DNA from: Methanomicrobiales archaeon HGW-Methanomicrobiales-1
GTDB lineage: Archaea > Halobacteriota > Methanomicrobia > Methanomicrobiales > Methanospirillaceae
Length of the DNA: 64,000 nucleotides
Assembly (NCBI GenBank): GCA_002839675.1
Contig: PGYM01000002.1
Coordinates: 352,111 to 416,110, forward strand
Direction of reading: 5' to 3'
The notes under the pieces are model-generated. The model made no database searches, had not been told where the DNA came from, and saw only the letters and a list, made by a program, of their open reading frames with translations. The position numbers and the translations under genes were made by a program. Positions 1 through 64,000 of the stretch are shown here, piece after piece (positions within the stretch are counted from its first letter, which is position 1; each line of letters begins with the position of its first letter).

Positions 1-1136
1 TCCCCGGGAACGAAGAGGGCGGGGTCATCCGGCAGGTCCAGATCCTTGAGGATCGTTCTGGTTGCGGGATTGGCATACGTGATCGTACCGTTTGCGTCGA
101 GCTCGATTATCGCATCCGGGTTCAGTTCCGGGAAACTTGCCAGCCACTGGATTCGCTCTTCTGCAATTTTGCCCTCGGTGATATCATGCGTTACGACCAG
201 GGCCCCGCCGAGGCTCCCCTCGCTGCTCCGGAGGGGAAGGGCGGAGTTGAGGACCACCTTGTGGATGCCACCGGAACACTTGATCTCGATCTGCTCCTCG
301 AGTGTTGTCTCGCCTTTTTCAACCGCTCGTGCCCCAGCCCAGTTACGGGCCTCTATCCGGGCCCCGTCTTCCAGCCGCCAGCACGTGCATTCCGGGAACT
401 TATGGGGGATCCTGGAACAGTTCCTGCCCCAGATCCGCTCCGCTTCCGGGTTGATGGTAGTAACCACACCCTTAGCATCCAGGATCATGACTCCTACCGG
501 AAGAATTTCAATAACGGTTTTTAAGAGCTGCTCGCTTTCGCGCCGGGCCCGTTCTGCCTGCTTGATATCCGTGATGTCGCTGATTGCCACCCGCATTGAA
601 GGTTCGTTGCCGCTGCCGATGAGCCTGACACCTTCCAGCCGGGCATGAAACGGAGGCCGGTCACCCCGCCTGAGCATGAGGGTGGCTGTGTGTTTCTTTT
701 CTGACTGCAGCAGAGTGATGAAATACTGGTCCCAGATCTCCATATCTTCAGGAACAATCCAGGTCCTGAACCGTGCATTGATCAGCCTGCTGCGGTCAAT
801 GCCGAGGAGCACCGCAGCAGACAGGTTCACCTGTGAGATCAGTGCCTTGTCAGTCAGGGTGAGATAGCCAAGAGGGGCGAAATCATACAGGTCGAGGTAC
901 TGGTCCCGGGACTCTTCGAGCTCGAGATGCGCTCTCCGGAGTTCTTCCGCCTGTGTTTCGAGCTCGATCTGGTGCACCTGGAGTTCGTGAATGAGTTCTT
1001 CTGCCGTCTGCCTGGTAAGGTCGGGAGAACGCTTCGTTGCGTGTGCGAGCTGTTCCTCAGCATAATCCCGCAAAGAACGTCCGTTGCCCGGGGTGCCCGT
1101 GTTCTTCGCTTCCGGTCTCTTCTTTCCCGCTGCCAT
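1..1136 (-). CDS. PAS-domain sensor protein (3' part lies beyond the window edge)
   Basis: The reading frame opens at an ATG (1136) and stays open to the left edge, so only about 378 N-terminal residues are seen. A basic linker is followed by the helical stretch 'HELQVHQIELETQAEELR', typical of the N-terminus of archaeal and bacterial PAS sensor kinases. At least two PAS domains follow (around residues 70-190 and 200-320), and a third starts at the edge ('NPDAIIELDANGTITYANP'). Such proteins usually end in a histidine kinase, but that part is outside the window, so kinase activity is only inferred. It starts 14 bases after the CheB-CheR-PAS gene and is probably cotranscribed with it, making the two likely partners in one signalling route. 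Confidence 0.85.
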   Translation of the reverse strand, partial: MAAGKKRPEAKNTGTPGNGRSLRDYAEEQLAHATKRSPDLTRQTAEELIHELQVHQIELETQAEELRRAHLELEESRDQYLDLYDFAPLGYLTLTDKALISQVNLSAAVLLGIDRSRLINARFRTWIVPEDMEIWDQYFITLLQSEKKHTATLMLRRGDRPPFHARLEGVRLIGSGNEPSMRVAISDITDIKQAERARRESEQLLKTVIEILPVGVMILDAKGVVTTINPEAERIWGRNCSRIPHKFPECTCWRLEDGARIEARNWAGARAVEKGETTLEEQIEIKCSGGIHKVVLNSALPLRSSEGSLGGALVVTHDITEGKIAEERIQWLASFPELNPDAIIELDANGTITYANPATRTILKDLDLPDDPALFVPG

Positions 1137-1150
1137 TTTTTGTCCCCTTG

Positions 1151-4100
1151 TCAACCACTCCCGCCGGGTGTGCTGTTCTTCCCTGCACTTCCCGGTGGCG
1201 TAATGTCTTCAATTGCCAGCAGAATGAGATCTGCGGTCTCTGTTTTGCCGGAGATCCGGCGGGCGTTTAACAGCATTTTCCTCTGCCCGATAACCGGGAA
1301 ATCAAACTCAATCCTGAAATTTTCAAAGCTCGTATCCTTTGGCAGCACATCCTCCAGCAGCTCGTGGAGCCGGGGGATGTCCCATTGCCGGTCACCCAGT
1401 GAGTAGAGCGGACGTCCCACGGTCTCTTTGGGGGTAACATGGAATTCCTCGTAGAACGCACGGCTCGCAGACACCACTTCAAACAAACCGTTCAGGATCA
1501 CCAGCGGTTCCCGGATCGTGTTTACGATGTTCTGGGCATAGTCACGGGCAGCCTGTACTTCTGTTTCGACTGCTTTGATGGCGGTGATGTCGGAAAACGT
1601 CAGTACTACACCGTCAATCACGTTCTCCAGCGTACGGTAGGGCATGATGCGGACATGGAACCATTCGTTATTTGTTGTCAGCACCTGCTTCTCCCGGGGG
1701 ATGAGCGAATCAAGTACCGCAGCTGCATCGGGGATCAGATCCTCATCCGGGATCAGGGACCGTATGTCAGCAAGCGGGCGTCCCGTATCCGATGCTGCAA
1801 GCCGGAAAACCCGCAGGGCATCATGGGTGAACCGTCTGATGGCGAGATGGTCATCCAGAAATATCGTCCCGATATTGACGTTCTCCAGCAGGTTCTTCAT
1901 ATCGTTCTGGATATCCGTGAGCTGCTCGATCTTTGCCTGCAGTTCTGCATTCACCGTCACGATCTCTTCATTGACTGACTGGAGTTCCTCTTTTGAGGTC
2001 TCAAGTTCTTCATTGGTGGACTGGAGCTCCTCATTGGTGGACTGGAGCTCTTCATTCGTTGATGTGAGTTCCTCATTTGCTGCCTGCATCTCCTCGATCA
2101 TAGCCTGCAGATTCTCTTTGGTGTACGCAAGGTCCCGCTCCAGCTCCTCTACGCGTTTTATCTCCCCTTTTTTGGTACCACGTTTCGCCGGCCCGTGTTC
2201 CTCCGGGGGAGCCAGTCCGGCCTCCTGGAAACTGATGAGCAGCAGGTCCCGTCCTACATCATTGCCGGCAAGGGACCGAACGATAAGATCAACCCCGTGT
2301 GTGCCGCCATTCGTCCTGACCGGGATGGCCTTTGTGATTACCGGGATCTTCTTTGCCACGGCGTTCTGGATAGCAGAGCGTAAGTCCAGCTGCAGTCCCT
2401 CGCGTGCCATATCGATGACATTCGTGCTTACCTGGCCCTGGGCCGGTTGGAGGTATTTCCCGGTGTCACCATGCACGTAAACGATATTTCCTTCCTCATC
2501 GGTGATCACGGACGGGGGGGCAAAAGACTGGATGAGCACGCGCCGGGTGAGTTCGGCAAAGTTTGTCTTATCTCTCCTGACATCAGCCACTCCTGCTTCC
2601 ATTTCGGGGGGTACACCGGTCCACGCGAACCGACGGGCAACAAGCGTCCTTCCGGACAATGCTGAGGGTTTGGCCGCATAGATCTTCCACTTTTTGTCGA
2701 GCGGGCCAAAGAGATCGGTGAAATTCCCGATGCCTTCGGACGGGCTCAGGAAGAGCACCCCTTCCGGTTTGAGCGCGTAATGGAACGCCGGGATCACCTG
2801 ATTCTGGAGTTCGGCATCAAGGTAGATCAACAGGTTCCGGCAGCTGATCAGGTCCATCCGGGTAAATGGCGGGTCTTTGATCACGTTCTGGATCGCAAAG
2901 ACGACCATCTCCCGGATCTCTTTTTTAATCCGGTAGCCGGTCTCCTCGGTTACAAAGAACCGCCGGAGCCGCTCGGGTGAGACATCGATGGCAATATTTG
3001 CCGGGTACAGGCCCGCCCGTGCGGTCACGATCGCCTCGTCATCGATATCCGTTGCATAGATCTGGAGCTTAAACTCCCGTTTGATCAGATCCATATACTC
3101 GCGGAAGATCATGGCGAGGGAATAGGCCTCTTCTCCGGAGGCGCACCCTGGTACCCAGATCCTTATGACTGAGTTCTCCTCTCTGTCCTTAAACAGCCGG
3201 GGCAGTACCTCGTTGTTCAGGGCTTCAAACGCCTCTTTGTCCCTGAAAAAACTGGTCACGTTGATGAGCAGTTCCTTAAACAGGGTGTGAACCTCTGCGG
3301 GATTTTCCTGGAGGTACCGGGCATATGCATCCTTATCCGTCAGATTATGCACAACCATCCGCCGGTCTATCCGGCGATTGATCGTGCTCTGCTTGTACTG
3401 GGAAAAGTCGTTGCCGGTTCTCGAACGCAGGAGCATCATGATACGCCGCATGGCACTTAGGGTCGCAGGAACCGGGGGAGCCGGGGGAACGCCGGTTTCA
3501 GCAATGGTCCTGACATAGCTGACCAGCTGCTCAGTAATCTTATCGACCGGCAGCACATAGGTGGCAAGGCCGCTCTGGACAGCACTTGAAGGCATGCCGT
3601 CATATTTTGCGGTGGACGGTTCCTGCACAAAGGAAACCCCGCCAGCGCCATGAATTGCCCGGAGCCCAAGGGTGCCATCCGACCCGCTCCCGGACAGGAT
3701 CACGCAGATCGCCCGTTCACCCTGGTCTTCAGCAAGCGACCGGAAGAAGGTGTCTATGGGCAACCGCAGTCCCCGTGCCTGTTCCGGGACACTTAAGTTG
3801 ATTGTGCCATGGAAGATTGCCATGTCCTTGTTGGGCGGAATGATGTAGACGTGGTTCGCCTCGATCTTTATCTGGTCCTCAGCCTCGTGGACCGGCATAT
3901 TGGTATCCCGCTGGAGGATATCGGAGAGCATGCTCGCATGCCCCGGATCAAGGTGAGGCACGAGCACAAACGCCATGTTCCTGTCGGCAGGCATTGTTTT
4001 AAAGAAGAGTTCGAAGGCTTCAAGCCCCCCGGCAGAGGCACCAATGCCAATGATGGGAAAGTTTACTTCAGGTGCATTTTTCTTGTCAGGCTGCCGGGCC

Positions 4101-4177
4101 CTGGTGTTTTGTTTCGGGGAAACTGAATCTTTTCCCGCTCTTCTCTCCGGCAGAACAGGCGTCTGGGTTTTTTTCAT
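1151..4177 (-). CDS. CheB-CheR-PAS fusion signalling protein
   Basis: This 1008-residue protein combines several modules. Residues ~40-225 are a CheB-type methylesterase with the likely catalytic triad Ser48 ('GIGASAGG'), His75 ('VPHLDPGH') and Asp167 ('SGSGSDGT'). Residues ~245-500 are a CheR-type SAM methyltransferase ('DFSQYKQSTINRR', 'WVPGCASGEEAYSLA', 'SCRNLLIYLD'). Residues ~685-775 are a long coiled coil built from 'STNEELQ' repeats. Two PAS domains follow, at ~775-880 and ~890-990. No receiver domain precedes CheB, as usual for this fusion family. No chemoreceptor, cheA or cheW is visible nearby, so a role in chemotaxis is uncertain; control of the neighbouring PAS protein is an alternative. 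Confidence 0.93.
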   Translation of the reverse strand: MKKTQTPVLPERRAGKDSVSPKQNTRARQPDKKNAPEVNFPIIGIGASAGGLEAFELFFKTMPADRNMAFVLVPHLDPGHASMLSDILQRDTNMPVHEAEDQIKIEANHVYIIPPNKDMAIFHGTINLSVPEQARGLRLPIDTFFRSLAEDQGERAICVILSGSGSDGTLGLRAIHGAGGVSFVQEPSTAKYDGMPSSAVQSGLATYVLPVDKITEQLVSYVRTIAETGVPPAPPVPATLSAMRRIMMLLRSRTGNDFSQYKQSTINRRIDRRMVVHNLTDKDAYARYLQENPAEVHTLFKELLINVTSFFRDKEAFEALNNEVLPRLFKDREENSVIRIWVPGCASGEEAYSLAMIFREYMDLIKREFKLQIYATDIDDEAIVTARAGLYPANIAIDVSPERLRRFFVTEETGYRIKKEIREMVVFAIQNVIKDPPFTRMDLISCRNLLIYLDAELQNQVIPAFHYALKPEGVLFLSPSEGIGNFTDLFGPLDKKWKIYAAKPSALSGRTLVARRFAWTGVPPEMEAGVADVRRDKTNFAELTRRVLIQSFAPPSVITDEEGNIVYVHGDTGKYLQPAQGQVSTNVIDMAREGLQLDLRSAIQNAVAKKIPVITKAIPVRTNGGTHGVDLIVRSLAGNDVGRDLLLISFQEAGLAPPEEHGPAKRGTKKGEIKRVEELERDLAYTKENLQAMIEEMQAANEELTSTNEELQSTNEELQSTNEELETSKEELQSVNEEIVTVNAELQAKIEQLTDIQNDMKNLLENVNIGTIFLDDHLAIRRFTHDALRVFRLAASDTGRPLADIRSLIPDEDLIPDAAAVLDSLIPREKQVLTTNNEWFHVRIMPYRTLENVIDGVVLTFSDITAIKAVETEVQAARDYAQNIVNTIREPLVILNGLFEVVSASRAFYEEFHVTPKETVGRPLYSLGDRQWDIPRLHELLEDVLPKDTSFENFRIEFDFPVIGQRKMLLNARRISGKTETADLILLAIEDITPPGSAGKNSTPGGSG

Positions 4178-4649
4178 AGTCCAACACCATTTGGATACGT
4201 TATGCGGGCATACACCAGTTCATCCATCCTGCGCAATTATTCCGGTACGCGGTAACGATAGTTGCTCCTGTGTGTTTGCCATCACCGGAGCGAGTTATGG
4301 TGAAATTTCACCTTCCATTCTGGATTTTTCATAAATTTTCGTAACGATCTTACGGGGACTGCTTATTAACGAGAATGTGGGGTATTGGGTCTTAATGATT
4401 ATGGTGGGGAGGAGTGTCTTCCCCGTTTCAGGGTACGGGAGTGGGACCATTGTCTGTTTCCGGTGAACAGCAGGATACGGAAATATGAGAACCGGTATTT
4501 ATAAATCGAAAGGGCGATGACGATCGTTTATGCAGGTATAACCCTGGTGCAGATGATCACGATCAAGGGACTCGTGAAGGTGCTGACAGCATGGGTGTAC
4601 TTCAATCCCGGTTGGCTGAAACGCAATTGGTGTAAGGGGATATGGATAC
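4178..4649. other. Intergenic region between divergent genes, with a palindrome and promoters
   Basis: This 472-base gap separates two divergently transcribed genes. It holds the perfect 14-bp palindrome GGTGAAATTTCACC (4299-4312), an AT-rich box around 4325-4340, and a TATA box TTTATAAAT (4498-4506) on the plus strand that would start transcription near 4528. A small plus-strand reading frame (4517-4663) overlaps the start of the next gene. No RNA gene is recognised. Confidence 0.5.
4299..4312. promoter_or_regulatory. Perfect 14-bp palindrome, possible operator
   Basis: GGTGAAATTTCACC is identical to its reverse complement. It lies about 122 bases upstream of the CheB-CheR-PAS start codon and about 190 bases before the TATA box of the divergent gene. 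A dimeric regulator could bind it, but none is identified. Confidence 0.35.
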
Positions 4650-4663
4650 ATGCAAAACGATAA
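4517..4663 (+). CDS. Possible 48-residue small protein or leader ORF
   Basis: An ATG at 4517 opens a 48-codon frame ending in TAA at 4661-4663, which overlaps the ATG of the next gene (4650) by 14 bases. The predicted peptide begins MTIVYAGITLVQM and ends WIHAKR; it is partly hydrophobic and basic at its C-terminus. The TATA box at 4498-4506 predicts a transcript start near 4528, inside the frame, so an internal ATG at 4553 is the more likely start if it is translated at all. It could be a translational leader or a chance frame. Confidence 0.25.
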   Translation: MTIVYAGITLVQMITIKGLVKVLTAWVYFNPGWLKRNWCKGIWIHAKR

Positions 4664-5201
4664 CGAACAGAAAAACAACGGTGCATCGGTAACGTTCCGG
4701 ACAATTGCTCATTTCTACGACCCGGATGATCCAACACCCGAGAACAACCGGGAACTCTCGGACCGGGCCGAGGAGAAGATCTTCCGGGAAGTGCTGGACG
4801 TGGGATCCCAGATGGGTCACTGCGATCAGATAGAGATCGCTCTCCCCCAGTCCGAGATGACATCCGAACGGCAAGCCGCGATCCCTTCTTCGATCCGGTC
4901 CCATTTCCGGTCACGTGCGGGTGAGGTGCAGCGGGATATGCGGCTTACCCAGAAAGTTGGTCTCCGCGAGTTCCGGCTGACGCTTGCAGTTTGTATTCCC
5001 TCGTTTATCGGCATAGCCATCTGTTCCCAGTTCAAAGGAGATCCTCTCGTAGAAGTGATCGAGAACGTGCTGGTGATCTTCTGCTGGGTGACGATCTGGC
5101 AGCCATTCCAGTCGCTCGTGTTCGACCGGTGGACCCAGTCCGAAACGGCAAAAGTTTACCGGAAGATTGCGGAGATGGCAATCAGCGTGAGGGCGGCGTA
5201 A
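4650..5201 (+). CDS. Membrane protein of unknown function, two predicted helices
   Basis: I do not recognise this 183-residue protein. The first ~110 residues are polar and charged and look cytoplasmic. Two hydrophobic segments follow at about residues 109-127 ('RLTLAVCIPSFIGIAICSQ') and 135-157 ('VIENVLVIFCWVTIWQPF'), with a short basic tail. A weak ribosome-binding site (AAGGGG) lies before the ATG. It stands alone, divergent from the CheB-CheR-PAS gene and followed by a gene with its own spacing, so context gives no function. Confidence 0.75.
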   Translation: MQNDNEQKNNGASVTFRTIAHFYDPDDPTPENNRELSDRAEEKIFREVLDVGSQMGHCDQIEIALPQSEMTSERQAAIPSSIRSHFRSRAGEVQRDMRLTQKVGLREFRLTLAVCIPSFIGIAICSQFKGDPLVEVIENVLVIFCWVTIWQPFQSLVFDRWTQSETAKVYRKIAEMAISVRAA

Positions 5202-5309
5202 CTACTTTTTTTCAGAGCCCTGTTAAAAAAATCCATAATGTTTTATTTTTCGGGCACAGTTCTGGAAATAATTAAATCCCACGCGATCGTTAATCGAAGA
5301 TGATCTTCT

Positions 5310-5852
5310 ATGGAAGTTGAAATTCTGACAAAAGGCGGACTTCTGGCCCGCGGTATCTTTGCTCTGATAATAGGGATCCTGTGCTTTACCCTCCCGGTGG
5401 GGATGCAGGCAATATTTGCCTACATCATCGGGATTTTCTTATTGATCATTTCAATGGTAACCGGAGCAATCTCTCTAAGCGAGTCCGGCAAGGTGCACTG
5501 GGGTGTGCTCATCCTGTCAATTATCGGTGTGATCATTGCCCTCCTCATGTTCATATCGCCCTTTGCGATGTTCTTTGCCCTGACCATCCTGATCGCGGCA
5601 TGGGCGATCATCACGGGAATTGCAGAACTGGCCATTGCCTACTCCTTAAAGGAACTGCCATTCCGGGTCCTGCTGGGTATCAGCGGGTTTTTCGCCGTTC
5701 TTTTCGGGATCCTGATCGGCTTTGCCCCGATCCCAACCGAGGGATCGGTTGTCTTAATCCTGCTCGTGGGCATCTACTGCCTGTTCCTGGGGATTATCAG
5801 CATCATCGCCGGCCTGTTCATGAAGAAAGGTGAAACGGTCGTAGCGTTCTGA
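5310..5852 (+). CDS. HdeD/DUF308-family membrane protein
   Basis: The 180-residue protein is almost entirely hydrophobic, with six predicted membrane helices in three hairpins. It has the internal repetition of HdeD/DUF308 proteins: 'ARGIFALIIGILCFTLPVG', 'LSIIGVIIALLMFISPFAMF', 'VLLGISGFFAVLFGILIG'. In enteric bacteria HdeD is linked to acid resistance; in archaea the role is unknown and should not be transferred. The ATG fits the family N-terminus. It appears monocistronic: 108 bases from the preceding gene and followed at once by a hairpin with a T-run. Confidence 0.88.
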   Translation: MEVEILTKGGLLARGIFALIIGILCFTLPVGMQAIFAYIIGIFLLIISMVTGAISLSESGKVHWGVLILSIIGVIIALLMFISPFAMFFALTILIAAWAIITGIAELAIAYSLKELPFRVLLGISGFFAVLFGILIGFAPIPTEGSVVLILLVGIYCLFLGIISIIAGLFMKKGETVVAF

Positions 5853-5862
5853 AACGTGTGAG

Positions 5863-5905
5863 ATCCTATCCCATTTGGGATAGGATTATCTTTTTTCTTT
5901 TTTTT
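5863..5905 (+). terminator. Hairpin plus T-run terminator after the HdeD-like gene
   Basis: Perfect inverted repeat ATCCTATCCCA / TGGGATAGGAT (5863-5873 and 5876-5886) followed by two T-runs (5891-5896 and 5898-5905). It begins 11 bases after the stop codon. Archaea terminate mainly on T-runs, and the hairpin may also protect the mRNA 3' end. Confidence 0.75.
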
Positions 5906-6091
5906 GTTCTGTCACCGTAGCAGGCAGTTGGATATTTTACAATTCTTAAAAAAACCGGGATAGTATAAACGGAGTTGAAAGGATCACCCGCGTAATCTTC
6001 AGAGAACACGAACGGATTGATAAAACCAAGATTTCTCCAGAGCAAAAAAGATTTTAAAAAAGAATTAGCTGCCGGTTATCCCTTGCAGGAA

Positions 6092-6538
6092 TTATGCCTT
6101 GGCCGGGAACAAGCGGTCAACATACGGTGCTGCACCAACAAGGATTGCACCAACAAAAAGCACTATCCATGCATACCCGAAGCTGACGAAGCCTGCGGCA
6201 AACGATGCGATGATTCCCATATCCTTGATGCTGTTATAACCGGTTATCGCATCTACGAAAAAGACAAGGATCGTAATGAAGACCGCGAATCCGGCTCCCT
6301 GGGCTTCCGGAATTTTCTTTACCATGAGGAGGCCGATAATAACCAGTGCGGTAAGGATTAACGCTCCACCGTAAATGGCAAACCCGGCTGTCATAAAAGT
6401 GACCGACAGTGTTTTTCCCAGAATGGTAAGGGAAAATAACGGGACAAAACATCCAATAATGAGAAGGACTGCACCGATGATTCCCACGATCTGGGCCTTT
6501 GAGACCCCGCAAATACTACAGTTTTCCATGCGGTTCAT
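6092..6538 (-). CDS. Small polytopic membrane protein, unknown function
   Basis: This 148-residue protein has four predicted membrane helices (about residues 16-36, 45-70, 80-98 and 108-135). A short N-terminus carries a Cys pair ('NCSICG') that could be half of a metal site or a disulfide; no second pair is present. Glycine-rich helices resemble small archaeal membrane proteins annotated only as hypothetical. The ATG at 6529 is an alternative start. It lies downstream of the six-helix protein on the same strand, 125 bases away, so co-transcription is uncertain. Confidence 0.75.
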   Translation of the reverse strand: MNRMENCSICGVSKAQIVGIIGAVLLIIGCFVPLFSLTILGKTLSVTFMTAGFAIYGGALILTALVIIGLLMVKKIPEAQGAGFAVFITILVFFVDAITGYNSIKDMGIIASFAAGFVSFGYAWIVLFVGAILVGAAPYVDRLFPAKA

Positions 6539-6663
6539 TTTTGTTTTTGATTATTAAAGGGTATGGATTTTCCGAATTCGGGGAAAACATCCGATCTTTT
6601 TTCTGATGTGAAAAAATGCCGCTGGAAATTTATCCATTTTTACCGGGAAAACCCGAATGCATT

Positions 6664-7770
6664 TTAGTGTTTTTTTTCCACGATATATCCCTTGATGGCA
6701 GTCAGGGTCGTGCTGTCCATCATCACCGAGAAGTCGAGGTCTACTACAAAGACCGGGAATATCCCGGCAAGCGAATTCCTCTTGATGATGAAGATCTTGG
6801 ATTCGAGCAGCTGGGCACTTATGTCAAACGGGTTCTGGTCCGCATCGGTCGTGGACGGGTTCGATTCCTCCCGGTCAAGGAGCTCCTGTAACGATTGTTC
6901 CTTGAAATCAAAGAGCCGGTCTGCCATTGTCCTGCTGGTGATACCGTGGATATACCGGATAATGAAATACTGGCTGAAGGCGATGACGGCCAAGAGGGCG
7001 AACAGGTGCCCGAGCTCGGCCAGCTGGGACTCGTTTAAAAAGGCGTTCAGGGTAACGCCCGGCAGGTAGATGATGGTGGTCAGGAACAGGAATATGGCAA
7101 GCAGGAATCCGAAGATAAACACTGCTGCGACCAGCTGGGGTGGCAGTCTCTGACGGTGCAGTGTCCGTTTCGCCTTCTCCACTTTCTTTACATACGTAGT
7201 CGAGAAAGGTTCCACCTTCCAGACCAGCAGGTAAAAGGTTACGATAATAGCACACTGGGCAATCACGATAAGCGTGGTGCTGAGCGGGAGTCCCCGGGTG
7301 AAATGGATGAGGGCAAACACGATGTCGATGGAGAAGATCAGCCCGATCCCAAGTGACAGGGCCCGACTGTTCATGAAAAGGGAGTTGATAAACAGCCGGG
7401 TAAACCGGGTGGTCCCGGAGGTGACCCCGATTTCCTTAAGCCATGCATGGAACTTTGATAAGTCCGCTGCCGGAAGGCTTGTGCCCTGGAAATTTGTCGG
7501 GATCAGCAGTGTGATAAAATAATACATATTGAGGTAGAAGCTGGCTGCAATGAAAAGCCCGAAATAATCCGGACGGACGAGAGAGAAGATCACGTTAGTG
7601 AAAATGCACACCAGAAGGATGAGAAGATGTATTCCCGTGTGGCCCCTCGGTGTCATCAGCCCGGCCCGATTCTGCTGAACGGCAGCCAGTTCGTTGCTGA
7701 TAATCTCCCGGAGGGGAATTTCGCTCTCGGTTCCTGAGTTCATCGTGCCGGCAGTCAACGGTGTCACCAT
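6664..7770 (-). CDS. Six-helix membrane protein, unknown function
   Basis: The 368-residue protein has about six predicted membrane helices (residues ~46-64, 70-92, 136-160, 165-186, 213-240 and 252-270) and a cytoplasmic C-terminal half with an acidic linker. I recognise no catalytic motif or family. The ATG at 7743 is an alternative start. It follows the coiled-coil operon on the same strand after 139 bases and could belong to the same functional block, but that is inference from position. Confidence 0.75.
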   Translation of the reverse strand: MVTPLTAGTMNSGTESEIPLREIISNELAAVQQNRAGLMTPRGHTGIHLLILLVCIFTNVIFSLVRPDYFGLFIAASFYLNMYYFITLLIPTNFQGTSLPAADLSKFHAWLKEIGVTSGTTRFTRLFINSLFMNSRALSLGIGLIFSIDIVFALIHFTRGLPLSTTLIVIAQCAIIVTFYLLVWKVEPFSTTYVKKVEKAKRTLHRQRLPPQLVAAVFIFGFLLAIFLFLTTIIYLPGVTLNAFLNESQLAELGHLFALLAVIAFSQYFIIRYIHGITSRTMADRLFDFKEQSLQELLDREESNPSTTDADQNPFDISAQLLESKIFIIKRNSLAGIFPVFVVDLDFSVMMDSTTLTAIKGYIVEKKH

Positions 7771-7909
7771 AGTGCTTGGGATTCACTGCGTTTGGTTCTC
7801 AGGCCATTAAACGTAGTGGAATTTTTGTTTTCCCGGATCTGTCCCAGGAGTTCTCCTGTTCTGTACAGTTAGTAAACCAATGGGAAAAAAGATTATCGGG
7901 AATCTGATC

Positions 7910-8212
7910 TTAGCCCTTCATTGTATGAATTTTAATGATCCCGGCACAGGATTTGCAGGTATAATATTCATCCTTCCAGCAGGCATCGCACGCCCATCGC
8001 CCGCAGAGAACACACTGGCGGAGCTCTGAGATCGTATGGGGAGTTGAGCAGAGATCACACATGTAACGGGCGAAACTGCCGGGGTCCTTTATGGGAGGCT
8101 CCCCTTGTTTGCGCATCACGGTGATCTCTTTTTTCAGCTCGCGGAGGTGATCGGGAGATTCATTACTTTTTGGAGCTGCCTTTCCGGGCAAGCTCTTTTT
8201 CCAGAGTGTCAA
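7910..8212 (-). CDS. Small Cys-rich zinc-binding protein, last gene of the coiled-coil operon
   Basis: About 100 residues with a basic N-terminus and a C-terminal half rich in CxxC pairs: 'CDLCSTPHTISELRQC', 'CVLCGRWACDACW' and 'YTCKSCAG'. The spacing resembles a treble-clef or B-box/RING-like double zinc site. With the ATG at 8212 the gene overlaps the upstream gene by 50 bases; the ATG at 8118 would remove the overlap and keep all cysteines. A scaffold or nucleic-acid-binding role is possible. Its place at the end of a tight operon of coiled-coil proteins suggests it acts with them. Confidence 0.7.
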   Translation of the reverse strand: MTLWKKSLPGKAAPKSNESPDHLRELKKEITVMRKQGEPPIKDPGSFARYMCDLCSTPHTISELRQCVLCGRWACDACWKDEYYTCKSCAGIIKIHTMKG

Positions 8213-8519
8213 GACGTGCCTCCAGGGTTGACAATGTGGTCTGCATCCCAGACTCGTATTTCTTTAATTCAGCGAGACGCGCTTCGTCGTTTTCGATCTC
8301 CTTGTAGTGCTGTTCCTTAAACTGCTGGAGTTTCGGGTGGGAGACCAGCTGCCATTCCTCAACCATGTGCTGGAAACGGCGGTCAAGGTACTCGTCCACC
8401 CGGCTCTCCACCGGGCGGTCGAGCGAGATATCGCCCTTTGCGCCCCGGATAAAGTAATAGATCAGGAAAATAATCGCACACAATACAATGACGATGATGA
8501 TGAATTCCAGTAAGTCCAT
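8163..8519 (-). CDS. Membrane-anchored coiled-coil protein with the EEW(D/Q)L motif
   Basis: 118 residues: an N-terminal membrane helix (residues ~4-25, 'LLEFIIIVIVLCAIIFLIYY'), then a soluble coiled coil. The segment 'YLDRRFQHMVEEWQLVS' (around 42-58) matches the two adjacent upstream genes at the same relative place. The second half has heptads of Leu, Glu and Lys ('TLSTLEARLDTLEKELA'). It starts 1 base after the stop of the preceding gene, so translation is coupled. I know no family name. It looks like the membrane-attached member of a small paralogous set that could form hetero-oligomeric coiled coils on the inner membrane face. Confidence 0.8.
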   Translation of the reverse strand: MDLLEFIIIVIVLCAIIFLIYYFIRGAKGDISLDRPVESRVDEYLDRRFQHMVEEWQLVSHPKLQQFKEQHYKEIENDEARLAELKKYESGMQTTLSTLEARLDTLEKELARKGSSKK

Positions 8520-8520
8520 C

Positions 8521-8742
8521 TCAGATCATCCCCTTGAGTTTATTGGCACGGTTTTCAAGCTCGGTGAGCTTGTCCGCTGCTGCCTGCCCGAATGCTTTCA
8601 GCCGGGGGACCTCCCGCTCGATCGAATCCAGGCGATCCGTGAAGTTTGCGAGATCTGTTCTGGTGGCAAGATCCCATTCGTCAACGATATTGTTCATCCT
8701 GCGATCAACATACGCATTCAGGTACGTGTCCATGCCGATCAT
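8521..8742 (-). CDS. Small coiled-coil protein with the EEWDL-type motif
   Basis: 73 residues, all predicted helical, without a membrane segment. 'YVDRRMNNIVDEWDLAT' near the N-terminus aligns with both neighbours, followed by a heptad-rich region ('RLDSIEREVPRLKAF', 'KLTELENRANKLKGM'). The start codon overlaps the upstream stop as ATGA. It is the shortest member of the set and reads as the bare conserved core, so this core is probably the functional unit for pairing with the other two. Confidence 0.78.
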   Translation of the reverse strand: MIGMDTYLNAYVDRRMNNIVDEWDLATRTDLANFTDRLDSIEREVPRLKAFGQAAADKLTELENRANKLKGMI

Positions 8743-9056
8743 AATGACTTCTCCAGCGACGTAATCAGATTGTCAAGCTTCTTTGCCCGGCTCTCGACGG
8801 CCATCTTCCCTTCATACAGGCTGCTGATCTCCATGCTCACGGCTGCAAGCCGGTTTTCCAGCTTGTGGAGATCGCTGTCGGTTACCAGGTCCCATTCCTC
8901 GATAATGGCGGCAAAGTTCTTGTCGAAATAGAGATCGAGCGATTTATCGAATGAGGGGAGATGGGACTCAATAGTGCCGGGGATATGGGAGAACTGGTCC
9001 CAGAACGAATCTCCGGTTGCGTTCTGGTTCGGATTCTGGTTAATAACCGGGTACAT
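8739..9056 (-). CDS. Coiled-coil protein with the EEWDL motif and a polar N-terminus
   Basis: 105 residues. An Asn/Gln-rich N-terminus ('PVINQNPNQNATGD') is followed by 'YFDKNFAAIIEEWDLVT' and a coiled coil ending 'LDNLITSLEKSL'. No membrane helix is present. It aligns with the next two genes over about 70 residues, pointing to tandem duplication followed by different N-terminal fusions. The gene ends in an ATGA overlap with the next gene and starts 3 bases after the upstream stop. Function unknown. Confidence 0.78.
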   Translation of the reverse strand: MYPVINQNPNQNATGDSFWDQFSHIPGTIESHLPSFDKSLDLYFDKNFAAIIEEWDLVTDSDLHKLENRLAAVSMEISSLYEGKMAVESRAKKLDNLITSLEKSL

Positions 9057-9059
9057 GGT

Positions 9060-9443
9060 TTATTTCACCTGCTTCTCCTGTTCCTGGATATTTCCTAACA
9101 GATTATCCAGTTTTCTTGTTTTTACGAGATTTTCGAGACGGGTCAGCCGGGTTTCAATAAGTTTTTCCTTTGCAAAGATATTCGTCTCGAGGCCCGCATT
9201 ATCGTCTTCAACGGTTTTTATCTCGGCGGTCTGTTCCATGGAGAGCCGGGTAAACGGGAAGGCTTTCGACTCTTCGTGCTGCTTTAAGAGTTTGAGTTTG
9301 TCCTTTTCCAGTTCAAGCTCAACCGTGCGGTTGGCAGTCTTCATGATGCGTATCTCCCGGACAATGAGATATATAACGACCATAGCGAGAACAACAAGGA
9401 TACCCATGAGGACGGTGTCGGTGATTACTGCTTCTGTTGCCAT
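9060..9443 (-). CDS. Membrane-anchored coiled-coil protein, unknown function
   Basis: 127 residues with an N-terminal membrane helix (residues ~11-30, 'VLMGILVVLAMVVIYLIV') and a long charged helical tail with heptads ('RLTRLENLVKTRKLDNLLGN'). It lacks the EEWDL motif of the next three genes, so it is an associated protein rather than a paralog. It lies 3 bases before the next gene and 45 bases after the lysine-rich gene. The expected topology is a short outside end and a cytoplasmic coiled coil. Confidence 0.75.
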   Translation of the reverse strand: MATEAVITDTVLMGILVVLAMVVIYLIVREIRIMKTANRTVELELEKDKLKLLKQHEESKAFPFTRLSMEQTAEIKTVEDDNAGLETNIFAKEKLIETRLTRLENLVKTRKLDNLLGNIQEQEKQVK

Positions 9444-9488
9444 TTTTTCACCCTGTTACTTTTTACAGTGTTTAAGAACCGGGCCGGA

Positions 9489-9998
9489 TCAGAGTTGATC
9501 GTGAGTGCCGGTTGCCTTCTTTACCGTTTTTTTCACAGATTTGACGGTTTTTGCAGCCGCTTTCCCGACTTTATCAGATGCTTTCTTTGTCTCTTTTTTT
9601 ACCTTGTCGGCAGCTTTTTCTGCGCTGGCTTTGACTTCCCCGGAAGTCTTTTTCACCGACTCGTCAAGTTTGTCAACACCTTTTGAAAACGATTTGTTGG
9701 CATCTGCTGCCGCCTTCTTGATCTTTTCCTGCAGGGGGGGTGTTTTTTTCACAATGACGTCATCATCGTCGTTAAGGCCGATCGTCTTAAGATCCTCTTC
9801 GCTTACCCGGACATGCCCTACCCGGACCATGGTGTCGGCAATGACCGTGACGGTTACTGATTTCTTCGTGGCTTCGTTGACGAGATCCACATGATCCCCT
9901 TCGTGGATTCCCAGGTCGGGCAGGTGTGCGATGTTGAGCCGCACCCGTCCCTGGCTCGGGAATGCCCGCTTCTTAATGGTAAACCGTACCTCTTTCAT
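9489..9998 (-). CDS. Beta-barrel-like N-domain fused to a Lys/Ala-rich histone H1-like tail
   Basis: 169 residues. The first ~85 read like a small double-psi or swapped-hairpin beta barrel, similar in pattern to CDC48/VAT N-domains: alternating hydrophobic residues around 'LGIHEGDHVDLVNEATKKS' and 'LGLNDDDDVIVKK'. Residues ~90-169 are a low-complexity tail of Lys, Ala, Ser and Val ('ADKVKKETKKASDKVGKAAA') with an 11-residue-like periodicity, as in H1 or LEA/apolipoprotein-like helices. Such a tail could bind nucleic acid or acidic membranes. It is the first gene of the operon, with an ATG at 9998. Domain names are pattern-based guesses. Confidence 0.75.
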   Translation of the reverse strand: MKEVRFTIKKRAFPSQGRVRLNIAHLPDLGIHEGDHVDLVNEATKKSVTVTVIADTMVRVGHVRVSEEDLKTIGLNDDDDVIVKKTPPLQEKIKKAAADANKSFSKGVDKLDESVKKTSGEVKASAEKAADKVKKETKKASDKVGKAAAKTVKSVKKTVKKATGTHDQL

Positions 9999-10316
9999 AG
10001 AGGATAGACCATCTTAAAAGGGTAAATATCTTCCTGATAGTGGCGCCCAAAAAAACGTTTTTTCTCTTTTTGCCGGGTTCCCGGTGCATCAGCGCATACA
10101 GAAAAGATGCTGCATGAGCAAAACTTTTCGTAAAAAATACTCTTTTTTTGCAAAAAACTGCCGTTTTTGTTTATCGCTTGGCATTCACATTAAAAAACAC
10201 GGTTTTTCCATGACAGGGAGATCCTGCCATTAATCCCGGCTCCGGGTGAGACTATTCCTGAAACACTGTTATCTGTACGGAACACCAATACCTCCCCATA
10301 ACTGGGAGAAGAGAGT
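9999..10316. other. Divergent intergenic region rich in A- and T-tracts
   Basis: 318 bases between the coiled-coil operon and dys. I see repeated runs of five to eight A or T (for example around 10050, 10130, 10143, 10152 and 10190) and no RNA gene or ORF with support. The tracts suit promoter DNA for both directions and may be intrinsically curved. Confidence 0.4.
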
Positions 10317-11249
10317 ATGGCAAAACAGTGCGATGAACCGGTCACCCAGATGCACCTGAAACCGAAGATGACTGTTAATGAACTGGTCATGGCAATGGGA
10401 AAGGCCGGGGCGTACAATGGCGGATCGCTGTCCCGCGCCGTGGATATCTACGAGCAGATGCTGCAGGACAAAGAGACCACGAAGTTCTTCGGGCTCGCCG
10501 GGGCGATGGTCCCTGCCGGTATGGGCGGGATCGTCTCTGACCTGATCAAGGCCGGGCATATCGATGTGCTCGTCTCCACGGGCGCAAACCTGACCCACGA
10601 TATCATCGAAGCGATCGGCTGCAAACATTTCCACGGCACCGCGTTCTGCAGCGATATCGAACTCCGGCACGATGAGATCAACCGGATCTACGATGTGTAC
10701 CTCCCCAACGAGGCGTTCGAACATTTCGAAGAATTCATGCAAAAAGTGTTCGGGGAACTTGAACCCGGTAGTACCATTTCCATCTCCGCTCTTCTCCGGC
10801 ATATCGGGAAGAACTTAAAGTCAGGCATCCTGCACACCGCGTATCACAACAATATCCCGGTCTACTGCCCTGCGGTACAGGACTCCATGATCGGTCTCCA
10901 GTACTGGCTCTTCTCCCAGACCAACAAAGTGACTGTTGATGCATTTGCCGATATGCCGGCCCTCATGGACCTCTGCTTTACCACAAAGAAAGCCGGTGCC
11001 ATGCTGGTCGGGGGCGGTGTGCCGAAGAACTTCATCCTCCAGAGCATGCTCATGACCCCTAACGGGTTCTCCTATGCAGTCCAGCTGACCGGTGACCGTC
11101 CGGATCTCGGCGGGCTCTCGGGCGCAACGCTGGACGAGGCCCGGTCGTGGGGTAAAATCACGGAAGAGGCCCAGGCAGTCACCGTGTACGGCGATGCCAC
11201 GATCACGCTCCCCGTTATGGTAGCTGCAGTCATGGAGAGGCTCTCATGA
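10317..11249 (+). CDS. dys: Deoxyhypusine synthase
   Basis: This 310-residue enzyme transfers the aminobutyl group of spermidine to a lysine of translation factor aIF5A, using NAD, as the first step of hypusine formation. Family signatures include 'VSTGANLTHDI' (NAD site), the HH-containing substrate region and the catalytic lysine in 'EARSWGKI' (Lys280, equivalent to human Lys329). Length fits archaeal homologs. A purine-rich site (GGGAGAAGAG) precedes the ATG. The stop overlaps the pyrF start as ATGA, so the two are translationally coupled although their pathways are unrelated. Confidence 0.95.
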   Translation: MAKQCDEPVTQMHLKPKMTVNELVMAMGKAGAYNGGSLSRAVDIYEQMLQDKETTKFFGLAGAMVPAGMGGIVSDLIKAGHIDVLVSTGANLTHDIIEAIGCKHFHGTAFCSDIELRHDEINRIYDVYLPNEAFEHFEEFMQKVFGELEPGSTISISALLRHIGKNLKSGILHTAYHNNIPVYCPAVQDSMIGLQYWLFSQTNKVTVDAFADMPALMDLCFTTKKAGAMLVGGGVPKNFILQSMLMTPNGFSYAVQLTGDRPDLGGLSGATLDEARSWGKITEEAQAVTVYGDATITLPVMVAAVMERLS

Positions 11250-11884
11250 CGGACCTCATTCTCGCGCTTGACGCAACCGAGAAGAAGCAGGCCTTGTCCA
11301 TCGCAGAGGCCTGTGCTCCCCATATCGATGCCATCAAGCTCGGCTACCCGCTGATACTTTCCTGCGGGCTTGCGATTGCCGACGAACTGGAAGACTACGA
11401 CCTCCCGCTTATCGCCGACTTCAAGGTGGCTGATATCCCCAACACCAACCGGCTGATCGCCGAGCAGGTCTTCGATGCCGGGTTCTCTTCGATCATCTGC
11501 CACGGGTTCGTGGGAAAAGATTCGGTGCTTGCCTGTGTCGAGACCGCGTTTGAGTGCGGGGGGGCCTGCTACGTGGTTGCCGAGATGAGTCATCCCGGTG
11601 CTACCGGGTTCTTCCATGGTGGCACTGCAGAGAAGATCGCAGAACTAGCTATGGAATGCGGGGCTGATGGGATCATCGCGCCTGCCACACGGCCCGAACG
11701 GGTGAAGATCCTTCGGGGCATTGTCGGCAAACGGAAGATCCTTTCACCGGGCGTTGGGGCACAGGGCGGGGATGCGGATACGGTTGCAAAACTCGTTGAC
11801 GGGATCATTGTTGGACGCGCGATCTATGAAGCAGAAGACCCGGCGAAAGCCGCGCAGGCATTTGCTCATATCCGCTCGAAGTAA
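11246..11884 (+). CDS. pyrF: Orotidine 5'-phosphate decarboxylase
   Basis: The 212-residue protein catalyses the last step of UMP synthesis, decarboxylation of OMP. The catalytic DxKxxD array is intact in 'DFKVADIPNT' (Asp58, Lys60, Asp63). Other signatures are the opening 'LILALDA' strand, and 'SPGVGAQGGD' with 'VDGIIVGRAIY' at the phosphate-binding end. It is the compact archaeal form and a TIM barrel. Its ATG lies within the end of dys. Confidence 0.95.
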   Translation: MTDLILALDATEKKQALSIAEACAPHIDAIKLGYPLILSCGLAIADELEDYDLPLIADFKVADIPNTNRLIAEQVFDAGFSSIICHGFVGKDSVLACVETAFECGGACYVVAEMSHPGATGFFHGGTAEKIAELAMECGADGIIAPATRPERVKILRGIVGKRKILSPGVGAQGGDADTVAKLVDGIIVGRAIYEAEDPAKAAQAFAHIRSK

Positions 11885-11953
11885 ATCGACATTTTTTCCC
11901 TCGTTTTAAAGCCAGATCCGCATATACACGCTTCTATATTAAGGAAATCGCAT

Positions 11954-11983
11954 ACCCTGCACCCTGCAGGGTCTAAATATTTA
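11954..11983 (+). promoter_or_regulatory. Palindromic operator candidate next to the TATA box of the glycyl-radical gene
   Basis: ACCCTGCAGGGT (11961-11972) is a perfect 12-bp palindrome, preceded by another ACCCTGC half (11954-11960). The TATA-like box TAAATATTTA (11974-11983) follows directly, and the ATG lies at 12009, giving a transcript start near 12004. A protein on the palindrome would cover the TFB site and could repress. Confidence 0.5.
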
Positions 11984-12008
11984 TTAAGGACTTGTGCGAT
12001 GATATACT

Positions 12009-12371
12009 ATGGATTGGTCGGCAGAACAACAGAAAATGGCACAAAAATTCAAGAGTGTAAACGAGATTCCTGAAAAGGAACGCAAATACAAGTGCCACAC
12101 CTGCCACCTCATTGTTGAAGAGAGCCCGTGCCCGAATTGCGGTGAGACCCATCTTGAGATCATGTGCCCGCTTGACCACTGCCACTGCTCCCACGAGATC
12201 ATGTCAGGAATCGAGTACTGCCCCCTGTGCGGTAAACCCGTCTGCCCTGAGTGCGGCTCCCACGATGTCACGCAGATCAGCAGGGTTACCGGCTACCTGC
12301 AGGATGTATCCGGCTGGAATGCCGGCAAGCAGCAGGAACTCAAAGACCGGACCCGGTATTCAGTAGCGTAA
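12009..12371 (+). CDS. Stand-alone NrdD-type glycyl-radical domain with extra zinc ribbons
   Basis: This 120-residue protein carries the C-terminal motif of anaerobic ribonucleotide reductase: 'RVTGYLQDVSGWNAGKQQE' with the radical-bearing glycine at position 95, preceded by the two CxxC pairs of the NrdD zinc site (Cys71/74 and Cys79/82). Two further Cys pairs (29/32 and 41/44) and Cys53/58/60 form an N-terminal ribbon. The ~600-residue catalytic barrel of NrdD is absent. It could be a split subunit, a spare part replacing a damaged radical domain (as YfiD does for pyruvate formate-lyase), or a derived zinc protein. A TATA box and palindrome lie just upstream. Confidence 0.8.
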   Translation: MDWSAEQQKMAQKFKSVNEIPEKERKYKCHTCHLIVEESPCPNCGETHLEIMCPLDHCHCSHEIMSGIEYCPLCGKPVCPECGSHDVTQISRVTGYLQDVSGWNAGKQQELKDRTRYSVA

Positions 12372-12412
12372 AATCCCCTATTCTTTTTTGCATAGATAAT
12401 AAAAGGAAAATC

Positions 12413-12841
12413 CTAATAATTCAACCCGATTCGCATCAGACTGAAAGGAAAATCACATTTCAGTATATTATCAGGGCACAGACGGACTCTGTTCTCATCC
12501 GGTTCTCCTTCCGGAACATTCATTTTTCCGTAGCTCCGTTTCACCGCTTCACTTCGCTGTATCTTTTCGATAACAAGAGCCCGCTTGAACCGGACTTCTG
12601 TGTGATGCGGATCAATATCAATGACTTTGTCGTATTTCCTGACCGCTTCTTCATACCGGCCGAGTTCATCGAGACAGTTGCCCATCGCATTGTACGCATT
12701 GCTGAAGCGGTGTGCTATAAACACGACCTTTTTCAGGCACATCAGCGCATCTTCTTTCTTTCCCTCCATTGACAGGTCAAGTGCCTGCCGGTACAGGTAC
12801 TGGGCTTCCAAGGGAATTTGTCGGTTTGGTAACATTGCCAT
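12413..12841 (-). CDS. TPR-repeat protein
   Basis: 142 residues with about two to three tetratricopeptide repeats ('AQYLYRQALDLSMEGKKEDALMC' region, then 'AYNAMGNCLDELGRYEEA' and a following partial repeat), then an ~45-residue C-terminus of unclear fold. TPR units mediate protein contacts; no partner is evident. I place the start at the ATG 12841 because GGTGA lies 5 bases upstream; a GTG at 12850 overlaps that site. It converges with the glycyl-radical gene with 41 bases between the stops. Confidence 0.8.
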   Translation of the reverse strand: MAMLPNRQIPLEAQYLYRQALDLSMEGKKEDALMCLKKVVFIAHRFSNAYNAMGNCLDELGRYEEAVRKYDKVIDIDPHHTEVRFKRALVIEKIQRSEAVKRSYGKMNVPEGEPDENRVRLCPDNILKCDFPFSLMRIGLNY

Positions 12842-12952
12842 ATATCTCACCTATTGCCGGGCACTCCATTATGGTGCCGTGGCAAAAAAACCATTAATCT
12901 GACCGAAAAATAAGAATTTGCACATCTGGATCGATTCCGGGTACGCATTGCT

Positions 12953-12986
12953 GATCTGCATGGTGATGTGCCGTGCAGATCTTTTT
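12953..12986 (+). terminator. Strong hairpin with T-run in a divergent intergenic region
   Basis: GATCTGCATGG (12953-12963) pairs with CCGTGCAGATC (12971-12981) over 11 positions with one G-T wobble and a 7-base loop, followed by TTTTT (12982-12986). It is oriented to the plus strand, yet no plus-strand gene ends nearby. It may end a short RNA started within 12842-12950. Confidence 0.55.
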
Positions 12987-13102
12987 CCGTTTTCATTGTT
13001 GTATCTAAAAAAAGGGAAATTATTGCCGGAATTTAAATTGTCCGGTTTTTTGACAAGTTAGGGATTCAGCACCATTTTTATCCAGCGTGCAATATAACAA
13101 AA

Positions 13103-13110
13103 CATATATC
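13103..13110 (+). promoter_or_regulatory. TATA box of the HTH-PAS regulator
   Basis: CATATATC centred about 32 bases before the ATG at 13139 predicts a transcript start near 13133, so the mRNA would have almost no leader. Confidence 0.5.
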
Positions 13111-13138
13111 TACTATCCCTGATGCTCAGGTAATTATT

Positions 13139-14455
13139 ATGGCAGTTCTCGACCAGGAGAGAATGGACCGTATCCGGCAGATCCTCAAATGGCACCCGAG
13201 GGGAATGACCATATCAGCTGTCAACTCCCAGATGAAAATGAACAGGAACACGCTGGCAAAATATCTTGATATGCTCCTTATATCAGGCCATGTCGAAGTC
13301 CAGATTGTCGGAGCTGCTAAAGTCTATTATGTTGCCAGAACGGTCCCGGTTTCTGCAATACTTGAGTTTTCATCGGATCTTGTGATCATGGTCGATCGCG
13401 ACGGGAAGATCCTCCAGGTGAACGAACCGGTCCCCCATCTCTTCAACGAGAAAAAAGAAGACCTTGTAGGCAGGCGGATCGATCAGATCCGTGAGCCATT
13501 TTTCCAAGATCTTCCGGTAGATCCCGTGAAAAAAGGTGAGACTGATGAACGTGAGTTCATCACTGAAAAAACCTGTACAATCCGCGGGGAAAAATATCAT
13601 TTCCGCATCAAGCGGGTGCCAACCGCTTATGAAGATGGCACTCAGGGTTTCACCTTCATTATAGAGGATAACACGGCCCGGAAAAAATCCCAGGATATGC
13701 TGGAGATCAGCGAGGCAAAATACCGGGGCCTGGTCAGATCCTCAGGCGAAGCGATCATCGGGACTACCACTGAAGGCAGGATCGTTTCGTGGAATCCCGC
13801 CGCAGAACGGTTGTATGGGTTTACCGAGAGCGAAGTGAACGGAAAGCCGCTCACCATGCTTGCGGATGATGCACAGTACGGGGATGCCGATGCCCTCTTG
13901 AAAGGCATTATGCAGGGGGATTGCATCATGCGGCGAGAATTGAGGATGACCGGGGAAAATAAAACACCCATCGATGCCCTGATAACGATCTGCCCAATCA
14001 AGGGAGAGGGGAATACAATTGTAGGAGCATCTGCGATTATCCGTGACATCACGCAGGAAAAGATCGAACAGCACATGCGGGAACACGAAGACAAGTACCG
14101 TACACTGGTCGAGGATCTCAATGTTGGCTTCTACCGGAGTACCGGAGATCCCCGGGGGAGGTTTGTCTGGGGAAACACGGCCCTCCTGCAAATTCTCGGG
14201 TTTCCTTCCATATCGGACCTTAAGAGTATCGATGTTGTGGATGTTTTTTTAACTCCTGATGGAAGACAGGATCTGCTGGATCAGTTGCTGAAAAGCGGGT
14301 TTGTAAAAAACCATATTATCCACTTAAAAAAGCGGGACGGGGCACCCATCTCGGTCAGTGTGACGGCACTTGCAGAATTTGATGCGAATAAAAAACTGGT
14401 GTTCATCAACGGTATTGTCCAGGACATCACCGGGTTTGTCAATCACCTTAAGTAA
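13139..14455 (+). CDS. Winged-helix regulator with three PAS domains
   Basis: 438 residues. Residues ~5-70 form a winged helix-turn-helix ('GMTISAVNSQMKMNRNTLAK' and a wing containing 'KVYYVA'). Three PAS domains follow at about 75-185, 195-310 and 320-435, each with the usual 'VDRDGKILQVNE'/'GRIVSWNPAAERLYGF' core. No kinase or output domain follows, so the N-terminal HTH is the likely output and the PAS domains the sensor. This layout is common in Methanomicrobiales, where many paralogs exist. The sensed ligand cannot be told from sequence; no haem- or flavin-specific residue is clear. It stands alone. Confidence 0.88.
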   Translation: MAVLDQERMDRIRQILKWHPRGMTISAVNSQMKMNRNTLAKYLDMLLISGHVEVQIVGAAKVYYVARTVPVSAILEFSSDLVIMVDRDGKILQVNEPVPHLFNEKKEDLVGRRIDQIREPFFQDLPVDPVKKGETDEREFITEKTCTIRGEKYHFRIKRVPTAYEDGTQGFTFIIEDNTARKKSQDMLEISEAKYRGLVRSSGEAIIGTTTEGRIVSWNPAAERLYGFTESEVNGKPLTMLADDAQYGDADALLKGIMQGDCIMRRELRMTGENKTPIDALITICPIKGEGNTIVGASAIIRDITQEKIEQHMREHEDKYRTLVEDLNVGFYRSTGDPRGRFVWGNTALLQILGFPSISDLKSIDVVDVFLTPDGRQDLLDQLLKSGFVKNHIIHLKKRDGAPISVSVTALAEFDANKKLVFINGIVQDITGFVNHLK

Positions 14456-14605
14456 CCTGCACATTCAGGGAAAGATCATACCTACCGTATTTCCTGCATC
14501 ACTCACTATAAGATAAGTTGAGAATTTGTGATCCCCCAACCATCCGGATGAAATAACGGAGGTTTTTAAAGATGCCCCCAGCATTATTGATCACGGGAAA
14601 TTCCG

Positions 14606-15481
14606 ATGAGATACTCGCTTGAAAACAATACCCTTTTCATCCGCGGTTCGTTCCGCGCAGCCAGTACCGGTACTAACGGCGGCATCCGGACAGTTTTAAC
14701 CCTTTTTAACCATACCATTCCCGCGGGCTGGGATCATGATGACCCTGGAAAGGGACTGGCATCAGTTGCTGCCGGGGCCGGACATTCAACAGATTTCTTT
14801 GGGCTGCCCACGCAGGTACCGGTGCAGCAATGCTGCGTGCTCCAGTATGATTTCGTGACGGTCTTTATCACAGCGGGAGTCCGGCGCGAGCCCCCGGAAT
14901 CAGCCGGGAAAATTAATATCATTGTCACCAGCAGCGAGGGAATGAAAGACGCTGCTCTGCTCGAGACTATTATGGTGGCAACCGAGGCAAAGGCAGATGC
15001 ACTTGCCACCCTCGATCTCCCGCTGAGCGGCACACCGACCGATGCGGTGATCACGGCCTGCGAAAACGCAATAACCCATACCTGTGCCGGCCGGATTACA
15101 GAGATCGGGCACCGGGTCCGGGCTGCCGTGCTTCATGGCATTCCTCACGCGATTAAACGTCATGACAGCGGGATTCAGGAACACCAACCGGGTTTTTTTG
15201 TGTTCAGCCGGATCAAGGGCGAGCACTGGGTGGAGTGGACCCCGCATAACTGCCCCTATTATCCCTGCCATTTTGCCGGGCAGAACTGTGACTTCTGCTA
15301 CTGCCCGTTCTACCCGTGCGGTGACGAAAGTCTTGGGACATGGTCAGCCAGCTCGAATGGGAATAAAGTCTGGAACTGCGCGGGATGTACCCTTCTTCAT
15401 GAGCCAGAGATCTCCGGTTACTTGAAAAAATTCCCTTCGGCTTCGCTCGCTGAACTCAAAGCACTGCAAAAAAAAGAATGA
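14606..15481 (+). CDS. cbiZ: Adenosylcobinamide amidohydrolase with Cys-rich C-terminal domain
   Basis: CbiZ hydrolyses adenosylcobinamide to adenosylcobyric acid so that salvaged corrinoids can re-enter archaeal B12 synthesis, which supplies methyltransferases of methanogenesis. Residues ~1-200 match the family ('GGIRTVLTLFNHTIP', 'VFITAGVRREP', 'ATEAKADAL', 'GTPTDAVITAC'). Residues ~208-285 form a Cys-rich extension ('CPYYPCHFAGQNCDFCYC', then 'FYPCGD' and 'WNCAGCTLLH') with about ten Cys, a likely zinc or iron-sulfur site also seen as a separate domain in methanogens. No corrinoid transporter or cob gene is adjacent. A riboswitch was looked for and not seen. Confidence 0.88.
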   Translation: MRYSLENNTLFIRGSFRAASTGTNGGIRTVLTLFNHTIPAGWDHDDPGKGLASVAAGAGHSTDFFGLPTQVPVQQCCVLQYDFVTVFITAGVRREPPESAGKINIIVTSSEGMKDAALLETIMVATEAKADALATLDLPLSGTPTDAVITACENAITHTCAGRITEIGHRVRAAVLHGIPHAIKRHDSGIQEHQPGFFVFSRIKGEHWVEWTPHNCPYYPCHFAGQNCDFCYCPFYPCGDESLGTWSASSNGNKVWNCAGCTLLHEPEISGYLKKFPSASLAELKALQKKE

Positions 15482-15493
15482 CCGGTGTTGTCC

Positions 15494-15691
15494 TTACTTT
15501 TCGTTGATGCCGAGTGCCGCAAGGAGTTCGGCCAGCGGAATTCCGTGTGCCTCTGCGGCCTGGCGTATCGTCTCGCCGCGGGCGATCGCACACCCGACGC
15601 AGCCCATGCCGAACTTGAAGAGCGCTTCGGTGGATTCTGGTTTTGCCTTTAAGAGATCGTAGATAGTGCTGTCTGCGTTAATTTCTGCCAT
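15494..15691 (-). CDS. DUF1858 small protein
   Basis: 65 residues matching the DUF1858 pattern: 'TIYDLLKAKPESTEALFKFG' then 'GCVGCAIARGETIRQAAEAHG'. The CxxC pair sits at the start of a helix and could be a redox or metal site. In other genomes such domains accompany hybrid-cluster proteins or sulfur-related enzymes; here it is alone and converges with cbiZ (12-base gap). Function remains unassigned. Confidence 0.9.
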   Translation of the reverse strand: MAEINADSTIYDLLKAKPESTEALFKFGMGCVGCAIARGETIRQAAEAHGIPLAELLAALGINEK

Positions 15692-15792
15692 ACTCAGTTA
15701 GTCTTCCTGTGGTCACATAAACCTGACCATTACGGCGATTGTTTATAATCGTTTTTTATAAATGGATTACTTTCGCAGCGCACACTTCGCAA

Positions 15793-15800
15793 TATATAGA
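15793..15800 (+). promoter_or_regulatory. TATA box of the RPA operon
   Basis: ATATATAG predicts a transcript start near 15822. That leaves a short leader holding the ribosome-binding site GGAGAT (15825-15830), which supports the ATG at 15839 as the true start. Confidence 0.5.
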
Positions 15801-15838
15801 CATGATCAGATCCGATGATTATGTGGAGATGTACGAAG

Positions 15839-17086
15839 ATGGATTTTTCCGAAGCAGCAGACAGAATCTCCCGTAAGTTCTTAAAAAGCGGACAGACCGT
15901 TGATCCCAAGAAGATCGAAGGCAAACTCCGCAGACTGATCGAGGAGTTTGGCGTCCAGCCATCAGAAGCAGAACGCAGCGTGACCAATGAGCTCAACAAG
16001 GAGTTCAACATCCCCACGATGGGGACTGGCGGAAGCGCCGGCACTGGCAGCAGCGGGACAGCAGAGAAGAAGATCGCAGATGCGGCACCCGGCGAGTGGG
16101 TTACGATCGAAGGCAAGATCGTGGCACTCGCAGCTCCCGCATCACCCGCGATTGCCCAGGGGGGCGTTATAGCCGATGATTCCGGTGCCATCCGCTTTGT
16201 CGCATGGGCAAAGGCGAATGCACCGGCCATGGCACAGGGGTCCTGGTACCGGATCGAGTCTGCAGTCGTAGACGAGTTCAAAGGTATCGCGAGCCTGAAG
16301 ATCCATTCCGGCACCACGATCAAGGAGATTGAAGAGGACCGGGCACTCATGCCCTCGACCGTACCGATCAGCGGACTGCACCCGGGTATCGGAAGCATCC
16401 GGGCAAAGGTAGTCCAGGAATGGGATGCCTCCCATGAACGGATGCTCCAGTCCGGCCTGCTGGGCGATGAGACCGGCACGATCAAGTTCGTGATCTGGAA
16501 AGAGCCGGGCAAGGAAAGCCTGACACCGGGTTCGGTATACAATATTTTCTATGCACAGGTGGACGAGTACAATGGCAGGCTCTCGCTGAACCTCAATACC
16601 GCGATGGTCATGCAGGAAGAGGGCGATATTGCGGTGAGCGGGGGCGAAGCTGCAGTCAGTGGCGCCATCGTTCATGTCGCACCCGGCTCCGGCATCATCA
16701 AGCGCTGCCCGGTGGAAGGGTGCAACCGTGCCCTCTCACGTCAGAACTACTGCCCCGTGCACGAGATCCAGCCGAAATTCACCTATGACCTGCGGATCAA
16801 GGGATGGCTTGACGACGGCGAAAAGACTCACAGCATCCTGCTCCAGCGCGATGTGGTGGAGTCGCTCACGGGCATTTCCCTTGCTGCGGCACAGGAAATT
16901 GCCGAGAACAACCCGCTGGGCATGGACGAGGTTTTCCTCCAGATGCGGGATAAGGTGCTCGGCCGCTACATTACCTGCCACGGGCGCGAGATCGAAAACC
17001 GCGTTCTCGTCAATAAATGCGAGCCGGTGACATTTGAAAGCGAAAAACATACGGCACTTCTCAACCGGGCCGGGGGTGCATCATGA
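15839..17086 (+). CDS. rpa: Replication protein A (OB-fold single-stranded DNA-binding protein)
   Basis: This 415-residue protein binds single-stranded DNA in replication and repair. A helical N-terminus (~1-70) is followed by OB folds at about residues 80-165 and 185-285. A zinc finger ('CPVEGCNRALSRQNYCPVH', ~290-315) is embedded before a third OB-like region to the C-terminus. This is the euryarchaeal RPA layout. The ATG at 15839 is chosen over 15815 because GGAGAT lies 8 bases before it and the promoter would start transcription near 15822. The stop overlaps the next gene as ATGA. Confidence 0.93.
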   Translation: MDFSEAADRISRKFLKSGQTVDPKKIEGKLRRLIEEFGVQPSEAERSVTNELNKEFNIPTMGTGGSAGTGSSGTAEKKIADAAPGEWVTIEGKIVALAAPASPAIAQGGVIADDSGAIRFVAWAKANAPAMAQGSWYRIESAVVDEFKGIASLKIHSGTTIKEIEEDRALMPSTVPISGLHPGIGSIRAKVVQEWDASHERMLQSGLLGDETGTIKFVIWKEPGKESLTPGSVYNIFYAQVDEYNGRLSLNLNTAMVMQEEGDIAVSGGEAAVSGAIVHVAPGSGIIKRCPVEGCNRALSRQNYCPVHEIQPKFTYDLRIKGWLDDGEKTHSILLQRDVVESLTGISLAAAQEIAENNPLGMDEVFLQMRDKVLGRYITCHGREIENRVLVNKCEPVTFESEKHTALLNRAGGAS

Positions 17087-17685
17087 GCACTCCCGCACGC
17101 GAGATGGGAAGAAAGGAGGGGTCGTTCGAACGCGAACCGGCACGCCGGGTATTTGCCAGCGAACTGCGGGAATGCCGGTACCAGTTCAAGGATGGCGAGG
17201 ACGAGAAGAGCCCTACGTTTGTCCTGCTCCCGACCGGGGAACGCAGCAACCGGATCTTCATTGTCGGCACGCTGACCGAAAAGACACGGCAGGGAGACCA
17301 GAATATTTTCTATCGCGGCAGGGTCGTAGATCCGACCGGGACCTTCTTTATCATGGCTGGCAGTTACCAGCCCGAGGCAATGCAGCAGCTGGCAAAGATA
17401 GAGACGCCGGCCTTTGTCGCGGTCATCGGCAAGCCGAGCCTGTACAGGAAGGACGAGGCCAGTGCACCGATGGTATCGGTCCGCGTGGAATCGATCAATG
17501 TCGTGGACAAAGAGACCCGGGATCTCTGGGTGCTTGACACGGCTGAACGCACGCTGGACCGGATCGAGGCTTTCGCCGCAGGCACTGCACCGGATGTTAT
17601 CAAGGCCAAAGAGCAGTATCCCACGATTGATCCGGTGACCTTCCGGAAGATTGCGTACGATGCGCTGGCCCAGATCAAAATGTAA
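17083..17685 (+). CDS. RPA-associated protein (RPA32-like, COG3390 type)
   Basis: 200 residues with an OB fold (around 30-130: '[20 protein letters not shown]', '[11 protein letters not shown]') and a C-terminal helical region (~150-200) like a winged helix. Genes of this family sit directly after rpa in many euryarchaea, and the products form a complex with RPA. The ATGA overlap here supports co-translation. It probably stabilises or modulates the RPA complex on DNA. Confidence 0.88.
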
Positions 17686-17755
17686 TCCCAGTCTTCATTT
17701 TTTTCATTACGGCACAAACCTTATCATTCCTGGTTCCAATCACTCTTCGATCCCT

Positions 17756-17917
17756 ATGGAGCAGAAAGAGATCAGTGCGCTCATCAAGGACATTGAAACA
17801 AAAGTGCTAAAGGAAGAGGCAAAGAAACTGGGGTTCAAACTCGGGCGATGTCCGACAAAGATGACCATTGCAAAGATGCTACCCGAGGAATGCCTGAAAA
17901 AACTGGCAAAAAAGTGA
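17756..17917 (+). CDS. Small basic protein, unknown function (53 residues)
   Basis: A 53-residue, strongly basic protein ('[18 protein letters not shown]' ... '[10 protein letters not shown]') predicted as two or three short helices, with two Cys. The ATG at 17756 is chosen; longer frames would run back into the RPA partner gene. It lies 70 bases after that gene and may share its transcript. The '[14 protein letters not shown]' end could be a small helix-hairpin unit. No family recognised. Confidence 0.6.
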
Positions 17918-17989
17918 GCAGGCAGTCGCAGGACACAAAAATCCCCCTCATCTCTGCACAGCCAATCGCATTGAATACAATAGTAACCG

Positions 17990-19174
17990 TCAGTATACCT
18001 CAACGAGTCCACGGCTCTTCCCCGTGATCGACCGGCCCCCCTGCGGGGTTACGATAAACGTGTTCTCGATCCCCACCAGTCCAATCTTCGGGATGCCTTT
18101 CTTAGGTTCGAGGGCAAAGACCATTCCTTCCTGTAGGGGTTCATCGAATCCTTGCGCAATGACTGGCATCTCATCAATCCAGAGCCCGATCCCGTGACCG
18201 AGGAACTTGACCTTGTGCTTCCCGAATCCCATGAAATTGTTCAGGAATTCAGGCTCAAGCCCCTCCATGACGGTTGTGTAGAGCTCTGACGGGATAGCCC
18301 CTGGTTTGAGGAGCGCAGCCAGCTGATCCTGTATCTCGACGCACCGCTCGTGCTCCCGTATTGCTTCATCGGGAATCGGCTTCCCGAACATATAGCTCAT
18401 GGTCTTGTCGGTCTGGTACCCTTTGTACCCGCACCCGATATCGATCACCACTAAGTCGCCCTTCTTCAGTTTCCGTTCCCGGCAGCCCATCAGCGGAACG
18501 GACGGGTGCATACCGAAGATGCCGCCAGGGGTATTGACACACGTGGGAGAGATGGAACTCGTGCCAAACCCGATCTGGCCGAGCAGCATCTCGTTGAACA
18601 TACCGAACCGGATGATACCCTGGTGGCCCTCCTTTACCATGAGAGAGTAGAGATCGCAGGTGAGTTCGACCTCATCGATCCCTTCTACCAGCATACCGGG
18701 AATGCAGTCTTCAAGCACGTGGCGGTGAATTTTCCCCGCATGTTCCATCAGGGAAAGTTCATACCGGCTCTTCACAGACCTGACTGCTGAAACCTGTTCA
18801 TCGACTGACTTTACGTTCGTAAATGGCAGGTATTTCTGCAACCGCTGGAGCTGAGCGATCGGCATTGTGTCGGTTTCAAGATACACGGTGGACGGAAGAT
18901 TTCCCATTCCCGCAGCTACGTCCCGGTAGCTCTTCATATTCCGGATGTCCGGAAAGAGCGACTCTGCCAGTCCCCGCTCAAAACTCTGCCGTACCCAGAA
19001 GACGGCATCGCCTGCCTGTGGGATGAGCAGGAGTCCGTCTTGCATCGTGCCCGTGAAATAGTAGAGGGGGATCTTGCCAACAATGGCTGCAAGCTCCCAG
19101 CCGGGACAGGTACTATCCATCCGGGCCCGGAAACGCTTCAGCCGGTCTTCGAGTTCGGTGAGCGGAACTTTCAT
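17990..19174 (-). CDS. M24-family metallopeptidase (Xaa-Pro aminopeptidase-like)
   Basis: 394 residues with the creatinase/aminopeptidase P layout: an N-terminal domain (~1-150) and a pita-bread catalytic domain (~155-390). The five metal ligands are all present: two Asp in 'VIDIGCGYKGYQTDKT', His in 'LGHGIGLWIDE', Glu in 'ALEPKKGI' and Glu in 'GIENTFIV'. It likely removes N-terminal residues next to proline, or acts as a related dipeptidase; the substrate cannot be told. Length is normal. It is monocistronic, convergent with the small basic gene. Confidence 0.92.
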   Translation of the reverse strand: MKVPLTELEDRLKRFRARMDSTCPGWELAAIVGKIPLYYFTGTMQDGLLLIPQAGDAVFWVRQSFERGLAESLFPDIRNMKSYRDVAAGMGNLPSTVYLETDTMPIAQLQRLQKYLPFTNVKSVDEQVSAVRSVKSRYELSLMEHAGKIHRHVLEDCIPGMLVEGIDEVELTCDLYSLMVKEGHQGIIRFGMFNEMLLGQIGFGTSSISPTCVNTPGGIFGMHPSVPLMGCRERKLKKGDLVVIDIGCGYKGYQTDKTMSYMFGKPIPDEAIREHERCVEIQDQLAALLKPGAIPSELYTTVMEGLEPEFLNNFMGFGKHKVKFLGHGIGLWIDEMPVIAQGFDEPLQEGMVFALEPKKGIPKIGLVGIENTFIVTPQGGRSITGKSRGLVEVY

Positions 19175-19268
19175 GTGGATAAAAATGGGGCTTAAGGGAT
19201 GATAAGAATAATGAAATCTGCCGGGAATCCGGGGTTATGGTATTAGTAAAAAGGTTAAATCGGGAATT

Positions 19269-19949
19269 TTATTTCCTTTTGCTTTTCTCTGCTTCCCATC
19301 GTTCCATAACGGTCGGTCCATCGATAAACACGAGCCCGTGCTTTCTCGCATAGCGCTGTGCATCTTCTTTTGACAGCGCATAGCCGGACTCATCGTCAAG
19401 CATCTCACAAATCGTGACTGCCGGTGTGATTCCCGCCATCTCGGCCATCGCGATCGAGAGCTCGGTCTGGCCTTTCCTCACATCAAGAAGCCCGTCCGCT
19501 GCCCTGAGAAGGGCCATATGGCCCGGTGTGCGGAATGTTTCGTGGAAACTCACATCGCCACCATTGAGCGCACGCTTCACCTGCTCGGCGATCGCGTTGA
19601 CCGTCAGGGTCCGGTCGCGATCGGTGATACCCGTGAATGTATTCCGGTGGTTCACCCAGAGTGAGAAGGAGGAGTGATTCTTCCGGTCGTACGGGATGTC
19701 GCCATCCCGTTCCGCAACCGCAATTGCCCTTAGGGCATCGCTGGCAAACGGGAGGCCGAGCCGCTGGGCTGCAACCGGGTGGACTGCCGTGCAGATCAGC
19801 CCGCCGCCATCCTTGCGCATCCGCAGGATATCTTTTGGGGTGACTGAGTCGGAGCGGATCGCAAAATCCGTCTCGCCTTCCCGATCTGCGAAATCATAGA
19901 GAAGGATAAATTTCCCATCACGCAGCGCTGCAAGCGCCTCATCGATCAC
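19269..19949 (-). CDS. ribB: 3,4-dihydroxy-2-butanone 4-phosphate synthase
   Basis: This enzyme makes the four-carbon precursor of riboflavin from ribulose 5-phosphate. Signatures include 'LLYDFADREGETDFAIRSD', the Asp/Thr-rich metal site, 'FRTPGHMALLRA' and 'TELSIAMAEMAG'. The start is the GTG at 19949, giving 226 residues; its GTGA overlaps the ribK stop. A longer frame reaching 20159 would add a Cys/Arg-rich segment with no homology that merely reads through ribK. Single-domain form without GTP cyclohydrolase II, as in archaea. Confidence 0.93.
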   Translation of the reverse strand: MIDEALAALRDGKFILLYDFADREGETDFAIRSDSVTPKDILRMRKDGGGLICTAVHPVAAQRLGLPFASDALRAIAVAERDGDIPYDRKNHSSFSLWVNHRNTFTGITDRDRTLTVNAIAEQVKRALNGGDVSFHETFRTPGHMALLRAADGLLDVRKGQTELSIAMAEMAGITPAVTICEMLDDESGYALSKEDAQRYARKHGLVFIDGPTVMERWEAEKSKRK

Positions 19950-20611
19950 GGCCCCACCTCGACGCTGACGCTGTCCGAGTCCTCGACACCGAGTTTCCTG
20001 CGAAGTGCCATCGGTGCTATCACTTCTATAATGTCCTCGGGGTAGTGAGTTCTGCCGGGCACAACAATTCCGCAGGAAATCGTGCCAATCCGGCACGCAA
20101 TGCATTTCGCATCGCCGAAGGTCCGGCCGTCCGTTGAGAATCCCTTGATGCGTGTCCACTCGAGCGCATCGATCTTCTTGCGCACCGCGATGCTGGAAGG
20201 AGAGAGGCGGATGTTGAGCGTGCCAGGGTAGGGCTCAAATCCAAGATGGGTATTGAACTGTTCCTTGTAAGAGGCAAGGCTCATGTAATATTTTCCCTCG
20301 CCGATGCCAGAAACTACAGCGCCATTCAGCACATAGGACTTGCCACCCTCAGTAAAGATACGGGAATATTCCTGGTGTTCCCTGCGGAGTTCATCCTCAC
20401 CATGCTTGGTCAGGGTAACATGCTGGCCGTCAGAGGCAAGGGTCCGGCTGATGAGCCCCTGCGTTTCAAGCCCTTTGAGTCGCCGCGATGCGGTCTGCTG
20501 GCTGATCGCAAGCATCGTACCGATGCTTTGCGTGGAGACAAAGACGGGGCCCTTGCAACCGCCACGCAGTGCAATGGCCTTGAGACACTGGAGATCTTCA
20601 GCAGGTATCAT
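19946..20611 (-). CDS. ribK: CTP-dependent riboflavin kinase fused to an HTH domain (RbkR type)
   Basis: 221 residues. Residues ~1-85 form a winged HTH ('QSIGTMLAISQQTASRRLK', 'HVTLTKHGEDELR'). Residues ~95-221 are the archaeal riboflavin kinase barrel ('VSGIGEGKYYMSLASYKE', 'LGFEPYPGTLNIRL', 'GRTHYPEDIIEVI'), which makes FMN using CTP. Proteins with this fusion are known as regulator-kinases of riboflavin genes (RbkR). The ATG at 20611 coincides with the transcript start expected from the TATA box, so the mRNA is probably leaderless. It is cotranscribed with ribB, and a repeated motif around its own TATA box suggests autoregulation. Confidence 0.92.
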   Translation of the reverse strand: MIPAEDLQCLKAIALRGGCKGPVFVSTQSIGTMLAISQQTASRRLKGLETQGLISRTLASDGQHVTLTKHGEDELRREHQEYSRIFTEGGKSYVLNGAVVSGIGEGKYYMSLASYKEQFNTHLGFEPYPGTLNIRLSPSSIAVRKKIDALEWTRIKGFSTDGRTFGDAKCIACRIGTISCGIVVPGRTHYPEDIIEVIAPMALRRKLGVEDSDSVSVEVGP

Positions 20612-20623
20612 ACTTATCAAAAT

Positions 20624-20649
20624 TGAGTTGCTCCCTATTTATGAGTTGC
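20624..20649 (-). promoter_or_regulatory. Direct repeats flanking the ribK TATA box, probable RbkR operator
   Basis: On the minus strand GCAACTCA occurs twice (20649-20642 and 20631-20624) on either side of, and touching, the TATA-like ATAAATAG (20642-20635). The 18-base spacing puts both copies on nearly the same face of the helix. A related AACTCA lies at 20710-20715 beside the TATA box of the divergent HTH gene. Confidence 0.55.
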
Positions 20650-20735
20650 CCTCCGGGAAATCCTCCGTCGGGGTTCGTTCACTGTCGAAGCCACGTTCGC
20701 TAATTATATAACTCAACGGGTCTTTGTTAATAAGC

Positions 20736-21446
20736 ATGAAATCCGGAAAGCGGAACCAGCTCGCTGAAAAGATGGCTGGTGAGATTACGCTGTCGGACTC
20801 ACCGGGGCATGCGCTGAAAAAATGGCGCATGAACTTCGAGATCGCACCCGGCGTCTTATCAGAACGCCTTGGTGTCTCACCGTCCGTAATCAGTGATTAC
20901 GAGAGCGGAAGGAGGAAAAGCCCCGGAACCGCCGTTGTCGGCAAGATTGTCGATGCACTCCTCACCTCTGATGAGGAGACCGGCGGTAAACACATTGAAA
21001 AATTCTCAACCATGCTCTTTTCGGCAGTTGACGATGATGTGATCTATGACCTCCACGAGTACGGTTCACCCGTACCACTGAAAGATTTTTCAGATGCGAT
21101 CGGGTGCTCAGTACTCTGTGGTTCCATGGACAAGGCCATCTTCGGCTATACCGTGGTCAACAGCCTGAACGCGATCATGCAACTCTCATCCGATGAGTTC
21201 AATCGTCTTTACGGCTGGAGCACGGAACGGGCGCTGGTCTTTACCAATGTCTCGACCGGAAAATCACCGATGGTTGCCATCCGCGTGACACCGTTCAAGC
21301 CGCGATGTGTGGTGCTGCAGGGAATCGATGCTGCAGATGTCCACCCCATCGTGGAAAAGATGGCAGAACGCGATCGCATCACCGTCTTGTGTACGAGCAT
21401 GGATGTGGATAAAATCGTGAGTACTCTGAGGAACAAAGAATGGTAG
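20736..21446 (+). CDS. XRE-type helix-turn-helix regulator upstream of HMG-CoA synthase
   Basis: 236 residues: an HTH of the XRE/Cro type at ~25-75 ('[20 protein letters not shown]') and a C-terminal domain of archaeal type (COG1709-like) that may sense a ligand. The ATG at 20736 is chosen; an in-frame TTG 12 bases earlier would lie before the transcript start predicted from the TATA box AATTATATA (20702-20710). Its end overlaps the HMG-CoA synthase gene, so it is the first gene of the mevalonate operon and a plausible regulator of isoprenoid synthesis. Confidence 0.87.
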
Positions 21447-22492
21447 GCATCATTACTTACGGTGTATATATACCGAAATATCGTATCAAGGTCGAAGAGA
21501 TTGCCCGGGTCTGGGGCGCAAATGCCGCAGACATCACCGGGGGACTGGGCGTTTTTGAGAAGTCAGTTCCTGACCTTGACGAAGACGCAGCAACCATTGC
21601 TGTTGAAGCGGCACGAAACGCACTCCTGCGCCGGCATGTTGACCCGAAAGATATCGGGGCCGTGTACGTGGGCAGCGAGTCGCATCCGTATGCGGTGAAA
21701 CCTACGGCATGCACGGTCGGGGAAGCCATCGGTGCCACCCCGAATATGACCGCAGCGGACTATGAATTTGCCTGCAAGGCAGGTACGGCTGCAATCCAGA
21801 CTTGTATGGGCATGGTGAAGAGCAAAATGATCCCCTTGGGGCTTGCCATCGGTTCCGATGTCTCGCAGGGTGCGCCGGGCGATGCGCTCGAGTACACCGC
21901 AGCGGCAGGCGGGGCAGCCTATGTTATCGGGAACGATGATCCGATCGCAACGATCCACCACACCTGTTCTTTCACCACCGACACGCCGGATTTCTGGCGC
22001 CGCGAAGGACAGGATTACCCCCGCCATGGTGGGCGGTTCACCGGCGATCCCGGATACTTCAAGCACGTGAAGGGTGCAAGCAACCTCCTCTTCGAGCAGA
22101 CCAAAAAGACTCCGAAGGACTTTACGTATGCAGTCTTCCACCAGCCCAACGCGAAGTTCCCGCAGAAAGTTGCAAAGGACCTCGGCTTCACTACTGCACA
22201 GATAAAGCCGGGCCTTGTGGTGCCGCACCTCGGTAATACCTACTCCGGTGCATCACCCATTGGTCTTGCAGCAACACTCGACATCGCAAAACCGGGCGAC
22301 ACCATCTTTGTCTGCTCGTTCGGGTCCGGTGCCGGCGGCGACGCATTCGATATTGAAGTGACTGATGCAATCCTGTCGGATGCATTCAGGCGGGATGCAG
22401 CACCGAGTGTCGAGAAACTGCTTGAAAATCCCATATACCTTGATTATGCACGATATGCACAGCACAAAGGAAAACTGGTGATGCAATCATGA
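21440..22492 (+). CDS. Hydroxymethylglutaryl-CoA synthase (archaeal type)
   Basis: 350 residues. It condenses acetoacetyl-CoA with acetyl-CoA to HMG-CoA, the precursor of mevalonate. The catalytic Cys112 is in '[11 protein letters not shown]', the general base Glu80 in 'GSESHPY', and the His in '[10 protein letters not shown]'. It has the short archaeal form. In related methanogens it forms one large complex with the thiolase and DUF35 protein encoded next, sharing a CoA site so acetoacetyl-CoA is passed directly; the identical gene order here fits. It overlaps both neighbours by a few bases. Confidence 0.95.
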
Positions 22493-23655
22493 GAGACGTA
22501 GCAGTGATTGGTGTAGGCTGCACCCGATTCGGTGAGAAATGGTCGGAGTCCTTCCGGGATATGTTTGTGGAGGCAGGGGCTCTCGCCCTTGAGGATGCCC
22601 AGCTTTCCGGGGAAAAGATCGATGCAATGTATGTCGGGAACATGAGCGCAGGACGCTTCATCGAGCAGGAGCACATCGGCGCCCTGATCGCAGACTACGC
22701 AGGTATGGCAACACGCCACATCCCGTCAACGCGGGTTGAAGCCGCATGCGCATCCGGGGGTCTTGCCTTCCGGCAGGCTGTCATCGCCGTTGCAAGCGGT
22801 ATGGAAGATATCGTTGTCGCAGCAGGTGTCGAAAAGATGACCGATGTGGAGCCGGGTGCAAGTACCGACGCCCTCACCGGTGCTGCAGACCGCGAGTGGG
22901 AAGGGTTTGTCGGCGCGACATTCCCCGGCCTTTACGCAATGATCGCACAGGACTACATGCACAAATATGGCATGACACGCGAACAACTGGCACAGGTGGC
23001 CGTGAAGAACCATTACAACGGCGCCCGTAACCCCATTGCCCAGTTCCAGCAGGAGATCACCCTCGATACCGTGCTGAGATCTACCATGGTCGCTGACCCT
23101 CTCCGACTCTTTGACTGCTCACCCATCACGGACGGGGCAGCGGCAGTTATTGTCGCACCGCTCGACCGTGCCCGCGAATTCACCGACACGCCAATCAAGG
23201 TTCTCGCGAGCGCACAGGCAAGCGATACGATCACCCTCCACGACCGACGGGACATTTCAACGCTGGACGCGACTATTGCTGCAGGCCAGCGGGCGTTTAA
23301 GATGGCAAAACTGACGCACAAGGACATCAATATGGTCGAAGTGCACGACTGCTTCTCGATCGCAGAGATCTGTGCCATCGAAGACCTCGGGTTCTGCAAG
23401 AAGGGCACGGCGGGCAAATTCACCGCCGACGGCGAGACTGCCCTTGGAGGCTCAATTCCGGTCAACACAAGCGGCGGCCTCAAGGCCTGCGGCCACCCCG
23501 TCGGGGCTACCGGTATCAAGCAGGTATACGAGATTGTCCAGCAGCTCCGCGGCGATGCGGGCAGACGGCAGGTCGATGGCGCAAAGATCGGCATGACGCA
23601 CAACGTGGGCGGAACCGGTGCCACGGTCGCTGTGCACATTCTCGGGAGGGTGTAA
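22489..23655 (+). CDS. Acetyl-CoA C-acetyltransferase (archaeal thiolase)
   Basis: 388 residues. Condenses two acetyl-CoA to acetoacetyl-CoA for mevalonate synthesis. The nucleophile is Cys87 ('[12 protein letters not shown]'); the His and second Cys region appear in '[10 protein letters not shown]' and '[14 protein letters not shown]', with '[16 protein letters not shown]' at the C-terminus. It belongs to the SCP-x-like archaeal thiolase group. ATGA overlap with HMG-CoA synthase supports stoichiometric synthesis. Confidence 0.94.
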
Positions 23656-23656
23656 G

Positions 23657-24046
23657 ATGTCAGTCGCACGATTCTGGCGAAAGATACCGCAGCGCTACAA
23701 CCTGATCGGCACGAAATGCGAGACCTGTGGAAGCCACTTCTTCCCCCCGCGGTCATTCTGCCCGGACTGCCGCAGGGACGGAAAGATTGTGAACCACAAA
23801 TTTGCCGGAAAGGGAGAGGTTGTCACGTACACGATCATCCAGACAGCCCCGGACAATTTCGCATCTCACGGACCGTACGTGCTTGCCATCATCAAGCTCG
23901 ACGAAGGACCGAGGATGACCACCCAGGTTATCTGCGACCCGAGCGAAGTAAAGATCGGCATGCGGGTCAAAAGCGTATTCCGCAGGATCGCCACCGATGG
24001 CGAGAGCGGCATCATCCACTACGGCACCAAGTTTGCGCCGGAGTAA
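23657..24046 (+). CDS. DUF35 zinc-ribbon/OB-fold bridging protein of the thiolase-HMGS complex
   Basis: 129 residues: a rubredoxin-like zinc ribbon (Cys21/24 and Cys35/38, 'KCETCGSHFFPPRSFCPDC') and an OB fold to the C-terminus. Proteins of this family bridge thiolase and HMG-CoA synthase in archaea and hold the complex together. The start ATG 23657 follows the strong site GGGAGGG (23644-23650) by 6 bases and lies one base past the thiolase stop. Confidence 0.93.
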   Translation: MSVARFWRKIPQRYNLIGTKCETCGSHFFPPRSFCPDCRRDGKIVNHKFAGKGEVVTYTIIQTAPDNFASHGPYVLAIIKLDEGPRMTTQVICDPSEVKIGMRVKSVFRRIATDGESGIIHYGTKFAPE

Positions 24047-24073
24047 TCATTTCTTTTTTTCCAAATCATCCGG

Positions 24074-24880
24074 TTACGGATAATCATCAGGTACTTCACC
24101 ACCCATTTCCCGCACGATCCAGACGGCTCTTTCTTCTTCCCCGGTAGGGATGGGAATTACCACATCAAATGGCTGGATAATAAAACGATCGACCAGCTGG
24201 GAAAATGAAAAAATAATCGCCATCGGCTTCTTCTTGGCGGCCTTGCGAAGCTGGATCCCGGTCTTCCACACAAGAAATGAGCGGAACGGGTAGACTACCC
24301 CCTCGTAGATGATCCCGAAGTGGGAGAGAAACGCATCGTGCGATGCTTTCATTGCCCGCTGCCGTTCGATCCAGGGCATGATCCGGGAGACAATATATAA
24401 AAATACCATCAGTGCAAGCAGGAAAATGCCGGTCTCAAGGCCACCATCCTCAACGAAGATCAGGAAGAAAAGCGCCACAATCACGAGCATCCCCCCGACA
24501 ATGAAAAATACCGCCCGGTTCCGCTCCTGAAATTCACCATACTCCCGCTCCACGCTTACCCGGGCTACATCCTCCGGATAGGTCCAGTGGGCTAGCAGGG
24601 AGGGATCGGCAAGGATCGTATCCATCACCCGGGCCCGGTGGACAAAGAGCAGGGCAACAGCAATACTGCTGATCGCGAGAAAGAGAGAGACAAAAGCAAT
24701 CGCATACCCTCCGTCCATACCGTCAATGAACAGGTATGACAGGAAAAAAATCAGCACAAATATAACTGCTGCAATCAGCGAGGCTGCAACTTTTTTCCAT
24801 TCGGTATTGGGCGTCATGGATTTCTTATCTCTTATGGAACCATCAGGTAATTTTGGGTTTCGATCACGAGATGCATTCAT
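24074..24880 (-). CDS. Four-helix membrane protein, unknown function
   Basis: 268 residues with two hairpins of predicted membrane helices (~30-52 and 58-80; ~122-142 and 148-168) and a cytoplasmic C-terminal domain (~170-268) with a mixed alpha/beta pattern ending 'ERAVWIVREMGGEVPDDY'. The first ~28 residues are polar; the ATG at 24817 (residue 22) is a shorter option. I recognise no family. It converges with the mevalonate operon and is separated from RNase J by 146 bases. Confidence 0.75.
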   Translation of the reverse strand: MNASRDRNPKLPDGSIRDKKSMTPNTEWKKVAASLIAAVIFVLIFFLSYLFIDGMDGGYAIAFVSLFLAISSIAVALLFVHRARVMDTILADPSLLAHWTYPEDVARVSVEREYGEFQERNRAVFFIVGGMLVIVALFFLIFVEDGGLETGIFLLALMVFLYIVSRIMPWIERQRAMKASHDAFLSHFGIIYEGVVYPFRSFLVWKTGIQLRKAAKKKPMAIIFSFSQLVDRFIIQPFDVVIPIPTGEEERAVWIVREMGGEVPDDYP

Positions 24881-25026
24881 TGGGCGGGCGAAAGAGCCTT
24901 GATAAAATGAACGTTGGCAGGTTTTTAGAAAGGTGCAAATCTACCGTATTTTTGAAAACAGGAAATAATATGGGGTATTTTCTCACTGAACCATTTCATG
25001 GTTTTTTATCATCGTCAGAACGGTTC

Positions 25027-26364
25027 TCATTTGATCCTGAGCCGCTGCCCGTTCCTCATCAGGTGAACATCATTATCCAGGGTATACCCAAGATCGCTGG
25101 CAAAATCAGCATAGCCTGCCGTCATCTTCATGTCTGCATGAGCAGGGATGATATGCTGGGGTTTTAGCATCTCGAGAAACTCGTAGTGGTCTTCCCGGTA
25201 CGCATGGCCGCTCACGTGCAGATCATCAAAAATCCGGGCCCCGGCCATTTTAAGCTGCTGCTCGATCCTGTACCGGTTTCCGATGTTCATCGGGTTTGGT
25301 ATAATGTTTGCCGAGAAGAGTACCTTGTCACCCTTGCTCAGCTGGTAGGGAGTATCGCCCGCTGCAAGCCGGGTCAGGATTGATCCGGGCTCACCCTGGT
25401 GGCCGGTGACAATAGGCAGGAACTGATCCTTTCCCTCCTTCATCATCCGCCGCATCATACGATCAACGGTTCGTCGGTTCCCATAAACGCTTGCGGTCTC
25501 AGGGAATGAGACGAGTTTCATCTGTTCTGCGGCAACGGAGTATTTCTCCATCGAGCGCCCGAGAAAGATAGGCTTCCTGCCGATCTCATGGGCACATTCC
25601 GCAATTGTCTTGACCCGGGCGATGTGGGATGAGAACGTTGACACAACGATCGCATTCTTGTCGTCCTCGAAACTCGTGATAACACCCCGCACAAGATCGC
25701 GGGCAATCCGCTCGCTGGGGCACCGTCCCGGGCGATGGATATAGGTGCTTTCCACGATGAGAGCCAGCACTCCCTCTTTGCCGAGCTGCCGGAACCGGGC
25801 AAAGTCCGGAGGCTGGCCGATGACCGGTGACCGGTCAAACTTGAAGTCGCAGGCATAGACGATCGCACCGTGGGGTGTGTGAAGCACCGGTGTCACGGTA
25901 TCAATGATCGAATGCTGCGTGCGTACGAATTCCAGTACGAGGTTCGGGGAGAGCGTGTACCGTTGACCGGCGTTGAGTGCGAAGAGTTTGTTTTTTACTT
26001 CAAATTTCTTCTCACCCGCGATCTGCTGCCGGATCAGTTCGGTTGCATAGGGGGTTGCGATAATCGGTGCATTGTACCGGTGCGCAAGTTTGGGAATCGC
26101 CCCGATATGGTCCAGGTGTCCGTGCGAGCAAACGATTGCTTTTACCGTACCCTCAACCTTTTGCAGTATCGTATCATCCGGAATTGCCTTGATCTTGATC
26201 AGATCAAGAGAATGCATCTCGTCAACTTCCGCGTCCTCGTGGATCATCAACTGGTCGAGGCGGAGCCCCATGTCAAAAATGACAATTTCCTTTCCGCAGC
26301 GAACGGCGGTCATGTTGCGCCCGACTTCGTCGTATCCGCCTACGGCTATAATCTCTATTTCCAT
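25027..26364 (-). CDS. RNase J (beta-CASP metallo-beta-lactamase ribonuclease)
   Basis: 445 residues. The zinc-binding motif HxHxDH is at His81-His86 ('SHGHLDHIG'); further motifs are 'YACDFKFD', 'VVSTFSSHIARV' and 'TGHQGEPGS' in the beta-CASP domain, and 'SGHAYREDHYEFL' with 'PAHADMKMTA' at the end. Euryarchaeal RNase J is a 5'-3' exonuclease of mRNA decay. There is no KH domain, which separates it from the CPSF-like aCPSF1. Monocistronic, transcribed away from a 559-base structured gap. Confidence 0.92.
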   Translation of the reverse strand: MEIEIIAVGGYDEVGRNMTAVRCGKEIVIFDMGLRLDQLMIHEDAEVDEMHSLDLIKIKAIPDDTILQKVEGTVKAIVCSHGHLDHIGAIPKLAHRYNAPIIATPYATELIRQQIAGEKKFEVKNKLFALNAGQRYTLSPNLVLEFVRTQHSIIDTVTPVLHTPHGAIVYACDFKFDRSPVIGQPPDFARFRQLGKEGVLALIVESTYIHRPGRCPSERIARDLVRGVITSFEDDKNAIVVSTFSSHIARVKTIAECAHEIGRKPIFLGRSMEKYSVAAEQMKLVSFPETASVYGNRRTVDRMMRRMMKEGKDQFLPIVTGHQGEPGSILTRLAAGDTPYQLSKGDKVLFSANIIPNPMNIGNRYRIEQQLKMAGARIFDDLHVSGHAYREDHYEFLEMLKPQHIIPAHADMKMTAGYADFASDLGYTLDNDVHLMRNGQRLRIK

Positions 26365-26923
26365 TATGTGTTGTATCTCCTGATTTTTTTTCTGATTGTA
26401 TAATCTGCGGGAATTATTTCCCGGTTTTTATGACATCGCATCTATCTTGCGATCCCGTGTGAATCCGCCGGATTAACTATCGGCCAAATCCCCCGGAGTA
26501 AACCGGGGAAACTATCCGTTGGTGAGCCATCTTCGACATATCGGCGAAATTCCCTTAACGAACCGTACGGATATTTGCCCGTTACGGAAAAAGGGCCTCA
26601 GGGGCCATCACCACGAAACCGTGGATCATCGGGATCCTGTACTGGCATCAGAGTCTTCTCCTGATGCTGTTTCTTCGATGGCATGTTACCATCGTCCGCA
26701 TGATTCCTGCACTGTTTCCCGCGCAGGCCATTCCGGGTTATGAGAAGATTCCCGGAATTTGTGTCTATGGTAAATGGTGAGGCAACCACATCAATCTTTG
26801 TTTTCTGCCAGTCATCAAACCGGTGAACATGTGAGCCTCGCATGCCAGTTCGCGTGGGGGTAACCAGGTTTCTTTATTGTTGCACGTTCCCCCACTTGCT
26901 TCAGAGGGTTTGCAACCGGACCC
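26365..26923. other. 559-base gap with a chain of hairpins, possible structured RNA
   Basis: The gap lies between two minus-strand genes and has no convincing ORF. It contains at least five perfect stems of 6-8 bp with loops of 6-13 bases: 26435-26440/26448-26453, 26491-26496/26503-26508, 26645-26651/26661-26667, 26676-26681/26689-26694 and 26730-26737/26751-26758, plus CCGTACGG pairing with CCGTTACGG around 26565-26588. I found none of the conserved signatures of RNase P RNA, SRP RNA or a tRNA. Which strand is transcribed is unknown. Confidence 0.45.
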
Positions 26924-27841
26924 TTACGAACACTTCACACAGATATCATACACCGCATGCCACTGCCCGGGTGAGTACGACCGCACAACCCGCTCGGCCA
27001 GCACTTCTCCCCCCAGTTCGCCAATGCACTCCCGGTGCTCCCCTTCTGCTGATACCAGCGAATAGAAGTGAATGGTCCCACCAGGCTTGCAGAGCCGGAA
27101 CGCGTCTTGTAAAAATTCCGTACCGGACAGGGGGAGGTTCATCACGATCCGGTCAAACCGCCACGGGAAGATCCCGGCCAGTCTCCGGGCATCCGCGAGC
27201 ACGGGAAGCACGTTTGTTGTCCGGTTCTGCGCAATGTTTTCCAGCATCAGTTCTACAGCCCGGGGGTTGAGATCACAGGCAACCACAAGCGCAGCCCGCG
27301 CTGCAAGCGTGATCGCGAATGGACCAACACCGGCAAACATATCGAGTACTGTCTCGTTCCTGCCAGTCTGCTCAAGAATGCGTTGCCGCTCTGAAGAGAG
27401 CCGGGCGGAGAAGTAGGCGGCTTCAAGATCGACATGGAAGCGGTGCCCGTACTCGATCACTTCAGTTCGGGTCGTGGGAACACCGGCAATTACTTCGAAC
27501 TCACGGGTGCGGTACTCGCCCGACACTTCACCTTTCGCGTAGACGATGGTATGAAGGGAGGGGCGTGAGTCGAGAATCTTCTGCGCGCCCACCGGATCGT
27601 TCTCCTGTATGATCGCAATCCCGCCTACCAGTTCGTGCCGTGGCAGCACCACACGCTCCGGGTTCTGCTCGAACTGGCACTGCTCTGCACCCTCGCGCCA
27701 GTCAAGAAGCGGGAGGAGGAGCGCGTCGCCATCGCGCCGTACCTTAAGTGAGAGATCGAGCGCGCCTTCATCGATAAGTGCCCGCCGTGTGGTTTCTCCC
27801 TCGCGTGCAGGTACCCGGATGCCCCATTGTTCAACTGTCAT
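26924..27841 (-). CDS. Trm5-family tRNA (guanine-N1)-methyltransferase
   Basis: 305 residues. Residues ~60-145 match the Trm5 D1/D2 region ('EYGHRFHVDLEAAYFSARLS'), followed by a Rossmann SAM domain with 'VLDMFAGVGPFAITLA' and the catalytic-loop motif 'NLPLSGTEFL'. Trm5 makes m1G37 beside the anticodon, preventing frameshifts; some archaeal relatives act on wyosine precursors, so the exact product is not fixed. It is divergent from HMG-CoA reductase with a 42-base promoter region between them. Confidence 0.9.
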   Translation of the reverse strand: MTVEQWGIRVPAREGETTRRALIDEGALDLSLKVRRDGDALLLPLLDWREGAEQCQFEQNPERVVLPRHELVGGIAIIQENDPVGAQKILDSRPSLHTIVYAKGEVSGEYRTREFEVIAGVPTTRTEVIEYGHRFHVDLEAAYFSARLSSERQRILEQTGRNETVLDMFAGVGPFAITLAARAALVVACDLNPRAVELMLENIAQNRTTNVLPVLADARRLAGIFPWRFDRIVMNLPLSGTEFLQDAFRLCKPGGTIHFYSLVSAEGEHRECIGELGGEVLAERVVRSYSPGQWHAVYDICVKCS

Positions 27842-27856
27842 GCAACCACGTGTATC

Positions 27857-27867
27857 ATAAATTTATA
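27857..27867 (+). promoter_or_regulatory. TATA box of HMG-CoA reductase
   Basis: ATAAATTTATA predicts a transcript start at about 27887, at the ATG (27884). The mRNA is therefore leaderless or nearly so, which argues for this ATG over the upstream ATG at 27827 inside the divergent gene. Confidence 0.5.
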
Positions 27868-27883
27868 CGTGCTACCATTATTC

Positions 27884-29161
27884 ATGGCTGATGATGGCGG
27901 GCACCGATCAGGGGCCGGAAACAGTGAAGGTTCCGGTCGGAACAATGAGCGGGACACAATAATCCACGGAAAACTGAAGAGCGGGGAACTCCGGCTTTAC
28001 CAGCTGGAGACCGAGCTCACGGCCATGGATGCGATCCGCGTGCGCCGGGAATATATCGAAGAGGAGACCGGTACAAAACTCGAAAATCTCGGCATCTTCT
28101 CGATCGATATCGAGCGCGTAGTGAAACGCAATTGCGAGAATATGATCGGCACGATACAGGTACCGCTTGGCGTAGCCGGGCCGATCTCGATAAAAGGCGG
28201 TTACGCGCAGGGCAAATACTGGCTCCCACTCGCAACAACGGAAGGTGCGCTTATCGCATCCGTGAACCGCGGGTGCAGTGCGATCTCGAGAGCCGGTGGG
28301 GCCGAAGTGCGTGTCCTGCATGACGGGATGACCCGGGCACCGGTCTTTGCTGCCGACAGCATAGTTCACGCGGCACAGGTCTGCGACTGGGTGGTCGCTC
28401 ACCGCGATGAACTCAAAGCAGCTGCGGAGAGTACGACGTCCCATGGGAAACTGAATGATATGGTCACCTTTGTAGCGGGAACAAGTGTCTATGTGAGGCT
28501 GGAGTTCGACACCAAGGATGCGATGGGGATGAACATGGTCACCATCGCAAGCGCGAAAGTGGCCGACCTGATCGCACAGGGAACGGGAGTGCGGCTCATT
28601 GCCCTTTCCGGCAATATGTGTACGGACAAGAAACCAGCCGCAATCAACGCAATCATGGGCCGGGGGCGCAGCGTTGTCGCGGGAGTTGCCCTCTCCCACG
28701 AACTGATCGCCCAGATCTTCAAGACCGATGCAAAGACCATTCATGAAGTGAACTACCGGAAGAACCTCGTGGGGTCAGCCCGGGCCGGCGCCATGGGCTT
28801 CAATGCGCACGCGGCAAACGTTGTGGCAGCGATGTTCATTGCCTGCGGGCAGGACGCGGCGCATGCAATCGATGGCAGCACCTGTATCACCACCGTTGAT
28901 CTCACGGATACCGGGATTTACGTCGCGGTCACGCTTCCCTCCCTCCCAGTAGGGACCGTGGGAGGGGGAACCGTTGTCGGGACGCAACAGGAATGCCTCA
29001 AAATTTTAGGGGTTGCCGGCAGTGGTTCACCCCCGGGAACCAATGCAAAGAAACTGGGCGAGATCATTGGTGCAGCCGTCCTTGCCGGGGAACTGTCCCT
29101 TCTCGGTGCACTTGCCGCCCAGCACCTTGCCCGGGCACACCAGCAGCTCGGGCGCGGCTGA
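27884..29161 (+). CDS. hmgA: Hydroxymethylglutaryl-CoA reductase (class I)
   Basis: 425 residues. Reduces HMG-CoA to mevalonate with NADPH, the committed step to archaeal lipids. Class I signatures: 'ENMIGTIQVPLGVAGP', catalytic Glu in 'TTEGALIASVNRGC', Lys in 'GNMCTDKKPAAINA', 'DAMGMNMVT' and the glycine-rich 'GTVGGGTVVGTQQ', with the HVxNY-like helix and His near the C-terminus ('QHLARAHQQL'). A low-complexity Gly/Ser/Asn stretch of about 20 residues sits at the N-terminus. No membrane segment, as in other archaea. Confidence 0.95.
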   Translation: MADDGGHRSGAGNSEGSGRNNERDTIIHGKLKSGELRLYQLETELTAMDAIRVRREYIEEETGTKLENLGIFSIDIERVVKRNCENMIGTIQVPLGVAGPISIKGGYAQGKYWLPLATTEGALIASVNRGCSAISRAGGAEVRVLHDGMTRAPVFAADSIVHAAQVCDWVVAHRDELKAAAESTTSHGKLNDMVTFVAGTSVYVRLEFDTKDAMGMNMVTIASAKVADLIAQGTGVRLIALSGNMCTDKKPAAINAIMGRGRSVVAGVALSHELIAQIFKTDAKTIHEVNYRKNLVGSARAGAMGFNAHAANVVAAMFIACGQDAAHAIDGSTCITTVDLTDTGIYVAVTLPSLPVGTVGGGTVVGTQQECLKILGVAGSGSPPGTNAKKLGEIIGAAVLAGELSLLGALAAQHLARAHQQLGRG

Positions 29162-29199
29162 TATTTAAAAAAAGTATTCCCGGATATTTTCTTTTTTCA

Positions 29200-29685
29200 T
29201 CAGAACCGGAACCACTTCATCATCACAAACGCATCTTCCCCGTTTGCATAGTACTGGTCAATCCCGAACACGTGCCGGTAACCCAGCCGTTTGTAAAACT
29301 GCTGCGCTGCCGTGTTGGATACCCGCACTTCGAGCTGGACTGCGGTTGCAAGTTCGAGGGCAAACTGGTGTTCTACCCGGCGCACAAGCAGCCTGCCGAT
29401 CCCTTTATGGCGGTACATCGGGCTGATCCCCAGGTTGCAGAGATGGCCGTAGATATTCTCGCCATTATCTTCGAGCCCACCCACCACAAAGCCCACTACC
29501 TGACCGTCGCAGACTGCAACAAAGTAGGTGGTCGGGTAATAGGTGAGCGCCTCTAAAAAGACCGGCATTTCCCACGGGTCGATAAAGCACTCTTTCTCAA
29601 TAGCTACAATCGCCGCGAGATCAGAGGGTATTGCCCGCCGTATCAAGGGCAGCGGATAGGTCACAAGATCATGGGGTCGGATCAT
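29200..29685 (-). CDS. rimI: Ribosomal protein alanine N-acetyltransferase-like GNAT enzyme
   Basis: 161 residues of the GNAT fold. The acetyl-CoA pyrophosphate loop is in 'PMYRHKGIGRLLVRRV' (R/QxxGxG/A), and the family features 'AIEKECFIDPWEMPVF' and 'VRVSNTAAQQFYKRLGYR' are those of RimI/Ard1. It probably acetylates protein N-termini. The ATG at 29685 is preferred because GGGAG lies about 8 bases upstream; a GTG at 29700 would bury that site. It converges with HMG-CoA reductase. Confidence 0.88.
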   Translation of the reverse strand: MIRPHDLVTYPLPLIRRAIPSDLAAIVAIEKECFIDPWEMPVFLEALTYYPTTYFVAVCDGQVVGFVVGGLEDNGENIYGHLCNLGISPMYRHKGIGRLLVRRVEHQFALELATAVQLEVRVSNTAAQQFYKRLGYRHVFGIDQYYANGEDAFVMMKWFRF

Positions 29686-29841
29686 GTCGGGGTCTCCCAC
29701 AATGGGGATATTGCTGTACTGCTGGGAGCCCGCAGGTCAAAGTTTTTGCCCCTGAACGGGCGGCAGCGGTGTGCGGAAATATAAGGGATCACACCCAACT
29801 TTTAGAGCAACTGTGTCTCCCTGTCCGGTGCTGGTGTTGGT

Positions 29842-31107
29842 ATGGTAAAGATCTATCGTTTTTCCGGGGTGCGCCCCACCCGTGAATGTGCGCAGGCAAT
29901 CGCTGCCGTTCCGTATGATGTCGTGACTGCAAATGAAGCCCGCAGGATCATTGAGAAAAAACCCGAGAGTTTCCTGCGCGTGAGCAGGCCGGATGCGGAA
30001 CTGCCCGGCATCGACCCCCACGATGACAAGGTATACGAGCGGGCGCACGAGAACTTTGCAGCACTCCAGGAATCAGGAAAGATCCAAAAGGATCCCGAGC
30101 CGGGCATGTACGCCTACCGGGTGAAACAGGACGGGGATACGTTCCTTGGCCTCTGCTGCTGTCTTGATGTTGACGATTACCGGCAGAACCATATCCGCAG
30201 GCACGAGCAGACCCGGTACGACAAGGAAGAGGACCGGACCCGGCACATTGAAGCCGTAAAGGCGCACAACGGGCCGGTAGTACTCCTGTTCCGGAACAGC
30301 GGGGACATCTATTCGCTCATCAATGCACAGGTTTCCGGAGGCGCGGTTCCCGATGCAGAGGTGCGGACCGATGATGGAGATATTCACCAGATCTTCCGTA
30401 TCACGGACCCGACCATCCTTGCCCGGTTCGAACAGCACTTCGCAGGCCTACCCTCACTCTATATCGCTGACGGGCACCACCGGGCAAAGGCGGCAGTAAA
30501 CGTGGCTGACCGCAGGATCGCAGCAAAGGTCCCCTGCGATGAAGAAACTTTCCGGTTCATGGGGGTCATGTTTGCCCACGACAAGGTAAAGATCCATGGC
30601 TACAGCCGGTTGCTCATGGATCTGGGCACGTACACACAGGACACCTTCCTTGACGCTTTGAAAAAATATTTTGATGTCGAGCCGTACGGCAGGGTGGACG
30701 GACGCGGATTCAACATAAAACCAAAGTGCAAGAAACCGGAACGCTACCACGTTGTGCACATGTATCTTGGGGGCCAGTGGTATGAGTGCACGCGCCTGCT
30801 GGAGAAGAATGCGGCACCATTAGATGCCCTTGACGTGGCTGTGCTCCAGACGTGGGTGCTGGAAGGCATGCTCGGGATCACCGATCCCCGTGGCGATGCC
30901 CGGCTCCAGTATCTCGGGGGTGCCCGGCCGGTTGCCGATCTGGAACGGCTTGTCGACAACGGGGAATACCGGCTCGCGTTTGCCATGCAGCCGGTCCGGG
31001 TCGAGACCGTACTGTCCATTGCCGATGCCGGAGGCGTCATGCCCCCCAAGTCCACGTGGTTCGAGCCCAAACTCTTGAGCGGGCTTGTGGTTCACACGTT
31101 CGAGTGA
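29842..31107 (+). CDS. DUF1015-family protein
   Basis: 421 residues matching DUF1015: 'RPTRECAQAIAAVPYDVV' at the N-terminus, 'RHEQTRYDKEEDRTRHIEA' in the middle and 'LYIADGHHRAKAA' around residue 210. Members occur widely in bacteria and archaea, and some have been linked to serine kinase (SerK-type) activity, with the DGHHR segment as the active region. Whether this one phosphorylates serine is not known. The upstream gene is divergent; hisG follows after 63 bases and may be cotranscribed. Confidence 0.87.
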   Translation: MVKIYRFSGVRPTRECAQAIAAVPYDVVTANEARRIIEKKPESFLRVSRPDAELPGIDPHDDKVYERAHENFAALQESGKIQKDPEPGMYAYRVKQDGDTFLGLCCCLDVDDYRQNHIRRHEQTRYDKEEDRTRHIEAVKAHNGPVVLLFRNSGDIYSLINAQVSGGAVPDAEVRTDDGDIHQIFRITDPTILARFEQHFAGLPSLYIADGHHRAKAAVNVADRRIAAKVPCDEETFRFMGVMFAHDKVKIHGYSRLLMDLGTYTQDTFLDALKKYFDVEPYGRVDGRGFNIKPKCKKPERYHVVHMYLGGQWYECTRLLEKNAAPLDALDVAVLQTWVLEGMLGITDPRGDARLQYLGGARPVADLERLVDNGEYRLAFAMQPVRVETVLSIADAGGVMPPKSTWFEPKLLSGLVVHTFE

Positions 31108-31170
31108 ATTCCGTGGTAAACCTGTACCAACCCCTCATCTTTATTCTTTTTACCGCGAAGAGTATACGGT

Positions 31171-32043
31171 ATGATTACCATCGCACTCCCGAAAGGCAGC
31201 CTTGAAGCACAGACACTCCAGCTCTTCAAGGAAGCAGACCTTGAGGTCAAGCGCACGGACCGCGATTACAATCCCCGCATTGCTGATGATCGGATCGGCA
31301 AGATCAAGATCCTGCGCCCGCAGGAGATCCCCACGTACGTGGAGAAGGGCTATTTTGATATAGGCATCTCTGGTCTTGACTGGGTGAACGAGACCAACTC
31401 GGATGTCGTGGAGGTGGCCAACCTCTCGTACAGCAAGACCGGGGAAGGCAACGTAAAGATCGTGATCGCGGTCCACCGTGACGAGCCCATCGAAAATGTC
31501 TCCCAGATCCGCCCGAACAGCCGGGTGACGACCGAATACCCTGAGCTCACGAGGAAGTTTTTCGAAGATCTGAAAATTCCCGTCCAGATGTTCCATTCAT
31601 TCGGTGCATCTGAGGCAAAAGTCCCCGATCTCATGGATGTTGTTGTCGACCTGACCGAGACCGGCACCACGTTGCGCAAGAACGGGCTGAAGATCATCGG
31701 GCAGATCATGGAGTCCCACACGGTGATCTGTGCGAACAAGGCAAGCTGGGCAGACCCGGTGAAGCGTCGGGAGATCGAAGAGATCCGGACGCTGCTCTTT
31801 GGCGTCATTGAAGCAAGAAACAAGGTGCTCCTGACCATGAACGTTCCTTCTGCATCGATGGAGAAGATTGTTGCAGCCCTGCCAGCAATGAAAAAGCCGA
31901 CGGTGAGCCAGCTCCATGGGATCGATTATTACAGTATCCAGACGGTTGTGCAGAAAAATATGGTGAACCAGCTGATCCCCCGGCTCAAGGCGTGTGGGGC
32001 AGAAGATATCCTGGAGATCCCGATAACGAAGATTGTGCCGTAG
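31171..32043 (+). CDS. hisG: ATP phosphoribosyltransferase (long form)
   Basis: 290 residues. First enzyme of histidine synthesis, joining ATP and PRPP. Signatures: 'ITIALPKGSLEAQTL' at the N-terminus, 'GISGLDWVNE' and the PRPP loop 'DVVVDLTETGTTLRKNGL'. Residues ~215-290 form the ACT-like regulatory domain ('LTMNVPSASMEKIVAALPAM') for histidine feedback, so this is the long form that does not need HisZ. No other his gene is adjacent. Confidence 0.95.
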   Translation: MITIALPKGSLEAQTLQLFKEADLEVKRTDRDYNPRIADDRIGKIKILRPQEIPTYVEKGYFDIGISGLDWVNETNSDVVEVANLSYSKTGEGNVKIVIAVHRDEPIENVSQIRPNSRVTTEYPELTRKFFEDLKIPVQMFHSFGASEAKVPDLMDVVVDLTETGTTLRKNGLKIIGQIMESHTVICANKASWADPVKRREIEEIRTLLFGVIEARNKVLLTMNVPSASMEKIVAALPAMKKPTVSQLHGIDYYSIQTVVQKNMVNQLIPRLKACGAEDILEIPITKIVP

Positions 32044-32147
32044 CTGGGCAACAGGAGAAATTTATTTTTTCGATATCAATAACATAAAAAATTATCAGAA
32101 ATACATCCATCATATGATGAAAAAAAAGGATTGAACAAATAAGAATA

Positions 32148-35100
32148 TTATTCCAGCTTGATAAACGCCCTTGTTGATACATCACCTTTCGAATAGAGGG
32201 CAGAACCGGAATTTTCTTTTCCCCCCGGTGTGGATTCTGAGGCCCGTACGGTTATCCGGTAGATATCCCCCGGTTTCAAGGTGCTGGTATCAATTACGAA
32301 TGAGTATGTGCCGCTATTGCCAGCGGGGGGTGAAATCAGTAGATTTGCATATGCCGGCCATAAATTTTGAGATGCTGCGCAGGAAACAGGATTTGAACTG
32401 GTCTCGGAACAGTACAACAGCTTCTCGTTCAAGTGTTTGTCCCCGTCATATCCAATCTTCCATGACACCGTCATGAGGTTCGGATCCGTTGCAACGGGCG
32501 TAACCAGCACATCTGTCACCGTGAGGGTTGTTGGTGTCCCGAAAGGATTATCCGCTTGACCCGGATGAATTGTCCATATTTTGGATGGCACAGTTACCGT
32601 CTGGCTTTTACCGGTGACCGTGTCGATGAAGGTGACTGGACTCTGATCGCCAAAGATCCCAATCGCACCAGCCTTTTTCATCTCGAACTGGATGTTTGCC
32701 ATCCAGATATCATTCAGGATTATCTTACCTACATCGAAGTCCAGTTGCTTTGGGGTCAGCCCTGGGATAAGGGTAGGGTTCGTCCAGTTGCCGGTATCGT
32801 CACGTACGTATTCATAATACTGGTTCTTCGGGGGAATAACCGGGACCTCTGTGTACTTTTTCACCAGTGTTGAGGATGAGGCTCCTCCGCCAGGATTGTA
32901 CACATATTCAAGATATTCATCTACTGCATCACCGGTAACAGCATTTCCGTCAACGGTGATTTTACCGAAGTCGGCTTTCAGCTGGGTCTGTCCGCCAGCC
33001 TGCTCGTTCAGCGCCCCGGCAATATCTGTGTAGATGGTCGCCAGTTGAGTGGGATCGCTGGCCGGGTAGTATTTACCTCCGGTATCCGTGGCGTACCGGG
33101 TCAGTTCATCACTACTCACATCAGATCCAAGGCCGATAGTGAATATCTTTATTTTTTTGCTATTTGCCCATGCAATAATACTGCCTGTTCCGACATCGGG
33201 GAATGACTTGATCGAGGGAGATGTCTTTATACTTTCGGGATCTCCCCCGGTATTCCATTTACCATCCGTCAGCAGGATGATCGCTCTTACGGGTCTCTCT
33301 GTCGAGTAAGCAGGAAACTGCGAAACCGCATTGTACAGTCCTTCACGTGTTGGAGTTCCCCCGGCAGGTACAATTCCGTCGAGACCTCCAGTTACCTCTG
33401 TCAGGGTATGCAAGTTCAGAACGAGATCATTGCTCGCGTAAACATTATCCCCGTAATCCTTCGGTTTCCCTGCATTGTAGTGAGCGTTGAGGTAGAGCTG
33501 GTGGGGGGAAGCTGGATCATATTTGTTGTAATAATACCCGGGACAACCGTTGCCACACTCATAAGCTGAATCGTCGGCTACCCAATACCAGCTACCATAC
33601 ACATGATCCCAGCTCCATGAGCTTCCCGATTTAGTCGGTGCCAGTTTCGCCCAACCGGATTCTCCATCATTATCACCAAAGGATACAAGCCCGATATGAT
33701 CCTTTCCTTCCGTTAGTTTTGAGGAAAAAGTCAAAGCCGCATCCTTGGCCTGGACCATCCTATCAGGATAATCCAGCAGCATGCTCCCTGACCGGTCATT
33801 ACAGAGCACGACATCGATTGGCTTTGGCTGGAGTGCTGCGCCGGTCCCCTTGATCCAGATCTTGACATTGATGATATCCCCCACATTGGGATCCAAGTTA
33901 TCAATCTCCGATTCAACAGTAAGAAACGGATAATTCTTCCAGACAAACGTGATCTCCCGGGTCTTTACCTCGCCGGTCTTCCCATTAGTCCATGTAGCTG
34001 TCACTTTACAGGATCCCGTTGCTGCCTCATCGTACCCTGTCTCTCCCTTCTTGGCAAAGGTTCCCGGTAGGAACTGAACAGTTGCATAACCGCTGTCCAT
34101 CGCAGTGGTGACCGTAGTTGGAGGGGTAAGTGATGATGAAACGGTTTCCGCGAACGTGCCTAGAGTGCCATCAGGCTTCGTGTAGGTAAGCGTGTCGGCA
34201 GACTTCGTGAAAATGACGGTCTCTCCCTTGACTGCATTGCCCGAGACATCTACCACCCGGGCTTTGACATCAACCGGTTTTGCCCCGTCAACATCCATGC
34301 TGACCATTGTCTGGGGGCTTGCTGTCAGGAACATGTCAACCGGGTCCAAGGCGGTAAATTCTACAGTCTGACTGCAGAAGCCAGACTCAAGTGTATCAGT
34401 ACAAAGAAGCGTTGCATTCATTGCAGTAGTTGTTCCGGGAACAACTGGCGTGGCTGTAATGGTGTATATACCGGCGATGCTCTTCGCACCATAAGGTGTG
34501 GAAGCGATACCATCGGGACCCGTAATCAGATGGACTTCTTCCCCTGGCTTGGATGTCGTGACCCAGAGATCTGCATATCCAATAGGATTGTGATTTTTAT
34601 CCAGAACCGTCCAGTAAAAGATAAAACTGTGCTCTGGATCCTTGCCATCGGCAGGCCAAGACGAAGGAGAGGGGTGCAGCTGGACCAGATAACACGGATC
34701 GCTGTCCGCTACGCCCGTGATAGTGACCAGGCCTCCCAGATATGATCCGATTGGGTAGATCTGGATGTTATTTGGCCCGGCAAGTGTTGAGACCCGAAGA
34801 TCCACAGAAGCATTCCCTCCCCCATCTGTTGGAACTGTCAGATCCTGCACATATTCCGTGCCCTGCAGGAAGCCTGCGCCCCCGTCGCCTGACATATGGA
34901 GAACGATATTGTGGATTTCTGCCGTGTTTTTATTATCAACGGGATTATTCGAAATGTCTGTAAGTGGGATAACGATTTGGGTGACTGAACCCGCTGTCAC
35001 TTTGAGCGGGTAATCAACTACTGCTCCCGATGGAATATCGTGATCAATTCGCTGGGTACAGCTGATAGGTAATATCGTCCCATCAGTGGAGGTAACGGTG

Positions 35101-35429
35101 GCATTGATGGTCACCGTCCCGCTCTTGGTCTTGCTCCGGAACACGGTTTGTGCGATACCGTCAATGCCGGTTGTTGCAGACGGGGAAGATAGTGTTCCCA
35201 AATCCTGTGAATCGCCCACAAGGGAGAAGACGACATTCGCTCCGGACACATCCGTTGCAGGCGACCCTTGCATGACGTGAACGATAATGGTAACCTGATC
35301 GTTACCGTTTGCAATAATCCAGCCGAGATTTGAGCTGACCATAGTCGAGGGGGTCAGGTCTGCGGCGGCTGTGATGCTCACCATGAAAAACAAGCCAAGT
35401 GCAATCAGAATTATGCGGTGGATCTTCAA
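32148..35429 (-). CDS. Large secreted surface protein with Ig-like repeats and a VWA domain
   Basis: 1093 residues. A signal peptide (~1-22, 'IILIALGLFFMVSITAAA') leads into several Ig-like (Big-1/invasin type) domains to about residue 510. A von Willebrand A domain (~540-830) follows, with the metal site DxSxS ('NDRSGSM', ~546), a Thr in 'GGTPTREGL' and Asp in 'ILLTDGKW'; a Tyr/Trp/Asn-rich insert containing 'CGNGCPGYYYNKY' sits in the VWA. The start is a TTG supported by GGAAGGGA (35443-35436) 6 bases upstream. No C-terminal anchor is seen, so it may be held by other surface proteins. A role in adhesion is likely. Confidence 0.85.
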   Translation of the reverse strand: MKIHRIILIALGLFFMVSITAAADLTPSTMVSSNLGWIIANGNDQVTIIVHVMQGSPATDVSGANVVFSLVGDSQDLGTLSSPSATTGIDGIAQTVFRSKTKSGTVTINATVTSTDGTILPISCTQRIDHDIPSGAVVDYPLKVTAGSVTQIVIPLTDISNNPVDNKNTAEIHNIVLHMSGDGGAGFLQGTEYVQDLTVPTDGGGNASVDLRVSTLAGPNNIQIYPIGSYLGGLVTITGVADSDPCYLVQLHPSPSSWPADGKDPEHSFIFYWTVLDKNHNPIGYADLWVTTSKPGEEVHLITGPDGIASTPYGAKSIAGIYTITATPVVPGTTTAMNATLLCTDTLESGFCSQTVEFTALDPVDMFLTASPQTMVSMDVDGAKPVDVKARVVDVSGNAVKGETVIFTKSADTLTYTKPDGTLGTFAETVSSSLTPPTTVTTAMDSGYATVQFLPGTFAKKGETGYDEAATGSCKVTATWTNGKTGEVKTREITFVWKNYPFLTVESEIDNLDPNVGDIINVKIWIKGTGAALQPKPIDVVLCNDRSGSMLLDYPDRMVQAKDAALTFSSKLTEGKDHIGLVSFGDNDGESGWAKLAPTKSGSSWSWDHVYGSWYWVADDSAYECGNGCPGYYYNKYDPASPHQLYLNAHYNAGKPKDYGDNVYASNDLVLNLHTLTEVTGGLDGIVPAGGTPTREGLYNAVSQFPAYSTERPVRAIILLTDGKWNTGGDPESIKTSPSIKSFPDVGTGSIIAWANSKKIKIFTIGLGSDVSSDELTRYATDTGGKYYPASDPTQLATIYTDIAGALNEQAGGQTQLKADFGKITVDGNAVTGDAVDEYLEYVYNPGGGASSSTLVKKYTEVPVIPPKNQYYEYVRDDTGNWTNPTLIPGLTPKQLDFDVGKIILNDIWMANIQFEMKKAGAIGIFGDQSPVTFIDTVTGKSQTVTVPSKIWTIHPGQADNPFGTPTTLTVTDVLVTPVATDPNLMTVSWKIGYDGDKHLNEKLLYCSETSSNPVSCAASQNLWPAYANLLISPPAGNSGTYSFVIDTSTLKPGDIYRITVRASESTPGGKENSGSALYSKGDVSTRAFIKLE

Positions 35430-35647
35430 ACCTGATCCCTTCCTGAGCGATACATTATATTTTTGAGTATTTATATTTTTTTATATTGAAAAAAGTCATA
35501 TTTTTTGTCAAATTTGCAAAATGATGAGTTTTGTTACCTTAATCAGTGTTTGCCCACCCGAGTGTTGCCTTGCAGGAGCGTACAAAAATTCAAGCAGATG
35601 AATCAACATAAATAGTTCATCACCACAAAAAAGCATGAGAAGCATAC
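35430..35647. promoter_or_regulatory. AT-rich divergent promoter region of the surface-protein block
   Basis: 218 bases between the VWA gene and the lipoprotein gene. The half near the VWA gene is very AT-rich with several TATA-like boxes (35452-35500, such as TATATTTTTT and TTTATATT). It contrasts with the GC-rich surroundings. Specific transcript starts cannot be set. Confidence 0.4.
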
Positions 35648-36274
35648 ATGAGCACAACGGCCCGAAAGCATCTTACAGTCTTATTTTCACTTATCCTCGT
35701 ACTTGCTACCTGTTTTACCATCGGTTGCAGTACGCAGCCACCCGCCTCTCCCCAAAATGAGACCGGAACGGTTTCCGATTTCGGGTTCCGGACCGAGACC
35801 ATAACTCAGGAACAAAAGGCAATGCTTAGTTTCAGGGAAATTACTGCCGATCTTACTAACCTTCAGTTCAACACCGGGAACGACAGTGCAGTAAATCCCT
35901 CCCCAAAAAACCAGATCCTATTCGCCAGAGGAATCGGTCTTGACGAGGAGGGAAAGACCGTTAGTTGGACATTTGCGGTGCGCCACAACACCAGCACATC
36001 CATTGTCACCTATGACCCACAAGGCAGAACCATCGTTGCCTGGACTGGGGTCTTCCCCCAGAGGGAGATTCAGATGAATTCGATCATCACACCAGAAGAT
36101 CTTTTCCTGAAGAACCGGGCGGCGATTATCAGGAACCCGGGTGAAAACCTGACAGGGTCCCGGGATCTTGCACTCTCGATGGATAACTATACCCTTACCG
36201 TTTCAGGAAATGGGGCTACACGAGTCATGGAATTTGATGCGAAGACAGGGGCGTTGAAATCATCCCATGACTGA
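35648..36274 (+). CDS. Lipoprotein of unknown function, first gene of the pilin-like operon
   Basis: 208 residues: a basic N-terminus, a hydrophobic stretch and a lipobox ending in Cys ('LATCFTIGCS', Cys27), so it is probably lipid-anchored outside the cell. The mature part has beta-rich patterns ('YDPQGRTIVAWTGVF', 'NYTLTVSGNGATRVMEFDA') that look like a PepSY-like or beta-sandwich fold. It overlaps the next gene by 8 bases and so belongs to the five pilin-like genes behind it. Confidence 0.75.
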   Translation: MSTTARKHLTVLFSLILVLATCFTIGCSTQPPASPQNETGTVSDFGFRTETITQEQKAMLSFREITADLTNLQFNTGNDSAVNPSPKNQILFARGIGLDEEGKTVSWTFAVRHNTSTSIVTYDPQGRTIVAWTGVFPQREIQMNSIITPEDLFLKNRAAIIRNPGENLTGSRDLALSMDNYTLTVSGNGATRVMEFDAKTGALKSSHD

Positions 36275-37376
36275 CGATTCCGGGATAATGTCGATAGATT
36301 TCCTGACAGGTTTCACGATATTCATGATTGCCTTTATCTGGGTGGCAACCATGGTACCGGGCCTGTTTATTGGATTGAAATCCAGCACGATCGATTACGA
36401 TGCGATAGCTTACCGGACCAGTGTAATTCTTGTCGAAGATCCGGGCAACCCGGCAGGACCACCCGTTGACAGTAACGCGTGGGAATTCCTGGCAGACAGT
36501 AATAAAGTGGATATTAAACGGTTCGGGTTTGCCATTACAAAAGATTCCCCCCATATCCTCGATAAAAATAAAGTGAACCGTTTTTTCTGCTCTACGGTAT
36601 ATTCCTATCCCGATGATTATCGTCCACGCGTGATCTTCGGGGACAACCCCTACCGGTTCAATGTTTCCCTCATGGTGGTCGGCGAGGGACTCCTCTCTAT
36701 TGGAGACGTTGTGCCGGACAATTACCCCTATGGGTATATCCGCAGGGATGTGAAGATCAAATCCTCGAGCAATACTACCATTGATTCCCGCATGATCCGG
36801 GAGTTTGGATTTAACAATTCAGAGAACGTTTCATACCACCAGTTCTCCATGCAGATCGATGGTACGAAACTCCTCAAGGGGGATATCACAGATTCCGCAT
36901 ACCAGATCAATCCGCAGAAGGATCGGATTATTATCAATATATCCGGTCTGAATGCCATTCCGGTCCGGCCACCCGGAATTCCAGAAAATAAATACGCAAC
37001 TGCAAATCTGACCCAGATCCGGTTTTACAAATCATCGTACGGGGAAACAACACTCAACGATCTGGCCGTGAATGATGTGACCACGTATCTCTACATGGAT
37101 GGAAAACCAGTTGCGACCCGCCCGCTGCCGCAACCACGTCCCGGGGTTGTGGAGAATATCTCTATGATATTCCAGCCGTCATTTTTCAAGTACGCATCCC
37201 CCACAGATACTATCTATATCAACCTGACCTTCGGGCTCGACTCTACCATTGATTATCCGTTCGGCCAGCAGTACCTGAATTCCACTACAAAAAGCCCCTT
37301 TGATTACAATTACATTCCGACAAATGTGACCCAGCCGACTCTCAACGATGCAGTCATGGAGGTGGCGGTATGGTAA
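36267..37376 (+). CDS. Pilin-like secreted protein 1 (large)
   Basis: 369 residues. After a short polar N-terminus with 'DDSG' comes a hydrophobic helix ('FLTGFTIFMIAFIWVATMVPGLF') like the assembly helix of type IV pilins. The large ectodomain is Asn/Ser/Thr-rich with many NxS/T sites. It resembles the larger member of the pilin-like sets in haloarchaea (annotated there as DUF7287-type; from memory, not searched). Likely a minor or specialised pilin, or part of a surface pseudopilus. Overlaps both neighbours by 7-8 bases. Confidence 0.72.
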   Translation: MTDDSGIMSIDFLTGFTIFMIAFIWVATMVPGLFIGLKSSTIDYDAIAYRTSVILVEDPGNPAGPPVDSNAWEFLADSNKVDIKRFGFAITKDSPHILDKNKVNRFFCSTVYSYPDDYRPRVIFGDNPYRFNVSLMVVGEGLLSIGDVVPDNYPYGYIRRDVKIKSSSNTTIDSRMIREFGFNNSENVSYHQFSMQIDGTKLLKGDITDSAYQINPQKDRIIINISGLNAIPVRPPGIPENKYATANLTQIRFYKSSYGETTLNDLAVNDVTTYLYMDGKPVATRPLPQPRPGVVENISMIFQPSFFKYASPTDTIYINLTFGLDSTIDYPFGQQYLNSTTKSPFDYNYIPTNVTQPTLNDAVMEVAVW

Positions 37377-37882
37377 ACGATTCGGGCCAGCTATATACCA
37401 TCGAGGGCATCGCCGCGGGCCTGATTATGCTCCTGACCGCATTCATTGTTGTCAACAGCACATCGGTATACACTGCGGGAGATACCCACATCAGCGATAT
37501 GCAGCTGGAAGTACTGGGAAATGATGCCCTGAAGATGATGAACACTGCACCCAACAGTACAATCGTAAAAAGCCCCCTTCAGACAATTGTTGAACAGGAT
37601 CGTTCCGAAACATTCAGTGAAATGTTTCTTAATATCGTCAATAACAAGACCGGAACTGACCGGGATCATGTCCAGTTTGCAGCAAATGTGACCTACGCAG
37701 ATTTGACCGGATCCATCAACAGTACCAGCCTGAGTAATTCCGGGCGCCCACTTGTTGGAGGGGAACATCCCGTACGTGTTTCCGAGTGGGTAATTGTCGA
37801 AAAACGATTTCCCGATTGTTCTGCCCTCTCCTGTTCAGGGAAACATGCCGTTCTCGTGGAGGTACTCTTATGGCGGGATTAA
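37370..37882 (+). CDS. Pilin-like secreted protein 2
   Basis: 170 residues with the N-terminus 'NDSGQLYTIEGIAAGLIML', where the 'Q..TIE' pattern after Gly matches the processing region of archaeal type III signal peptides with a conserved Glu in the pilin helix. A ~120-residue ectodomain carries two Cys ('DCSALSCSGKHA') that may form a disulfide. Overlaps the previous gene by 7 bases and the next by 13. Confidence 0.75.
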   Translation: MVNDSGQLYTIEGIAAGLIMLLTAFIVVNSTSVYTAGDTHISDMQLEVLGNDALKMMNTAPNSTIVKSPLQTIVEQDRSETFSEMFLNIVNNKTGTDRDHVQFAANVTYADLTGSINSTSLSNSGRPLVGGEHPVRVSEWVIVEKRFPDCSALSCSGKHAVLVEVLLWRD

Positions 37883-38241
37883 AAGATGATGCACAGTGGA
37901 TAGTGCTAATGGGATTTGTCGTGAGTTTCAGCCTGTTCTTCATTGCGATCGTTCTCAACCAGTCAACAGTAGTTGGACAGACAACCGCGGAGGCCGTACT
38001 GGAATTCCCGAAACATGATATCAGGGGCATTCGTGACGTGATCATTCAGACTGCTTATATGGATGACACCGATCCATTCAAAAACAAAACGAACGTGCAG
38101 AAAGATATCCATACTATGTCATTGGGCCGGCAGAATGCGGTGGTATTATTCTCAAATACCACGAGTGAGGGATTTACCTATGGTGAAATCCATTACAACA
38201 ACGGGGTGGTGGAATATAATGAGGACTGGAGATCACCTTAG
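37870..38241 (+). CDS. Pilin-like secreted protein 3
   Basis: 123 residues. 'LKDDAQWIVLMGFVVSFSLFFIAIV' gives a polar start and a hydrophobic assembly helix, then a ~95-residue external part. The ATG at 37870 lies within the end of the previous gene, 8 bases after GGAGGT; longer frames read into it out of register. It ends 23 bases inside the next gene. Confidence 0.72.
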   Translation: MAGLKDDAQWIVLMGFVVSFSLFFIAIVLNQSTVVGQTTAEAVLEFPKHDIRGIRDVIIQTAYMDDTDPFKNKTNVQKDIHTMSLGRQNAVVLFSNTTSEGFTYGEIHYNNGVVEYNEDWRSP

Positions 38242-38686
38242 GAACCTTGATAGTGACGACGCCGGCGTGGCAACGATGATAGAGTACATCCTGATTTCCG
38301 GAATCCTGATGATCCTCTTTGTGGTGATGCTGCTTTTAGTCAATGCAAATTTCATGCAGGGGCCGGTGAACACTCTCACGTATTCAGCATTTACCGATAT
38401 TAGTAACGGTATCTCCACCAGGATTGTTGACACGTATGCCATCGCCCCCGTCACTGGGAATATTACCTCACGGTTCGATATCCCGGATGATGTCGCGGGA
38501 AGGGGGTATTATGTTGAGATCGGAAATACTGTCGGGAGTGATCCAACAACCCAGACCGTCACAGTCTCGGGAGGCATGATTACCACCAATGTAGCGATTG
38601 CCGGTATCGGTTCTACCCAAAGGGCAATGGGAAATACTACCGGCACGGGACTGAATATGATAAGCTTTGATTCAAGAGGGTTTTAA
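38219..38686 (+). CDS. Pilin-like secreted protein 4
   Basis: 155 residues. 'SDDAGVATMIEYILISGILM' shows the polar start, the conserved Glu in the hydrophobic helix and small residues at the likely cleavage site. The external part is Thr/Gly-rich with a beta pattern ('TQTVTVSGGMITTNVAIAGIG'). The ATG at 38219 (residue sequence MRTGDH) is chosen over longer frames that only read through the previous gene. Stop and next start overlap as TAATG. Confidence 0.72.
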   Translation: MRTGDHLRNLDSDDAGVATMIEYILISGILMILFVVMLLLVNANFMQGPVNTLTYSAFTDISNGISTRIVDTYAIAPVTGNITSRFDIPDDVAGRGYYVEIGNTVGSDPTTQTVTVSGGMITTNVAIAGIGSTQRAMGNTTGTGLNMISFDSRGF

Positions 38687-39483
38687 TGACGGGTAAAAAC
38701 CGGATTTCATGCACTGCAGGAGTATCCGAATCAATCGGGTTTCTTCTCATATTCACTATTGTAATAGCCGGTATCGGGATGGTAACACTCTACGGTTACC
38801 CGATGCTGCTCCAACAGCAGACAAGTGCAGATGAACAGATCATGGAAAAGAACATAATCGTATTGCAAAACGACGTAAAAAGTCTCGCGTATAAGGCTGT
38901 GCCTTACAAGGAAACATCCTTAAAGATCGGGGGCGGGACGCTGGCGGTATTCGGTTCGGGATATACTCCTGCAACATCGTCGATAAAAATATACAACTCC
39001 ACTACCATTTACGTGGATTCCTTCCATTCCGGGGATCTGATGTACTCCTCTGCGTCTGCCGGCACGGACATATCTCTCCAGAATGGAGCGGTCGTAAAAC
39101 GCCCACACGCGGAGCCGGGATCGGTAATGCTCGCTGAGCCACGGTGGTTCCATGACAGCCAGACGAATACCATGGTCATTAATCTTGTCAATATTACCAG
39201 CACCGACATACTATCTCGGACAGGAGTGGGAACCGTCCAGATGGCCCTAGGAGAGACGCAATTCAGAATTGAAAGCCTCCCAGCAGGAGATATAGTAACT
39301 CTGGAATACACCCCAGACCCGACACAGGATTACTCGATAGCGTGGGATAACTATTTCCAGAAAACACAGGGCATGACACTGGTAAGTGGAACGCCAGGTA
39401 CGGGATCGATACTGACGTATAACCTGCCACCAACCAACACTCTGGTGATCAAACAATACGAAGTGATCATCAGATCGCTCTGA
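38686..39483 (+). CDS. Pilin-like secreted protein 5
   Basis: 265 residues. 'CTAGVSESIGFLLIFTIVIA' resembles the 'AVSE..G' N-terminus of archaeal pilins and of the haloarchaeal DUF7289 group (recollection). A heptad-like helix ('DEQIMEKNIIVLQNDVKSLA') precedes a beta-rich ectodomain. It closes the operon. No PilB ATPase, PilC platform or prepilin peptidase lies in this window, so assembly would need genes elsewhere. Confidence 0.75.
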   Translation: MTGKNRISCTAGVSESIGFLLIFTIVIAGIGMVTLYGYPMLLQQQTSADEQIMEKNIIVLQNDVKSLAYKAVPYKETSLKIGGGTLAVFGSGYTPATSSIKIYNSTTIYVDSFHSGDLMYSSASAGTDISLQNGAVVKRPHAEPGSVMLAEPRWFHDSQTNTMVINLVNITSTDILSRTGVGTVQMALGETQFRIESLPAGDIVTLEYTPDPTQDYSIAWDNYFQKTQGMTLVSGTPGTGSILTYNLPPTNTLVIKQYEVIIRSL

Positions 39484-39696
39484 TCTTTTTTGGGCAAGTT
39501 AATTGAATACCAAACGGTTTTTATCCCGACAATAGGTCCAAAATTCTTTATTGAAGATCCGATCACTTTTTCGATTACCGAATGGATAAGCGTTCTCTCG
39601 TGAGTAAGGCACAGAAAACCTTGGACGGGCGATCTGACCGTTATCCGGAGCAATTCCGAAGATTACTGCACACCAGAATCGATCTCAATCCTCATC

Positions 39697-40329
39697 CTAT
39701 CCCTGCACGTAAGGTAGTGCAAGCAGAACCAGCATCCCCACACCAAAGCAGACAATCATCACCCCGGATATCCGGTTGATAAACCTCAGTTTCTCAGCAC
39801 TGATGCGGGAACGGACCGAACCTATCGATCCGCAGAGAATGATCCACCAGAGTGTTGAGCCAAAAAAAACACCCCCGACAAACTCCGATGCGGACAGAAG
39901 AGAATTTTCATAAAATACCACGCCAAAGCCGGGCAGGATTGCAACAAAGAAAATGAGCGTTAAAGGGTTGGCGATCGCGATGGCAACCATAGAAAGGTAA
40001 TCCTTGACGTATGTTTCATGTTCGGTTTTCACCGTGAGGGGTGCAGGTATTATGAGGATGATGCGTATCCCGACAAGTATCAATACCACGCCGGCAGCGA
40101 GCCGGAGGGAGAACTGGTGAGCAATGATCAGCCCGGATATGGCAGTCAGGCCGAAAAAAGTGACGCCGGCATAAAACGAATCAGCCGTTGCCACCCCGAT
40201 ACCCGATACGATCCCGTGAAACCTGCCATCAGTAACTGCCCGCTGGATACACATGAGAGCAATCGGACCCACGGGTACAGCAAGCGTGAGGCCGATGATC
40301 ATTCCCTGGATGAATAGACTAGGATCCAT
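39697..40329 (-). CDS. LysE/RhtB-family exporter
   Basis: 210 residues with six predicted membrane helices and the family opening 'GMIIGLTLAVPVGPIALMCI' followed by 'GIVSGIGVATADSFYAGVTF'. Members export amino acids or related small molecules; the substrate is not evident. The ATG at 40329 is chosen over an upstream start at 40374, which would add a polar segment before the first helix; AGGT precedes it. Monocistronic. Confidence 0.9.
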   Translation of the reverse strand: MDPSLFIQGMIIGLTLAVPVGPIALMCIQRAVTDGRFHGIVSGIGVATADSFYAGVTFFGLTAISGLIIAHQFSLRLAAGVVLILVGIRIILIIPAPLTVKTEHETYVKDYLSMVAIAIANPLTLIFFVAILPGFGVVFYENSLLSASEFVGGVFFGSTLWWIILCGSIGSVRSRISAEKLRFINRISGVMIVCFGVGMLVLLALPYVQG

Positions 40330-40591
40330 GTACGTACCTGTTCGGCTTTTCCACTCGTCTGACCGGAAGAACATTCGTCATGCCACAACATAGTTACGGG
40401 ATGGTTGCTTCAAGGTGTGGCAAAGCTGCTGGCGATATATTCCTACCATACATTCCCTTTTGCCGATGTTGAGGATTTCGGTACGCGCTAAACATCTAAC
40501 GAATCAGGGGCTGCCAGAATGTATCTGTCCTGACGTCGCGATTACGTTTACGGACAAGTGAACTTCCGAAAAAAATTATGAGAACAGAAAA

Positions 40592-40676
40592 TGCGGGGAG
40601 CCGGATTCGAACCGACGAACTCCTTCGAGAATAGATCTTGAGTCTATCGCCGTTGGCCAGGCTTGGCTATCCCCGC
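40592..40676 (-). tRNA. tRNA-Leu (anticodon CAA)
   Basis: On the minus strand an 85-base class II tRNA folds with acceptor GCGGGGA/TCCCCGC, anticodon stem ATAGA/TCTAT with loop CTCAAGA (anticodon CAA, reads UUG), a long variable arm (TCTCGAAGGAG) and T loop GGTTCGAATCC. Discriminator base A; CCA is not encoded. No intron is seen. It lies upstream of lysE and just downstream of the DP2 gene, all on the same strand. Confidence 0.95.
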
Positions 40677-40722
40677 TTGGTGTGGAATAATGTTGGCGAG
40701 GGGAATAAATAAGCTCACCTGA

Positions 40723-43700
40723 TCACATAAAATCCGCCAAGCCCAGCTGCTGCTCCTTCTCCTCGCCGAACGTGGACTGGATCGCAAGATCGATAACTTC
40801 GACCCGCTGCTTGGTGTACTCCGAGACCTTGTACTTCCGGCAGATCTCGCGGGACATCTCGAGATACTTCTTTACCGAGCCTTCGTGCACCGTGGCGATG
40901 ATGTTGCCATTGCACGGGTGCTTGCCCTTGAACTTGACGCACTTGCCCGAAAGCGGCATCCTGCGGTAGCTCGTGTTGCACTTCGTGCACCGGCACTTCT
41001 GCTTCGAGAACGCCGACAGGTTACCCATCAGGTCCCGGATGAAGTGCGTGTTGAGCACACGCTCCGCAACATCGTCAGCATCAACCGCCCGGATCTTCTC
41101 TGCCAGCACCAGTTCGGCCTCGAGCTTGTCGGTCATCGACTTGAGCTGGGTGTACATCGATTCGATAGGACCGGATGAGATATCCGAGGTGTCGTGGGTG
41201 AACTGGAACCCTTCGAGCTGGGCAGGAGTGCCGATACGGTTCTCGACCCGGTCAATGAGTTTTACAATCGTCTTGGGCTCGATATAGTTGAGGGCCCCGG
41301 TGTAGACTTCGATCGGGTAGTGATCGCAAACATCGACGTTCAGGGCTTCCTTGTCGATCTGGGCAGGATCGATTCGGCTCGTCAGCACGAGCGGGGCATC
41401 CATCGACCCGCCCCGGTTCTGGGGAAGGAACGAGCGCGAGAAGTTGATCAGCCCGTCCAACAGGAGCATGATGCAGTCCTCATCGCCATCGCACTGGCCG
41501 GTGAAGATCCCGTTTGCCACTAGGGTATGGTCGTCGGCAACGGTCAGGCAGTAAACCCGTTCCTCTGGGGCCGGCACGATATCGATGGCACGGATGCGAT
41601 CCGAAATAACATTCATGCCCTCCAGCACCGGCAACGCGTCCCCGACCTTAAGTTCGAGCGCCCGTATCTTCCTGAGATACGCAGTATCCCAGACAAGCAT
41701 CGCGTGATCGGGGGTGACAGCGATATCCTTTCCAAGCGCAGTCGTGATCCGGAGCAGGGTAGCCGGGGAGCGATGAATGGAGACCGTCGTGACCTTCCGG
41801 ATATGCATCACGCCATTCGTATCGATGGCGCGGGTGAAATACGGGCGGGCCGGGTCCGAGTAATAGGTTCCGAGCTGGTCGAGACCCGGGCGGCTCACAT
41901 CGAAATTTTCCAGCACGAACTTCCGGATAGGGTGCCGGGCCCATAACTTCCCATCATACACCTCGATCATCGTATCGCCAAAGAAACAGTTTCGCCGCTT
42001 GGCCGCGTGGAAGAATGGGTGGGCATAGCCTACATCTGCCCGGGTGAACCCGATGATCCGAGCAAGCACCCCGGCACTCGTGTGGGGGGCAAGGCCAATA
42101 ACGAGATGCCCCACGAGATCATCGGGTTTCTCGATGTTGTAGAACGGGGGAAGGCCGTAGACTTTCACCAGCAGGTCGTCCATGAACTTTGCCACGCTCA
42201 CCATGTACTCGGCGCAGGAATCCGAGACAAGGAGATCCTGTGCATGGAGCTCGACCACTTGTTTGCCATTCTGGAGATCATATCCGTGCGTGTCTTTGGT
42301 GTAGCCCAGCGATCGGAGTTTCTCGACCGGCACCCGCACTTCATCGGGACGGATGTGGGTGAGGGGCAGGTCGATCATGTCAAACCGCGTAGTCCCATCC
42401 TTAAAGACCCAGATGTTCTGGATCCCTCGCAGAACCCCCTTCTCCATAGCCTCGACGGACTTCTCCTTCGAGATCATGCCCTTGACTCCCTTGACGAGCG
42501 CGACCGCATCGGTTTTCATCCCGAGACGGGCCATCACCTTGGCATATTCCCCTTTCACATCCAGCTTGATCCGCTGGGAGCAGGTGGCCTGTCCGTCACA
42601 TGCGGGACACCGGGGCAGATCAGTTTCCCTCCCGCACTTGGTACAGGTGAAAACTGCGACAGTATGCCCCCCGCACTTGTCGCACCGGTTGAGATACGTG
42701 ATCTCCCCACACTGGGAGCAGCGCCGGCGGCCGACTTCGATCTCGATGATCCCGCTCTCCTTCTGGATGCCGATCTCGGTATCGTTCTGGTCCATCTGCT
42801 CGATATGAGTCGAAGCGGACTGGAACGACCGCCGGGCACCCCCGGTGTCTCCGAGGGGGAAGAGGACATGCGGGGGAGGATTCATCTTCCGGGGCTTGGA
42901 TTTCCCCGGCCTACCCATACGCCCGCCAATCCGCGTTCCCGAACGCGAACGCATCTTAAACCCGGAAAGGTGCTTGACAAGGTCAAGCTGGTTGGTATCC
43001 GTGGCATTGTCCCAGACAACACCGCGTTTCTTCAGCGATTCATCCAGCCCAAGGCAGGCGATGAATGCAGGGTACAGCTGGATCTTCACGTACCCGTCCC
43101 GCACGATGTGGGGGATGAGCAGGGTTTCGAGAATATCCTTGGTCACCGGTTCAAGCGGGAGCTGGAGATTGTCATCGACAATCTTCCCGGTACCCGCAAC
43201 CGCATCGGCAAGCGTGCGGATCTGGTCCATGGTGATATCGTCCCAGAACCACGTGTAAGCGGGATGGAGATACCCCCCGGCCCGGGCAAATGCCAGCGCC
43301 TCCCCCTCGTCTTTTGGGGATTTTGTGCCCGGTTCGCTGTCGAGAAGCCACCACTCGTCGCAGTAGCCGGAAGGTACCAGCGGGTGGTTGTTTTCTAAAA
43401 ATTCCCCGTACGAGATAAGAATCTCTCCCACGTCAAGGATCCGCTCGATCACGGGCTGGAGCCGCTTTGCCGTGGCTTCGTCATCGATCCTGAGCACGTC
43501 GCCACTGGTCAGGCGCACGGTCGGACCTTCGATCGAATCCACCGGCACGACCCCGCAGGCCTTGCCCGGCCGCTCGGTCTTCATCTGGGTGCCGGTTGCA
43601 AGGAACTCGCCCAGCACATACAGGGTGGACGGGTGAAAGCCGGCTGTGGCAAACCCGGTGTTGCGCGAACGGCCGTACCGGAGCCGGAATCCGCCTTTTC

Positions 43701-44640
43701 GCATCGGGTAGGCAAAGACCGGCCTCCCACCAATCAGGTCGCGGAGGTACTTGTCGAGGGGCTTGACACCCACAAATTTCTCCTCGTCACCGGACTTCGA
43801 GGCACCGGCGATGAGTTTGTCGAGCCAGTCCCAGCCCTGCATCTGCATCTTCTCAACCCGGCTCTTGAGCTTGCGGGCCTTGCCGGCGATACCTTCCCCG
43901 ATAACAAGCGCCATCCCGCCCCTTACCGTGTTGGTCTCAACACGTTCGAGATTACGGTGCCCCGACACTTCCTCCTGCTCGGTGGCTTCGCCATCGATGC
44001 AAACCGGGCAGTTCTCGATAATCAGCCGGATCTCCGCCTCGCTCGGGAGATACTGGAGGTTCATGATCGAGTTGTACTGCCGGATCTCCTCGATATATCG
44101 TTCCACCTCCACCTCCCTTGGGATGTACCGGTTGATGCCCAGTTTCTGGCGCACGTAATCACCGACAAGCACCGAAAGTGCCTGTGCCGTCCCCCCGGCA
44201 CTCCGGATGGGTCCGGCATAGAAGATCATCAGGTACTGGCTGCCGTCGTCGTTCTTGCCGAGCTCGATCTTTGCAATACCTTCTGTCGGTGCTGCCACGA
44301 CACCTTCCGTGAGCAGGGCCATCGCCACGCGGATGGAGTGGTCAAGGATTTCATTCACCGAAGTCTCGCCAAACTTTCGGGCAACAAAATCGTCACCGAT
44401 ACGGAGTGCAATCTCTTCACGCGACATCTGGGCTTCGAGTTCACGGATCCGCACCGCAACGCCCTTGATCCCGAGCAGGGCTTCCACCCGGTCGGCAAGA
44501 TCGCTTGCAATGGGGATCTCGACATCGAGAGAGGGGTCGAGGCCCCGGGAACGGGCTTCCTTTGCAATCGCTATCGCGTGATGCAGACCATCCAGGAGGG
44601 ACTTTTCATACGCCTCCATCGCGGGCGAGAGCACTAACAT
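40723..44640 (-). CDS. polC: DNA polymerase D large subunit (DP2) with intein
   Basis: 1305 residues as encoded, 1140 after removal of a 165-residue intein. DP2 is the catalytic subunit of the euryarchaeal replicative polymerase PolD. Seen are the N-terminal domain with 'CPVCIDG', a zinc-rich block around residue 647 ('[18 protein letters not shown]', '[18 protein letters not shown]'), the catalytic motif N-CDGDEDC interrupted by the intein, and a C-terminal zinc module around residue 1218 ('[13 protein letters not shown]'). The small subunit DP1 is not in the window. An internal ATG at residue 8 is an alternative start. Confidence 0.95.
41494..41988 (-). other. Mini-intein in the PolD active-site motif
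   Basis: A 165-codon in-frame insertion begins with Cys ('[13 protein letters not shown]') after the extein 'AAKRRN' and ends '[10 protein letters not shown]' before 'CDGDEDC'. Splicing motifs are present: block A with Cys1, block B 'TPDHAML' (TxxH), block F '[16 protein letters not shown]' and block G, where the final residue is Gln rather than Asn and the first extein residue is Cys. No LAGLIDADG endonuclease region fits in this length. Gln-ending inteins at this site are known in archaeal PolII proteins, so splicing is plausible. Confidence 0.92.
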
Positions 44641-44749
44641 TACCGGTACGATGGTCCGGGAGGAGATTTATCCCTTCGGTTTATCGCGTTTTAAAAAAGG
44701 CTTATTCTCATTTCATGGGGGCGAGAGGAGTGAGTAAATCGTTCCCTGC

Positions 44750-45304
44750 TCAAGCCTTATCGTTCTCACCCTGAATCTTCTCCACCATCGAAGGAATACC
44801 CGTCTCGCCCATCTGCCAAAGGGTCAGCGACGCACAGGTGCGGAGGAGTGCATCGGCATCATCCAGCCGCCGGGTGAGCGGCTCAACCGCAGGTTTTCCT
44901 ATCCGGCAGAGCGCACGCGAGAGATTGCCCCTCAGGTCTGCATCATCGCTCGCCATTGCATCAATGATTGGTTCAACGGCAGGTGCACCCATATTCCCGA
45001 GAGCCGCTGCGGCATAGCGCCGGAAATCCGGTTCCTTATTCACCTTCATCGCAGCAATCAGGGATGCAATTGCCAGCCCGCCGATCCGGGAGAGGGCAAC
45101 TGCCGCGTACCAGCGGTGATCATTGTCCGTAGCATCGGCAAGTGCCTTTACCAGGAACGGTACCGCACATGCACCATACTCCCCGAGTGCCTGTACCGCC
45201 TCGTGCCGGATATCGATAGACGCGTTTCCCAGTGCAGCGATAAGATCCCCGATCTTCTGGTCATCGGATTTGCCGGGGACATCTTGGGAATTCTGCAGTG
45301 TCAT
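44750..45304 (-). CDS. HEAT-repeat (PBS-lyase type) protein, short
   Basis: 184 residues made of about five HEAT/PBS-lyase repeats of ~31 residues ('VQALGEYGACAVPFLVKAL', 'AAALGNMGAPAVEPIIDAM', 'SRALCRIGKPAVEPLTRRL'). The helical solenoid suggests a protein-binding scaffold. It starts 7 bases after the longer HEAT protein on the same strand, and the two share repeat wording, so they are likely duplicates acting together. Confidence 0.87.
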   Translation of the reverse strand: MTLQNSQDVPGKSDDQKIGDLIAALGNASIDIRHEAVQALGEYGACAVPFLVKALADATDNDHRWYAAVALSRIGGLAIASLIAAMKVNKEPDFRRYAAAALGNMGAPAVEPIIDAMASDDADLRGNLSRALCRIGKPAVEPLTRRLDDADALLRTCASLTLWQMGETGIPSMVEKIQGENDKA

Positions 45305-45311
45305 GATAACC

Positions 45312-46187
45312 TCAGTTTATGGTATTATCCTTCTTTTTTATGGTTCCTTCCCGTATCCTGCATACCAGCGGTCCGACCGCCGGAATCAGGATTGCATCGA
45401 TGGCATCGGCTATCGCCTTCCTCTCATTATCATCCGCATTTTCGAGAAGCTGGATAAGGGGCTCAATCGCATCTGCGTTCTTAAGCTCCCCGAGCGCAGT
45501 CATGACTTCGATACGGGTCTCCCCCTTTGCACTCTTTAAAAAACCCAGCAGGGGGCCGAGCGCAGGAGTACCGATTGCAGCAAGCGCAGCCGCAGCTTCT
45601 GCCCTGACCATCACCTGCTCATCAGCAAGTGCCAGGATCAGGGGTTCAACGGCAAGGGGATTTTTTATCTTCCCCAGTGCCAGCGCGGCCCCCCACCGCA
45701 CACCTGGTTCATCGTTTTTGAGGGCATGCATGAGAGAGGGAATTGCCGGTTCGCCGATCATACTAAGTGCGTGGGCAGCCCGGCTTCTCACAAACCGGTC
45801 TTCATCGGAAAGAAGCCGGATGAGGGGTTCAACGGCATCCGGGTTCCCGATCTCACCGAGGGCGATTGCCGCTTTCCAGCGGACATCGTCATCCGGGTAC
45901 TGAAGGACTGCAATGAGCGGCTCGACTGCGGGATTTCCTATCTTCGAGAGTGCTTCTGCCGCTTTCCACCGCACCCCGCTGAACTCGTCCCGTTTTAATG
46001 CATTAATGAGTGGCGCGACCGCCTTTTCATCCCCGAGGTTTCCCAGCGCTTCCGCCGCCTCGTACTGCACAACCGGGTCCTTGTGTTCCAGAAGGCGGGC
46101 AAGACTTGCAATATCCCATCGTCCCTGAAGATTTTTTACATCCGGTCCGAAGAGTCCGGCGCGAGTGAACCGTTCAAAAAAAGCCAT
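45312..46187 (-). CDS. HEAT-repeat (PBS-lyase type) protein, long
   Basis: 291 residues with about eight HEAT repeats of ~31 residues ('AAEALGNLGDEKAVAPLINAL', 'AAIALGEIGNPDAVEPLIRLL', 'AHALSMIGEPAIPSLMHAL'), each with the A-L-G-x-I-G turn. The ATG at 46187 gives the family-typical start 'MAFFERFTRAGLFGPDVKNL'; upstream in-frame starts (to 46430) add an unrelated hydrophobic stretch and are not favoured. Function unknown; in other species such proteins act as scaffolds or chaperones. Confidence 0.85.
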   Translation of the reverse strand: MAFFERFTRAGLFGPDVKNLQGRWDIASLARLLEHKDPVVQYEAAEALGNLGDEKAVAPLINALKRDEFSGVRWKAAEALSKIGNPAVEPLIAVLQYPDDDVRWKAAIALGEIGNPDAVEPLIRLLSDEDRFVRSRAAHALSMIGEPAIPSLMHALKNDEPGVRWGAALALGKIKNPLAVEPLILALADEQVMVRAEAAAALAAIGTPALGPLLGFLKSAKGETRIEVMTALGELKNADAIEPLIQLLENADDNERKAIADAIDAILIPAVGPLVCRIREGTIKKKDNTIN

Positions 46188-46587
46188 TTCCACGACAATT
46201 GGCACCATCAGGTAAAGAAGACGTTTGTACCTGAAAACCGACGGGATAAATTCCATCTGATGATACTTTGGCAAGAAAGAGATAAATGGATTGTGTGTTG
46301 TTCGCAGGGTGAGGGGATCTCTCGAAGAGAGATGGATGAACATTCCGATGAGGTTCAATAATATCAGTGAACATTTACCGAAACGAAATTCTCTGTTTCG
46401 GAAAACCGGGTTCGGGGGATTGTTTCTCAATCCGGGATGTAAGAATCCCGGTAAGATACCAAAAGGAATTTTTCCGGCAATATTCGACTGATCACAGGAA
46501 TGAGCAGGATCACTGTTTTGTGATAGGCAGGTGAATACTTACTATCAACAGCGCTCTGTACGGCGCTCTGCACAGGAACAGACTACC
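46188..46587 (+). promoter_or_regulatory. Structured 5' region of the DUF1646 transporter gene
   Basis: The 400-base gap holds two perfect 7-bp hairpins on the plus strand: CCGAAAC/GTTTCGG (46378-46384 and 46395-46401) and CCGGGAT/ATCCCGG (46432-46438 and 46445-46451, 6-base loop). Weaker stems such as ATCAC/GTGAT (near 46520-46540) and a direct repeat GCGCTCTG (around 46550 and 46563) follow before the ATG. It may be a regulated leader; no known riboswitch consensus was verified. Confidence 0.4.
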
Positions 46588-47712
46588 ATGGAACAGCTCT
46601 TAATCGTCAATATCCTGCTTGTTTGTATTTTCATCGTCGTACTGGTGCTGCCGTTCAAAGTCAGAAAAATAGAGGAAAATCTTGAGGTCTTCCTGTTCAT
46701 CTGCGGAACTGCGGCCCTGACTGCGGCCAGTTTTGCCGCAGTGAACGGGGAAACCTTCGGGTGGACAACGACAATCGTTCTCGAGGCACTTTCCGCTCCG
46801 ATCATGATCACGACAGTTGCCGGTATCCCTGTCGGCATTGTCCAGATCGTGCTCATCATGGGATTGATCATTTATTTTGCCCACACGCAGATCAAGATCG
46901 CAATCCAGGCGATAGTAGACCGGATCCCCCTTTCTGTCATCGTCTTCTTCCTGATCTGCGGTCTTGGGATCATTTCCAGTGTGATCTCGGCAATTCTTGC
47001 TGCCATCATTCTTGTTGAAATTGTCTGCGCACTCCCGCTCGGGCGGCAGGAAAAGATCGGCGTTACCGTGATCTCCTGTTTTTCCATTGGCCTGGGAGCC
47101 GCCCTTACCCCGCTCGGAGAGCCGCTCTCCACGATCGCAGTCTCAAAACTGATCGGTGATCCGTACCATGCGGGTTTTACGTTCCTTTTCAATCTGCTGG
47201 GGATCTATATCATCCCCGGTATCCTTGCACTTGGGGTTCTCGGGGTGGTTTACTTACGGCGACAGGGAGCCGGCGATGAAGGACTTGAGTGTAACCTTGT
47301 CCGCGAGAGTATCCGCGACGTTGTAATCCGCGCAGGAAAAGTCTACCTGTTCATCATGGCCCTCGTCTTTTTAGGCGAGGGATTCAAGCCGCTCATCCTT
47401 GAGTATATCATCCAGATCCCGTCAGAGGGCCTTTACTGGGTGAACATCGTGTCTGCGGTGCTCGACAATGCAACCCTTGCAGCCGCAGAGATCGGACCGC
47501 AACTCACCCTGATCCAGATTAAAAGCGCGTTAATGGGATTACTTATCGCAGGAGGCATGTTGATCCCCGGTAACATCCCCAATATTATTGCAGCAGGCAA
47601 AATGGGCATTACCAGCAAAGAATGGGCGAGATACGGTTTACCCCTTGGTTTTGCCCTGATGTTGGTCTTCTTTGTAATTCTTTTCGTGCCGGCATATCTC
47701 GGCATTGCATAA
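46588..47712 (+). CDS. DUF1646 membrane transporter
   Basis: 374 residues with about ten predicted membrane helices. It matches DUF1646, a group related to ArsB/NhaD ion transporters; conserved segments include 'GLGAALTPLGEPLSTIA' and 'SAVLDNATLAAAEIGPQL' with Asn and Asp inside the membrane, and 'GGMLIPGNIPNIIAA'. It is probably a cation or anion antiporter; in some bacteria DUF1646 genes are controlled by sodium riboswitches. The ATG at 46588 is chosen; a GTG at 46531 would add a polar tail. It lies next to the ATP synthase block, where ion balance matters. Confidence 0.87.
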   Translation: MEQLLIVNILLVCIFIVVLVLPFKVRKIEENLEVFLFICGTAALTAASFAAVNGETFGWTTTIVLEALSAPIMITTVAGIPVGIVQIVLIMGLIIYFAHTQIKIAIQAIVDRIPLSVIVFFLICGLGIISSVISAILAAIILVEIVCALPLGRQEKIGVTVISCFSIGLGAALTPLGEPLSTIAVSKLIGDPYHAGFTFLFNLLGIYIIPGILALGVLGVVYLRRQGAGDEGLECNLVRESIRDVVIRAGKVYLFIMALVFLGEGFKPLILEYIIQIPSEGLYWVNIVSAVLDNATLAAAEIGPQLTLIQIKSALMGLLIAGGMLIPGNIPNIIAAGKMGITSKEWARYGLPLGFALMLVFFVILFVPAYLGIA

Positions 47713-47875
47713 TTATCCTTTTTCCCGACTGCACGGGATTTTTAGTTTCAGTGGTTCCGGAAAGGATCTGCCCGCATGATTTCCTGTGAGAATCGCAGGA
47801 AGCCCCGACCGAATCACGTTTTTCCCCCAATAAAATATAAGAAACTATTTATTCACACCAGATGGTATAAACCAA

Positions 47876-47883
47876 TTAATATA
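47876..47883 (+). promoter_or_regulatory. TATA box of the ATP synthase H-I operon
   Basis: TTAATATA lies about 28 bases before the ATG at 47904 and predicts a transcript start at that ATG, giving a leaderless first gene. Confidence 0.45.
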
Positions 47884-47903
47884 TCCGGGGGTATCTCAGC
47901 GCA

Positions 47904-48104
47904 ATGGTCCAGGACATTCTCAAAGCAATTGATGCTCTGAAAACCACGACCGTCGGGAGATGCCGCCAGCGAATCGAAGAGGCAGCCCGGAAAGCACGTG
48001 AATTGCGGGGAAGCGGGCGGACCGAAGAAGAGAGGAAACAATCCGGATCCTGCGAACCGCAATGCGGGGTTACCTCAATCCTGAAACGCAGGCACGGGCT
48101 GTAA
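47904..48104 (+). CDS. Small protein at the head of the ATP synthase H-I operon
   Basis: 66 residues. The N-terminal half is an amphipathic helix ('KAIDALKTTTVGRCRQRIEEAA'), with a charged middle and two Cys ('SGSCEPQCG') near the C-terminus. It could be a remnant or relative of subunit H, whose helix is similar in character, but no firm match is seen. The ATG sits at the expected transcript start, and subunit H follows after 13 bases. A chance frame cannot be excluded. Confidence 0.5.
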   Translation: MVQDILKAIDALKTTTVGRCRQRIEEAARKARELRGSGRTEEERKQSGSCEPQCGVTSILKRRHGL

Positions 48105-48117
48105 CGGGGGTTAAGGA

Positions 48118-48432
48118 ATGGAAAAGACGCTGCTGCAACAGATCCGGGAAAAAGAACAGGATGTGGCAAAAAAGATCGAGGATGTGAAAGCCGGGACGGA
48201 AGCATCCATTGCTGCAGCAAAAACTGATGCCGAAAACCTGCTCTGCACCGCAGACGCCGAAGGAAAAAAAGCGTCTGAAGAGATATACTGGCGGGAGAAA
48301 GGTCTGGCCGAGGCCCGGGTTGAACAGTTAAGACGGGACGCGACACGCGATGCGGAGACAATCGCAGAAAAAGGCAGGAAAAATATTCCCGCAGCAACAG
48401 ATGCCATCGTGCGCTATGTGACCATGGAATAG
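48118..48432 (+). CDS. ahaH: A1AO ATP synthase subunit H
   Basis: 104 residues, almost all a charged coiled coil ('IREKEQDVAKKIEDVKAGTE', 'AEGKKASEEIYWREKG', 'RDAETIAEKGRKNI'). Subunit H pairs with E as a peripheral stalk that holds the A1 head still against rotation. AAGGA lies just before the ATG. It is followed by subunit I after 23 bases, the usual order H-I. Confidence 0.9.
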   Translation: MEKTLLQQIREKEQDVAKKIEDVKAGTEASIAAAKTDAENLLCTADAEGKKASEEIYWREKGLAEARVEQLRRDATRDAETIAEKGRKNIPAATDAIVRYVTME

Positions 48433-48455
48433 TCCGCTATTCGGAGAGGTTTCCT

Positions 48456-50384
48456 GTGCTCCAGCAGATGAAACGAATCCAGGTGATAGGACCAAAACCG
48501 GCATTCAATCAGGTAGTTGACCTGTTGTACCAGGAAGGAACGCTTCATCTCGAAGACGTTTCCCTGGCAGTCTCCCCGGATGAGATCCCGTTACAGAAAG
48601 TGGTACTGGATACCGCAACCTCCGTTGCGGATGTATTGGGAAAGATCAACGGTATCTTTTCAACACTTCCCACGATAACCGATGATCCGGCACGCCAGCG
48701 GGAACTCTTACACACAATCCGGAAGGAGAGCCATGAACAGGTTCTGGAACGGGCACAGGATATCATCGGGAAACTGGAATCCACTACCCGCAATCTTGCA
48801 TCCCGGAAGAGTGAACTCTCCTTAACCATCACGGCCCTGAACCGTTACTCAAAAGTCCTTGAAATACTCCAGCCGCTCGAACGCGAACTGCCCATGCTGG
48901 AGGGATTTGAAGTCACGATTCTTTTGATCCAGAAGGAACACAGCGAAGTTGTCGACCTGATAAAAAAGGAACTGGAGAGCATCACCAATAACGAGTTCGA
49001 GATGACATCGACAACGGTTGATGCTGAGACGCTTGCCGCGATCATGATCTTTAACAAACGGCATTCCGAACAGGTCCACTCCTTCATCTACTCGGTCAAC
49101 GTGAACGAAGTGCGCCTGCCCCGGGAATATATGGGAAAGCCGTTTTACGAGATGTATGCCCTGATCGAGGAGAACAAGCTCCACGCCGGTACTGAAATTA
49201 AGAAGATCGAGGAGGAACTGTTTACGCTTTCCTCTGCCTGGTACCAGGAACTCTCGGTCTTAAAAAAGATCCTTGAGGATATGAACGATGAACTGGGTGC
49301 TTTTTCGAATTTTGCCCTGTCGGAATATACGTTCGTCATCATGGGCTGGATTCCCAAAAAGAAGATGCAGACAGTAAGAAAATCCCTGGCGGACCGGTTC
49401 GCCAACCGGGTGGTGGTTAAAGAACTGGACACGACAGAAAAGGATATGGAGGCAGCGCCGGTCTTTTACGATAACCCGCGCTGGGTAAAACCCTTTGAGA
49501 TCATCATGCAGCTGGTCGCCCCTCCCCGGTACCGGGAGATCGATCCATCGCCGATCCTTGCCATCTTTTTCCCGCTCTTCTTCGGGCTCATGGTAGGCGA
49601 TATCGGGTACGGGATCGTTATTCTCCTGATCGCCCTGCTCATCAAAAAGAGATTAAAGGACATGACATTTGCCGTCAGTCTTGCCGATATCCTCATCATC
49701 TCGTCGATCCCGACCATCATCTTCGGGTACCTGTTCGGCGAGTTTTTCGGGGATTTCGGTGAGATGATGGGCTGGCTGCACCCGGTGCAGTTCCTCGGTA
49801 TCACGTGGAACCGGGTCGAGGCAATGATCCCGATGCTGATCCTCGCGATCATGATTGGCGTCATCCATGTCTTTTTGGGTCTCATCATCGGCATGCGCAA
49901 CGCGATCATAACAAAAAGCAAAAAGCACCTTGCTGAAAAAGCCGGCATGCTGCTCATGCTGATCGGGCTCATCGTTGCCCTGGTAACGCTGGCAGAAATC
50001 GCTCCGGAGACCGGGATTTATCCCGCCGGTGTTCTCGTGATCATCGCGCTGCCCCTGATCCTTTTTGGTGCGGGAGTCTTTGGGACGATCGAGGTCATGA
50101 GTACGGTGGGAAACATCCTTTCCTATGCCCGTCTGATGGCGATCGGTATGGCGTCCGTGATTCTCGCGATGGTGGCGAACCGGCTGGGTGAGTCCTTCGA
50201 GATCGCTGCCATTGGGATCATTGTGGCGTTGCTGCTGCATGCACTGAATATTATGCTTGCGATGTTCAGTCCCTCGATCCATTCGATGCGTCTGCATATC
50301 GTGGAGTTCTTCTCGAAGTTCTATTCCGGGGGCGGTGTGGTGTATAAGCCGTTCCGGAAGGCGGTGGTGGAGGAGGGTAAGTAG
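48456..50384 (+). CDS. ahaI: A1AO ATP synthase subunit I (membrane stator, a-subunit)
   Basis: 642 residues. The N-terminal ~340 residues are cytoplasmic with two coiled-coil arms; the C-terminal half has seven to eight membrane helices ('PILAIFFPLFFGLMVGDIGYG', 'IEVMSTVGNILSYARLMAIG'). The conserved Arg in 'SYARLMAIGMA' (about residue 557) faces the rotor glutamate and is essential for ion passage. The start is GTG 48456 with GGAGAGGT (48442-48449) 6 bases upstream; the ATG at 48468 lacks such a site. Confidence 0.94.
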   Translation: MLQQMKRIQVIGPKPAFNQVVDLLYQEGTLHLEDVSLAVSPDEIPLQKVVLDTATSVADVLGKINGIFSTLPTITDDPARQRELLHTIRKESHEQVLERAQDIIGKLESTTRNLASRKSELSLTITALNRYSKVLEILQPLERELPMLEGFEVTILLIQKEHSEVVDLIKKELESITNNEFEMTSTTVDAETLAAIMIFNKRHSEQVHSFIYSVNVNEVRLPREYMGKPFYEMYALIEENKLHAGTEIKKIEEELFTLSSAWYQELSVLKKILEDMNDELGAFSNFALSEYTFVIMGWIPKKKMQTVRKSLADRFANRVVVKELDTTEKDMEAAPVFYDNPRWVKPFEIIMQLVAPPRYREIDPSPILAIFFPLFFGLMVGDIGYGIVILLIALLIKKRLKDMTFAVSLADILIISSIPTIIFGYLFGEFFGDFGEMMGWLHPVQFLGITWNRVEAMIPMLILAIMIGVIHVFLGLIIGMRNAIITKSKKHLAEKAGMLLMLIGLIVALVTLAEIAPETGIYPAGVLVIIALPLILFGAGVFGTIEVMSTVGNILSYARLMAIGMASVILAMVANRLGESFEIAAIGIIVALLLHALNIMLAMFSPSIHSMRLHIVEFFSKFYSGGGVVYKPFRKAVVEEGK

Positions 50385-50747
50385 AGTTCGGGGGGCTGGT
50401 GTTGGAGCGGGGCCGGGGAACGGGAATTTCCCGTATTGGTTAATCATTTGGACCAATGGGTGCCGGGCTTTTTTTAGTGGGGTTTGGTTAACTTTTTTTT
50501 CAATCAAAGTCCGGTTAAAAATTTTTAATCAAAGTCTGATATTTTTTTTTAAGCAAGGTCCGATTGAAAAATAAAATTCGAAGTCTGGCTGGAATTTTTT
50601 GAGCAAGATCCGATTTGAAAATTTTAAGCAGAGTCTGGTTGAAAAAATAAAATCAAAGTCCAGCACCCCCACCCCGGTTTTCTGCAAAGAGCCCCTCACT
50701 AATTTATTATACTGACCGGAAAAAGAGAGTACCAGGAACAACAGGCC
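50385..50747. other. Gap with palindrome and 25-bp-period repeat array
   Basis: 363 bases between ahaI and the STAS gene. It begins with the inverted repeat ACGGGAA-T-TTCCCGT (50420-50434), then a degenerate GGTTTGGTT (50481-50489), then the seven-copy array described separately. From 50665 to the STAS start there is a C-rich stretch and an AT-rich promoter-like region (50699-50712). No ORF is supported. Confidence 0.6.
50503..50664 (+). repeat. Seven-copy 25-bp-period repeat array with AT spacers
   Basis: A ~14-base core close to AKCAAAGTCYGRTT starts at 50503, 50528, 50552, 50577, 50602, 50627 and 50652, so spacing is 25, 24, 25, 25, 25 and 25. Between cores lie ~11 bases of almost only A and T. 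Copies 1, 3 and 5 read TCCG and copy 7 reads TCCA, while copies 2, 4 and 6 read TCTG, so a 50-bp double unit is likely. It is too short and regular in its spacers for CRISPR. It resembles iteron or protein-binding arrays. Confidence 0.85.
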
Positions 50748-51089
50748 ATGACACTGTGCGAAGTACGAACCAGCGGGGATATTACCATTGTTGTAATGCC
50801 CCTCCAGATTGACCATGTCGCGGCATTGACACTGGACCACGAGCTCCATGAACTCGCCCTCCGGGAACCAAAGGGACTGTTCTGCGATTTTTCATCCACA
50901 AAATACATCTCCAGTTCCGGGCTCCGAATCATTCTCAAGACTGCAAAGACCGTAAAAGCAGCGGGAGGCCACTTCGGGGTCTTCTCCCTTACGCATTTTG
51001 TCGACCATATATTCTCCCTGTCCGGGTTCGCTCAGGTTGTCTCCATCTACGATACCGAAGAAGGGGCCATCCGGGCGGTTACCCACTAG
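50748..51089 (+). CDS. STAS-domain protein (anti-sigma factor antagonist-like)
   Basis: 113 residues forming a single STAS domain. The phosphorylatable Ser region is 'STKYISSSGLRIILKTA' (Ser55-57), matching the DxxxxSSxGL switch of SpoIIAA-type proteins. In bacteria these are switched by kinases and bind anti-sigma factors; archaea lack sigma factors, so here a role in signalling with an HATPase_c kinase or transporter control is more likely, and no partner is adjacent. It stands at the meeting point of the two ATP synthase arms. Confidence 0.9.
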   Translation: MTLCEVRTSGDITIVVMPLQIDHVAALTLDHELHELALREPKGLFCDFSSTKYISSSGLRIILKTAKTVKAAGGHFGVFSLTHFVDHIFSLSGFAQVVSIYDTEEGAIRAVTH

Positions 51090-51254
51090 GTCCTACTTTT
51101 CTAAAATAACCAGAGGTATCCGGCAACAACAAAAAAGAGCCGGATTGCGATCACCAGCCAAAAGCCGTTCCCTGAAATCCCGCGAAAAACAGATCAAAAT
51201 ATTCAACTAAAATCCAACAGGAAAAACAGATTCTGGATCCAGCCATAGTACAGA

Positions 51255-51926
51255 TTAAGGACCTCGCATCGCAGCTTCTTTCTTCTCCTTCGCCTTCTTT
51301 TTCTTCTTCTCAAGAATGCTCTTGACCTTCTTTAACCGGAACAGGTCCTCGCGTTCCCGCTCCTCGATAGCGTTCTTGATGTACTTCGCCTGGCTTTTCA
51401 GTTCGGGGATCAGGATCTGCTCCAGTGCATTGACCCGCCGGCGGTTCATCTGGATCTCCGACCCCAGCCGCCGCATGGCAGTCTCGGTCTCGGCGAGCTG
51501 GATGAGCAGGTCCAGCTCGGCTTCGAACCGCTCGGCGGTCTCATCAATCCTCCCGCTCGTGGAGATGATCCCGTAGCCCCGTTCCATCATACTTTTCGAG
51601 ATCCGTTTCTTCTCGATCACTGGGACCGGGACACCCATAATGTTCTTGCCGGTGATATCGACCGTGATCGATCTCCGCGTGGCAAAAGATGCGGATTTGA
51701 GCGTGACCGGATCATCGACTGCCTGGGCAATCATGAGGGCGAGATCGGCTTCCTTGGAGACCAGTTCCAGCTCATCGCGGGAGTTCGAGACGGTGTTTAA
51801 GATCTTGAAAAATTCCTGGATGAGCGCATCCATCTTCTCCCGTAAGAGATCCCGGCCCTGCTCTGCAAGCTTGATCTGGGATTTCTTCCGCATCAGCTCC
51901 ATCCGGGTGGGCTTGACCTGCTCCAT
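51255..51926 (-). CDS. ahaD: A1AO ATP synthase subunit D (central stalk)
   Basis: 223 residues, long coiled coil ('KPTRMELMRKKSQIKLAEQG' at the start, 'LGSEIQMNRRRVNALEQILI' near residue 150). Subunit D is the rotating axle inside the A3B3 head. The ATG at 51926 follows the ahaB stop by one base; longer frames read into ahaB. A Lys/Glu-rich tail ends the protein. Confidence 0.94.
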   Translation of the reverse strand: MEQVKPTRMELMRKKSQIKLAEQGRDLLREKMDALIQEFFKILNTVSNSRDELELVSKEADLALMIAQAVDDPVTLKSASFATRRSITVDITGKNIMGVPVPVIEKKRISKSMMERGYGIISTSGRIDETAERFEAELDLLIQLAETETAMRRLGSEIQMNRRRVNALEQILIPELKSQAKYIKNAIEEREREDLFRLKKVKSILEKKKKKAKEKKEAAMRGP

Positions 51927-51927
51927 A

Positions 51928-53334
51928 TCAGCCTCCGCCCGCTTCCTTATGCAGGGGATGGTATTTCTGGATGTGTTCCCGTTTAATCCGCTTGAGTTCT
52001 TCTTCGGGAAGCATGGCAAACAGTTCCCATGCGATTCTGAATGTATCCTCTATCGACCGGTCTTCATCGCCCTGCGAGATGAACTGCTTCTCAAACCCAT
52101 CCGCTAACTTCAGGTATTTTTTATCCAGTTCCGTCAGGGCTTCCTCCCCGACAATCGCCACCAGCCGGCGCAGATCCCGGCCATAGGCATACGATGCGTA
52201 CAACTGATCGGCAACTCCCCGGTGATCTTCCCGGGTCTTGCCGGTCCCGATCCCCAAGTTCATGAGCCGGGAGAGACAGGGAAGGGCATCAACCGGTGGA
52301 TATGCTCCCCTGCGGAAGAGGTCCCGGGACAGGACAATCTGCCCTTCGGTGATGTATCCCGTGAGATCGGGCACCGGGTGGGTGATGTCATCGTCCGGCA
52401 TGGTCAGGATCGGGAGCTGGGTGATCGAACCTTTCTTTCCTTTCAACCTGCCGGCCCGCTCATAAATCGTGGAGAGGTCCGTGTACATATAGCCGGGATA
52501 GCCCCGCCGGCCGGGCACTTCTTCCCGGGCAGTCGAGATCTCCCGGAGGGCTTCGCAGTAATTGATCATGTCGGTCAGGATTACGAGCACGTGCAGGTGG
52601 TGGGTGAACGCGAGGAACTCTGCGACCGTCAGCCCGCACCGGGGGGCGGCGAGCCGTTCCACCGTGGGATCGTCGGCGAGGTTCATAAAAAAGACCACCC
52701 GTTCGAGCGCCCCGGTCCGCTCGAAATCCCTCGTGAAGAAGGACGCTTCCTTGTGGGTGATACCCATCGCAACAAAGACCACGGCAAACTTCTCCCCCTC
52801 ACCCCGCACTTTTGCCTGCCGGGCAATCTGGGCTGCAAGCTTGCTGGCGGGAAGACCCGAGCCGGAGAAGATCGGCAGTTTCTGGCCCCGCACCAGCGTG
52901 TTGAGCCCGTCGATTGCCGACATGCCGGTCTGGATAAAATCCGCCGGCTTGTCCCGTGCCGTGGGGTTAATGGGCGTGCCGGCAATATCGAGGATCGCCT
53001 CCGGTATGATCTCCGGGCCCCCGTCACGGGCTTTTCCCACGCCACTGAAGACCCGACCCAGCATATCCAGTGACACATTGATCCGGGCGGGTTCGCCGGT
53101 GAACCTGACCGTGGTATCCGTTGTATCGATACCCCGGGTGCCTTCGTACACCTGCACGACAGCGTGATCTTCTGATATGTCAAGTACCTGTCCGGTCCGG
53201 ACCTCCCCATCCCGCAGGGTGATCCGGACGATCTCCCCGAATGAGGCGCCTTTGACACCGTTGACAAAGATTAAGGGGCCCGATACATAATCGATTGTTT
53301 TGTACTCTTTTGTCACCAGCGAGACGGGTTTCAT
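51928..53334 (-). CDS. ahaB: A1AO ATP synthase subunit B
   Basis: 468 residues, the non-catalytic nucleotide-binding subunit. It keeps the fold but has '[16 protein letters not shown]' where the A subunit has a Walker A loop. Other signatures are '[18 protein letters not shown]' and '[21 protein letters not shown]'. Overlaps the end of ahaA by 4 bases. Confidence 0.96.
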
Positions 53335-55070
53335 CGCTCCACCTCCAAAGACAGCAGCTGTGTATCGATCTCGCCGATCATGTCCCGGATACGGTTGACT
53401 TCCTGGATCTCCTTCATCCGCCCGATATCGGCTTTGAGGGGGAGTCCCTGCACCTGCCGGAGCGTGATGCCCCGGTTCATCCCTTCGATCACGCGGTCAT
53501 AGTACGTCAGGATCACCTTGAGCATCAGGTACTGTTTTTCAATGGGACAGAATGAGTCCGAATCACTGTACGCGCTCTGCTGGAGGAAGTCCTCGCGGAT
53601 CATTCGTGTCACATCAAGGATCGCCTTCTCACTCTCCGGCAGGGCATCAGGCCCCACCAGCTGCACAATCTCCTGCAGCTCGACTTCCTTCTGCAGCAGG
53701 TACATGGATTTCTCCCGCAGTTCGCGCCAGTCGGGGGCTACATTTTTCGTGTACCAGTCACCGATGCTGTCGAGATACAGCGAGTAGCTCTTGATCCAGT
53801 TCACCGAGGGGAAATGCCGGCGGTACGCAAGGTTCGTATCCAGCGCCCAGAAGGTCCCGACCACCCTCAGCGTGTTCTGCGTGATCGGTTCGGAGAAGTC
53901 CCCGCCCGGCGGAGACACAGCCCCAACCACCGTGATAGAGCCGTTTCGCTCCCCCGAACCCATGCAGACGACTCTGCCCGCCCGCTCGTAAAACGCAGAC
54001 AGCCGTGTGGCAAGATAGGCAGGGTAGCCCTCTTCGCCGGGCATCTCCTCGAGTCGTCCGGATACTTCCCGCAGTGCCTCGCCCCACCGGGAGGTCGAGT
54101 CTGCCATCAGGGCGACATCGTACCCCATGTCCCGGAAATATTCTGCAATGGTGATCCCGGTATAGATCGAGGCTTCACGGGCAGCAACCGGCATGTTCGA
54201 GGTGTTTGCAATCAGGATTGTGCGCTGGATCAGGGGGAGATTGGTTCGCGGATCCACCAGTTCGGGGAACTCTTCGAGCACGTCGGTCATCTCGTTGCCC
54301 CGTTCCCCGCACCCGATATACACAACCACCTGTGTATCGGACCATTTGGCCAGCGTCTGCTCGGAGACGGTCTTTCCGGTCCCGAACCCGCCAGGGATCA
54401 TCGCCGTCCCGCCTTTTGTTACCGGAAAGATGCAGTCAAAAACCCGCTGGCCGGTGATCAGGGGCAGGATCGGGTCAAGTTTCTTCTGGTGCGGCCGGGG
54501 AATCCTGACCGGCCAGACCTGCATCATCGGCAGATGGACAGAAGAATCAAGCGTGCAGATCGTTTCTTCCACCGTAAACTGGCCGCTCCGGATATCGGTG
54601 ACGGTACCGGAAACATGGTGAGGTACAAGGATCCGGTGCTCGAAGTGAAATTCCCGTACCGTTCCTAAAATATCTCCGGCAGCTACCTTATCACCGGACT
54701 TGACAGAAGGGACAAACTCCCATTTCTTCTGGCGGTTGAGCCCCGGGGCCGATATCCCCCGGGCAATAAAATCCCCGCAGAGTTCCAGGAGCACCGGCAG
54801 GGGGCGCTGCACCCCGTCGTAGATTGAAGCAAGGAGCCCGGGACCGAGCTCGACTGACAGGGGGTTTTCCGTATTTTCCACCGGCTCGCCGATCGTCAGG
54901 CCTGTGGTGTCTTCATAGACCTGGATGACCGCATCATCTCCCTCAAGGCGAATGATCTCTCCCCGGAGCGCCTCTTCTCCCACCGTTACCACATCATACA
55001 TTTTTGACCCTTTCATACTCCGGGCAATGATGACGGGTCCGGAAATTCGTGAAATCGTTCCTTTTATCAT
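53331..55070 (-). CDS. ahaA: A1AO ATP synthase catalytic subunit A
   Basis: 579 residues. The Walker A loop '[12 protein letters not shown]' is at about residues 228-239, with the family's non-homologous ~90-residue insert before it and '[20 protein letters not shown]' later. Synthesises ATP (or hydrolyses it in reverse) at the A-B interface. No intein is present, although this gene carries one in some archaea. Overlaps ahaB and starts 4 bases after ahaF. Confidence 0.96.
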
Positions 55071-55074
55071 ACCA

Positions 55075-55395
55075 TCACCTCTTCAAAACGATATTGTACC
55101 CGATCGCTTTTCTCAGGAGCCGTTCGATGTATGTCCTCCGGTCAACCTCTTTGGACTTCGAGGGGATCGGGATGATGAGCGGGCGGTGCATCTTCTCGAT
55201 CCGATCCATCAGTTTCTCATCCAGAGAGAGCATGAACTCCTCATTTACCGCAACAATACCGATATCGTCCTTGTACAACAGCGGGGGGATCACTTTTCTC
55301 GCCTCTTCCAGGGTTCCCGCTTCAAGAACTTCCACACCGGCAAGCCGGAACCCGGATGCCCGGTCCCGGTCGGTAACGACGACAAATTTATACAT
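55075..55395 (-). CDS. ahaF: A1AO ATP synthase subunit F
   Basis: 106 residues, Rossmann-like ('[20 protein letters not shown]', '[14 protein letters not shown]'). Subunit F sits on the central stalk with D and tunes activity. It overlaps ahaC by 8 bases. Start ATG 55395. Confidence 0.93.
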
Positions 55396-56437
55396 AGACG
55401 AGCTCCTCTTTAAGTTGCTCTATCGGGAAATCTGCCGTCTTGCACCGGGAGATGATCCGGATATTGGTAATCTCGTTATATTTTGCCCAGAAATACCCGA
55501 TCACCGAGGCCACGCTCAGGGGATCACCTAAAAAGGCGTTCACGCCTTTTTGTACCAGGTACTTTTCCAGTTGTTTTTCTATCACCGAGATTTTCTGGGT
55601 CCTCATGGCGGAAGGAGGCAGGTCTGCAAGGAACCGGTAGGGGGTGGTTTTGAGTTCCTCTACCACCTCTTCAATCGAGTGCAGGGAGAGGAGATGATCG
55701 AGCTTCCGGGAATCGAACTCCTTCCCGCCGCTGAGGAGGTATTTTTTTGCTTCAAGGGGATCGATGTGGTCCCGGATCATCCGCAGGATTGTCCTGAGGT
55801 TCACCACATCGATCTCTAACGAGATGATATTCCTGATAAGGCCGTTATTATACGTGGGATTTTTGACCTGTTCGAGTGCATCTGCATAATAGTATTCGTC
55901 GAGGGCACATTCGAGCAGGGCAAGGTCACCGGCCTTTAAAAACGCCGGGTACTCTTCGGTCAAGGGTTTGGCATACCTGATCTTCCACGTGGCAAGCATA
56001 TCGACAACAGCCCTGACATCCGGCTGCCGGACAAGTTCGATTATCGTTGCTTCGTCAAGTTCCCCGGCGGGTACGAGGCATTCAAGGATCTCTTCATTGG
56101 TGATATGGATGTTCTTCCCGCGGAGGATCGTTTTGATGTTCTGGATATCCCAGCGGTGCAGGAAGATGGTGATGTACTGTTCCGCTTCTTCCGTTTTGAC
56201 AAATCTCAGGATCTTCTGGAACGTCCGGACAAAATTTTTTCGCAGGGCGTATTCGATGCAGAGCACGCCGGAATACTGGACTTTTGCTTCGATGATATCA
56301 GATTTGTAAGGCGTGTTTTCCAGGTCGGCTATGAGGGACTCGAGATCCGGCTGCAGTACCAGGTTATCAAGCGCACGCTGGTCCAGCAGGCGGCTTTTCA
56401 TCCCCCGCATCCGTGCGTTGATATACCCCCAGTCCAT
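55388..56437 (-). CDS. ahaC: A1AO ATP synthase subunit C
   Basis: 349 residues, all helical, of the V-ATPase d/archaeal C family ('YINARMRGMKSRLLDQRALD', 'VNLRTILRMIRDHIDPL', 'VASVIGYFWAKYNEITNIRI'). It couples the central stalk to the c ring. The ATG at 56437 is chosen because AGGTGA lies 6 bases upstream; a GTG at 56446 overlaps that site. Confidence 0.93.
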   Translation of the reverse strand: MDWGYINARMRGMKSRLLDQRALDNLVLQPDLESLIADLENTPYKSDIIEAKVQYSGVLCIEYALRKNFVRTFQKILRFVKTEEAEQYITIFLHRWDIQNIKTILRGKNIHITNEEILECLVPAGELDEATIIELVRQPDVRAVVDMLATWKIRYAKPLTEEYPAFLKAGDLALLECALDEYYYADALEQVKNPTYNNGLIRNIISLEIDVVNLRTILRMIRDHIDPLEAKKYLLSGGKEFDSRKLDHLLSLHSIEEVVEELKTTPYRFLADLPPSAMRTQKISVIEKQLEKYLVQKGVNAFLGDPLSVASVIGYFWAKYNEITNIRIISRCKTADFPIEQLKEELVYV

Positions 56438-56438
56438 C

Positions 56439-57032
56439 TCAGTCACCTGTCAGGATCGAATAAATCTCCAGTTTTTTTAAGTCCCCTGCCCGTTCCATCC
56501 GGGATTCCACAGTATTTGAAATGATGACCGACCGGTCGGGCAGACAGGCTACCAGTCCACCTGCCGATACAAGGTCCGGGATAATCTCTGCGTGGAGGTT
56601 TAAGGAGGCGAGCGTTTTCCTGCAGAGTTCTTCATCCCGTTTGTCCACGTGAACATGGAATCCGCCCACCTTAAGAGACGCTGCTGCATCCACGGTGAGT
56701 TTTTTAAAAATATCCGGGTATTCCGGGTCGTCTCGTAACCGGGACAATCGAAGCTTCGCCTCGTTAAATGCCGCCAGAAAAAGTTGTTCTTTGATGGTGA
56801 TCAGGCGCGCTTTATTCTCTGCACCTGCAAGGTACATGAGTTTGTTCTTCTCAATGGCAGCGGTTTTCTCTGCATCAGAAATGTGTGATTGCCGTATCTG
56901 TTCAGCCTGCTCGCGTGCTTTTTTTCCGAGGCTTTCGATAGTTATACGTGCAGTTTCCTTAAGTTCCCGCTCCCGCTCCTCTGCACTTTCGTCAACCGAT
57001 TTCAACAGGTTTTCATACGCCACCAGAATCAC
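56439..57032 (-). CDS. ahaE: A1AO ATP synthase subunit E
   Basis: 197 residues: an N-terminal coiled coil ('VDESAEERERELKETARITI', 'REQAEQIRQSHISDAEKTA') and a C-terminal globular domain ('GGFHVHVDKRDEELC', 'GGLVACLPDRSVIISNTVES'). It pairs with H as peripheral stalk. Start is a GTG at 57032, or the GTG at 57023 which has GGTGA at better spacing. The C-terminal end is 1 base before ahaC. Confidence 0.92.
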   Translation of the reverse strand: MILVAYENLLKSVDESAEERERELKETARITIESLGKKAREQAEQIRQSHISDAEKTAAIEKNKLMYLAGAENKARLITIKEQLFLAAFNEAKLRLSRLRDDPEYPDIFKKLTVDAAASLKVGGFHVHVDKRDEELCRKTLASLNLHAEIIPDLVSAGGLVACLPDRSVIISNTVESRMERAGDLKKLEIYSILTGD

Positions 57033-57165
57033 CCGCAGTTATTTCTGACTTAAAAAAACCGGAGTTTATGCCTGGACATAAATCCTGTCCTTTAAATGAC
57101 CAAGGGGGTTATTGTTCCGGTGAGAGAACGCAAATCCACTTTAAGTCATTCCGGAATTTTCACTT

Positions 57166-57384
57166 CTACTTGACCATCAGGATGATCATGGAGGCGACGA
57201 CAAACCCCAGGATCACCAGGGTCTCGGGAATCGCTTCTAAAATAATGATCGTCCCGGCGGTTTCCGGGCGTTCGGCAATCGCACCGGCCCCGGCAGAACC
57301 AATCCGTGACTGTGCCATACCTGTTGCAATTGCACCTCCGGCAAAGGCAATTGCTGCTCCAATGGGAACTTCCCAGCCAACCAT
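57166..57384 (-). CDS. ahaK: A1AO ATP synthase subunit K (rotor c subunit)
   Basis: 72 residues as a single two-helix hairpin. The ion-carrying Glu lies in 'IILEAIPETLVILG' in helix 2; the loop has 'QSRIGSAGAGAIAERPE'. One hairpin with one carrier Glu is the standard form, unlike the fused multi-hairpin versions of some methanogens. Whether Na+ or H+ is used is not decided. ATG 57384 is set by GGGAGGT (57397-57391) 6 bases upstream; the frame could also open at TTG 57399. It heads the K-E-C-F-A-B-D operon. Confidence 0.93.
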   Translation of the reverse strand: MVGWEVPIGAAIAFAGGAIATGMAQSRIGSAGAGAIAERPETAGTIIILEAIPETLVILGFVVASMIILMVK

Positions 57385-57495
57385 TTTAGTACCTCCCAAT
57401 GATACAACCTAAAATGTTATACCCATATTAATGTATGGGAATAAAAGTGGCCGATAAAAATGGGATATCGTCGGTAGCTAGCTTCCACCACGGCA

Positions 57496-57816
57496 CTACT
57501 CAAGGATTTCATCCAGGCGGGCGAGGGCGTCTTTCGTCATACTCTTCTGGGAAACGACCTCTTTTGCTACGGCGATGAGGGAAAGGACCTCGTTATAGGA
57601 AAGCGTGGAAAAACAGTAATCCTTCCAGCATTCCCGGTCAACATTGATCCAGATCTCTCCTAACACATTACGGAGAATTTTACAATCCTCCGCAGAAAAA
57701 CTCTCCCAGTCCTCACCGAAGCTGCGACGGATCTTTTCATAGGCTTCTTCAACGGCTTTTTCTTTCTGGATCTGGAACCGCCTTCGGCCAAGATCTTCTG
57801 TAGTGGTGCGGGACAT
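57496..57816 (-). CDS. Unknown helical protein, paralog of the divergent neighbour
   Basis: 106 residues, predicted all-helical, not recognised. It aligns along its length with the protein encoded divergently at 58002: both have 'GRR', then a Glu-Lys-x-Val-Glu segment, 'SFGEDWESFSAEDCKILRNV' (here), a Trp-rich centre and a final amphipathic helix. It has three Cys, unlike its partner. Position just upstream of the ATP synthase arm is probably coincidental. Confidence 0.72.
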   Translation of the reverse strand: MSRTTTEDLGRRRFQIQKEKAVEEAYEKIRRSFGEDWESFSAEDCKILRNVLGEIWINVDRECWKDYCFSTLSYNEVLSLIAVAKEVVSQKSMTKDALARLDEILE

Positions 57817-58001
57817 GGTATGCTACTGGTGGGAATTATGCCCATGCCGGGTTATATTGTTTTTGCACGTTCCTGTAGTCAGCACTGTGTTCTCCCGTGA
57901 AATTGGTTTTTTGCAGGGAATGTTCCTTCTCCGCAAAGTATATGCTGGGATAATTGAATTCATTCAACATTCCCACATGTGTGGGGGGATGAGGGACGCG
58001 A
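57817..58001. promoter_or_regulatory. Divergent promoter region between two paralogs
   Basis: 185 bases. Contains TATTGTTTTT-like AT stretches around 57856-57866 and AATTGAATTCATTC around 57952-57965, which could serve the plus gene, and GAGGGA (57991-57996) as its ribosome-binding site. No palindrome stands out. Confidence 0.35.
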
Positions 58002-58331
58002 ATGCCAGATGTAACGCAGGCTGAGATAGGACGGCGAATGTATCACGTTCACCGTGAGAAACTTGTGGAACAGGCGATCAAGCTGATCCAGCAGAGTCTG
58101 GGAACGGAGTGGAAGTCATTTTCAGAAGAGGATATTCTCCTCCTCGGGCACCTTTTGCAGTGTACGTGGAATACGATCGAACAGAAGATCTGGGATAAGA
58201 TAGTGTTTGCCAAAATCACAAAGGGTGATGTTAAGAAGATCCTTTCCTATGGCAAAGATGTTGGACCGGGAAAGAACCCGGATCAGGCTGCAGTTGCAGG
58301 GATCAAAAAGATTCTGCTTGCGATCGCCTGA
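58002..58331 (+). CDS. Unknown helical protein, paralog of the divergent neighbour
   Basis: 109 residues, mostly helical. It shares with 57496-57816 the pattern 'EIGRRMYHVHREKLVEQAI', 'GTEWKSFSEEDILLLGHLL', a central Trp pair, and 'DVKKILSYGKDVG' near the end. The common pattern W-x-SFS-x-ED suggests a conserved surface. No known domain is recognised. GAGGGA lies 5 bases before the ATG. Confidence 0.75.
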   Translation: MPDVTQAEIGRRMYHVHREKLVEQAIKLIQQSLGTEWKSFSEEDILLLGHLLQCTWNTIEQKIWDKIVFAKITKGDVKKILSYGKDVGPGKNPDQAAVAGIKKILLAIA

Positions 58332-58389
58332 TTCCATTTTTTTTAAGAAAGCCCGCAGGTTTATGGTTGGGAATTTTTTAAATCGTGAA

Positions 58390-59553
58390 TTATTCCGTTG
58401 CCACGGTGATACACTCTTCAATCGTCCCTATGCGTGCCTTCGCCCCGCACATATCCGGTACGTACGCGAGTGCCTTTCCGCTGTTCACCATGATCGAGGA
58501 GTATTGTTCCATCACCGGTGAAACCACCATGCAGGTGTCGGCAAAGACCCGGGCACCACTCTTCTCTATGGAGTCTGCGGTGCGCTGGTTCTTCTCGATC
58601 ACTCCCTGCGCTGCAAACACATACAGGGGTTTTGTGACGAGTTTTCCCATCAGAAGACCGGCAATCGTGGTGAGTTCGGCCGGGGAACAGTGCGGGCACC
58701 CCACTGCAACTGCCTCTACCGGCAGATCCTTAAACAGCTGCAGGATCTCATCAGACTCCACAGGAATTGTCTCAAGCCCGCTGAGATCGTAAGGGATCTT
58801 CACGGCTTCCGGCGTCACCCCTTCCACGTGATAGAGTGCCACTGCACCGGTTGCCGCCATCGCCGCACCGAGTGCCTTGAGCTGATCGTTATCCGGCCCG
58901 ATGCCGCTGAAGAACGGGATACGGTTGCCCACCAGTTTGCCGGTATGATATCCGAGCGCCCCAAAGTGAGCGATACTCCAGTCACGGGTGTCGGCCTGCA
59001 CCCTTATGACTACCTGTGGCTTCCTCTTTTCAGCGAGATGAAAACCATAGCAGGGGGTCTTGCCTATAAGGGCTGCGGCAAGGGCACCGGGCCCTCCTTC
59101 CCGGTTCGTCCGAGCGCCAATCACCGAGTTTGCATAGCTGACCGCTGACGACTCCGACCAAGCGAGGTGATCACCGTATGAGGTTTCCCGCAGGTAATAC
59201 GGAGTGCACGTGCATTCAAGGCCGATGCCGAGTCGTTCATAGGCTGCTACGACGGCCTGTTGCTTCCGGGCAAAGTCCTCGCGGATTCCCATCTCCAGCC
59301 AGCGTTCCCGGGGCATGCCTATGGGATTCAGGACCGCCGGGACAACCGCTTTTGCGTTAAGCGAGGAGAGCCACTGGAGGCCGTACTCCCCGATCGTCTT
59401 GTACGATGCGCCGCTGACCTGTGCGCTCCGGATCGGCACGAGCCGCTCGGCGCCAAACACCTTTCCCAGCGCCACGAGAAGCTCGAGCATCTTTGCCTTA
59501 GTCTCGCCCTGCTCTCCGGCAAGGATCCGTTCGTCTTCAGGATCGAGATGCAT
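58390..59553 (-). CDS. Aconitase-X large subunit: probable mevalonate 5-phosphate dehydratase
   Basis: 387 residues of the DUF521/aconitase-X catalytic family. In archaea this subunit, with a small DUF126 subunit, dehydrates mevalonate 5-phosphate to trans-anhydromevalonate 5-phosphate. Cysteines that may hold a [4Fe-4S] cluster are in 'LECTCTPYYL', 'VGCPHCSPAEL' and 'PDMCGAKARIG'. The ATG at 59553 gives the family start 'MHLDPEDERILAGEQG'; GGTGA lies 5 bases before it. The gene follows the UbiD-like gene directly, as in the archaeal mevalonate branch. No small subunit is nearby. Confidence 0.88.
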   Translation of the reverse strand: MHLDPEDERILAGEQGETKAKMLELLVALGKVFGAERLVPIRSAQVSGASYKTIGEYGLQWLSSLNAKAVVPAVLNPIGMPRERWLEMGIREDFARKQQAVVAAYERLGIGLECTCTPYYLRETSYGDHLAWSESSAVSYANSVIGARTNREGGPGALAAALIGKTPCYGFHLAEKRKPQVVIRVQADTRDWSIAHFGALGYHTGKLVGNRIPFFSGIGPDNDQLKALGAAMAATGAVALYHVEGVTPEAVKIPYDLSGLETIPVESDEILQLFKDLPVEAVAVGCPHCSPAELTTIAGLLMGKLVTKPLYVFAAQGVIEKNQRTADSIEKSGARVFADTCMVVSPVMEQYSSIMVNSGKALAYVPDMCGAKARIGTIEECITVATE

Positions 59554-59558
59554 CAGGG

Positions 59559-60797
59559 TCACCAGGTGGCACGCGAGAAGTCCGCCTCGCGCCCGAGCAC
59601 CATTGTTGCATCCACACCGATTTTCACGTTGGTGCCATCTTCGAGCTGGCAGGGATCGAGCGACGAGCCCCGGACACCGGTAATGACCATCACATCGAGG
59701 TCGCCCCGGACCCGGGTCGCAATCGCATATTCCACATCGAGAGGATCATTGGGATTGATATCCTCGTCCACGACCACCACGTGCTTGAGCGAAGTGTGGG
59801 CAGCAAACGCGGCCATGATCGCGTTTTTCGCATCACCCTGCGTGCTCTTCTTTATCTGTATCACCGCGTGGAGGTACCCGCACCCCCCTTTCGTGAGGAC
59901 AACGTCCCGCACCTCAGTCACTCCCGCTACTGCCTTGTAAATCTTCGGCTCATACGGGCAGCCCATCAGGATTTTGTGCTCGTCGCCACCGGGAAGGATG
60001 CCGTGGTAGATGCAGTCCGGCTTTGTGTACATGCCGGTGAACTCTATGATATGCTGCATCCGGATCGGGTCATAGGTCCCGGTGATATCGACAAACGGCC
60101 CTTCCTCGGTGAGATCTCCCGTGATAAACCCTTCCAGCACAATCTCTGCGTCAGGGACCAGTACCCCATTACTGCACCGGTGCACCTTCAATTCTCCTCC
60201 CATCAGTTCTGCGGCAAACGGGAGTTCCATCGCTGTTGGCACTCTCGTGCAGCTTGCAAACGTAACGGCCGGGTGCGTCCCAATCGTGATAGCAATGGGG
60301 AGTTTCTCTCCCTTTGCCAGCGCCTTTTTGAGCATCACGTGCGTGTGCCGGCCTTCCACGAGCCGGGCCGCTACCCGGTGATCGTCAAGCACCTGCATCC
60401 GGTGGATCGATGCATTCTCCACGCCGTCCCAGCGGGAGAAGACGATCGCAGACGTGAAATATTTTCCCGCATCTTTCGGGAAATGGTGCATGATGGGGAT
60501 GCGGGTGAGGTCGGGCTTTTCCATCTTCAGCGGTGAGGCCTCGACAACCCTGCCATCGAATTTTGCATCAGCAAGTGTTCTGACAATCAGTTTTTCGTCA
60601 ATGCCAAGAGCAAGAGAGAGTGAGGTCCGGCTGGCGGTGAGGTTCATCACCGCACGTTTGCCCTCGATATTATGGAAGAAAAGGAGTTTGTCCGTAGTAC
60701 TCGCCATCTTTGCAGCCTGCAGATCGGTAGATACGGGCTCCTTTACATCGATAACAAGCCCCTTGTTTCGCATCTTTTCTATAAATTCACGCATCAT
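59559..60797 (-). CDS. UbiD-family decarboxylase: probable anhydromevalonate phosphate decarboxylase
   Basis: 412 residues of the prenyl-FMN-dependent UbiD fold ('GTHPAVTFASCTRVPTAMEL', 'ELMGGELKVHRCSN', 'VDEDINPNDPLDVEYAIATR'). In archaea a UbiD relative turns trans-anhydromevalonate 5-phosphate into isopentenyl phosphate. Location beside aconitase-X and UbiX supports this role over ubiquinone or aromatic decarboxylation. Start ATG 60797, with GGAG 5 bases upstream, overlaps the ubiX stop by 11 bases. Confidence 0.9.
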   Translation of the reverse strand: MMREFIEKMRNKGLVIDVKEPVSTDLQAAKMASTTDKLLFFHNIEGKRAVMNLTASRTSLSLALGIDEKLIVRTLADAKFDGRVVEASPLKMEKPDLTRIPIMHHFPKDAGKYFTSAIVFSRWDGVENASIHRMQVLDDHRVAARLVEGRHTHVMLKKALAKGEKLPIAITIGTHPAVTFASCTRVPTAMELPFAAELMGGELKVHRCSNGVLVPDAEIVLEGFITGDLTEEGPFVDITGTYDPIRMQHIIEFTGMYTKPDCIYHGILPGGDEHKILMGCPYEPKIYKAVAGVTEVRDVVLTKGGCGYLHAVIQIKKSTQGDAKNAIMAAFAAHTSLKHVVVVDEDINPNDPLDVEYAIATRVRGDLDVMVITGVRGSSLDPCQLEDGTNVKIGVDATMVLGREADFSRATW

Positions 60798-61341
60798 AAC
60801 CACTCCAGCGTTGTGCAAGCGTATGTTCCACCTCAAGGTGATCGAGTACACGGGCTACGACCATATCCACCAGGTCATCGATCGTCTTCGGGTGGTGGTA
60901 GAAGGCAGGGCAGGCGGGCATGATCAGTGCCCCGGCATCCTCGGCAGCAAGCATATTCTTTAAGTGAATTTTAGAAAGCGGGGTTTCCCGGGTGACCAGA
61001 ATGCATTTCCGGCCCTCTTTTAAGCAGACATCCGCAGTCCGGGTGATCAGGTTGTCGGCATACCCGGTCGCGATCGCCGAAAGCGTCTTGGCACTGCAGG
61101 GGATTACTACCATCCCATCAATTTTGTGGGAGCCGCTTGCAATCGATGCCCCCATCTTATCGATGTGATGGACGGTTGCATTGAGCCCTTCAAAAGAGAT
61201 ACCCTCGTGGGTGGCGATCTGCTGCGCAATATCCGAGACAATGAGATGGACATGCGCATCCCGGCACAGCACCTCAAGCAGGCGGCGGGCATAGCAGGCC
61301 CCGCTTGCCCCCGTCACTCCGACAACATACTCTTTTTTCAT
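60787..61341 (-). CDS. ubiX: Flavin prenyltransferase
   Basis: 184 residues. Makes prenylated FMN, the cofactor of the UbiD enzyme in the next gene. Signatures: 'GVTGASGACYARRLLEVL' (flavin site), 'VVIPCSAKTLSAIATGYADN' and 'ETPLSKIHLKNMLAAEDAGA'. The ATG at 61341 is chosen; an earlier frame from 61371 adds only basic residues. Confidence 0.95.
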   Translation of the reverse strand: MKKEYVVGVTGASGACYARRLLEVLCRDAHVHLIVSDIAQQIATHEGISFEGLNATVHHIDKMGASIASGSHKIDGMVVIPCSAKTLSAIATGYADNLITRTADVCLKEGRKCILVTRETPLSKIHLKNMLAAEDAGALIMPACPAFYHHPKTIDDLVDMVVARVLDHLEVEHTLAQRWSGYDA

Positions 61342-61427
61342 ACGAACCCTGCCCCTTCTTTGTGATAGCAATGTCGGAGTGATGACAAAAAGAGTTTATG
61401 CCGGAATTTGACCGGGCGGGCTGAAAT

Positions 61428-61874
61428 TTACTTGTTTTTGGGTGGGGCGAAGAAGCGGTACCTGACCTGCGCTTCTTCGACCCTGCGGGCATGGGGCGGG
61501 TTTAAATCACGGCGCGCCTCGATAACGAGCGTGTTGAGGATGTTATGGAGCCGCAGGGTATCATACTCCTTGTCCTTGTGCTCGTTTAAGAAATCCAGCA
61601 GCTCATTGGTGCTCTTTAGCACCCCGGTGCTGCCAATAAGGTTGAGACGGTTGAGGGTCAGGGCAAGGCTCTTTTTTGCAATGTCCTTTTTGTAGGGATC
61701 GCCACCGGCGAGATCCAGTTCCGTGATCGCGTTGAGGAGATCCGTATAGACCCGGAGCTTGTGGCTGTTCTCATGCATCCTGCGATCAGCAGAGCGGAGT
61801 TTATAGAGGGTGATAGCAAGGATCAACACGATTGCTAAAACGCCACACGCCACTACTATCCAGTCTTCGTTCAT
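61428..61874 (-). CDS. Membrane-anchored helical protein, unknown function
   Basis: 148 residues: an N-terminal membrane helix (~6-24, 'VVACGVLAIVLILAITLY') and a soluble helical domain with many charged residues ('KLRVYTDLLNAITELDLA', 'KSTNELLDFLNEHK'). I know no family. It lies 18 bases after the lipoprotein gene and is probably cotranscribed. Topology would put the soluble part in the cytoplasm. Confidence 0.75.
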   Translation of the reverse strand: MNEDWIVVACGVLAIVLILAITLYKLRSADRRMHENSHKLRVYTDLLNAITELDLAGGDPYKKDIAKKSLALTLNRLNLIGSTGVLKSTNELLDFLNEHKDKEYDTLRLHNILNTLVIEARRDLNPPHARRVEEAQVRYRFFAPPKNK

Positions 61875-61892
61875 CCCAGTTCACATCCTGAA

Positions 61893-62366
61893 CTATGGAT
61901 TTCGTTTGGCCGCAGTAACATCCACTTTTACCCGGTTGCCTTTCATCTCAAGTTTGTACGGCCCGGTTGTATACATGGGGATCTGGTTTTTGAGATCAAA
62001 CCCATTGTTCCTGCCGTAGCCATAGGTTTCAGTATGACCGGTATCCATGTTGGTCACTTTCATCTCAAACCAGCAGTAGATGGTGTTATCATTGAGCGGG
62101 AGGACATCGAACTCGATTCCCCATGCAGGATTATCCACACGGAACTGCTTTACAATCACATCGTTCTCGCTCTGGAACGAGTACGACTCCTGCAGGTAGT
62201 GGTCTCCCATGGTAAACGATGGTTTGGCATCGGTTGCGGTAACAACGGGAGTCGCAACGGACGTTGGCACCGGGGTTGCAGCAGGAGCCGCCGGGCTCTG
62301 GGTGCAGCCGGCAACCATAACTCCTGCTATGAGAAGTGCAAGGATGACTAAGACACTGTGTTTCAT
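61893..62366 (-). CDS. Small lipoprotein with Pro/Ala/Thr linker
   Basis: 157 residues. Lipobox 'AGVMVAGCTQ' (Cys21), a ~25-residue low-complexity Pro/Ala/Thr/Val linker typical of Methanomicrobiales exoproteins, then a beta-rich domain of ~105 residues ('YSFQSENDVIVKQFRVDN', 'YKLEMKGNRVKVDVTAA'). Probably lipid-anchored on the outer face. Function unknown. Confidence 0.82.
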   Translation of the reverse strand: MKHSVLVILALLIAGVMVAGCTQSPAAPAATPVPTSVATPVVTATDAKPSFTMGDHYLQESYSFQSENDVIVKQFRVDNPAWGIEFDVLPLNDNTIYCWFEMKVTNMDTGHTETYGYGRNNGFDLKNQIPMYTTGPYKLEMKGNRVKVDVTAAKRNP

Positions 62367-62439
62367 GATGGTGAATGTTTGGATACCGGAATATATTATG
62401 CTTATTTATGATTCCGGAGCCGGAATGGTCACGGCATAC

Positions 62440-63645
62440 CTAAAACAACGTGTCCTGCCGGGTTGGTTTTTTGATGTGCAGGACTTCGCAGGCAGCATCG
62501 GCAACACGTTCCTGCTGCCCCGGAAGCGTGTAAACACCGAGACGCCACTGTTCGCGCCGGGTGGCATTAAGCGTCCGTACACGGGGAGAAAACTCTTCGA
62601 AATCCACGATTGCATGCCGGTTCTTCACCCGGACACCCAGTGACATCTCGCTCGGGATCGAGGGGATGTCTACCAGCACTTCTTGGGGCTGGACACCGGC
62701 CAGTTCAGCTATCCGGGTGGCAAAATCCCTGCATTTTTCGATCGGCACCCCTTCTTGGAATGTAACTATATTGACCTGGTCACTCCCGACGGAAAGGGCT
62801 CGCTTGTAGAGCCGGCGTTGGTACAATCGTGCCGCAAGATCCCGTGCCACGGGTTTTTCTGAGGTTTGTAACGTATGCATGCACTCCGGATCATCCATAC
62901 TCAGTATTTTTTGTGCATCGGCAGCTGTTGCACCGGTGAGATGTTCGAGAACGGCAAGCTGGAACATACATTCCCCGATCCGGCTCACGTGGTGGTAATA
63001 AACGGACGGTCGCATCAGCGTGCGGGCAATGAGCAGGGACTCGGCCGCATTCACACCGTTCTCATCGAGCACCGTCCCCTCAGGTGTCCGGATCAGGTAC
63101 CGGATAAGACGCTGGGCATCAACCGTACCATACGGGGCACCGGTGTAATACGCATCCCGGAGCAGGTAATCCATCCGGTCAACATCGAGATCGCCATGGA
63201 TAATACCGGACAGCGGGTGTTTTCCTTTCACCACCGAACAGAGTTCATCGGGATCAATATCCGAGGCGCGGAGCAGATCTCCCACCTGGTCCTCGACAAC
63301 CAGCTCGATATCATCATGGGTACGGTGCAGAAACTCTTCCATCAGGGGTTCGCTTGCATGGGAGAACGGACCGTGCCCGATATCATGGAGAAGTGCAGCG
63401 GCGACAACCAGCGTGCGCTCGGGATCGGATAGTTCGAACCGCCGGCAGGCAACATCGGCAAGAAACATAGTGCCCAGCGAGTGCTCGAACCGCGTGTGGT
63501 TTGCACCCGGATACACCAGAAATGAAAACCCGAGTTGCTTGATGTAGCGGAGGCGCTGCAGGGCCGGGGAATCCAGCAGGGCAAGCGCAAACTCTTCCAC
63601 TTCCACATAGCCATGGATCGGGTCTTTGATGATCTTCAAACTCAC
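62440..63645 (-). CDS. HD-domain phosphohydrolase (SAMHD1/YdhJ-like)
   Basis: 401 residues. The HD metal site is complete: 'NHTRFEHSLG', 'AALLHDIGHGPFSHA' and 'HGDLDVDRMDYLLRD'. These proteins hydrolyse dNTPs or other nucleotides. The start is a GTG at 63645 ('SLKIIKDPIHGYVEVEEFA' follows); longer frames overlap the divergent cofD gene and have no family match. A C-terminal ~150 residues are alpha/beta as in relatives. Divergent from cofD with about 40 bases between. Confidence 0.88.
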   Translation of the reverse strand: MSLKIIKDPIHGYVEVEEFALALLDSPALQRLRYIKQLGFSFLVYPGANHTRFEHSLGTMFLADVACRRFELSDPERTLVVAAALLHDIGHGPFSHASEPLMEEFLHRTHDDIELVVEDQVGDLLRASDIDPDELCSVVKGKHPLSGIIHGDLDVDRMDYLLRDAYYTGAPYGTVDAQRLIRYLIRTPEGTVLDENGVNAAESLLIARTLMRPSVYYHHVSRIGECMFQLAVLEHLTGATAADAQKILSMDDPECMHTLQTSEKPVARDLAARLYQRRLYKRALSVGSDQVNIVTFQEGVPIEKCRDFATRIAELAGVQPQEVLVDIPSIPSEMSLGVRVKNRHAIVDFEEFSPRVRTLNATRREQWRLGVYTLPGQQERVADAACEVLHIKKPTRQDTLF

Positions 63646-63684
63646 TAAAGAATCTTCATATACATCGCATAAAAGTATTGAGTA

Positions 63685-64000
63685 ATGATTACCTTCCTTT
63701 CGGGCGGGACTGGCACCCCGAAACTCCTGCGGGGCATGCAGAAAGTGATGGACCGGCACGAGATTTCGGTTATTGTCAATACGGCAGAAGACATCTGGAT
63801 CTCGGGAAACCACATCTCACCGGATGTTGACACCGTCATGTATCTCTTTGCCGGCATCCTCAACACCGATACGTGGTGGGGGGTCAGGAATGACACGTTC
63901 ATCACCCACGATGAGATCACACGGCTGGGTGTCGATGAGTTTATCGCGATCGGCGACCGGGACCGGGCAGTGCATGTTGCCCGGGGCGAGATGATGCGAA
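63685..64000 (+). CDS. cofD: 2-phospho-L-lactate transferase, N-terminal part (cut by window edge)
   Basis: The first 105 codons are visible. CofD adds the lactyl-phosphate side chain to the deazaflavin FO to make coenzyme F420, the hydride carrier of methanogenesis. Signatures: '[18 protein letters not shown]' at the N-terminus and '[20 protein letters not shown]' with the metal-binding Asp. '[13 protein letters not shown]' appears before the edge. TATA-like ATAAAAG (about 63669) lies upstream. The gene continues beyond the window. Confidence 0.93.

Follow-up and report, generated by a model that had tools for sequence, protein, structure and literature searches.

The six genes and their layout

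The question raised by this locus is whether six small, closely spaced genes on the minus strand, at positions 7910-9998 of the window (the whole 64,000-nucleotide stretch of DNA that was analysed), make up one molecular system, and if so, what such a system might do. The host genome is 2.47 Mb in size; among named organisms, Methanoregula and other Methanomicrobiales stand closest to it. The six open reading frames that an initial annotation had placed here were all found at those positions, on the minus strand, and in the order of transcription they are designated E, D, C, B, A and R, with the following features.

9489-9998, minus strand: gene E (169 aa), Lys/Ala-rich amphipathic tail preceded by an N-terminal double-psi beta-barrel similar to the N-domain of Cdc48/VAT
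9741-9956, minus strand: double-psi barrel domain of E, residues 15-86, by the coordinates of the CDC48_N match
9060-9443, minus strand: gene D (127 aa), long coiled coil preceded by an N-terminal membrane helix; predicted orientation N-out/C-in
8739-9056, minus strand: gene C (105 aa), soluble paralogue with polar N-terminus, core and coiled coil
8886-8930, minus strand: core motif of C, YFDKNFAAIIEEWDL, from the six-frame motif scan
8521-8742, minus strand: gene B (73 aa), bare core and coiled coil
8668-8712, minus strand: core motif of B, YVDRRMNNIVDEWDL, from the six-frame motif scan
8163-8519, minus strand: gene A (118 aa), core and coiled coil preceded by a membrane helix; predicted orientation N-out/C-in
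8346-8390, minus strand: core motif of A, YLDRRFQHMVEEWQL, from the six-frame motif scan
8442-8513, minus strand: membrane helix of A, residues 3-26, from AlphaFold2 and hydropathy
7910-8212, minus strand: gene R (100 aa from TTG 8212), Prok-RING_2 zinc protein (PF14445)
7946-8059, minus strand: zinc finger of R, C-x2-C-x11-C-x2-C-G-x3-C-x2-C-x7-C-x2-C, modelled by AlphaFold2

The tight packing remarked on in the initial annotation was borne out, since E and D are separated by 45 bases, D and C by 3 and B and A by 1, C and B overlap by 4 bases, and R most likely starts at TTG 8212, within the 3' end of A. The start of R was placed inside A because its orthologues conserve an M-x-x-W-K-like N-terminus in the overlap with A, some of them starting there with ATG; the alternative start, ATG 8119, would yield a protein of 69 aa. 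All six genes are under purifying selection, with dN/dS values of 0.04-0.34 and synonymous change exceeding non-synonymous change.

A common core in three paralogous coiled-coil proteins

Three adjacent genes had been described as encoding a common core followed by a coiled coil, one product having a membrane helix, one being the bare core and one having a polar N-terminus, and these are indeed A, B and C, respectively. The motif reported for the core is real and common to all three, its wording having needed a slight correction to Y-x-D-x2-[FM]-x4-[ED]-E-W-x-L; in the six-frame translation of the whole 64 kb, it occurs three times, once each in A, B and C. The proteins are homologous along the whole core in all three pairwise comparisons (hhalign 97.8-98.4%, E 1e-12 to 5e-15), which, as judged by these alignments, shows them to be paralogues. 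When 102 cores taken from 34 loci were placed in a tree, each of the three proteins fell on one side of a branch (bootstrap 98, 86 and 100% for A, B and C, respectively); each being a single clade, the duplications therefore predate the families that carry the module. All complete loci keep more than one of the three paralogues.

It had been allowed at the outset that the core might belong to a well-known family, and profile searches placed it in none: Pfam, NCBIfam and PDB searches matched no known family to the A/B/C core. Solved structures retrieved from the PDB with A and C were essentially coiled-coil matches over the C-terminal part, and no convincing relative of the core motif was seen among them. 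A relationship of C to the ribosome-rescue factor RqcH/NEMF was considered and rejected; the C profile matched the coiled coils of RqcH in two genomes belonging to a single genus, which was treated as convergence, and the RqcH proteins of module-bearing genomes had no significant match to C in the part of those loci covered. The RqcH/NEMF of one genus (L145:4343-6469) has an 'FNKALDEYFG' stretch and a coiled coil that resemble the core of C. Protein D, described initially as a second membrane-anchored coiled-coil protein, was confirmed as such and its gene belongs to the unit, but it stands outside the motif family; it aligned to A at 56% by hhalign, through the membrane helix alone, and to C at 4%, and was thus ruled out as a fourth paralogue.

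Joint inheritance of the six genes

Conserved synteny of the six genes had been proposed as a test of their belonging together, and homologues occurring singly and scattered as an outcome that would speak against it. The order E-D-C-B-A-R was found in 60 of the 77 loci mapped, a number that includes a few contigs counted twice and does not, therefore, represent 60 independent cases. Loci that depart from the common order are those at contig ends, two frameshifted copies, distant matches to a single family and one copy without R. When separate profiles for R, C, D and E were searched against 247 Halobacteriota genomes, strong Prok-RING_2 matches (R) were obtained in 15, and the D profile matched the same 15 and none besides; the C profile added six weak matches elsewhere to these 15, and the E profile two weak matches in long frames. 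The homologues are thus not scattered singly but occur jointly. Protein A was found in 43 of 150 genomes of Methanomicrobiales, belonging to three families, usually with three matches per genome. Overall, the six genes are inherited as one unit, all or none in the genomes searched.

The unit has no constant outside neighbour, the flanking genes varying between genera. In several genera, membrane genes of the DUF308 (HdeD-like) type turn up repeatedly no more than a few kb from the module, the copy in the window lying at 5310-5852, and three uncharacterised proteins (window 6664-7770, 6092-6538 and 4650-5201) are kept near the module in close relatives only, outside the unit. One genome (G323) carries the module twice; one copy is without R and has an unrelated membrane gene after it, and the other, cut by a contig end, has R (L125:962-2929, L126:3-800).

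As far as searched, the module occurs in no more than three families, all of them Methanomicrobiales, and has been patchily lost. In four genomes of the window's genus or its sister genus, A was absent and no R scored above the cut-off; in one genome (G335) the genes that flank the module elsewhere are near neighbours, separated by an unrelated membrane-protein-like gene, and no trace of the module could be detected. Such patchy loss inside genera indicates that the system is dispensable. Beyond the phylum Halobacteriota, presence was judged solely by a short-pattern scan for close relatives of R, which in 84,980 species genomes returned 23 loci, all titled Methanomicrobiales or unspecified Euryarchaeota. 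Methanosarcina-like Prok-RING_2 proteins were rejected as members of the system, as their genes lie next to metabolic genes and one for a CopG-like coiled-coil protein, with no other subunit present. The small Prok-RING_2-like zinc proteins beside a CopG-like coiled-coil gene constitute another conserved pairing (L148:5800-6015, L147:6508-6699, L149:5465-5650, L049:5857-6048), whose hosts belong to a different family of the same phylum, probably Methanosarcina and its kin. A viral origin was likewise rejected, since no relative of R or A was present in viral contigs; a viral fold search with R gave nothing significant.

The zinc finger protein R

The initial annotation had taken R for a zinc-ribbon protein, an identity that now has to be replaced. 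R matched Prok-RING_2 (Pfam PF14445) at 8.4e-36 and 122 bits, above the cut-off of 22.4, as did all 21 of 21 R orthologues (best E 2.7e-38), and by this profile evidence R is a full member of the family, a binuclear treble clef whose FYVE/RING-like nature had been overlooked; the family itself covers only the 56-residue finger. Its eight Cys residues are invariant, 62 of 64 matching rows show the spacing C-x2-C-x11-C-x2-C-x4-C-x2-C-x7-C-x2-C, and AlphaFold2 modelled the finger domain with pLDDT above 90. The canonical C3HC4 RING reads C-x2-C-x(9-39)-C-x(1-3)-H-x(2-3)-C-x2-C-x(4-48)-C-x2-C (PMC11354881). This Cys/His pattern is not found in R, in which all eight ligands are Cys, the fourth being Cys and not His, and the middle part reads C-x2-C-x4-C-x2-C; the spacing fits FYVE fingers instead. 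Searched against the PDB with Foldseek, R gave Hrs, endofin and EEA1 (FYVE domains) and melanophilin (FYVE_2) as its leading matches, without significance (E 0.2 or worse), and the FYVE and FYVE_2 profiles of Pfam weakly matched 16 and 15 of 21 R members (best 0.0017 and 0.00052, respectively). The likeness to FYVE and FYVE_2 lies in the C-x2-C-G-x3-C-x2-C spacing and in these matches, but R does not have the RRHHCR phosphoinositide-binding signature of FYVE, and has [LI]-[RK]-Q-C-x-[LIV]-C-G instead.

The barrel and tail of E

E had been noted only as a Lys-rich protein, which is correct for its Lys/Ala-rich tail but overlooked the Cdc48-N-like double-psi barrel at its N-terminus. The CDC48_N profile matched E in 21 of 21 orthologues at E values up to 0.01 (best 2.9e-8), the window copy scoring 24.3 bits, below the Pfam cut-off of 35.1, and the first 86 residues of E matched double-psi barrels and Cdc48 chains in the PDB. 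It is to be noted that Molydop_binding also matched 16 of the 21 E proteins, and that double-psi barrels serve many unrelated uses. Unlike Cdc48/VAT, E consists of the barrel alone and the tail; no AAA ATPase domain was matched in its 169 aa in Pfam or NCBIfam. Of 63 orthologue rows, 41 have EL or DL as the last two residues of the tail, and some E proteins end literally in KDEL, a conserved C-terminal tag (window 9489-9998). In three genera of one family, E has a C-terminal TrkA_C-like extension (L041:5334-6068, L125:968-1672, L130:4163-4972); that of L041, the one tested, matched TrkA_C at 2.6e-9.

Membrane topology and the proposed assembly

One strong N-terminal membrane helix is present in every orthologue of A and D, and B, C and E are without one. 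The hydrophobic segment of D was seen in 63 of 63 orthologue rows, with the net charge more positive on its C-terminal side in all of them, and every orthologue of A likewise has more positive charge C-terminal of the helix; therefore, the C-terminal parts of both proteins are predicted to be cytoplasmic. The single-chain AlphaFold2 model of A, which is of low confidence (mean pLDDT 68, pTM 0.28), has helices at residues 3-26 (the membrane helix), 38-56 and 61-70 (both short and lying over the core) and 72-116 (long). The membrane-bound scaffold suggested initially fits this predicted topology, as a putative assembly.

We consider it probable, from sequence and gene order, that the six genes form one operon and that their products form one assembly, predicted to be a membrane-tethered complex on the cytoplasmic face; one complex is inferred from one inherited unit because of the coiled coils, the retention of three paralogues and the common membrane topology. 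As to its shape, we lean towards a membrane-tethered cytoplasmic coiled-coil platform, predicted to present E and R as docking heads. A and D would anchor it in the membrane with their N-termini outside, the coiled coils of A, B and C would hold their cores together in a hetero-bundle for which all three paralogues are needed, and E and R, which look like docking domains devoid of catalytic parts, would be displayed on it. The N-domain of Cdc48 is the part of the ATPase that binds substrates and adaptors, and for this reason it is proposed that E and R may bring to the membrane either clients or a partner, for instance the Cdc48/VAT ATPase. The task is the least certain step of this explanation, and that such recruitment would serve the quality control of membrane proteins, or the organisation of the membrane, is little more than a guess. 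No Cdc48 gene recurs in the module neighbourhood, which counts against the Cdc48 link, and the platform reading has against it the sub-threshold CDC48_N score of the window copy, the varied uses of double-psi barrels, the low-confidence model of A, and the patchy loss.

Alternative explanations

Among other readings, that of a membrane stress or lipid-organising coat, working like PspA, SPFH or phasin, has the coiled coils and the amphipathic tail of E covering the membrane, with R in a structural role. The E tail gave weak matches to apolipoprotein and to stress proteins, weak phasin matches were obtained with 15 of 21 C proteins, and there are the DUF308 genes near some loci, but all these matches fall short of the curated cut-offs and are of a kind that coiled coils and Lys/Ala-rich helices typically produce, and neither a PspA nor an SPFH domain was found in the Pfam and NCBIfam searches, so that a coat appears rather unlikely. 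A membrane-anchored ubiquitin-like ligase is more improbable still. Here R would be the E3, the coiled coils would hold substrates, and the E barrel would pass products to Cdc48 and the proteasome, in the style of eukaryotic ER-associated degradation, in which a RING ligase and Cdc48 act at the membrane. The name of the R family, the Cdc48-N-like domain of E and the membrane-bound unit agree with it; however, R departs from the canonical RING in its Cys spacing and fourth ligand, no homology was seen for the membrane subunits of the module, leaving a resemblance of parts only, and no gene for E1, modifier or JAB was seen recurring beside the module. The reading is also made less likely by the lack of E2 (PF00179) in all 15 module-bearing genomes, although this is a weak negative, as no control genome matched either.

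The TrkA_C-like extensions of E suggest, by their homology, ligand sensing in the three genera that have them (L041, L125, L130) and leave room for a platform in which E would sense a small ligand and control a channel or transporter; since most E proteins are without this domain and no transporter is a constant neighbour, we regard such a sensory or transport-regulating role as quite improbable. That unrelated small genes are adjacent by chance might be argued from the small size of the proteins and their general lack of database matches, but it is refuted by the identical order and the joint presence and absence across three families, and can be given virtually no credence. A known anti-phage defence system was also rejected, as five of the six proteins had no match in PADLOC and none had a specific one; the weak match of the Lys-rich E tail to ZorA is probably due to its low-complexity helix.

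Relation to known systems and significance

R is already known as a member of a curated family; E, D, C, B and A matched no curated family above cut-off in Pfam and NCBIfam, and these five families are without a curated name. The Prok-RING families are said to have been defined, in all probability, by Burroughs, Iyer and Aravind in 2011. No description of the six-gene set was found in the searchable literature, which left out this probable source paper for Prok-RING_2; that paper may mention the module neighbourhood, and an earlier description is thus possible. PMC4506424 cites the 2011 paper for the B-box, a treble clef of prokaryotes, in membrane-protein folding, stability and proteolysis.

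Speculatively, a hetero-oligomeric platform of three paralogous coiled coils, on which a FYVE/RING-like finger and a stand-alone Cdc48-N-like domain are paired at the membrane, could represent an undescribed archaeal membrane machine; elsewhere, such a pairing is known from membrane quality control and trafficking in eukaryotes. Although three families of methanogens, a group of global importance, inherit the module as a unit, the whole molecular system is uncharacterised, and the locus supplies the little-studied Prok-RING_2 family with concrete partners. Should the Cdc48-N-like and FYVE/RING-like subunits indeed cooperate at the membrane, the module would offer a simple archaeal setting for testing how parts of this sort came to be combined before or outside eukaryotes.
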